Source of the DNA: Candidatus Magasanikbacteria bacterium CG_4_10_14_0_2_um_filter_37_12
GTDB lineage: Bacteria; Patescibacteriota; Patescibacteriia; Magasanikbacterales; UBA922
Assembly: GCA_002793015.1 (NCBI GenBank)
Contig: PFPK01000039.1
Location: 1-35,559, forward strand
DNA length: 35,559 nucleotides
Direction of reading: 5' to 3'
Under the pieces are notes generated by a model. It saw only the letters and a program-made list of their open reading frames with translations. It did no database searches and was not told the origin of the DNA. Shown here one piece after another: positions 1-35,559 of the stretch (positions are counted from its first letter, which is position 1; each line of letters begins with the position of its first letter). Position numbers and translations under genes: made by a program.

Positions 1-220
1 CACTATTCATATCGTCCGGATTTACTTCTTTCAGACGTGCTTCAATTTCAAGTTTTATGTCAGTTTCTTCTATGAATCTATCAAAGGCACTAGCGAGAAT
101 AACAAAACCAGGTGGTACGGGAATTCCAGCCTGGGTCATCTCGCCAAGTGAGGCACCCTTGCCACCGGCGGTTGAGACATTTGTTTTGTTGATATTTTTA
201 AATTTGCTGATGTAAATCAT
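1..220 (-). CDS. ppsA: Phosphoenolpyruvate synthase / PEP-pyruvate dikinase-like, N-terminal fragment (runs off the window)
   Basis: Reverse-strand reading from ATG at 218-220: MIYISKFKNINKTNVSTAGGKGASLGEMTQAGIPVPPGFVILASAFDRFIEET..., the typical PPDK_N/PEP synthase N-terminus (GGKGASLGEM...G..VPPGFV). Its ATG overlaps the upstream TGA (ATGA). Confidence 0.85.
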   Translation of the reverse strand, partial: MIYISKFKNINKTNVSTAGGKGASLGEMTQAGIPVPPGFVILASAFDRFIEETDIKLEIEARLKEVNPDDMNS

Positions 221-1653
221 ATTAATGTTTCTACCCACTTCTCCAATTTTTGCCACAACATCGCCACTTCCTCTCTAGAGTGCCCAATGACAGTGACACC
301 AAATTTCCCAAAATAGGAAAGCTGGCTAAGTAGATGAACGAAGACTCCGGATTTTTTGTGATGATCAAAATCCAAACCTGACTCCTGTAATTTTTTACAA
401 AATTCTTCTGGCGTGACATCTTTTAATTCTGCTTTCTTAACAAAACATTCTGTGGCACGATAAAAAACATCGCCTTTGTCACAAGTCAAAATTCCTCTCT
501 GTGGATCATACTCTGACTGGGTAAGATATTTGGTCCATAAATTGGTATGGTTAGTACCGCCCTTACGTGCATTTATTTCAATAGCCCAAATTTTCCACTG
601 GTCATCATCGGTTTTTTTGGTAGCCAGTAGATCTATAGCCATCACACCGATTCCACCGTATTCAGCTATTTTTTTGATAATTTTTTCACCAACTTGAATA
701 ATGTCCTGACGATAGGAGGCCTCTGCCGGAAAAGACACTCCACCATAAATTACATTATCAAAAATTATTTGATCATGGGTAGCTTTGTTAATGATTTGCC
801 CATCTGGAAATACTTCAAATTGAACACTCGGCGAAGTGACGATTTTTGCGTCAATGAATTCTTCCACGATACACCCTTCTGTCTCTATAGAATGTTCAAA
901 AAATGATAAATCGTCACCTGTCTCATCCAGTTTTTTCTGAATTAATTGATAGATGTCTTCACCCACTTCTTCTGCAAATATTTTTATTATCCCTTCTCCC
1001 CCACCACCATCGTTAACTTTCACTAGGAAAGCTTTTTGGTTTGTTTCATATTTTAACTTTTGTAGATTCTCTTTAACTTCTAGAAATGAAAAAGCTGGAT
1101 AACCTTTGGCATACTGTACACCAGCTTCGGCAAATATTTTTTTACTACCGATTTTTTCATTCACAAATAGTGCATCCTCGGCAATGCTATACATTGGGAT
1201 GTCCAATAGACGGGACAATTCAACAGTCGCCGGAGTAGTACGAAAAAGTTCTAAATATGCGCCGTCAGATTGCTGTGCTAATTCTCGAATATTTTCCAAG
1301 ATATCCGGACGTTTCAACAATTCTTTGGTAATAACTTTCTCTCCTGTCTTTGGCACCCAAACAAATGTCGTTCTTTTTTCCATCTCCTCTCTTGAGAGTC
1401 TGGTCATCTGGGAAGCATGGAAGAATACGTAATCCAGGTAAGCACTTTCAAGACCTTCGGAAACGACAAAGACAAGATTAGTGTTTTCTTGTTTTAAATA
1501 TTCCAAAAAATATAGATACCGTTCTTCAAAAAATTGCAGACCATCATAACGGCGATGTAGGTATTCACCTGCTGTGATATTTGAAACCACAACTACAGTC
1601 CTTGATCCGGAATAGTTTGGCTTTACTATGTTTTGGTTTTGTTTTAAGTTCAT
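217..1653 (-). CDS. ATP-grasp peptide ligase, PGM1-related
   Basis: 478-aa ORF; Gly-rich ATP-grasp loop (VKVNDGGGGEGI), Mg-binding EINARKGGTNHT motif resembling the EINxRxGGTTHP of PGM1-type ligases, and an extra C-terminal region (FVHLLSQLSYFGKFGVTVIGHSREEV). Confidence 0.75.
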   Translation of the reverse strand: MNLKQNQNIVKPNYSGSRTVVVVSNITAGEYLHRRYDGLQFFEERYLYFLEYLKQENTNLVFVVSEGLESAYLDYVFFHASQMTRLSREEMEKRTTFVWVPKTGEKVITKELLKRPDILENIRELAQQSDGAYLELFRTTPATVELSRLLDIPMYSIAEDALFVNEKIGSKKIFAEAGVQYAKGYPAFSFLEVKENLQKLKYETNQKAFLVKVNDGGGGEGIIKIFAEEVGEDIYQLIQKKLDETGDDLSFFEHSIETEGCIVEEFIDAKIVTSPSVQFEVFPDGQIINKATHDQIIFDNVIYGGVSFPAEASYRQDIIQVGEKIIKKIAEYGGIGVMAIDLLATKKTDDDQWKIWAIEINARKGGTNHTNLWTKYLTQSEYDPQRGILTCDKGDVFYRATECFVKKAELKDVTPEEFCKKLQESGLDFDHHKKSGVFVHLLSQLSYFGKFGVTVIGHSREEVAMLWQKLEKWVETLI

Positions 1654-1694
1654 AGATTACTAAAAAATATGGACATCTCTCACCTGCTCACTCA

Positions 1695-3098
1695 TTAAAT
1701 TTTAATTACATGCTTCTCTATAAACTTATCAATTCCCAACTCCTCAAACTCCTGGATAGATTTCATGGCTGGTGATTCCTGTTTTTCCAATCTTTCGTAG
1801 AGTGGCTCCAAATATTTTTCTTCACCCAATCCTCGTCCTTGCAGACCCTCTTTGGAAATATCCAAAAGTGCTTTGGCTAGTGGAATTACTTCGTCTACTT
1901 CCAGACTTTTTTCTATTGTCTTATCTCTTAGATCAATCCAATATTGCCAAGGTTTACTCTTTACAAAAGCTTCGGCTTTTTCAATATTTTCGATCATCCC
2001 AAACACTAGTGCCGGCGCAGACATGATGCTCTCCCATGGTTGGGAAGCAATACAACGTGTTTCAATATATAATTTTGTCAATTTTCCTTTCAATAATGAA
2101 TCTATATCTTTATTTTCATAAGCATCTTTGAACAAGTCCAAAGTGACTTCATTAGAAAACTCAAATCGGGGTCTAGCCATGGGCCACCCATACTGAAGCT
2201 GGTCAGACACATCGGCAATACTCGGTTCAATGTTATTTCTATCTGACAACACTATATCAAAACTGGACCAAGAATTTCCATAAAAATAATCTTTTATTGT
2301 ATCTACTTCAGGGATGACATGGACATACTTACCACTATCGCGAATCGTCATAATGTAAGGCAGTGACCAATTGCGTTCCACATACTGTTGAAAAGTTTCC
2401 AGTGGTTCTTTTGGGATACCGCGATAACGTTGAAATTTTTCTGGATATCCTGTGGTAAACAAGTTCCAACGATGTTCACGTTCTTCATGGACAAGTGATT
2501 TTTGTGCTGACTCAATAGTGGAGTTGGCACAAAGTGCTATCATGACACCAGACAAACCATTGACACAATCAAACACCTTCATAGCATCTTCGAAAGGAAC
2601 ATCGATACAAACTTGGTGAGCGGCGATGTTGGAAAAATAATGATGGTATTGTGCCCAAAATTCTTTTCTATAAAATCCTCGATACCAAGTTTTTTCTGTC
2701 TTTAAATCCGGATAATAATATGGAGTTTTTGGTTGAACTGCCAAATCTATCAGCACAATATTTTGGGTTTCGGCAACTGACAAAAATTCCGCAATAATTT
2801 CTTTCATGTTCTGCTCACATTCCAAAACTGTGTCAAAAGGAAGAAAACCAAACTCAATAATATTGACCCCTCCATCACTGTTCACGATAACTTTTTTTCC
2901 ATCTCTCTGTTCATAAATAACACCAACAGGCTGTTTTGTGCCATAATCTGTGTATAGAGTCACATGATCTTCGAGAGACCATGCTTTCCAAATCTCCTTC
3001 ACCTGATCACGACGAGCCGCTTCACCACTTGTCTTATCGATAGCTAGAAATTCGTATTCTAATGCTATTTTTCTATTTTTCATATGTTTAAAAAACAT
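1695..3098 (-). CDS. Glutamate-cysteine ligase-like (GCS2 family) carboxylate-amine ligase
   Basis: 467-aa ORF; N-terminal ALEYEF (ExE metal-binding motif), HQVCIDVPFEDAMKVFDCVNGLSGVMIALCANSTI resembling the QVNLD...ANSP region of GshA/GCS2 enzymes. Start overlaps the upstream stop (TAATG). Confidence 0.75.
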   Translation of the reverse strand: MFFKHMKNRKIALEYEFLAIDKTSGEAARRDQVKEIWKAWSLEDHVTLYTDYGTKQPVGVIYEQRDGKKVIVNSDGGVNIIEFGFLPFDTVLECEQNMKEIIAEFLSVAETQNIVLIDLAVQPKTPYYYPDLKTEKTWYRGFYRKEFWAQYHHYFSNIAAHQVCIDVPFEDAMKVFDCVNGLSGVMIALCANSTIESAQKSLVHEEREHRWNLFTTGYPEKFQRYRGIPKEPLETFQQYVERNWSLPYIMTIRDSGKYVHVIPEVDTIKDYFYGNSWSSFDIVLSDRNNIEPSIADVSDQLQYGWPMARPRFEFSNEVTLDLFKDAYENKDIDSLLKGKLTKLYIETRCIASQPWESIMSAPALVFGMIENIEKAEAFVKSKPWQYWIDLRDKTIEKSLEVDEVIPLAKALLDISKEGLQGRGLGEEKYLEPLYERLEKQESPAMKSIQEFEELGIDKFIEKHVIKI

Positions 3099-4195
3099 TA
3101 ATTTTTGACACTCCCGTATTTTTGTACAAATTTGGCCATCATCATCAAATAATCAACCCCTAATTGTCTTGGTTCTGTATCTTTGAAAACACGAACATCT
3201 CTGTTTATAGCAAATTCCAACAACCTACCTTGCTCCATCTCCGGATGACCCTGTACAGACAGAGCAACACCTAGGCCATCAACAAGTAACCCATGTACTG
3301 TTTGTGCATCTGCATCAATATCGTCACCGCTCAATTTGGGAAACCCTGGTTTATCCGGAATGTGAATAAGTCCGTGAGTAACGGCAGGATCTTCACCAGA
3401 AGTAGTCAAAAACAGAGCACTCTGTCTTGGATTATATTTCACTGCGTCTCCATGAGACACGGGTACTTCTCCAGACAATGGCCATTCAGCACCCAACACA
3501 CCTGCTACCAATCTATGTGAAGTGTTAGTAGTTTCTACAGCAACTCTACCACCAAATCTGCTTGGTAATTTATATATTTCTGAACCGCGTTGTGCAGACA
3601 ACACCTGATGTCCATAACAGATACCAATTATTGGAATGTTTAGTTCATCGGCTGCTCTGTACAACTCAACTGTTTTATTATATACATACCCATGTGAAAA
3701 TTCTTCTCCCAACACTTTTTTGTGGGGGTCTGTCAAAGCATCCGTGACGTTTGCTGGCGAGCCAGAAAGCATCATCATTCCTATTTCTCTGTCCGAAATA
3801 TTTATATTCTGCTTTTTTTTTCGGACATCAATCACTTTTAGTTCCTGACCTAAAAAACGACGAAACATTTCTTCATGTCTTGGAAATTGTCTACCAAAAG
3901 CCTTTTGAATAATAAGACGTGTTAACTCTTCCCAGCCTTGTTCATTTAATCTGTCTATAGCATTTTGAGCAAACTCATCAAATTTTCCCAAAACAGAATC
4001 AACGAGAAGGACGGATTTGCCAGCCAATGCATCGTTCAAGATTTCCTTTGCAGCCACGCTGGCACTTAACTCTCTTGCTATTATAGTGCTAGTCTCATCT
4101 AAAATTTGTTCCTTTAAAAGGACACCATCTTCTAATTTTCCAAAATTTGGTCTCATATTATTTATCAATAAACTTATTTCAAAAACTCCCCCCAA
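3098..4195 (-). CDS. Class I glutamine amidotransferase-like protein (start possibly at internal Met near 4156)
   Basis: Nucleophile elbow GICYGHQ and C-terminal VQGHPEME give the Cys/His/Glu triad of GATase-1; long N-terminal extension. Confidence 0.75.
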   Translation of the reverse strand: MGGVFEISLLINNMRPNFGKLEDGVLLKEQILDETSTIIARELSASVAAKEILNDALAGKSVLLVDSVLGKFDEFAQNAIDRLNEQGWEELTRLIIQKAFGRQFPRHEEMFRRFLGQELKVIDVRKKKQNINISDREIGMMMLSGSPANVTDALTDPHKKVLGEEFSHGYVYNKTVELYRAADELNIPIIGICYGHQVLSAQRGSEIYKLPSRFGGRVAVETTNTSHRLVAGVLGAEWPLSGEVPVSHGDAVKYNPRQSALFLTTSGEDPAVTHGLIHIPDKPGFPKLSGDDIDADAQTVHGLLVDGLGVALSVQGHPEMEQGRLLEFAINRDVRVFKDTEPRQLGVDYLMMMAKFVQKYGSVKN

Positions 4196-5001
4196 ATTCC
4201 ACCAAAACTATTTATTAAATCCTCGGCATTATAAAAAGTTCCTTTTTCTTTGGCTAATTTTTCACCAACTAGCCCGACCAAATACGTGCTAGCTAGAGTG
4301 GCGGTGAACAAATCATTAGTAGCAGACAATCCAGCAATAGCACTCGACAAGACATCACCGGTACCACCTTTGGTCATGCCAACATGACCTGTCCTATTCT
4401 CCCATAGTTCTTCACCATTACTGATATAGTCATACTTTCCAGTAAGCACAATTGTACAATGATATTTCTGAGCCATTTTCTCCACATTTTCAGCAGTAGC
4501 CTCACATTCAAAAACATTGGTAAACTCTCGTGAGTGTGGTGTCAGAATGCAATTACTATGTAAACAACTTGGCTTGACATGCCAGAGAGCTGTGGCGTCT
4601 ATAATAGTTTTTTTGTTTGGATACTTGTGTAGTATATCATGAACTAGGGCAATTGTATCAGAGGATTCTGACAAACCAGGACCAATGAGAATGCTGTCCA
4701 CAATTTCAATGGTTTCAAATAACTTTTTTCTAGAAATAGCAATAAAGGTCGAGATTTCACTACGCAATTTCTTGATCAATTTCAGATTGTCTATGGTCGA
4801 GTGCACATAGACCATATCAACAATTCGAGAAGCCGTCTCGAGAGAGAGCAACAATGCGCCGTGAAATTTGGCTGATCCAGCTATTACAAGGAGTCGTCCA
4901 TTTTGACCCTTATGGCTGTCGGGATTAGATTGCTTTAACTTTCCAAAAATTGACTGATCTAAAATTTGCATAATGTATATATTGTGCTTAATTTTAGGCA
5001 T
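4174..5001 (-). CDS. nnrD: ADP/ATP-dependent NAD(P)H-hydrate dehydratase (YjeF C-terminal domain only)
   Basis: 275 aa; GRLLVIAGSAKFHGALLLS, LIGPGL, ILTPHSREF, GGTGDVLSSAIAGLSA motifs typical of NnrD carbohydrate-kinase-like enzymes. Overlaps the next ORF by 22 bp. Confidence 0.8.
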   Translation of the reverse strand: MPKIKHNIYIMQILDQSIFGKLKQSNPDSHKGQNGRLLVIAGSAKFHGALLLSLETASRIVDMVYVHSTIDNLKLIKKLRSEISTFIAISRKKLFETIEIVDSILIGPGLSESSDTIALVHDILHKYPNKKTIIDATALWHVKPSCLHSNCILTPHSREFTNVFECEATAENVEKMAQKYHCTIVLTGKYDYISNGEELWENRTGHVGMTKGGTGDVLSSAIAGLSATNDLFTATLASTYLVGLVGEKLAKEKGTFYNAEDLINSFGGIWGEFLK

Positions 5002-5053
5002 AAAGTCAAATTATTTTAGTAACTAGTAACCTATAACTGATAACTAGTGAAAC

Positions 5054-5079
5054 AAAAAAGGGGAGCTGATTTACTCCCA
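5054..5079 (-). terminator. Putative rho-independent terminator downstream of the VirD4-like gene
   Basis: Minus strand: GGGAG-TAAATCAG-CTCCCC followed by TTTTTT. Confidence 0.5.
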
Positions 5080-5096
5080 GAAACTAGTTATTACAT

Positions 5097-7043
5097 TTAT
5101 TTATCAAACTTAACAATTTGATCTTGATCAATTTTTTTTGGTTGTCCATCACCATCTTTATGAGTATCTCTTCTTATGTTGCCATTTTGAACATTAGGTA
5201 CACTAGAATCTAAGTTAGTATTTTTTTTGTTTCTATTACGCTTTCTTTTGCGTTTCTTGGTAGATTTTTCTGATGTAGCTTGCTGAACTGGAGAATTATT
5301 TGGCATACCGTTTTTGGCAACAGATTCTGGCTTCGGTAAAACTTTTGGATCTGTCTGAATTGATAATTCACTTGCGATTTTTTCTTCTTTTTCTTCATCA
5401 AAAAAAACAGACAGGTCATCTTCTGGCTCGTCCTCTGGTGGCTTAATAACCGTATCTACATCAATATTATAATCTGAAAATTTGTCATTCTTATTTGAAT
5501 TTAGAACTTCCTCATTAACTAACTGCTTCTCTTCTTCCAAAGAATCTCCATTGTCTGCCTTTTTTTCCGTAGGTAAAAGGTCTTGCAAAGAAATATTATT
5601 TTCTTCAAGTTTGTCTTCCTTTGTAGTATCAATATTTCCTAGAGATGATTGTTCTGTCGGTATTTTTTTATTATTAATATTATTTTTTTTTTCATTTTCC
5701 GCCTCTGTATCATCGCTATCTATTTCCATACCACTCCATCTGGTAATTTTTTCTTCAATAATATCACGTGGTTTACCATATCGCTCACGAGACACATTGA
5801 TCACCTTCTGAGTACTCCCAGTGGAGGAGCCAATTGGTGGCATACCGATAGCACTAAAAGGGTGTGAAGCAACTCCGTCAATCATTAATTTGAGAAAAAT
5901 TTGAAACTTAGGCAAATTGACAATATGCTCTTCGGTAAACGTAGGAGCATATTCTTTGGCCAAAGCTTCTGCGTCTGCTGCACCAACCCGAAAAGTAATC
6001 ATACTGCCAACGTTTCCAAATACTGCGTCAGCCACAGTCTCGTCAAGCTGGGTGATGTACTGATGGGCCATGATTAGGCTGAGTCGATATTTTCGAGCTT
6101 CCGACAAAATATTAGCAAAAGACTGGGTCGCAAAATTTTGAAATTCATCAACGTAAAGGAAAAAATCTTTGCGTTCTTCTTCAGGAATATCCACCCGACT
6201 CATAGCAGCCAACTGAATCTCCGTGATAAGCATACCGCCAAGCAATCTACTGTTGTCTTCACCGATCCGACCCTTGGACAAATTCATAATGAGAATCTTT
6301 TTTTCATCCATGATTTGTCTAATATTTATGGTGGACTTCACTTGTGCCACCATGTTTCTAATCACACTGGCCGAGAGAAACTGACCAATCTTGTTTTGAA
6401 TCGGGGCAACAGCTTCTTTTTGGTAACGCGGTTCGTAATTGGCGAATTCTGTCGTCCAAAATGATTTGATCACTGGATCTTTCAATTGACGTACTACTTT
6501 ACTACGATATTTTTTATCAGCCAGCATTCTATTGATCCCAAGTAGCGTCGAGCCCTGGCTGTCAAGTAAAGCCAACAAAGTATTATTCAAAATATATTCC
6601 ATACGGGCACTCCAGACGTCCGGCCAAATCTTTTTGAAAACAGCCATGAGTCCAGACGCAACCAAATGCTTCTGTTCTTCTGACTCTACTTCCAAGATGT
6701 TGAAGCCAATAGGAAACTCTACATCAGCTGGATTGAAATAAACAACATCATTGGTCCGGTGGCTTGGGATATAGTCAATCAATTTCTCGGACATGTCTCC
6801 ATGTGGATCGACGACGCCAACACCATTACCATTATAAATGTCTTGCAAAATCATATTTTCAAGCATCGTGGTCTTCCCCATACCAGTCTTACCAATGACA
6901 TACATGTGCCTTCTCCGGTCGTCTGTCTTGATCCCAAACTTACGCATTTGATTGCGATAGTTTGTTTGTGCAAAAAGACAGACGTGTTGATCGTCATGTT
7001 CTCTTTTTTCTTGACCTTTGACTTGTAGATGATGACTGGGCAT
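5097..7043 (-). CDS. VirD4/TraG-like (type IV secretion coupling protein-like) ATPase with low-complexity C-terminal tail
   Basis: Walker A GKTGMGKTTMLENM, Walker B-like FFLYVDEFQNFAT, AHQYITQLD; tail is acidic/Asn-rich and ends with the basic run KKRKRKRNRNKKN. Confidence 0.8.
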   Translation of the reverse strand: MPSHHLQVKGQEKREHDDQHVCLFAQTNYRNQMRKFGIKTDDRRRHMYVIGKTGMGKTTMLENMILQDIYNGNGVGVVDPHGDMSEKLIDYIPSHRTNDVVYFNPADVEFPIGFNILEVESEEQKHLVASGLMAVFKKIWPDVWSARMEYILNNTLLALLDSQGSTLLGINRMLADKKYRSKVVRQLKDPVIKSFWTTEFANYEPRYQKEAVAPIQNKIGQFLSASVIRNMVAQVKSTINIRQIMDEKKILIMNLSKGRIGEDNSRLLGGMLITEIQLAAMSRVDIPEEERKDFFLYVDEFQNFATQSFANILSEARKYRLSLIMAHQYITQLDETVADAVFGNVGSMITFRVGAADAEALAKEYAPTFTEEHIVNLPKFQIFLKLMIDGVASHPFSAIGMPPIGSSTGSTQKVINVSRERYGKPRDIIEEKITRWSGMEIDSDDTEAENEKKNNINNKKIPTEQSSLGNIDTTKEDKLEENNISLQDLLPTEKKADNGDSLEEEKQLVNEEVLNSNKNDKFSDYNIDVDTVIKPPEDEPEDDLSVFFDEEKEEKIASELSIQTDPKVLPKPESVAKNGMPNNSPVQQATSEKSTKKRKRKRNRNKKNTNLDSSVPNVQNGNIRRDTHKDGDGQPKKIDQDQIVKFDK

Positions 7044-7189
7044 GATTTATGTTTTTTAATAAACTTGTATATCCAAAATTATATCACATAACACGGTTAA
7101 TGTAACATATGTGTAAGAATTACGAGCGTTATTTACATTTTAATTCTTAAATTCTTTCTCTTGAAACTTTCAACACATCTTTAGCAAGA

Positions 7190-7380
7190 ATTTACAATTT
7201 ACAATTTATACTAAAGCACAAGTGTGTCCTTGAAATTTTCAAACAATTTTTAATGTTTTAATTCTTCAATGTTGATGAAATCTTTTAGAAATTTACAATT
7301 GTAAATTTAGTCATTGTAAATTGTTTTCAAATTGAAAATTGTAAATTACAAATTGAAAATTACAAATTGTAAATTATCAC
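7190..7380. repeat. AT-rich palindromic/tandem micro-repeat block (ATTTACAATTT / AAATTGAAAATT family)
   Basis: Repeated TTTACAATTTACAATTT, a perfect 20-bp palindrome AAATTTACAATTGTAAATTT (7289-7308) and further TTGAAAATTGTAAATTACAAATTGAAAATTACAAATTGTAAATT. Confidence 0.85.
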
Positions 7381-7495
7381 TGTTTATTATTGTTTAAAAG
7401 TATAAACAACGCTTGTATATCTTACATCTTATCTCTTATTATATTTACCCACAAACTCCGATGGTACTTTACCACACACGCACCCACGTCCAGCG

Positions 7496-8113
7496 TCAAT
7501 TCCCTTTCAAATTCCTAATCGACACTACACCTTCAACATGCAATGGCACTGGAGTAGCAGTTGGATCTTTTTCCAATTCTAACTGAATACGCACCACCCT
7601 GATGTCTGTAATATTTACTGGAAAATCAAGTGCATTCTCTATCCCACTATAATCTTGGTCATAGTATAAAAATAATGGAGCGTTCTTGGCAATATTGACC
7701 GCATCGTGAGCAATCTCAACAATGTTTTCTTCACCATTATAATTGAGTGGATTACCTTCCACATTAGTCACTCCTTTTTTCAAAGTTGTGCCATCAATAA
7801 AAAATCTAACTTTTTCTCGCAAACTATCGTCATCAATATTGGCAAAAAAAGAAAATTCGTATTCAGAAGCCGAATCAACCGTATAAGAGCCAATACTAGA
7901 TTCTTCTGCCCGACGGACATCATCAATTACTTCTTGCAATGCCCTCCGTCCTTCATTCTGAGTCTTCAGTTGTTCCCAAATAATGGCATTGGATCTGAAA
8001 CTGGTAATCATAATCCACACCACAATAGTCGAAATAATCGCAAAAATTCCCAAAGCTACGAGCATCTCGAGAAGAGTGAAAGCCTTCTTATTCTTATAAC
8101 AATCCTTCATCAT
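7496..8113 (-). CDS. Prepilin-type N-terminal cleavage/methylation protein (pseudopilin, PulJ-like)
   Basis: N-terminus KKAFTLLEMLVALGIFAIISTIVVWIM: type IV prepilin signal. Confidence 0.85.
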   Translation of the reverse strand: MMKDCYKNKKAFTLLEMLVALGIFAIISTIVVWIMITSFRSNAIIWEQLKTQNEGRRALQEVIDDVRRAEESSIGSYTVDSASEYEFSFFANIDDDSLREKVRFFIDGTTLKKGVTNVEGNPLNYNGEENIVEIAHDAVNIAKNAPLFLYYDQDYSGIENALDFPVNITDIRVVRIQLELEKDPTATPVPLHVEGVVSIRNLKGN

Positions 8114-8188
8114 AAAATTTGAAATTTTTAATTTGAAAACAATAGTGATAATTTGAAATTTGAAAATTTCAAATTGTAAATTTCAAAT
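8108..8188. repeat. AT-rich micro-repeat block (AATTTGAAATTT family)
   Basis: AAATTTGAAATTTTTAATTTGAAAAC...AATTTGAAATTTGAAAATTTCAAATTGTAAATTTCAAATT. Confidence 0.8.
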
Positions 8189-10122
8189 TATTCACTGGAC
8201 ATTCTCACTTCCTCAAGAGTATATCCACTTACATCCACACTTCCACTGATATTCTCATACCCACTAGCTGTAATAGTATAATCATAAGTAGCATTGGCAA
8301 GATTGGCAAAATACGCCTGGCCAGGTGGAGTACAGCTATTGGTGTAAGTAAGAGAAACGTCAGACAAAGTTGGAGTATAGGTACTGGAAACAGTAGACAA
8401 ATAAACCCTATAACGCATGTACTGATCACCATTGTGAATCTCATTCAACACCAAGTTACTGGTCGTATAATAAGTGTTAGTTGTCCCATCTGGCCCCAAA
8501 TAACTCCAGCTACCAGCATCGGTCGTGCTGGTCGAAGCTACTTGAAACTTCACTGAATCATCACCTGTTTCTGTCGGCTGTGCCAATGGCTCCCAAATAA
8601 TATTGCGATAAGTTGGTTCAGCCCCAAGATCAAAAGTGGACGATTCCAGCCACCCACTACTGGCATAATATTGACCAACTATCTCCAGAGTGACATCTCC
8701 TGGCGAACCTGTGAAATCTAGATTACCATCTGTCAAAGCAAATTTAGTATTGTCCGACATTGTTGACTGACCTCCACCACCAGACCAATCTGTCTGTCTA
8801 ATACTACCTACACCTGTCACCACTGTATCGTCAAACCCAAAGGCTGATGTCAAATGAATGTTGGCATTGGCAATAGGCTGATCTGTGGCATCATCAAGCA
8901 CAGCAACGTTAAGCGCATTAGTAGACTTAGTGCCAAGTATCAATTGTACTGGCTGAGTCGTATCCGCCAAAAGATTGATTGGCTGGACTGGGATAGTACC
9001 AATAATGTCAAAACTAGGAGTGGAAAAACTGTAATTGTCTCCAGCTAAATTGTTCATAGTATAATTTCCAGTTCCATTAGTCACAATACTTTCATCTACT
9101 TTCAAAACTGTCGGGTTGGTCCCCCAAAAATGAGTTCCTGAAACACCTACACTTACAGTACCAACAGGCTGACAACTCAAGTCAATTGTACTCAAATCAA
9201 TGCCCGCAACTTTATCAATACTAAAGCTAATCTCCGTGACATCTTGAGCTACTACTGAAGCAAATGGTTTGATTGGATTGGGAATAGCTTCCGATGTATT
9301 GATAGTCATGTCAGTAGTGTAACCAATTTTGCTGACAGTGATCTGGTAGCTATTAATTCCTGATCCTAAATCTACGATTCGAAGCATACCATCGTTGTCT
9401 GTGGTATCTGTAAAATCCACTGTTGGGTCAGTGTCTGTAGCTACAATATGAACATCAGCCCCCTGTACAGGGTCGGCATTAGAGTCAAATACTTCTACAA
9501 ACAATGCTCCATGAGTCGGGTCTCCTTCCAAAAATTTCGGAGCAACAATAGTGGAGAGGCTGACCGGATTATTTTGACGACAATGATCACAAAGCACTGA
9601 CACTTCCACAAATTTGTAATCAGCAGGCTGGTTATCATTTGGAGCTGGCGATCCACCACATGCACCCTCTGTGTCCCCATGTTCCAAGTGTCCAGGGAGA
9701 GCATTGTCGGCAATACATAAAGTGTTGTTGCTATGACACACCTCGATCTTGGGGTCCTGACATTCTCCGCCACCTTCTTGCCCTGTGCCGATTACGCCGT
9801 CATAAGGATCATCAATATTTCGAACAGTGCGTGTAATTGTAAAGTCAATTCCATTACGAGTAGTACTCACTATCCGATCAAACACCCCGGCTGGGCTGCC
9901 ATTGATAATCCCAATATTGCTAAAAGCTACATTACGAATAATTTCTATTTGCTCATTCAATAAAGAAGTCTCAATAATTCGGACACGAGAATTGTAGACT
10001 ACTTTGAAAACAAATTGGATGCCCGAATATATTCCCATTGCAAAAATAACAAAAATTCCAGTGGCAACAAGAACTTCGATCAAAGAAAAGCCTTTTTTAT
10101 TTTTACAAAAAAATCTAATCAT
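8188..10122 (-). CDS. Prepilin-like protein with large extracellular region containing carboxypeptidase-regulatory-like (Ig-type) repeats
   Basis: N-terminus KKGFSLIEVLVATGIFVIFAMGIYSGI; internal LFVEVFDSNADPVQGADVHIVATDT...DNDGMLRIVDL and LNVAVLDDATDQPIANANIHLTSA repeats; CHSNNTLCIADNALPGHLEHGDTEGACGG motif. Confidence 0.8.
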   Translation of the reverse strand: MIRFFCKNKKGFSLIEVLVATGIFVIFAMGIYSGIQFVFKVVYNSRVRIIETSLLNEQIEIIRNVAFSNIGIINGSPAGVFDRIVSTTRNGIDFTITRTVRNIDDPYDGVIGTGQEGGGECQDPKIEVCHSNNTLCIADNALPGHLEHGDTEGACGGSPAPNDNQPADYKFVEVSVLCDHCRQNNPVSLSTIVAPKFLEGDPTHGALFVEVFDSNADPVQGADVHIVATDTDPTVDFTDTTDNDGMLRIVDLGSGINSYQITVSKIGYTTDMTINTSEAIPNPIKPFASVVAQDVTEISFSIDKVAGIDLSTIDLSCQPVGTVSVGVSGTHFWGTNPTVLKVDESIVTNGTGNYTMNNLAGDNYSFSTPSFDIIGTIPVQPINLLADTTQPVQLILGTKSTNALNVAVLDDATDQPIANANIHLTSAFGFDDTVVTGVGSIRQTDWSGGGGQSTMSDNTKFALTDGNLDFTGSPGDVTLEIVGQYYASSGWLESSTFDLGAEPTYRNIIWEPLAQPTETGDDSVKFQVASTSTTDAGSWSYLGPDGTTNTYYTTSNLVLNEIHNGDQYMRYRVYLSTVSSTYTPTLSDVSLTYTNSCTPPGQAYFANLANATYDYTITASGYENISGSVDVSGYTLEEVRMSSE

Positions 10123-10171
10123 ATATTAATTATAACATAAATAGAAAGAAAATGCTTTTTAAAATCTTAAT

Positions 10172-10202
10172 AAAAAATCACCTCAACTTAGGCGATTTTT
10201 TT
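10172..10202 (-). terminator. Putative rho-independent terminator
   Basis: AAAAATCACCTCAACTTAGGCGATTTTTT; pairs best (G-U) when read on the minus strand, downstream of ORF 10239-10736. Confidence 0.6.
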
Positions 10203-10238
10203 GTGTCTCTTATCTCCTGTCTCAATTTATCTACACCA

Positions 10239-10736
10239 CTACTCACCCAAGACTTCACTAATCATCTCATCCACATTTTTTTCTGCCAACTTCTCCAATT
10301 CTCCGCTACTCATCCCTACGCCAACACCCTCTTTCAACTGTTCCATTTCTTCCCGAATTAAGTCACCACGCATCTTCAATAATTCGTCTTGGTATCCACG
10401 AATTTGTTCTTTCAGCTCTGTCACTCTGTCATGATCTTGCTTGACAGAGCTACTGTGACTTCCATCATCGCTAAGTTGCAATTGCTGACGGAGTTGACGG
10501 ATAGCTTGGGTCACCTGTCCGATATGAAGAAGAATGTTTTGCATTTGTTGTTTGTTATTCTTTACCTCTTTGACCAAATAATCAGCTCGTTCTAGACTAG
10601 CGGCGGCTTGCAATTCTGGGTCTTTTTCTCCTTCGCCACCTTCGCGTGACTCAAATTTTGGCTCATTTTCAAGAGACTTTTCTCGCAACCCTTTTTCTGT
10701 TTCCATAGACATAAATATATACGAAATTTCAAACAA
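10239..10736 (-). CDS. Hypothetical coiled-coil protein (start may be the internal Met of MSMETEKG)
   Basis: 165-aa ORF with heptad-like, highly charged composition and a downstream terminator; no family recognised. Confidence 0.6.
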   Translation of the reverse strand: MFEISYIFMSMETEKGLREKSLENEPKFESREGGEGEKDPELQAAASLERADYLVKEVKNNKQQMQNILLHIGQVTQAIRQLRQQLQLSDDGSHSSSVKQDHDRVTELKEQIRGYQDELLKMRGDLIREEMEQLKEGVGVGMSSGELEKLAEKNVDEMISEVLGE

Positions 10737-10808
10737 TACGAAAATTACGAACTAATTTAAAATGGGGGGGGAATTTTTTGTATATTTCGTGCTGTTCGTA
10801 TTTTCGCA
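10737..10808. repeat. Imperfect inverted repeat of the ACGAA family enclosing a poly-G tract (G8, 10764-10771)
   Basis: TACGAAAATTACGAAC (10737-10752) versus reverse complement of 10794-10808 (TGCGAAAATACGAAC). Confidence 0.6.
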
Positions 10809-10905
10809 CATGAATTGTACCACGCCATCCCAATCACATCAACATTTGTATTCTCCGCCAACCGTGCTAAAATAGTTATTATCAAAACTAATAATTTAAA
10901 CCCCT

Positions 10906-11853
10906 ATGCACATTCTAATCTCAGGTTCACTCGCCTACGACTACATCATGGATTTCCCAGATAGTTTCAAAAACCATATCTTGCCTGATCAAATTCATAT
11001 ACTCAATGTCTGTTTTGTGGTAGACACACTTGAAAAAAATCTCGGAGGTTGTGCTGGTAATATTGGCTACACCATGAAACTTCTGGATGCTGACCCTATT
11101 ATTTTTTCTCCACTAGGCAAAGATGCGATTGATTATCTGGAATATTTCAAAAAATTAGGACTAAACACAAATTATATCCCAATCTCAAAAAACAAAAATA
11201 CATCTTCTGCCCATATTACAACTGACAAAGATGACAATCAAATCATTGCTTATTACAACGGTGCTGGAGATGAAGCAACAGACATGAATGTCAAAGATAT
11301 CAAAGAAAAAATTGATTTCGCCATCATCTCACCAACCAAAAAAGAATCTATGATCAAACATGCCAAAGAATGTTTTGATCTCCAGATTCCATTCTGTTTT
11401 GATCCTAGCCACCAACTGCCAGCCTTCACTCCGCAGGAACTCATGGCTACCATCGGTCAAGCCAAATTTTATATTGCCAATGATTATGAACTAAAACTAA
11501 CTGAAGAAAAAACTGGCTGGAGTAAAGAAGAATTGCTAGACCATGTTGAAGTACTCATCACCACGCTTGGAGAAAAAGGATCTGTTATTGCCACCAAAGA
11601 CCAAATATTTGAAATAAAACCATGCCCGCCAGATTCTATAGAAGACCCCACTGGAGCAGGTGATGCTTACCGTGCGGGATTTTTTACAGCTTATACCCGT
11701 GGTCTAGATTATCAGACTTGTGGTCAAGTGGGTTCAGTGGCATCTACCTATGCTATTGAACACTACGGCACTCAAAATCATACTTTTACTCTAAAAGAAT
11801 TTTCTGATAGGTACAAAAATACTTATGAAGAAACGATTGATTTGAAGATGTGA
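10906..11853 (+). CDS. PfkB-family carbohydrate/nucleoside kinase (adenosine kinase/ribokinase-like)
   Basis: LGGCAGNIGYTMKLL N-terminal motif and DPTGAGDAYRAGF C-terminal PfkB signature. Confidence 0.85.
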   Translation: MHILISGSLAYDYIMDFPDSFKNHILPDQIHILNVCFVVDTLEKNLGGCAGNIGYTMKLLDADPIIFSPLGKDAIDYLEYFKKLGLNTNYIPISKNKNTSSAHITTDKDDNQIIAYYNGAGDEATDMNVKDIKEKIDFAIISPTKKESMIKHAKECFDLQIPFCFDPSHQLPAFTPQELMATIGQAKFYIANDYELKLTEEKTGWSKEELLDHVEVLITTLGEKGSVIATKDQIFEIKPCPPDSIEDPTGAGDAYRAGFFTAYTRGLDYQTCGQVGSVASTYAIEHYGTQNHTFTLKEFSDRYKNTYEETIDLKM

Positions 11854-11856
11854 AGA

Positions 11857-11892
11857 AACATACGAATTACGAATATTTCGAATGTACGAATA
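11857..11892 (+). repeat. Left inverted repeat flanking the GxxExxY gene
   Basis: AACATACGAATTACGAATATTTCGAATGTACGAATA; pairs with 12341-12376 with 2 mismatches in 36 bp. Confidence 0.9.
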
Positions 11893-11894
11893 GT

Positions 11895-12308
11895 TTAAGA
11901 AAACAAATTGTGATTTACTATTCTCTTTATTACGACACAGTCTTGTGCAAAACAACCAATAATGGCTAACTTAAAACCAAGCGAATCCAGATATTGTCCA
12001 ACTTGACTATAAATATTTTTTGGAATAAATCTTCCTCGCTTTAACTCCAAAACTACCTTATCTTCTATTAGAAAATCTAAAAAGTACTTCCCAACTATTT
12101 TGTCGTTGTACTTGATTGGAACATAATACTGTTCTTCAAATTTTAATCTTACTTTTTTTAAACCAATAGCCACTGCTTTTTGCACATATCTCTCTAAATT
12201 ATTGCCCCCAATGGCGTTATGCACACCAAACAAAACTCCATTAATTTTGTAACTCAATTCCGGATACAGCAAATCATTCCTACGCAAAGTATAATTATTG
12301 TTAACCAT
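11895..12308 (-). CDS. GxxExxY family protein (PD-(D/E)XK-like fold suspected)
   Basis: 137 aa; LSYKINGVLFGVHNAIGGNNLERYVQKAVAIGL...FEEQYYVPIKYNDKIVGKYFLDFLIEDKVVLELKRGRFI...QVGQYLDSLGFKLAIIGCF. The usual G-x-G-x-x-E-x-x-Y is GGNNLERYVQ here. Confidence 0.8.
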   Translation of the reverse strand: MVNNNYTLRRNDLLYPELSYKINGVLFGVHNAIGGNNLERYVQKAVAIGLKKVRLKFEEQYYVPIKYNDKIVGKYFLDFLIEDKVVLELKRGRFIPKNIYSQVGQYLDSLGFKLAIIGCFAQDCVVIKRIVNHNLFS

Positions 12309-12340
12309 ACAACATAATATTATATAAGTAGCCTATCTAG

Positions 12341-12376
12341 TATTCGAACATTCGAAATATTCGTAATTCATATGTT
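12341..12376 (-). repeat. Right inverted repeat flanking the GxxExxY gene
   Basis: TATTCGAACATTCGAAATATTCGTAATTCATATGTT = inverted copy of 11857-11892. Confidence 0.9.
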
Positions 12377-15300
12377 ATTTCTTCTTCACCATCTTTTTGA
12401 TCTTCTCCAAAATTTCTTTCATTCTTCCACCCTTGCTTGTCACAAAAAGCCCAAACAAGACTGACGTCAGACCACCAGCCGTTGCCGTCAAATACTTTTC
12501 CGCCACCTCTTTTGACTGGTCTTTTGCTTGCACATCCTGCTGAATTACAACATCTTCCGCCACACCAGTTTTCACAATATCTTGCGATGAACGTGGCAAA
12601 AGCCGATAACCAGTTTTTGTTTGGCTAATTATTCCTGAAACAGAAATAATATCACCAAGCTGAAGAACTTTTGTATTGATTCCAGAACCACGTTTGAAAT
12701 ACACTTTCACTTCTTCTGTGCCATCGTCGACATACATATAAGACGATTTCAATTCTGTAATCTCGCCATTCACTTCTACCAGCCAACCTTCTAGTTGTTC
12801 ACCAATATCAATCGTTTCTACCGGCTGTGGAGTAGGGATACCAACGTGATCTATTTTTTCAATATCTTTTTTTTCTTTCACTTTAATTCTGGTCTCTCCG
12901 CCAGATTCAGAAATTTCTCCAGCCACCTGGACACGATCACCAATTTCTAATTTTGGAAAATCTTTATTGTACATATAAATCTGGACACCTGCTGAGCCAA
13001 TTAAAGTCTGTGTAGTGGTATTAGAAACAGCAGAAGAAACAATATACATATACTGCGCCCCAAATACTCCCGGTTCAACTGACACCACACCACTAACAAT
13101 TACTTGGTCACCTATATCTTCATCTCGCAATTTTTCTAAAGTAGTCTCAATAGTTGGCTTAACATATTTACTACTGCCTTTAGTTATTTTCACCCCCTTG
13201 ACAGACTTTGGCACTGCAATAATATTTTCTTCACCAGGTGTAGGCGTGCCTGTCCAAATCCACACTTCGTCAGCATCACGAATGTATGATGCGCCTTCCA
13301 CCACATCGTCATAGCGAATATCTTGAATAACCTCGCCGTTAGGATACAAAAGACGCACACTATCACTAGTATTGTTTAGCGCCAACTTGGTGTCTTGTCT
13401 TGCAAACAATAAATATTTACCAGCCTCAATCGTTGTGCTATCAGGAATAGTATAAGCCCGCGAACCACCTTCTTCATCATCAATTTTCAATTGCGACAAA
13501 TCAATATCTTCCGTAGTAGGATTATATAATTCAATAAATTCAGTGGTGTCTGATCCTATTGGATTGGGCAGTGCTTCTGAAATTTGAATTTTTTCCACAT
13601 CATCAATTTGATAATATCCACCATTAAAAGATAATTTATTTTTGACAGTAATAATTACCTTCTTTTTTGTTTCATTATTATTCGAATCTAATACAATTAA
13701 TTCTACAGTAAACACTCCTTCTTCCGTGAACAGGTGTTCAACCACATCACCATCGTCGCTATCTCCATCACCAAAATCCCACTTGAAATCCATCTTATCC
13801 CCATCAGGGTCAGTGGTATCAGAAGCGTCAAACATCACTGGCTCGCCAACAGCCACTTCGCTATCAACATCAATCGCAATAATTGGTGCAGCGCTCTTTC
13901 CTTCGACAACATTTTCTTTTCCAGAAGTAATCTTGGTAGTCCACGCCCAAGTATTATCAAGGCGTCTGGCATAACTCTCATCTTCATCCGCACTACCAAC
14001 ATATTCTACAGAATCGGTCAACGTATCATTTGGAAAAAATAATTTTACAATATCGCCACCAGTGTTATTGAGAGCAATGCCAGTCATAACACGTTTAAAG
14101 ACTAAATAGCTACCTGGCAAAATTGTCCCCTGTTTGATTGTATATCTCTTGCTTGTGCTGTCACCAAGTTTCCAATTGGTAAGATCGACTGTTTCTATGC
14201 CAATATTTTTTAGTTCAATAAATTCGTCTTCATTATCTGAACCAGATGGATTGGGAAATACTTCATTCAAAATTATATTGAAAGACCCAACAGATTGTTC
14301 AATGACTTCCCCATCTTCCGTTATACTTGAAACCACGTTGGTCTTCCCTTTGGTGATTGTCGTGGTTAAGACAAAATCGTAATGATCATTATCGGCGTCT
14401 TGACCATCCACTTTTCTCGCCAAACTCATCGGATCTTTGGCAATCGGAGCATTATCAGAAACATTGCCATCATCCCAAGTACCATAAGTAACACGATCAA
14501 TTTCTTTACCGCTTGGATCAAAAAGCACGACAACATCGCCACTATTATTTAGATTTCCTTTTGGACTTTCGACAATCGCAAAACTTTTGGCAGAAATAGA
14601 TCCACTAAGCACAGTCTTGGTCTCGCTACCATCCTCGATCCACCAGCCAGATAAATCAATACTGGAAGCAGTTTTATTATAAAACTCTACAAACTCAGAC
14701 TGATCGTCTGCTGGATCCGAGACAAGCTCGTTGATCACCACATCTCCAGGTTGGTAAACAATTGATGGTAGCTGTGGTGTCGCCCCACCACCACTAGAAG
14801 GACTACTAGGCTCATTTTCAACTATCGGTATAGTAACAATATTTTCTAACCCCTTTGTAATTGTTGTTGTTTCCTTAAAATCATTTTGATCGCTCTCCGT
14901 ATCTTGTCCGTCAGAAATTCTAGCCACGCTATTTCCTTTTTCATGATCTGGCGCATTGTCAGACTTATTACCATCATCCCAATCCCCATAGCTAACTTTA
15001 TCGACAATTTCATCTTGTAAATTTTTTAAAACAATCATGTCCCCGCCATTATTCAACTTACTTGATGACAATTTTATAACCACAAAACTACTGGCTTCAA
15101 CTGTTGAAGTTGGCGACGCAATTTTTCCTACCCCATCATTCAGCGTCCAACCAGTAAGATCAATGCTGCTAGTCGAAAAATTATATAATTCAATCCATTC
15201 GCTCTCACCGTCTGTCGGGTTAGCGACAAATTCATTGATCACAATTTGTCCCACATTACTATTTTCTTCGCCAGAAATAGAATCAAAAACTTGAACACTT

Positions 15301-16115
15301 TGGCTGGCAGATTCAGTAGCCCCTTGATCGTCAGTGACAGTAAGCGTTATTTCAAATATGCCAGCACTGCTATAAGAATGAACCACTGTAACACCTACAC
15401 CGCTTTCCCCATCACCAAAGTCCCATGAGTAATCACTAATACTACCATCCTCGTCGCTAGAAAAAGAAGCATCAAATGTTGTACTTACATTAAAATAAAC
15501 AGAAAAAATAGCTGAGATAACAGCCGTAGGGTTTTTATTTTCCTCGGTGGGCAAATTAGCTTCACTACCCCCATTTCCTATATACCAATAATTTTTCTGG
15601 CCAACGGTATTACTGTCTGGATGAATTTTCCAATTTTCCTCTGTATAATCGGCATTTTCTGGGTCAATTCTCTCAAGAGAAAAATCTGGTGAAGCAATAT
15701 AAATAAATTCTTCGATTATTTCTTCGTCAGCATCTTTGAGAGAAATATTCTCTCCATCTTCGCTCAATGTCTGCCACGAACTATCAAATATAGTCGTCGT
15801 CACATCTGGGTAGTCTGCCAAAAAATTAAAATCATTCTGTACAATGACAACATATTCACCTGGATCGATGATCATGTCTTCACCCTGAATCAAATCTAGC
15901 CCATGATTAGTATTATTTTCCAAAAATTTCCAATCCTTCATATCAACTGCTTCCTCGCCTTTGTTAAAAATTTCTAACCACTCATGCCCACTAGATTCAT
16001 AAGCACCAATCTCGGTGATAACTATATCAGTGTTAGCACTATGAACAAACTTAACAAATAAAAAAATACTCCCAAAAAGTATTGCGAGCAAAACAAAAAG
16101 TTTTAATTTTGACAT
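12375..16115 (-). CDS. Large secreted/surface protein with about five lamin-tail (LTD) domains, two PKD domains, OB-fold-like region and C-terminal TM anchor
   Basis: Signal peptide; LTD motifs such as IVINEFVANPTDGESEWIELYNFSTSSIDLTGW repeated ~5 times; PKD motifs YSWDFGDGESG and FKWDFGDGDSD; GDRVQVAGEISESGGETRIKV and GDIISVSGIISQTKTGYRLLP OB-like repeats; TM plus KKMVKKK at the end. Confidence 0.85.
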   Translation of the reverse strand: MSKLKLFVLLAILFGSIFLFVKFVHSANTDIVITEIGAYESSGHEWLEIFNKGEEAVDMKDWKFLENNTNHGLDLIQGEDMIIDPGEYVVIVQNDFNFLADYPDVTTTIFDSSWQTLSEDGENISLKDADEEIIEEFIYIASPDFSLERIDPENADYTEENWKIHPDSNTVGQKNYWYIGNGGSEANLPTEENKNPTAVISAIFSVYFNVSTTFDASFSSDEDGSISDYSWDFGDGESGVGVTVVHSYSSAGIFEITLTVTDDQGATESASQSVQVFDSISGEENSNVGQIVINEFVANPTDGESEWIELYNFSTSSIDLTGWTLNDGVGKIASPTSTVEASSFVVIKLSSSKLNNGGDMIVLKNLQDEIVDKVSYGDWDDGNKSDNAPDHEKGNSVARISDGQDTESDQNDFKETTTITKGLENIVTIPIVENEPSSPSSGGGATPQLPSIVYQPGDVVINELVSDPADDQSEFVEFYNKTASSIDLSGWWIEDGSETKTVLSGSISAKSFAIVESPKGNLNNSGDVVVLFDPSGKEIDRVTYGTWDDGNVSDNAPIAKDPMSLARKVDGQDADNDHYDFVLTTTITKGKTNVVSSITEDGEVIEQSVGSFNIILNEVFPNPSGSDNEDEFIELKNIGIETVDLTNWKLGDSTSKRYTIKQGTILPGSYLVFKRVMTGIALNNTGGDIVKLFFPNDTLTDSVEYVGSADEDESYARRLDNTWAWTTKITSGKENVVEGKSAAPIIAIDVDSEVAVGEPVMFDASDTTDPDGDKMDFKWDFGDGDSDDGDVVEHLFTEEGVFTVELIVLDSNNNETKKKVIITVKNKLSFNGGYYQIDDVEKIQISEALPNPIGSDTTEFIELYNPTTEDIDLSQLKIDDEEGGSRAYTIPDSTTIEAGKYLLFARQDTKLALNNTSDSVRLLYPNGEVIQDIRYDDVVEGASYIRDADEVWIWTGTPTPGEENIIAVPKSVKGVKITKGSSKYVKPTIETTLEKLRDEDIGDQVIVSGVVSVEPGVFGAQYMYIVSSAVSNTTTQTLIGSAGVQIYMYNKDFPKLEIGDRVQVAGEISESGGETRIKVKEKKDIEKIDHVGIPTPQPVETIDIGEQLEGWLVEVNGEITELKSSYMYVDDGTEEVKVYFKRGSGINTKVLQLGDIISVSGIISQTKTGYRLLPRSSQDIVKTGVAEDVVIQQDVQAKDQSKEVAEKYLTATAGGLTSVLFGLFVTSKGGRMKEILEKIKKMVKKK

Positions 16116-16207
16116 ATGACCTCCTAATTAAAAAATTAAAATAATTAATTAAGAGTATATTAAAGTAAATTTTTAAATTCCAATAAATTTACAAAAAACT
16201 GGTTGTA

Positions 16208-16708
16208 TTATATATTTTGTTTATTTTGACGATACAAATACACCATACCTACAACAAAAAGTGACGTAGAAGTTATTGCCGAACCCATGCAAAAATAACA
16301 AATGGAATGAATTACAAAAAGTTGTAAATACACAAAATAAATTGAAGCCAAAAAACCAACTACCGTAATCCTAGAAATCCAAAGCAAAATTTTGATCTTT
16401 TTTTTGTCTAAATAAAAAACAACCAACAAAAGAATACTTAGATAATACAAAGTCCCAAATAGAGCAACAGGAATCCCAAACAATGTAGAGTAGACACTCG
16501 ATGTCACAATATCACACCCACCATTCACCCCACACCCAATATAACTACCAGTCAAATTTTTGATAGCCAAAAAAGTGGAATCACAAAAACCAATAATAGA
16601 AAAAATCAAAAACAAAACCGCAAATTTAATTTTGGTTTTGTTATGTTCTTCACAACTTTCGTTATAAGGTGGAGAGATGTTGTTCGAGGAGGGATTTGAA
16701 TCCATCAT
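16208..16708 (-). CDS. Vitamin K epoxide reductase (VKOR) family membrane protein
   Basis: Multiple TM helices; GCGVNGGCDIV loop cysteines, SSVYSTLFGIPVALFG, and redox CYFC motif. Confidence 0.85.
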   Translation of the reverse strand: MMDSNPSSNNISPPYNESCEEHNKTKIKFAVLFLIFSIIGFCDSTFLAIKNLTGSYIGCGVNGGCDIVTSSVYSTLFGIPVALFGTLYYLSILLLVVFYLDKKKIKILLWISRITVVGFLASIYFVYLQLFVIHSICYFCMGSAITSTSLFVVGMVYLYRQNKQNI

Positions 16709-17312
16709 AAGTACCAGGAGTTTCCAAATACTCCCCGTTTAAATAGAAGCTTGGCGTCCCTTGGAGCTCCAAGGCTGTAGCTTCATTATAATCATTATCT
16801 ACTTTGTCAGCCACATCAGCAGAATTTAGATCATTAACAAATTTATTCTCTTCTAGACCAATCGAGTTAGCCAATTTCACAAAAAAGTCGCTCGGATCAT
16901 CCATCGTACTCCACTGTTCCTGAGTATTGAATAGCATATCATGCATCTCCCAAAACTTGCCTTGTTTACCGGCAGCTTCAGCTGCTTCGGCCGCTCTATT
17001 GGCATTGGAATGAATTTGACGCAGTGGAAAATGACGATAAGCAAACACCAACTCATCTGGAAGATCCTGAACCAATCTTTTTATGAGTGGATAAGTATCC
17101 CCACAAGCTGGACATTGAAAATCGCTGTACTCTACCAATTGTAGAGGTGCCCCAAAATTACCTTCGAGGTGTTCAGACACTGACAACTCTCTGGTAAGGT
17201 GGCCAACACCACCTGATCCACTATTTCCAAATATAGCCAACAGTGCTACCATCCCAATAACCCCAGCCACCACGACTGTCCAGATAATTGTACTCTTCAT
17301 TTTTTCAGTCAT
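16662..17312 (-). CDS. DsbA-family thiol-disulfide oxidoreductase, membrane anchored
   Basis: N-terminal TM; VEYSDFQCPACGDTYP (CxxC) and GTPSFYLNG (cis-Pro region). Confidence 0.85.
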   Translation of the reverse strand: MTEKMKSTIIWTVVVAGVIGMVALLAIFGNSGSGGVGHLTRELSVSEHLEGNFGAPLQLVEYSDFQCPACGDTYPLIKRLVQDLPDELVFAYRHFPLRQIHSNANRAAEAAEAAGKQGKFWEMHDMLFNTQEQWSTMDDPSDFFVKLANSIGLEENKFVNDLNSADVADKVDNDYNEATALELQGTPSFYLNGEYLETPGTYDGFKSLLEQHLSTL

Positions 17313-17447
17313 ATTTTTTAATTATTTATTGTTGTAACAACAAACTACAAAAGATTGAAGTTTACAAATTTCCATGTAATGATAGAATATCTAAGACAAA
17401 AAATCAACCGTGGATAAAATTATTTGTGCCACACAAAGCACAATAGA

Positions 17448-17520
17448 CAGACTATGGCGCAGTTGGTAGCGCGCAGGGCTGGGGGTCCTGAGGCCGCGGG
17501 TTCGAGTCCCGCTAGTCTGA
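17448..17520 (+). tRNA. tRNA-Pro (anticodon GGG)
   Basis: Cloverleaf: CAGACTA acceptor/TAGTCTG, D-arm GCGC-AGTTGGTA-GCGC, anticodon loop CTGGGGG, T-arm GCGGG-TTCGAGT-CCCGC; CCA not encoded. Confidence 0.9.
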
Positions 17521-17522
17521 CA

Positions 17523-17548
17523 ATAAAACTCCCATCAGGAAGTTTTAT
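17523..17548 (+). terminator. Putative terminator after tRNA-Pro(GGG)
   Basis: ATAAAACT-CCCATCAGGA-AGTTTTAT inverted repeat. Confidence 0.4.
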
Positions 17549-17601
17549 TAATGAGCAATCTACTGTCTGTAGCCCGAAGTCTAATAACCAAAAACCAGAC
17601 G

Positions 17602-18192
17602 TTATTCCGTCACCCTACCGCCATAATCACCAGTTTCAGTATTCACCAAAATTTCTTCACCTTCTTTGATAAATATTGGAGCATAAACTTTGAGACCGTT
17701 ATCCAAAATAATTTCTTTTGTTACATTACCACTGGCTGTATCACCTTTTACCGCCGGCGGAGCTGTAACTACTTTGTATTGTACTTTCTTTGGCAATTCC
17801 ACTGATACAATGCTACCTTCGTGCATAGAGGCAATAACATCCAAACCATCTTTCAAATACTTCCCGTCATCTCCAAGAATATCACTGTGTACTTCCACAG
17901 TCTCATAAGATTCTTTATCCATAAAAGAATAAGTTTCACCAGTCTTGTACAGATATTGCATAGTCTGCCTGCCCACTGGCACAACATCAACTGTTTCTCC
18001 ACTTTTGTAAGTAATTTCTGTACCTTTGGTACCATTAATATCTTTCAATTTAGTCTTAAAAAAAGCTTGCCCTTTACCAGGATTGACAAATTTGAAGTCA
18101 GTTATCACAAAAAGAGTATTATTGTGACGAATTACTGCTCCTTTTCTTATATCGTTTGTTGAGCCCATAAAATAACAATTAACATTTAACAC
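17602..18192 (-). CDS. efp: Translation elongation factor P (likely start MGSTNDIRKG, ~18168)
   Basis: RKGAVIRHNNTLFVITDFKFVNPGKGQAFFKTKLKDINGTKGTE...; PGKG loop lysine; C-terminal GLKVYAPIFIKEGEEILVNTETGDYGGRV. Confidence 0.95.
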   Translation of the reverse strand: MLNVNCYFMGSTNDIRKGAVIRHNNTLFVITDFKFVNPGKGQAFFKTKLKDINGTKGTEITYKSGETVDVVPVGRQTMQYLYKTGETYSFMDKESYETVEVHSDILGDDGKYLKDGLDVIASMHEGSIVSVELPKKVQYKVVTAPPAVKGDTASGNVTKEIILDNGLKVYAPIFIKEGEEILVNTETGDYGGRVTE

Positions 18193-18284
18193 CTAACATT
18201 TAACACATTTGTTTAATGGTAATTGTTAAAGGTAAACTATGCAAACTTATCCTACCATAAGATTTTTTACTTGGCAATTTTCCA

Positions 18285-19295
18285 CTATTCAATAAATAAT
18301 TTACTCATGGGCAAAGTCAAAACATCATCAATTTCATTACAATCACCAAAAACTTGTACCAACCGATCAACCCCAAGGGCAATCCCGGCACATTTCGGCA
18401 TTTTACCCACTGCTTCTATAAATTCCATATCAATATCATAGACATCTTTACCAATTTTTTTTCTTTTCATTTGTTCGTCCTGTAGTCTTTTTAATTGTTC
18501 TTCTGAATTATTCAATTCCGAAAAAGCATTGGCAATCTCCACACCATCGATATACACTTCAAAACGCTTGGCATATCTTGGGTCATCAAGAGAAAGTTTT
18601 GAAAGTGCCGCCATCTGAGCTGGATAATGGTGGATAATAATATTTTTTCCTTTCAACTTTGGTTCAATCTCATCAAGAAAAATTCTATAAAATAATTCTT
18701 CATAACTTGCATCTTTTTCCACATGATATTTTTTCTCCACGCACAGTTCGTACATTTTTTCTCGAGTCAAATAATCATCCAAATCAACACCCAAAATTTT
18801 CTGCCACAAATTTCGCATGTAAACTCTCTCAATCTTTTGAAAATTAAAAATTTCAAATTTCAAATTTGACGCACTTAATTTTTTCACCAAATTTTTAATC
18901 AGCTCATCAAACATGTCCATGACATCAAACATATTAGCATGAATTTGGTACCACTCCACCATTGTAAACTCTGGGTTATGCAATCCTCCAAAACTTTCCT
19001 GATTACGAAAACATTTACAAATGGAAAAAATATTGCCAAAGCCCGCAGACAACATTTTCTTCATCGTATACTCTGGAGAAGTGTGAAGATATCCAAAATA
19101 TTTCTGACCCCTTTCATTTTCTATTTCCACAGACATCGGAGTCAAATTTGGCTCCTGACCTGGATATTTTACAATAAGTGGAGTCTCCACTTCTGTGAAA
19201 TCCTGTGACCAAAAAAACTCTCTGATCAAACGGATAATCTGTGAGCGAATAAGAAGATTTTTCTTGTTTTTGGCGATATGCATGGCTTGACTCAT
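18285..19295 (-). CDS. epmA: EpmA/GenX/PoxA-like EF-P--lysine ligase (truncated LysRS paralog)
   Basis: 336-aa class II aaRS core with no N-terminal OB-fold; CFRNQESFGGLHNPEFTMVEWYQ (motif 2) and CAGIALGVDRL (motif 3, Ala where LysRS has Gly); next to efp. Confidence 0.8.
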   Translation of the reverse strand: MSQAMHIAKNKKNLLIRSQIIRLIREFFWSQDFTEVETPLIVKYPGQEPNLTPMSVEIENERGQKYFGYLHTSPEYTMKKMLSAGFGNIFSICKCFRNQESFGGLHNPEFTMVEWYQIHANMFDVMDMFDELIKNLVKKLSASNLKFEIFNFQKIERVYMRNLWQKILGVDLDDYLTREKMYELCVEKKYHVEKDASYEELFYRIFLDEIEPKLKGKNIIIHHYPAQMAALSKLSLDDPRYAKRFEVYIDGVEIANAFSELNNSEEQLKRLQDEQMKRKKIGKDVYDIDMEFIEAVGKMPKCAGIALGVDRLVQVFGDCNEIDDVLTLPMSKLFIE

Positions 19296-19347
19296 AGACA
19301 GACACTTTAAAACAAAATACCACTTTTTTCAAGTGGCTCACAGTGTG

Positions 19348-19376
19348 TTGACAAAAGCAGTAAATTTTTGTACTAT
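19348..19376 (+). promoter_or_regulatory. Sigma70-type promoter for the tRNA-Gly/tRNA-Pro unit
   Basis: TTGACA-17 nt-TACTAT, 18 nt upstream of the tRNA-Gly 5' end. Confidence 0.65.
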
Positions 19377-19393
19377 TAGCTTCATAGTTTTAG

Positions 19394-19465
19394 GCGGATG
19401 TCGTATAATGGTTATTATCTCGGCCTTCCAAGCCGATGATGCCGGTTCGATTCCGGTCATCCGCT
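19394..19465 (+). tRNA. tRNA-Gly (anticodon TCC)
   Basis: GCGGATG...CATCCGC acceptor; anticodon loop CTTCCAA; T-arm GCCGG-TTCGATT-CCGGT. Confidence 0.92.
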
Positions 19466-19501
19466 CGCATCTTTTCTTTTTAGTCTAGATCAAAAAATTA
19501 T

Positions 19502-19575
19502 CGGAGTGTAGCTCAGTTGGCTAGAGCATCTGGTTTGGGACCAGAGGGTCGAAGGTTCGAGTCCTTTCACTCCGA
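19502..19575 (+). tRNA. tRNA-Pro (anticodon TGG)
   Basis: CGGAGTG...CACTCCG acceptor; anticodon loop TTTGGGA between TCTGG/CCAGA; T-loop TTCGAGT. Confidence 0.92.
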
Positions 19576-19576
19576 C

Positions 19577-19608
19577 AAAAAAAAACTTCCTTAAGGAAGT
19601 TTTTTTTT
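19577..19608 (+). terminator. Rho-independent terminator after tRNA-Pro(TGG)
   Basis: AAAAAAAAACTTCC-TTAA-GGAAGTTTTTTTTT. Confidence 0.85.
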
Positions 19609-19661
19609 ATATTGATAATTTTTTTATCTATGATAACATATAGATACTTTTAAAAAAACAT

Positions 19662-20195
19662 ATGTTTGGAGATGCCGCCATACAGCCACTCGCACTAGAA
19701 GGACTAGACCACATTCTCCCAGAAAAAAAGGAGAGAATTTCTAAATTGGTAAACAATTATATTTTCCAAAGACTTTGCCGTGGATTTGAAATTTACCAAG
19801 AACTCTTGAAAGAAAACAGAGATAACGAAGAGCAACTAAAAAATATAGAAAAACGAATGGCTAAGGTAGGGATAATTTTAACACAATTTACTCTTCAAGA
19901 TATTTTACGTGCCTACCAAGTAAGCGAACAGCTTGAAAAATGTAAGGCAGAATCTTTTTCAATACAACTATTTGCCACCCAGTTAGTTGAGGATGGCACA
20001 GACAAAAAATTATTACATGAATGGACACACAGAGAAGGAGATGAAGTAGCCGACAGACCTACTGTATATTTAAACGAAATTGTTTCGTATACATGGGCTG
20101 TTGAGAACTACGTTACTCTAGACATTGCCCCAGCAAATTTTCCTTCAGATAAAATATTGCCAAAAATATATGAAGGTTTCAAAAAAAATGGCTAG
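19662..20195 (+). CDS. Hypothetical protein
   Basis: 177-aa ORF downstream of the tRNA terminator with codon use consistent with coding; no family recognised. Confidence 0.55.
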   Translation: MFGDAAIQPLALEGLDHILPEKKERISKLVNNYIFQRLCRGFEIYQELLKENRDNEEQLKNIEKRMAKVGIILTQFTLQDILRAYQVSEQLEKCKAESFSIQLFATQLVEDGTDKKLLHEWTHREGDEVADRPTVYLNEIVSYTWAVENYVTLDIAPANFPSDKILPKIYEGFKKNG

Positions 20196-20468
20196 TTTAC
20201 TGCAAAAAACAGAGATGTCAAATGTCAATACAATACAAATGACATCTTGGCTTCTCAACACTAAATTTGAATTAAAAATACGCCAGATATTCTCCAAAAT
20301 TCTTTCTGAAGATTTGCATTTTAGTGATAATTCAAGTTATGCCCCCCACAAGATGCAGCTCTTAGTTTTAACGGAAGATATCTAAAAAAATTTTTATTGA
20401 CTGGACAAAAACCTGAGGTGAGAAGATTAGAAATTTCTAAAAAAAATTTTATCCATAATTTTCAATAA
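20188..20468 (+). pseudogene. Small hypothetical gene apparently frameshifted at a C6 run (20342-20347)
   Basis: Frame 1: MASLLQKTEMSNVNTIQMTSWLLNTKFELKIRQIFSKILSEDLHFSDNSSYAP...; continues more plausibly in another frame from CCA at 20346: PQDAALSFNGRYLKKFLLTGQKPEVRRLEISKKNFIHNFQ* (stop 20466-20468). Confidence 0.4.
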
Positions 20469-20478
20469 AAAATTCAGT

Positions 20479-20502
20479 AAAAAAACTTCCACGGGAGTTT
20501 TT
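20479..20502. terminator. Putative bidirectional terminator between convergent genes
   Basis: AAAAAAACTTCCACGGGAGTTTTT between the 20188-20468 gene (+) and tkt (-). Confidence 0.5.
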
Positions 20503-20518
20503 ATGATATGCACAAAAT

Positions 20519-22429
20519 CTACAAACCCAAAACCAGTTGTTCAATTGAGACAGAATCAATCCCCGCCACCTTATAAAGATCATCCCAAGTTCCCGACAAT
20601 TGATATTCCTCCACCCCAATCATTTCAAACTTCTCCACATCAACATTTTCTTTCATCAAAAATCTACTAAGCTGACCACCAAGACCAGACAAAGTATTGT
20701 GATCTTCCACAGTCACAACTTTTTTTGTTTTTTTAATAGAATCAAGCAACGTTTCGTCAAACTGCTTAATCGAACTGGCAATAACAACTTCAGCAGAAAT
20801 CCCTTTCTCTTTCAAAACATCTGTAGCCTTTGCCACCTCTGAAACCACTGCACCAGTAGCAACTATGGTTATATCATCACCTGTCCTAAAAATATCTGTA
20901 CGCCCATAATAGTATTCATAATCTTTATCAAAAAATATTGAACCATCTTCTTTTGTTAGCACTGGTACTTTGTGTCGTCCCATCCGAACATAACAGTTGC
21001 CATAATGTGAAGCAACATAACGAATAATTCGATCACAATGATTAGGATCAGCTGGTTCCATCTGAATTGTATTAAAAAACCCAAGAAATGAACCTGAGTC
21101 ATCAATCGCTTGATGAGTTGAACCATCTTCTCCGACCGATAGACCACAATGGGTGGCAACCATTTTTACATTAGCGTTATTGAGATCATTGACTCGTGCC
21201 TGATCTTTGGCACGGCTGGACATGAAGGCTCCAAATGTTGAACAAAATGGAATTATCCCAGAAAAACTTAAACCCCCAGAACACGATACCATCTGTTGCT
21301 CGGCAATTCCACATTCTATATGACGTTCCGGAAATTCAGCACCCAATTTACTTGTCATAACCGAACCAGCGACGTCTGCAGTGAGAGCAACAACATTATG
21401 ATTAAGTTTTGCCAAATCCAAAAGTGCATTGCCATATGCACTCCGACAGTCAGTCAATTTATCAGCCGAATATTCAATCGGCTCTCCAATATTTACCTCT
21501 ATTTTACTATCAACTTTTTCAAATACTGGTTTATCTGGCGTCCACTTGATCAAATTTTTTACAAAATCATTAATCATCAATCTCTGGTCACTAATCAATT
21601 CTAAGTTTTTCATTGCTTCCACAATCTGTTCTTCCGACGCCGCCTTTCCATGCCAAGTTGCTTTATACTCTGCCCCCTCACTTTCCATAAAATCAACACC
21701 TTTGCCCATGATAGTATGGCCAAGTAGCAACACAGGTTTGTCTTTGACGTTATAAGCTTTCTCAAGTGTGCTCCACATATTTTCAAAATCATGGCCACCC
21801 ACCTCAATCACTTCCCAACCGCCTGCTTGGAAAATAGCCTTAGGATCATACGGCATTATTTTATCCAAACTGCCAGACAACTGGACTTCGTTGTAATCCA
21901 TGAAGACAATAAAATTGTCTAATTTATATTTAGCCGAAAAATTCATCATCTCATACACTTGCCCTTCTTCACTCTCGCCATCCCCGACCAATGCAAAAAC
22001 TTTTTCGTTTTCTTTTTTCAATTTTTTGGCCAAAGCAAAACCACTTGCTGCACTTACCCCACAACCAAGAGGGCCAGTCCCATACCAAACCCCTGGCACA
22101 TGACGAGTGACATGGCCTTCATATGACTGACCAATCTTTCGAAATCCCGCTACAACTTCTTGTTTATCTATATAACCCATTTCCGCCAGTACGCCATACA
22201 CTGCCGGAGAAATATGACCATTGGAAATTATCACAGGTTCACCAGTTTGGGAAATGATAAAAGTGTATAACAAAGTCAAATAATCAATGCACGACAAAGA
22301 ACCACCAGGGTGTCCACTTTGCACATTGGTCGTCATTTGTAGAATAGATGCTCGGCAAGACGTAGCAAAACTTTGTAAAAATGATAATTGTTCTGCATTT
22401 AATTTTTCTCCAAGTTCAGGAAGTTTCAT
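20519..22429 (-). CDS. tkt: Transketolase
   Basis: GHPGGSLSCIDYLTLLY, VGDGESEEGQVYEMMNFSAKYKLDNFIVFMDYNEVQ (TPP motif), ECGIAEQQMVSCSGGLSFSG. Confidence 0.93.
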   Translation of the reverse strand: MKLPELGEKLNAEQLSFLQSFATSCRASILQMTTNVQSGHPGGSLSCIDYLTLLYTFIISQTGEPVIISNGHISPAVYGVLAEMGYIDKQEVVAGFRKIGQSYEGHVTRHVPGVWYGTGPLGCGVSAASGFALAKKLKKENEKVFALVGDGESEEGQVYEMMNFSAKYKLDNFIVFMDYNEVQLSGSLDKIMPYDPKAIFQAGGWEVIEVGGHDFENMWSTLEKAYNVKDKPVLLLGHTIMGKGVDFMESEGAEYKATWHGKAASEEQIVEAMKNLELISDQRLMINDFVKNLIKWTPDKPVFEKVDSKIEVNIGEPIEYSADKLTDCRSAYGNALLDLAKLNHNVVALTADVAGSVMTSKLGAEFPERHIECGIAEQQMVSCSGGLSFSGIIPFCSTFGAFMSSRAKDQARVNDLNNANVKMVATHCGLSVGEDGSTHQAIDDSGSFLGFFNTIQMEPADPNHCDRIIRYVASHYGNCYVRMGRHKVPVLTKEDGSIFFDKDYEYYYGRTDIFRTGDDITIVATGAVVSEVAKATDVLKEKGISAEVVIASSIKQFDETLLDSIKKTKKVVTVEDHNTLSGLGGQLSRFLMKENVDVEKFEMIGVEEYQLSGTWDDLYKVAGIDSVSIEQLVLGL

Positions 22430-22452
22430 AGATTCGTGTTATATGTTACCAG

Positions 22453-23328
22453 TTACCCCGCCAAAACCCCATTCCAATCATCCGCAAATTGTTGCAAACC
22501 AACATCTGTCAATTCGTGTGTAATATCAAAACTTCTCCAGTCAGCCGATAAATCCAAATCTTCATAAGAAATTTCTGCCAAACCACTGGTATCTTTTGGT
22601 TCAAGTCCAGAAGTAGAAAATGGCATGCCACTCTCCACCCACGGAGAGACATCGTCATAAGGGATAGTGATGATATCCATTCCCTTTTCAATAACATGAG
22701 CGATGTCATAAACACTATGTACGCTGGCAGCCAAGATTTCCACTGGACTCTCTAAAGCATGGAACATTTTTTGAATATTGAGAAGCAGATCAAAACCATT
22801 TTGTCCTATTTTGTCGAGCCTGCTGATGAATGGTGAAAGGAAAACTTGACCAGGCTTGGCATCACGAGTTGCCATGTACACAGCAGCCCCTTGTGCTTGT
22901 GAAAAACACAGTGTCATATTCACTCGTATTCCTTCTGCAATCAATTTTCCTGCCGTCTCAAGACCAGCTGGAATAATTGGTAATTTGATGTGTGCATTTG
23001 GAATCCACTGATTCATCTCGTGAGCTTGAGTAAGTAAATCTTCAGCAGTAGAATTTTTGTCAGCATAAACTTCTATCGAGACCGAACCGTTCGGTACCAA
23101 AGCACTAATTTCATTAGCCAAAATTTTGTATTTCCCCAATAATTCTTCTTTGGTAAATTTGTGACCTTCCTCAATCATTTTCTTCACTTCTGGATTACTC
23201 TTGATAAAATATGTCGGGTTGGTGGTCTGTCCATCAAGAAACCCAAGTTTATTTAGAATAATTTTGGTGTGTTCTGCACTACCACTATCGAGAAATATTT
23301 TGGTTTTTAGGTTGGCTGATCTTTGCAT
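22453..23328 (-). CDS. tal: Transaldolase-like protein (ORF opens at 23400; start taken at MQRSANLKTKIFLDSG)
   Basis: KIFLDSGSAEHTKIILNKLGFLDGQTTNPTYF, IPNAHIKLPIIPAGLETAGKLIAEGIRVNMTLCFSQAQ, FLSPFISRLDKIGQNG. Confidence 0.88.
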   Translation of the reverse strand: MQRSANLKTKIFLDSGSAEHTKIILNKLGFLDGQTTNPTYFIKSNPEVKKMIEEGHKFTKEELLGKYKILANEISALVPNGSVSIEVYADKNSTAEDLLTQAHEMNQWIPNAHIKLPIIPAGLETAGKLIAEGIRVNMTLCFSQAQGAAVYMATRDAKPGQVFLSPFISRLDKIGQNGFDLLLNIQKMFHALESPVEILAASVHSVYDIAHVIEKGMDIITIPYDDVSPWVESGMPFSTSGLEPKDTSGLAEISYEDLDLSADWRSFDITHELTDVGLQQFADDWNGVLAG

Positions 23329-23484
23329 AAGAATATATCGATTAATTGAAGTGATTATATCATATATAATTTGGAGGGCTTTGGCAATTGACAAAATCAT
23401 CTAGCCTAAGATGATTTTTTGTTCTCAAAATTTCTATAAGTCTTCATTCATAAGATATTATTAGAGATATGTCATCACAAATTT

Positions 23485-24849
23485 TTACTTAATCCAAACA
23501 GTCTTCACATTACAAAACGCCCGAATGCCATAAGCTCCAAGCTCACGCCCAACACCAGAGCGTTTTATTCCACCAGTCGGAAGTCGTGGGTCGGTTTTAA
23601 CTACTCCATTGACAAACACCGAGCCTGCTTCCAGTCTGGGAATAATCTCTTTGGCGAGATTTATATCTTGTGTATACAGACTGGCATTTAATCCAAACAG
23701 AGAATCGTTGGCCAAAGCTACTGCCTCATCTGTCGAATCAAAAGGCATCACCGTTGCCACAGGCCCAAAAGTTTCTTCTTTCCAAGCAGGCATATGAAGT
23801 GTGACATCAGAAAGAATTGTTGGTGTAAAAAAGAACCCATCTTTCTTAAGTCGATTCCCTCCAGTCAAAACTGTTGCTCCCATTTTTATTGAAGCATCCA
23901 CTTGTTTTATAATATCAAGAAAACCTTGTTCGCTCGACATCGGTCCCATCTGTGTCTTTTCGTCCATCGGATCACCAACTATATAGCCTTCAAACATATG
24001 CTTCAGACGATCACAAAACTCTTCATATCGAGAAAGATGCACCAAAAATCTTTTTGCAGAAAGACATACCTGCCCGGCATTCAATAGCCGAGAAATCTTT
24101 GCTTGTTCACAAGCAAATTCTACATCAGCATCTTCGAGCACGATAAACGGATCACTGCCACCAAGCTCCATCACGACTGGCTTGACCTCTGCACCTGCAA
24201 TCCCGGCCACAGTTGATCCTGCTTTTTCACTACCTGTCAAGGAGACTCCTTTTACACGTGGGTCACGCAAAATATCTTCTACATCTCCAGAACCAATGAG
24301 AAGCGTTTGAAATATTCCTTCAGGAAATCCAGCTTGTCGAAAAATGTCTTCACAAACCAACGCACATTGTGGGACATTAGAGGCATGTTTGAGTAGGACG
24401 GTATTTCCTGCCATAATTACCGGCACAGCCATCCGAAAAACTTGCCACAATGGAAAGTTCCATGGCATAACGAGAAGAATTACACCAAGTGGTTCGTACT
24501 GCACATAACTTTCACTTGCTTCCGTTTCAATATTTTCTGATTGTAAATATTTTTCTCCGTGTTCAGCATAATGTTCAAAGTTCCAAGCACATTTTTCTAC
24601 TTCTGAAATTGCTTGCAAGATTGGCTTACCCATTTCTCGTGTCATTATTTCTCCGTATTTCCTAGCGTTTTCTCTCATTTCTTTTGCAGCAGACATCAGT
24701 AACCTAGCCCGTTCTACAAAAGATGTTTTTTTCCAAGATGAAAAAGCTTCGTCAGCTTTCACAAGTTTTTGTTCAATTTGTTCTGACGTCAAACTTTCAA
24801 AAGTTTTTTCTATCTGGCCTGTTGCCGGATTGAGAGATTGAATAGACAT
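23485..24849 (-). CDS. NAD(P)-dependent aldehyde dehydrogenase, succinate-semialdehyde dehydrogenase type
   Basis: VMPWNFPLWQVFRMAVPVIMAGNTVLLKHA, SLTGSEKAGSTVAG, VMELGGSDPFIVLEDAD, NAGQVCLSAKRF (catalytic Cys), EETFGPVATVMPF. Confidence 0.88.
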   Translation of the reverse strand: MSIQSLNPATGQIEKTFESLTSEQIEQKLVKADEAFSSWKKTSFVERARLLMSAAKEMRENARKYGEIMTREMGKPILQAISEVEKCAWNFEHYAEHGEKYLQSENIETEASESYVQYEPLGVILLVMPWNFPLWQVFRMAVPVIMAGNTVLLKHASNVPQCALVCEDIFRQAGFPEGIFQTLLIGSGDVEDILRDPRVKGVSLTGSEKAGSTVAGIAGAEVKPVVMELGGSDPFIVLEDADVEFACEQAKISRLLNAGQVCLSAKRFLVHLSRYEEFCDRLKHMFEGYIVGDPMDEKTQMGPMSSEQGFLDIIKQVDASIKMGATVLTGGNRLKKDGFFFTPTILSDVTLHMPAWKEETFGPVATVMPFDSTDEAVALANDSLFGLNASLYTQDINLAKEIIPRLEAGSVFVNGVVKTDPRLPTGGIKRSGVGRELGAYGIRAFCNVKTVWIK

Positions 24850-24894
24850 ATTTTTGATATCTTAAAAAGTTAATAATTCCTTTGAAATCAATGT

Positions 24895-26586
24895 TTACAA
24901 CAACTCACAATCAATCCCCGCCAACTCCTCCGTCAACACCCTTACATTCTCGGAATAATCTATCGGCACTTCAATCACATGTACTGCAGGTTCCGCCAAA
25001 CATTTTTGTAATAACTTTTTCAAATGATCTGTCGACTGAACCAGATACCCTTTGGCACCATAGCTCTCAGCATACTTTACAAAATCTGGATTACCAAATT
25101 CCAAACCAAAATTCTCAAAGCCCGCACCCTCTTGTTTCCATTTAATCATACCATAGCCATTGTCGTTTAAGATCAGCACAACAATATGCAGTTTTTCTCG
25201 AATGGCCGTTTCCAAATCTTGAGAATTCATCATAAAGCCACCGTCACCACATACAGCCAATACTTTACGATCTGGATATGCATATTTTGCTCCCATAGCA
25301 GACGGTAGACCAGCCCCCATTGTTGCGAGTGCATTATCCAAAAGAAGTGTATTGCGATGCCGAGTCTGATACTGGCGGGCAAACCAAATTTTATACATAC
25401 CGTTGTCCAAAGTTACTATCCCGTCATCAGGCATGACTTCTCTCACCAAAGAAACAATTCGCTGGGGGATGATAGGAAAACGATTGTCTTCAACAAACTC
25501 GACAATATGTTTGGCAATCTTTTCTTTTACTTTCATAAAATAATCAAACTGCCAATATTGCGTTGGAATTCCACCTTGTGAGCTGTCTTCAACACTACCA
25601 AATCTTTGTGTCAGCATCTCTTTCATCTGCCACAAAGTATTGCCAATATCCCCGATCACTTCCCATTGAGGAAAATATACATTATCAACTGTGGCAGATA
25701 AATAATTGATATGGATCACTTTCGTTCCACCATGTGTCATAAAGAAAGGAGGTTTTTCAATCACATCATGACCAACATTGATAATCAAATCAGCTTTAGC
25801 AATAGCACAATGCAAATAGTCCGTCGAAGACAATGCCGCACAACCAAGATAAAGAGGATGGCGTTCGTCTACCACACCGTTACCCATCTGAGTGGTAAAA
25901 AAAGGAATACCAGTAGAATTGATAAAATCCGTCAACATATTAGATACCAACCGACGATTAGCCCCTGCGCCAATTAGGATTAATGGCTGCTTGGCCGACA
26001 AAATCATTTCTACAGCCTTCACCACAGCCTTTTCGTCCGCTGCAGGACGTCGAATTTGGTTAATTGGAAAAACAAAAATATCATCCGATACTTCCTCAAC
26101 CGCCACATCTTCTGGTAACTCAATATGTACTGCTCCGGGGCGCTCTTCCATGGCTGTACGAAATGATTCTCGCACCCTGGCCGGAATATTTTTGGCACTT
26201 ACGATTTGTGTGGTGTACTTAGTTATCGGTTTCATCATGTTGACAATATCAATAATTTGAAAATGTCCCTGTTTACTGCTCTTGATTGGTTTTTGGCCAG
26301 TGATCATGAGCATTGGCATACCACCAAGAGTGGCATAAGCTGCGGCGGTAACCAAGTTTGTAGCCCCCGGACCAAGCGTCGACAAACACACTCCTGGCCT
26401 ACCGGTCAAACGCCCATAAGTAGCTGCCATAAACCCAGCCACTTGTTCATGACGAGTGACCACTAATTTTATTTTTGAATTTCTAATTGATTCCACAAAA
26501 TCAAGATTTTCTTCTCCTGGTACGCCAAAAATATATTCTACCCCTTCATTTTCCAATGTTTTAACGAATAAATCAGATGCTTTCAT
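24895..26586 (-). CDS. TPP-dependent decarboxylase of the acetolactate synthase large-subunit family (possible 2-oxoglutarate decarboxylase)
   Basis: FVKTLENEGVEYIFGVPGEENLDFVESI (catalytic Glu region RHEQVAGFMAATYGRLTG), GDGGFMMNSQDLETAIREKLHIVVLILNDNGYGMIKW TPP motif; adjacent SSADH. Confidence 0.85.
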   Translation of the reverse strand: MKASDLFVKTLENEGVEYIFGVPGEENLDFVESIRNSKIKLVVTRHEQVAGFMAATYGRLTGRPGVCLSTLGPGATNLVTAAAYATLGGMPMLMITGQKPIKSSKQGHFQIIDIVNMMKPITKYTTQIVSAKNIPARVRESFRTAMEERPGAVHIELPEDVAVEEVSDDIFVFPINQIRRPAADEKAVVKAVEMILSAKQPLILIGAGANRRLVSNMLTDFINSTGIPFFTTQMGNGVVDERHPLYLGCAALSSTDYLHCAIAKADLIINVGHDVIEKPPFFMTHGGTKVIHINYLSATVDNVYFPQWEVIGDIGNTLWQMKEMLTQRFGSVEDSSQGGIPTQYWQFDYFMKVKEKIAKHIVEFVEDNRFPIIPQRIVSLVREVMPDDGIVTLDNGMYKIWFARQYQTRHRNTLLLDNALATMGAGLPSAMGAKYAYPDRKVLAVCGDGGFMMNSQDLETAIREKLHIVVLILNDNGYGMIKWKQEGAGFENFGLEFGNPDFVKYAESYGAKGYLVQSTDHLKKLLQKCLAEPAVHVIEVPIDYSENVRVLTEELAGIDCELL

Positions 26587-26779
26587 ATAAAAAAATAAAT
26601 ATTACGATTTTATCATTGTAGCATTTTCAAATATCATTCACAACAGAGGATAAATAACGACTAAATCACCAATTCTAACTTCACTGCAACCTAGAAAAAT
26701 ACCCACATAATCCATAATCAAGATTTACTTCACTTTGTTGCGTGTTATATAAAAAAAAGTATACACAATCGTATACAAC

Positions 26780-26999
26780 TGTGGATAAATCTGTGTGAAA
26801 CCAGCCAAAACAGTGCAAAACTACCAATTTTCTCAATCAAACCTCAACAGCTTCAGCTTCCAATCAGACTGTCTTGTCCAAAAATATCTATATTCACAAA
26901 CTTTTCCACCACTTTATACCCACCAAACAGCTCAATTTGTATAAATTACTCTATACATTGTGGATAAACATGTGCAAAAGTACCCCATATTGTGGATAA
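26780..26999 (+). promoter_or_regulatory. Cluster of three perfect DnaA boxes (TGTGGATAA at 26780-26788, 26959-26967, 26991-26999) in an AT-rich ~1 kb intergenic region
   Basis: Exact matches to TTATCCACA (reverse complement), all the same orientation; flanking genes diverge. Confidence 0.7.
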
Positions 27000-27105
27000 C
27001 TTGACTACTTTTTGTATCCAACGACACAAAAGTATACACTAGTTTATACTTTATTTTAGCCAAAAATAGTCATTTTTAGCTGAAATAAGCCAAAAACATA
27101 AGGTA

Positions 27106-27134
27106 TTGACAAAATGTAAAAAATAGTGTATACT
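27106..27134 (+). promoter_or_regulatory. Near-consensus sigma70 promoter driving the candidate ncRNA
   Basis: TTGACA-17 nt-TATACT. Confidence 0.8.
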
Positions 27135-27140
27135 AATTTT

Positions 27141-27541
27141 AGAACATTACAAAGAGTGTGTTGCATCCAACTAAGTTGGGGGCAACATATTCCCCTCCAA
27201 CTGCTCCCAATCTGGGTTCCTCTTAGCTTATTGGACAGGTCGAGCTTTGCTCCCGCAACAAGCAAAAAAAACAAACATAAAAGTTTAAAAATAGGAAAAA
27301 CCCAGATCATAGGTGCGTTCTATTATGCGTTCCCTGGCAACCCCGAGAACGTTTGAACTCCACACCACCGAGCGGTGGAAGGGTATGTGTGTTATAGCCA
27401 CGAAGAACTATTTGTCTAGCTTAGATGGCCTCACTACAGAAATATAATCTTGTGTAGTCAGGCCATCTAAGTAGATATCACTTCATGGCTCTTTAAGGGC
27501 CTATCCGTATATTTACTTAGGGATCAAGGCCCTTTTTTTTA
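27141..27541 (+). ncRNA. Unassigned structured non-coding RNA, ~400 nt
   Basis: Own promoter and terminator; hairpins 27159-27187, 27364-27378 and 27420-27471 (12+6 bp), long-range 9-bp pairing 27210-27218/27299-27307; no convincing CDS. Confidence 0.65.
27495..27540 (+). terminator. Rho-independent terminator of the ncRNA
   Basis: AAGGGCCTATCC...GGATCAAGGCCCTTTTTTTT. Confidence 0.85.
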
Positions 27542-27715
27542 TTACCAAAAAATTGTTAACCTCCACCACAGACGCTAGTCTTTACTGACTGTCCTGGCCA
27601 CGAACTATTGGCTAGCAAATTAACAAAAAATCTTTATACACACCTTACCAACCCCCAAAGCCTTGTCAAAAACAACTTTCTTCTCTATAATGGCTCTACT
27701 ACAAATAAAAATTAT

Positions 27716-28105
27716 ATGACAAAAAAATCTGGATTCACCACACAATTTCTAGACAACATAAAAACAAAACTTCTTGAAGAAAAGAAGCATCTTGAAAGTG
27801 AACTTAGCCAATTCACTACCAAAAACACTCATGTTCAGGATGATTATGATGCTTCTTTTCCAGAATATGGCGACGAGTCTGATGACAATGCTAGAGAAAT
27901 AGCCGACTATACTGCCAATAAACCTCTAGAAATCTCAATTGAAAATACCTTAAGAGATGTCATCAAAGCTTTGGTCAGTCTTGATAAAGGGACATACGGC
28001 ATCTGTAAATACTGTGACCAACCAATTGATGAGAAACGTCTCATGGCTCGCATGACCTCAGGTTCATGTGTTAGTTGCAAAAAAACCTTGACTGATGAAG
28101 TGTAG
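27716..28105 (+). CDS. TraR/DksA-family zinc-finger protein (ORF opens at 27608; start taken at MTKKSGF)
   Basis: ALVSLDKGTYGICKYCDQPIDEKRLMARMTSGSCVSCKK: DksA C4-type zinc finger; the 27608 extension is less likely. Confidence 0.85.
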   Translation: MTKKSGFTTQFLDNIKTKLLEEKKHLESELSQFTTKNTHVQDDYDASFPEYGDESDDNAREIADYTANKPLEISIENTLRDVIKALVSLDKGTYGICKYCDQPIDEKRLMARMTSGSCVSCKKTLTDEV

Positions 28106-28138
28106 AGAAAGAACAAGGTACTAACTTTCAAAAACTGT

Positions 28139-28612
28139 ATGGGCAAAAAAATCCACCTTACCAATATGGTACTACTAGGTGGATTTTTTTTACTCCTAGA
28201 CCAGTACCTGAAACACTTGGCCAGGACCAATCCAGACCATGCCTACTATCTCTGGAAAAATTGGCTAGGTTGGGAATATTTCACCAATCCGGGTATTGCC
28301 TTCAGTCTACCCTTCCCCAACATATTGTTAATTATTATTACTCCCCTAATTATCATTGGCCTATTTCATTTTTTATCTAAAGTAAAAAACAAAAATAGTT
28401 CATTCTACTTGGGAATACTACTGATTGTCGCTGGAGCCATATCTAACTTGATAGACAGAGTAATCTTCTCCACGACTATTGATTACTTGAGAATTTTTAC
28501 TTCCATTATCAATACTGCTGATGTGATGATTGTACTTGGAGCTATAATTCTAGTACTCAACTCATCAAAAAAAGAAACAGAGGAAAAACAGCTATTCCCA
28601 GATCAACCTTGA
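28139..28612 (+). CDS. lspA: Lipoprotein signal peptidase (signal peptidase II); start may be 28166
   Basis: FLLLDQYLKHLA, YFTNPGIAFSLPFPN, GAISNLIDRVIFSTTIDYL, TADVMIVLGAIIL (catalytic Asp pair). Confidence 0.85.
   Translation: MGKKIHLTNMVLLGGFFLLLDQYLKHLARTNPDHAYYLWKNWLGWEYFTNPGIAFSLPFPNILLIIITPLIIIGLFHFLSKVKNKNSSFYLGILLIVAGAISNLIDRVIFSTTIDYLRIFTSIINTADVMIVLGAIILVLNSSKKETEEKQLFPDQP
28145..28190 (+). terminator. Terminator-like hairpin overlapping the 5' end of lspA
   Basis: AAAATCCACCT ... AGGTGGATTTTTTTT with nested TACCA-ATA-TGGTA. Confidence 0.7.
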
Positions 28613-28636
28613 CAAATAGCTCTAATATGCTATAAT
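28609..28636 (+). promoter_or_regulatory. Sigma70-type promoter upstream of rpsT
   Basis: TTGACA-16 nt-TATAAT. Confidence 0.75.
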
Positions 28637-28720
28637 TTCTTCGCTCTCATTTTATTATATCCCATTATAAAAATCGATGAAATCCATATAAATCAGTCTA
28701 ATCAATGTTAATAAATATTT

Positions 28721-28987
28721 ATGCCAAATACAAAAAGTGCCAAAAAGGCCCTAAGACAAACAAAAAAATTAACTGCTCTCAACCTAAAAGCTAAGTTGGC
28801 TTACAAAGATGCAGTCAAGGCTACCAAGAAATCTATTGATGCTGGTACAACAGATGTGGTGGAGATAGCAAAAATAGCTCAGAAAAAACTTGCTAAAGCA
28901 GCTAAGCGTGGTGTCATTAAGAAAAATACTGCTTCTAGAAAGCTCTCTAGACTGATGAAAAAAGTAAATGCAGTTGCCAAGAAGTAA
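28721..28987 (+). CDS. rpsT: 30S ribosomal protein S20
   Basis: MPNTKSAKKALRQTKKLTALNLKAKLAYKDAVKATKK...AAKRGVIKKNTASRKLSRLMKKVNA. Confidence 0.95.
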   Translation: MPNTKSAKKALRQTKKLTALNLKAKLAYKDAVKATKKSIDAGTTDVVEIAKIAQKKLAKAAKRGVIKKNTASRKLSRLMKKVNAVAKK

Positions 28988-29002
28988 AAAAATAGCTACA
29001 AT

Positions 29003-29026
29003 AAATCCCGACAGATATCGGGATTT
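29003..29026 (+). terminator. Terminator downstream of rpsT
   Basis: AAATCCCGACAGATATCGGGATTTTATTTT. Confidence 0.75.
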
Positions 29027-29047
29027 TATTTTATAAATAAAAATTAT

Positions 29048-30295
29048 ATGACTGAACCAATCCTTGGGGCATCACCCACAGCAGAGACCACACATGATGA
29101 TGGTCCAGATGATGTGGTATTGACTGACAAACAAGAGAAACTCCTGAATAATATGTTCAGTGGAGATGACGCTATAGTTGTAACTGCTATGACAGAAGAA
29201 ATGTATACCAGATATAACATGAACCCCGATAGGACAGACCAAAACAAGATGGAGCACATAAAAAGAATTGTCCAACAACAATACAGGAGAACATATCATG
29301 CGGGACCACCAACCAAACAAATAGGATATGAAGAAAAAGCTAGAAGAAAAAAAGAATTTTTACGCTTCCTGAGATCTATTGAATTTTCCACAGCAGACAT
29401 CTACAGATTGGAAATACAAGCCGACTATGACGAACTCACAGGAGCATTGCGACCAGCCGCTTTTGGATTACGCTATGAACGAGCATTGCAAAATATGCCT
29501 GAAGGGCACAAAGGAGCTTTGATGTTTATTGATCTGGATAATTTCAAAATTGTCAACGACACACATGGACACAACGCAGGAAATGTCGTTCTAAAAGCTT
29601 TGGTAGAAAAAATCAATGAATCGATTCGTGGAACAGACGCCCTTTGTAGATTTGGTGGAGATGAATTTATGATCCTACTATCTGAAATAAAAGAGAGCAC
29701 TGATAAAATGACTGAAAAACACTTTACTGCAAAAGAAAACATGCGACGCACCATTGAAAGAATTTTCCAAAACATTGCCGAACTGTGTCTTATAGAAGAC
29801 GTTAGTGAAGTGGGCAAATATAAAGTGGTTTCCACAAATGATAGTGAAGTAGATGAAAAAGATATCCTCTATAGATTCTCTATGAGTGTGGGAGCCTGTG
29901 AACTACAATTGCAAGAAGGAGAAAAGCCCACACTAGATGTCATACAATCCAGAGCTGATCAGGGTGCCTACACTACAAAATCAGAAGGTAAAAATGGTAT
30001 TACATTTATAACAGGTATCAACGAAGATAGTACACTTAGTGGAGAAACAGAAATTTACCAAGATAGTAAATTTCAAACATTAAAAAAACAAGAAACTATA
30101 AAAGAAAAAATGACAAGCCTGAAAGAACTAAATCCGCCAGAAAGAGCAGAAGAATTGGTAAAAATAATAGAAAAAGCACTTGATGCATCTAGAGCTATGA
30201 CCGGAGACGGTAAGGGGGAGGACTTCCCAGCTTGTAAAAATGTGAAATTGAATATAAAAGCACTAGCTCAGTCAATTTCAGAGTGTTATTATTAA
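29048..30295 (+). CDS. GGDEF-domain protein (putative diguanylate cyclase)
   Basis: YDELTGALRPAAFGLRYERAL..., MFIDLDNFKIVNDTHGHNAGN, RGTDALCRFGGDEFMILL (intact GGDEF and RxxD I-site five residues upstream). Confidence 0.9.
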   Translation: MTEPILGASPTAETTHDDGPDDVVLTDKQEKLLNNMFSGDDAIVVTAMTEEMYTRYNMNPDRTDQNKMEHIKRIVQQQYRRTYHAGPPTKQIGYEEKARRKKEFLRFLRSIEFSTADIYRLEIQADYDELTGALRPAAFGLRYERALQNMPEGHKGALMFIDLDNFKIVNDTHGHNAGNVVLKALVEKINESIRGTDALCRFGGDEFMILLSEIKESTDKMTEKHFTAKENMRRTIERIFQNIAELCLIEDVSEVGKYKVVSTNDSEVDEKDILYRFSMSVGACELQLQEGEKPTLDVIQSRADQGAYTTKSEGKNGITFITGINEDSTLSGETEIYQDSKFQTLKKQETIKEKMTSLKELNPPERAEELVKIIEKALDASRAMTGDGKGEDFPACKNVKLNIKALAQSISECYY

Positions 30296-30306
30296 AAACT
30301 GATTAA

Positions 30307-31317
30307 CTAATTGACTGACAGAGAACCAATAAAAAAATCAAGAAGCATTGACTGGTCTCCTTGACCAGTTTTTGTTTGGACATCAATACCAAGAAGTTTG
30401 TGATAAATATTTTGTAAGTCTGACATTGCATATTTTTTTATCATGGGCAAAGACTTCTTTACCACAAACGGATGCAGACCGAGTTTCTTGGCCATTTCAT
30501 CACTGCGTAGAGTATCTTCTCGGTCAGACAGATCCCTGATCTGCAAAAGTATTTTGAATTGTCGCAAAATCATGGCAAAAATATACCCTGTGTCTTTTCC
30601 TTCTCGATACTGTTCTTCTATCATGGAAAAAACCTGTTTTTTTTGTCCAGAAACAATGGTGTCTACTAGATTGAAAATATTATCATCAGCCTTCTCATCA
30701 AGAAAAAGTTTGGCGTCTGATAAAGTAATTTCTCTACCCTCCTCCGTCCCAGATGGATCAGCCTCGGGCTGATAGGAGGATGACTTGTAGGCCACGAGCT
30801 GATCAAGCAAGCTATTCAACTGCCAAATATCTCCACCGACATGCTGAGTTAGATAGCTAACCGCTTCCTGGTCAATGTGACCACCACGTCCAAATACCTC
30901 TTCTTTGATCCATTTCTGCAACTGACTGCCAGACATCTCAGCAAAATGCTGGGCAAACTTTTCTTTGGATAAAATGTCGTGCAATTCTTTCCCTAGTTTT
31001 GTCTTGAATTTATCTGTCCCTTCCCAAAAAATAATAACATTGCTTTCTGGAAATCTATTTTCTATTATTCTAGCTAATATTTCTTCTTGCAAATCTTTTT
31101 CTTTGGAAACCAACAGGTTTTCCAAAACCACCATTCGACGTTCAGCCAAAAATGGCACAGCTAAAATTTGTTGGAGGACATTTTCTTTGGTTTTTTCAAT
31201 ATCAAGCACTATCACATTGAACCCTTGGGGGTCGCGATCTATCTTGAACTTCTCAACCATAGCTTTCAATTGTTGCCGGCTACGGAAAGTATCTGAGCCG
31301 TGAAGATAGATGAGCAT
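30307..31317 (-). CDS. holA: DNA polymerase III delta subunit
   Basis: MLIYLHGSDTFRSRQQLKAMVEKF..., ISGSQLQKWI-like SGSQLQKWIKEEV, GGDIWQLNSLLDQLVAYK, DNIFNLVDTIVSGQKK, GYIFAMILRQFKILLQI. Confidence 0.88.
   Translation of the reverse strand: MLIYLHGSDTFRSRQQLKAMVEKFKIDRDPQGFNVIVLDIEKTKENVLQQILAVPFLAERRMVVLENLLVSKEKDLQEEILARIIENRFPESNVIIFWEGTDKFKTKLGKELHDILSKEKFAQHFAEMSGSQLQKWIKEEVFGRGGHIDQEAVSYLTQHVGGDIWQLNSLLDQLVAYKSSSYQPEADPSGTEEGREITLSDAKLFLDEKADDNIFNLVDTIVSGQKKQVFSMIEEQYREGKDTGYIFAMILRQFKILLQIRDLSDREDTLRSDEMAKKLGLHPFVVKKSLPMIKKYAMSDLQNIYHKLLGIDVQTKTGQGDQSMLLDFFIGSLSVN
30740..30780. repeat. Palindromic element inside holA
   Basis: TCCTCC-GTCCCAGATGG-ATCAGCC-TCG-GGCTGAT-A-GGAGGA (nested 6-bp and 7-bp stems), encoding SYQPEADPSGTEEG. 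Confidence 0.75.
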
Positions 31318-31541
31318 AGTGGAACCATTGTATTACTTTATTCAATAATCTGCAAACTTGTTCTCTTTTAATATTACAAATAATTAGACAAAATGAAATT
31401 GAGAGAAGGAACCACCTCAATTGACGATTTCTGTACCACCAACAACAACAGCATATTATCCTCGACGTTACATCATAAATATTTTACAGCTTTTTTTGTA
31501 AAAATGACAACTACTAATAAAAAGTGTATAATACATTTTAT

Positions 31542-31940
31542 ATGAATCTGCCACTACTTCACAAGACAGATGGTGAACACCCCACTATCCAAAAAAAACA
31601 AAGCTTGTCTCTCTCACAAAGATCAGCGGATGCCATGACTAAATGGATGGGTAGCTGGCCTTTTTTGTTAGGTTTCAGTGTCATTATCATTATTTGGATT
31701 TGTATTAATATTTATGGATGGTGGAACAATTGGGATCCATACCCGTTCATATTGCTCAATCTAGTGCTGTCCACCATCTCAGCTTTTCAAGCACCAATCA
31801 TCATGATGAGCCAAAATCGTGAAGCAGAGCGGGATCGTCTCGCTGCAAAATATGATTATGCAGTCAACCGCAAGACAGAAAGAGAAGTCCTCAAAATTCA
31901 AAAAGATCTTGCCGAGATCAAAAAAATGTTAGAAAAATAA
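31542..31940 (+). CDS. DUF1003 family membrane protein (ORF opens at 31524; -10-like TATAAT near 31525 favours MNLPLL start)
   Basis: MGSWPFLLGFSVIIIIWICINIY...DPYPFILLNLVLSTISAFQAPIIMMSQNREAERDRLAAKYDYAVNRKTE: DUF1003 signature. Confidence 0.88.
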   Translation: MNLPLLHKTDGEHPTIQKKQSLSLSQRSADAMTKWMGSWPFLLGFSVIIIIWICINIYGWWNNWDPYPFILLNLVLSTISAFQAPIIMMSQNREAERDRLAAKYDYAVNRKTEREVLKIQKDLAEIKKMLEK

Positions 31941-31960
31941 AAATCACTGCGGTGATTTTT
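31941..31960. terminator. Bidirectional terminator between DUF1003 gene and polA
   Basis: AAATCACTGCGGTGATTTTTTATT. Confidence 0.7.
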
Positions 31961-31976
31961 TATTACATACTACATT

Positions 31977-34670
31977 TCACTTTATCTCCCCCCACCTCTC
32001 ACCAACACCAACATCCGCCACCACTGGCACATTCAATTTTACCACGTCTTCCATTTCTTTTTTTACCAGCTTAGCAATTTCATCAGCCCATTCTTTTTTT
32101 ACTTCAAAAACCAATTCATCATGAACTTGTAAAATCATTCGTACGCCACCATTATATTTTTGTGTTTGTATTTTGTTATAAATTTTGATCATCGCCATTT
32201 TCATGATGTCCGCTGCCGTCCCTTGAATGGGCATATTAACCGCCATTCGCTCACCAGCCGAACGAACCTGGTAGTTAACCGATAATAATTCCGGCACATA
32301 CCTCCTACGTCCAAATAGGGTTTCCACATAACCGTCTTTCTTAGCTATTTCCAAGATACCATCCAAATATTTTTTGACATCGCTAAATGTTTGAAAATAT
32401 TTTTCAATAAATTCTTTAGCTTCAAATTGTGTTAGATCTGTCCTAGCAGAAAGGCCAAAAGCCCCCATACCATAAAGCACCCCAAAGTTAACACCTTTCG
32501 CCGCACTACGCATTTCTTTTGTTACACCATTTAATGGCACACTATTTATCACAGCGGCAGTAGCTTGATGAATGTCTTCACCACGATTGAAAATCTCAAT
32601 CATTTTTTTATCATTAGCAAGAGATGCCACAATCCTAAGCTCAATCTGTGAATAGTCCGCCACCACCAAAAAATTTCCTTTCCCAGCCACAAAGGCCTTT
32701 CTAATCTCTCTACCAAGCTCGGTACGAATGGGAATATTTTGCATGTTTGGGTCTGAACTAGAGAGCCTTCCAGTAGATGCCACCGCCTGATTGAAGGTGC
32801 TATGAATCCGACCAGTTTTTTTATTTACCAAAGTCGGTAAAACATCTATGTACGTATTCCGCAATTTTTCCAATTCACGGTAATCTTCAATCATCACAAT
32901 GACAGGATGTAATTCTCGCAACTTTTCTAATTCGCTGGCTGAAGTAGAATATCCTGTCTTACCTTTTTTGATACCTTGTGTGGATAGACCAATTTTTTGA
33001 AATAAAATGTCTCGCAATTGGGTAGATGAAGCTACATTAAATTTTTCGCCTGCCTCTTTCCAAATTTTCTTCTCCAACGTAGCAATATCGATGTGGGCTT
33101 GTTTGGACAACTTCGCCAACATGTCACTATCGAGCGCCACTCCATTGAGCTCCATCTGAGCCAAAACAGGAATCAAAGCCATCTCCACTTCTTGAAACAG
33201 CCCGGTATTATTTTCCTTTTTTAGTTGCTGACTATATTTATTATAAATATCCAAAACAAATTTTAGTTCTTCTACCACCACATGTGGATCCACCCCAAAC
33301 AAAGTTCCTTGATTAGATTTTGCTGATAATTCCTTACCAAACTCTCGCATCACAATATGTTCTAAATCATGAGCTCGTGTGCTGGAGTTTAGCAAATACG
33401 AAGCTACCATGATATCAAACAACTTACACCCAAACACTTGAACACTTGAACACTTGAACACTTTTACCAACTTTTTCAAACCATGACCAACTAGCGTAAT
33501 CTTAGAGTTGGTAAATAATTCAAAAACCAACTCGTTTGGTTTTTCAAAATAAAAACTTTCGTTTTTTGTAACAAATACCAGGCCAACCAAATCACTAGAC
33601 AAAATGTCGAACCCAGTCAAAATCTCTTTGCAAATTAAAACTTCCTCTTTTTTTAAATCAACAATGACTTTGTGAAAATTATTTTTGTCGACAACAATAA
33701 GTTTGTTCCTCACACTATTCTTCTGTGATTTTGGCTCGTTGCTCTTGGTGTGCTGTTCCTCTTGATTACCCGGAATTCTTTTTAACAAAGAAAAAAACTC
33801 AAATTTTTTAAATAATTCTTTTACTGTCTCCAAATCAAATTCGTGTGTTACACAATGTTCCAATTTAAATTTTAAACCTTTTACATCACGCCTAATTGTG
33901 GCCAAATCATAGCTCATCCGTGCGTCGCTCTCGCCATCAATTAATTTTTTTATGATGCCAGATTTAAAATGATTGTTGATTGTTGATTGTTGATTGTTGA
34001 TTGCCAGATATATTTCCTCCACACCCCCAACCTTTTCAATCAATTCCTTAGCCGTCTTCTCCCCAATTCCTTTAATACCCGGAATATTATCAGACGAATC
34101 ACCTCGAAAGGCTTTGTAGTCAACAACACGTTCTGGACCAAACCCATATTTTTTGGTTACCCCCTCTTGATCATACATTACAATATCGGAAAATCCTTTT
34201 CGAAGAGCATACACACTAGTATGATCGTCAACCAGCTGAAGCAAGTCCATATCGCCAGTGACTACCACACTTTTTACTTTTAATTTTTTACTTTCAACTT
34301 CATTCGTAATAGTACCGATCACATCGTCTGCTTCAAATCCTTCTTGCTTATAAATAGGAATATTGAAAGCTTCCACGACCTGATAGCATAATGGAATCTG
34401 ATCATACAAATCCTGGCCAGCTTTCACTCTAGTCGCCTTATATTCACTATAGATGTCATCTCTAAATGTCCCTCCAGCCACATCAAAACTGACGGAAATA
34501 TAGTCAGGATGTAGATCATCCAACACTTTGAGAAGCATAGACGCAAAACCATAGACGGCATTAACAATGGTTCCGTCTTTGGTTGTCATTGGTGGAATGG
34601 CATGGTAAGCCCGGTGGATGATAGCGTTTCCATCTATAATAGCCAAAATTTTATTTTCGTTATCTTGCAT
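31977..34670 (-). CDS. polA: DNA polymerase I (5'-3' nuclease + degenerate 3'-5' exonuclease + polymerase); start taken at MQDNENKILAIIDG
   Basis: NENKILAIIDGNAIIHRAYHAIPP; GIKGIGEKTA; DYSQIELRIVASLANDKKMIEIF; RSAAKGVNFGVLYGMG; VHDELVFEV. Confidence 0.95.
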   Translation of the reverse strand: MQDNENKILAIIDGNAIIHRAYHAIPPMTTKDGTIVNAVYGFASMLLKVLDDLHPDYISVSFDVAGGTFRDDIYSEYKATRVKAGQDLYDQIPLCYQVVEAFNIPIYKQEGFEADDVIGTITNEVESKKLKVKSVVVTGDMDLLQLVDDHTSVYALRKGFSDIVMYDQEGVTKKYGFGPERVVDYKAFRGDSSDNIPGIKGIGEKTAKELIEKVGGVEEIYLAINNQQSTINNHFKSGIIKKLIDGESDARMSYDLATIRRDVKGLKFKLEHCVTHEFDLETVKELFKKFEFFSLLKRIPGNQEEQHTKSNEPKSQKNSVRNKLIVVDKNNFHKVIVDLKKEEVLICKEILTGFDILSSDLVGLVFVTKNESFYFEKPNELVFELFTNSKITLVGHGLKKLVKVFKCSSVQVFGCKLFDIMVASYLLNSSTRAHDLEHIVMREFGKELSAKSNQGTLFGVDPHVVVEELKFVLDIYNKYSQQLKKENNTGLFQEVEMALIPVLAQMELNGVALDSDMLAKLSKQAHIDIATLEKKIWKEAGEKFNVASSTQLRDILFQKIGLSTQGIKKGKTGYSTSASELEKLRELHPVIVMIEDYRELEKLRNTYIDVLPTLVNKKTGRIHSTFNQAVASTGRLSSSDPNMQNIPIRTELGREIRKAFVAGKGNFLVVADYSQIELRIVASLANDKKMIEIFNRGEDIHQATAAVINSVPLNGVTKEMRSAAKGVNFGVLYGMGAFGLSARTDLTQFEAKEFIEKYFQTFSDVKKYLDGILEIAKKDGYVETLFGRRRYVPELLSVNYQVRSAGERMAVNMPIQGTAADIMKMAMIKIYNKIQTQKYNGGVRMILQVHDELVFEVKKEWADEIAKLVKKEMEDVVKLNVPVVADVGVGERWGEIK
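33430..33463. repeat. Tandem repeat (CACTTGAA)n inside polA
   Basis: AACACTTGAACACTTGAACACTTGAACACTT, encoding KVFKCSSVQVFG. Confidence 0.8.
33971..34002. repeat. Tandem repeat (TTGATTG)n inside polA
   Basis: GATTGTTGATTGTTGATTGTTGATTGTTGATTG, encoding INNQQSTINN. Confidence 0.85.
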
Positions 34671-34735
34671 ATTAGAGATATTGTAGCACGGATAAAGTAT
34701 AAAAAAAACCACAAGCCATGCTTATGATTCTTCTG

Positions 34736-34807
34736 AGGTACCGGCGGGAATCGAACCCACGAATAGAGGTTTTGCAGACCTCTGCCTTACCGCTTGGCTA
34801 CGGTACC
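34736..34807 (-). tRNA. tRNA-Cys (anticodon GCA)
   Basis: Reverse strand GGTACCGTAGCCAAGCGGTAAGGCAGAGGTCTGCAAAACCTCTATTCGTGGGTTCGATTCCCGCCGGTACCT; anticodon loop CTGCAAA; U73. Confidence 0.93.
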
Positions 34808-34859
34808 TTAATTTTGACTGTAAAAATAAGTTACCACATGATACAAAAAAATTCAAGCT

Positions 34860-34886
34860 AAAACCCGACTTTATGTCGGGTTTTTT
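34860..34886. terminator. Terminator-like hairpin
   Basis: AAAACCCGACTTTATGTCGGGTTTTTT. Confidence 0.65.
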
Positions 34887-34917
34887 ATTTGCTAACATGA
34901 ATGTTAGAAGCCAACTG

Positions 34918-35460
34918 TTATTTGGAATAAACCTCCATTTTCAAACTTTTTACTCCAAATGCCACCGCTTTCTGTTTGGCCTCTGTGATAATTTCATGTG
35001 TAGTCGGTTCAACAGAGCCCACCCAAAAATCAATTCGATTTGTGCCGTTGTATCTGACATTCATCCTGTCTCTCACTGTAAAAATCTTATCACCATACAA
35101 CCCTGGAAACTTTACCTTAGTTCCAAGAGATAAAAAGTTTGAGGCAATGGTATCCTCCAAACCATAAAGTTCAAAGTTCTCACATAGATCAAATTTCGAC
35201 ATTGCAGGGCCACATGGGGTACTGTCTGTCTGTCTAGGATCACTTGAATAAGCGGTTGCCACTACCCATTTATCATAAGCTGGCTCTTTGTCCCCGCTCT
35301 TCGGATAAGAAGCATCTTGAACAACAGGAGAAGAAAAAAAATCGAAAAACTTAGCCTCTGCAGGTTCTGCTCTTGGAACAGAAAAAACCAACAGTGCCAA
35401 AGTTAGGAATACAATCACAAACTTACTTCTAAATTTTTTTTTATTGAATAAATAAATCAT
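34918..35460 (-). CDS. Secreted 3D (Asp-Asp-Asp) domain protein, possible peptidoglycan-active enzyme
   Basis: Signal peptide; VVATAYSSDPRQTDSTPC...GTKVKFPGLYGDKIFTVRDRMNVRYNGTNRIDFWVGS matches the 3D-domain pattern. Confidence 0.8.
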   Translation of the reverse strand: MIYLFNKKKFRSKFVIVFLTLALLVFSVPRAEPAEAKFFDFFSSPVVQDASYPKSGDKEPAYDKWVVATAYSSDPRQTDSTPCGPAMSKFDLCENFELYGLEDTIASNFLSLGTKVKFPGLYGDKIFTVRDRMNVRYNGTNRIDFWVGSVEPTTHEIITEAKQKAVAFGVKSLKMEVYSK

Positions 35461-35559
35461 ATTATCAAAATTGGCCTTTTAAATATAAAACCCTAGTATA
35501 AACCTAGGGACTTTGGCTGTTTTTTGATTGATAAAGTATAGCATAATGACGCGGTTTTG

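Follow-up and report, generated by a model that had tools for sequence, protein, structure and literature searches.

A putative mosaic amide-synthesis cassette at a variable nnrD–dikinase site in a Magasanikbacteria genome

Between nnrD and a dikinase gene of Candidatus Magasanikbacteria bacterium CG_4_10_14_0_2_um_filter_37_12 lies a three-gene cassette that appears to be assembled from two amide-ligase modules and that we read, with a probability of roughly 45%, as a glutamine-dependent amide or peptide synthetase in which a class I GATase supplies ammonia. The operon looks like an apparently undescribed route to a small amide or peptide.

The window, by which we mean the whole 35,559-nucleotide stretch analysed (contig PFPK01000039.1), comes from a source genome of 870,869 bases in 48 contigs with a completeness of 97.1%. 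Within its positions 1–5001, Pfam and NCBIfam assign five minus-strand genes to PPDK_N, PGM1_C/ATP-grasp, GCS2, class I GATase and NnrD, bearing out the ligase and GATase identities proposed in a preliminary description. Read along the minus strand, the first 7 kb run from a TraD-like ATPase through nnrD, GATase, GCS2 and ATP-grasp to the start of a PPDK_N gene at the contig end (Table 1). The five-gene observation goes beyond chance because the open reading frames are long and intact and gene pairs recur independently in other genomes. The GC content of the cassette equals that of its flanks, so recent transfer is not indicated, and PADLOC returned no meaningful defence match for the locus.

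Table 1 Genes at the nnrD–dikinase site of the window
Feature	Coordinates	Strand	Family evidence and remarks
PPDK_N (dikinase ATP-grasp), N-terminal fragment	2..220	-	PF01326 1.4e-15; contig end cuts gene at base 1
PGM1/BesA-type ATP-grasp amino-acid ligase, 478 aa	217..1653	-	BesA 1.1e-25 (NCBIfam), PGM1_C 5.5e-9
GCS2 (plant-GCL-like) carboxylate-amine ligase, 467 aa	1695..3098	-	PF04107 2.9e-6
Long-form class I GATase, <=365 aa	3098..4195; start probably ATG 4156	-	PF00117 6e-11
nnrD (NAD(P)H-hydrate dehydratase), flanking core gene	4174..5001	-	PF01256 1.5e-40; TIGR00196 above cut-off
TraD-like coupling ATPase, flanking core gene	5097..7043	-	PF10412 6.4e-15

The overlapping junctions first described for these genes hold in part. 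A TAATG joins GATase to GCS2, and an ATGA joins ATP-grasp to PPDK_N, where the PPDK_N start (ATG at 220) shares bases with the stop codon of the ATP-grasp gene; the GCS2 and ATP-grasp genes are 41 nt apart. The reported 22-bp overlap of nnrD and GATase requires a TTG start and is doubtful, because alignments with homologous GATases begin at the internal ATG (4156), a start that leaves a 17-nt gap to nnrD.

The order TraD-like gene, nnrD, variable insert, PPDK_N is conserved in relatives. The insert is empty in genome G019, where nnrD runs 22 bp into PPDK_N, and comprises PEP-utilizer proteins in G021, G026, G029 and G031, accompanied by an M20 peptidase in G029 and by an HD-domain protein and an unmatched 348-aa protein in G031. 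It holds a circularly permuted ATP-grasp with a GATase in G024 and G026, and in both, as in the window, PPDK_N comes immediately downstream of the GATase/ligase genes. In G025, G022 and G005, for which the stretch read stops short of PPDK_N, nnrD is followed by Fic or PEP-utilizer genes. The gap between nnrD and the dikinase gene is a variable cassette site, and the window trio is another of its fillings. The TraD-like ATPase has homologues in 59 of 59 relatives searched and adjoins nnrD in relatives without the cassette; since nnrD keeps its synteny in many relatives devoid of the three enzymes, it is core context and not the pathway member it had been taken for.

The gene on the other side had been labelled a PEP synthase, an enzyme recognized here by PPDK_N, PEP-utilizers and PEP-binding C-terminal domains in one chain. 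The window copy is an N-terminal fragment cut at base 1, closest to the stand-alone, PPDK_N-only proteins of 313–342 aa found in relatives (3e-34). Judged by these homologues it is probably not a PEP synthase, and its relatives at the site are free-standing dikinase ATP-binding components. Stand-alone PPDK_N proteins co-occur with swivel-domain (PEP-utilizer) proteins that are not part of PEP synthase: every genome that carries the first also carries the second (13 of 13), and those that lack the first lack the second too (5 of 5), an association whose Fisher p of 1.2e-4 is a guide only, the genomes being related and chosen for the nnrD/TraD comparison, and the window's genome (G000) being counted as positive despite the truncation of both its PPDK_N pieces. 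Those pieces, at contig ends, cover profile positions 3–59 (window) and 199–318 (end of contig 14) and may be parts of a single gene. The PPDK_N and swivel genes are adjacent in G009, and on one G000 contig the two are fused. HpeHI, CreHI and PpsAB are two-component dikinases that divide labour, with Rph as a fused form (PMC12167813). The flanking gene resembles these systems in its stand-alone ATP-grasp component with separate swivel-His proteins (T-x-x-GG-x-x-x-H) but differs in that one ATP component stands beside 1 to ~20 swivel proteins per genome, and the likeness concerns this gene, not the trio.

All three cassette enzymes retain the catalytic motifs previously noted. The GCS2 match to PF04107 is weak but above the gathering score (27.3 versus 21 bits). 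With a nine-row GCS2 profile, structures of plant glutamate-cysteine ligase are matched at 1e-28 over two segments that jointly cover most of the protein, and the AlphaFold model (pLDDT 88.7) has 2gwc as its best Foldseek match in the PDB (E 7e-19; TM 0.76 by query and 0.81 by target length), with YbdK next at 5e-11 and 1r8g and 1v4g among the matches. Among the motifs E14-x-E16, E82 and E346-x-R348, residues E82, E346 and R348 never vary, and every alignment row that covers E14/E16 retains them. Because profile, model match and conserved glutamate and arginine residues agree, the protein is taken to be a plant-GCL-like amide ligase and is probably active. It shares with plant-type glutamate-cysteine ligase (2gwc, 6gmo) the fold over the whole chain and the conserved E-x-E, QPK, E-x-R, GL-R and PA motifs, but it is only ~17% identical in the structural alignment, scores below the NCBIfam cut-off and has homologues elsewhere that are paired with a GATase. 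Its closest homologues, at loci L007 and L053, are 45% identical, and the closest full-length GCS2 is carried by the same-family genome G024 (contig MFQB01000051, Ca. Magasanikbacteria RIFCSPHIGHO2_02_FULL_47_14). Scanning genome contigs with a three-row GCS2 alignment gave two loci, while IMG/VR viral contigs (protein and alignment scans), phage records and plasmids held no relatives of this GCS2.

The ATP-grasp protein carries the PGM1_C domain (35.8 bits, cut-off 22.5) with catalytic E/N/R aligned, the motif EINARKGGTNH, and residues K212, E264, D341, E359, N361, R363 and H369 conserved across six homologues. Structure 8yi6 (BesA, an L-propargylglycine-L-glutamate ligase) matches residues 35–461 at 7e-22. 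BesA and the PGM1 peptide ligase are homologous to it over most of its length, with PGM1_C and EIN-RK--H in common, but identity to BesA is ~25%, the score against the BesA equivalog NF042917 is 90.3 bits where the cut-off is 750, the window gene is linked to a GATase and no propargylglycine genes were seen. The closest homologue of the window protein is the PGM1 protein at locus L230 (42.5% identity). Next comes a homologue from a Robbsia andropogonis plasmid (34%), whose gene is clustered with SIS, SDR, aldehyde dehydrogenase and amidinotransferase genes. Plasmids yielded six ATP-grasp homologues, and those whose neighbours were read lacked an adjacent GCS2 or GATase of these families; the same was true of 11 loci of the broader PGM1-like clade in other CPR. 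IMG/VR viral contigs and phage records contained no relatives.

The GATase scores 42.8 bits against PF00117 (cut-off 22.8), and its triad C193, H317 and E319, in the motifs C193-Y-G-H-Q and H317-P-E319, is invariant in six homologues. The best PDB matches of its profile are GMP synthase glutaminase subunits; structures of gamma-glutamyl peptidase 1 (GGP1) also match (2e-9), as does Pfam Peptidase_C26, and C-x-G-x-Q with H-P-E is common to glutaminases and gamma-glutamyl peptidases. The AlphaFold model (pLDDT 37) is too low in confidence to judge docking or a tunnel. GMP synthase subunit A, other class I glutaminases and GGP1 share the C-x-G-x-Q nucleophile and H-P-E with the window enzyme, but the long GATases differ from these known enzymes in their length of 333–378 aa with extra segments, their amide ligase partner, and their division into three lineages with one ligase type each. 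No relatives were found on plasmids. A five-row profile applied at E 1e-8 to 367 genomes of the class found GATases in twelve. A short GATase at locus L057 adjoins a GCS2.

The exact trio of GATase, GCS2 and ATP-grasp had no second case in 287–381 genomes per search and single scans of larger collections, small samples in which several loci stop at contig ends; of the co-occurrence that the preliminary description looked for elsewhere, it is the pairs that recur. The combination in the window is thus unusual, while the repeated occurrence of its pairs speaks for a function. GATase and PGM1 genes without GCS2 adjoin in two other genera, the closest proteins being 42–46% identical to those of the window: PGM1 precedes GATase by 3 bp at L225, and GATase precedes PGM1 by 12 bp at L230, whose GATase, a contig-end fragment, is 45.5% identical to ours. 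GATase and GCS2 pair in two other genera (L007 and L037/L053), and the equivalent nnrD site at L117 and L123 holds a GATase together with a circularly permuted ATP-grasp, whose Pfam matches are weak (25.6 and 15.8 bits, cut-off 32). One genome (G516, Ca. Kerfeldbacteria) holds both modules apart, GATase–GCS2 on contig 18 (PFGC01000007; continuing on contig 52) and PGM1–GATase on contig 3.

Taking as long those GATases that exceed 330 aa, or are fragments of such, among the profile-search loci examined and the earlier loci, 7 of 8 adjoin an amide ligase (window, L037, L007, L225, L230, L117 and L123; the exception is L224), and four short GATases (231–265 aa) from the same search adjoin neither GCS2 nor PGM1; these counts are small, the profile derives from loci whose ligases were known beforehand, and the control neighbourhoods were scanned with GCS2, PGM1 and GATase profiles only. 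In a tree of 13 GATases, the window sequence groups with L225, L230 and L224 (support 100/98), separate from L037 with L007 (100/100) and from L117 with L123 (100/100), so that GATase–ligase adjacency is lineage-specific in both neighbourhoods and tree. Because the window GATase clusters with PGM1-paired GATases while the nearest homologues of the window GCS2 are at L007 and L053, loci with GATases of another lineage, the operon is, as far as sequence relationships tell, a mosaic of one module (GATase and PGM1) and the ligase of a second (GATase and GCS2). On the same grouping, the window GATase is to be assigned to the ATP-grasp and not to GCS2.

Under our preferred reading, the older half of the cassette would be the two-gene unit of GATase and PGM1/BesA-type ATP-grasp, between which a GCS2 that elsewhere has its own GATase would have been inserted. 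By the chemistry of their families, each ligase would convert a carboxylate into an acyl phosphate and transfer it to an amine, and the GATase would cleave a gamma-glutamyl amide, most likely glutamine, passing ammonia to its partner ligase; the product may be an amidated or gamma-glutamyl small peptide. Class I GATases are paired with ATP-grasp enzymes in carbamoyl-phosphate synthetase. The main counter-argument is that from glutamate and ammonia GCS2 would simply give glutamine back, which requires that GCS2 use another acid or that only the ATP-grasp take ammonia. The long GATase of L224 without a ligase also counts against ammonia donation, as do the motif common to both enzyme types and the presence of GGP1 among the PDB matches.

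A gamma-glutamyl release scheme is a serious rival, though one we consider appreciably less probable: GCS2 would place gamma-glutamate on an amine, the ATP-grasp would extend or modify the product, and a GGP1/PuuD-like GATase would remove the glutamyl group. Such a scheme would suit a GCS2 whose model is closest to glutamate-cysteine ligase, a BesA family named for coupling glutamate to an amino acid, the GATase matches to GGP1 and Peptidase_C26, and a three-gene operon that offers an intermediate step. It sits poorly with the glutaminase subunits that head the GATase PDB matches and with L225, L230 and L037, loci that offer one ligase beside the GATase but no enzyme for a middle step. There, making a bond by ligation and hydrolysing it again would achieve nothing, whereas a ligase with a glutaminase is a common enzyme type; because these two-gene operons have no intermediate step, they favour the ammonia-donor synthetase, and we lean, from gene content, towards the GATase as ammonia donor rather than gamma-glutamyl hydrolase.

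We think it unlikely that the operon joins two independent functions, with the GATase–PGM1 unit and GCS2 serving separate reactions and sharing only a variable insertion site. Unrelated cassettes do occupy the nnrD/PPDK_N site in relatives, and the window GCS2 and GATase derive from different module types, but the TAATG and ATGA junctions on a single strand suggest co-expression, and the two modules have amide-bond chemistry and the type of partner in common. Far less probable still is a glutathione- or ergothioneine-type thiol pathway of GshA/GshB or EgtA homologues, to which the plant GshA-like fold of GCS2 and the GshA/GshB-like order of ligase and ATP-grasp would point. The ATP-grasp is of the PGM1/BesA type and matched no GshB model, relatives lack the trio, and GCS2 reaches 13–18 bits against subfamily cut-offs of 176–463 (GshA, TIGR01436, 17.9 against 463; EgtA, 14.9 against 371; YbdK, 17.3 against 176). 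Scores so far under the cut-offs led us to reject glutathione or ergothioneine membership, in line with the candidate new pathway of the preliminary description. The two-step GshA/GshB-like synthesis first suggested becomes, given the mosaic of two modules, one possibility among others.

Iyer et al. 2009 are said to have predicted pathways with ATP-grasp and GS-like amidoligases and contextual links between amidoligases of both folds. A wider, speculative and rather doubtful proposal is that the cassette represents a family of glutamine-dependent amide or peptide synthetases, in which related long GATases are each partnered with a different ligase fold (PGM1 ATP-grasp, GCS2 or circularly permuted ATP-grasp) and have spread as exchangeable cassettes among reduced-genome bacteria, possibly feeding the neighbouring multi-substrate two-component dikinase system. 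Should GATase and ligase truly form a complex, standard parts (a glutaminase and PGM1/BesA or GCS2 ligases) would be combined in a new way, and the pairing would offer amide-forming biocatalysts. Given how few biosynthetic genes CPR bacteria possess, an amide-ligase cassette that is intact and exchangeable suggests an important product, perhaps one for host interaction.

TrmB-type regulators adjoin both of the GATase-ligase modules that the Kerfeldbacteria genome carries in separate places. Elsewhere, two PGM1-like ATP-grasp genes lie in tandem, flanked on one side by a lysine 2,3-aminomutase-like product and on the other by a SET-domain-like one, both likenesses being judged by eye. A different GCS2 protein, flanked by a TyrRS/TrpRS-type synthetase and a protein of ~300 amino acids, recurs in two genera, between which the surrounding five-gene block shows 44–56% identity. 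Another GCS2 homologue is immediately adjoined by a gene for an enolase-superfamily (MR_MLE) protein, a family that includes dipeptide epimerases. Yet another is overlapped by a methyltransferase gene and adjoined by an asparagine-synthase-type gene.

Coordinates of the features discussed (L, fetched loci; L172 is from the genome of the window)
Feature	Site	Context
TrmB-type regulator	L037:5767-6615	beside GATase-ligase module, Kerfeldbacteria genome
TrmB-type regulator	L225:5807-6589	beside GATase-ligase module, Kerfeldbacteria genome
Tandem PGM1-like ATP-grasp genes	L038:6467-11302	
Different GCS2 protein	L059:1273-7087; L062:1-5243	two genera
GCS2 homologue with MR_MLE gene	L054:2423-5135	
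GCS2 homologue with methyltransferase gene	L055:8939-13431	
PPDK_N/PEP-utilizer sites	window 2-220; L117-L122, L126, L172, L177, L178	
PPDK_N fragment	L172:7546-9375	end of contig 14
485-aa protein	L118:5733-7190	nnrD cassette, genome G029

Between nnrD and the PPDK_N gene, relatives carry a variable cassette, and a 485-amino-acid protein encoded in one such cassette had no match in a Pfam search. The genome of the window holds two PPDK_N fragments, each at a contig end (one at window base 1) and complementary in profile coverage (3–59 and 199–318); these may be a single gene divided by assembly, or two genes.

Magasanikbacteria relatives encode a stand-alone dikinase ATP-grasp protein (PPDK_N) together with 1 to ~20 separate swivel-His (PEP-utilizer) proteins per genome, mostly of 350–530 amino acids. 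The two were jointly present or absent in 18/18 related genomes, counting that of the window as present despite its cut PPDK_N pieces. The arrangement has the appearance of a two-component dikinase system in expanded form, in which a single donor would serve many acceptors.
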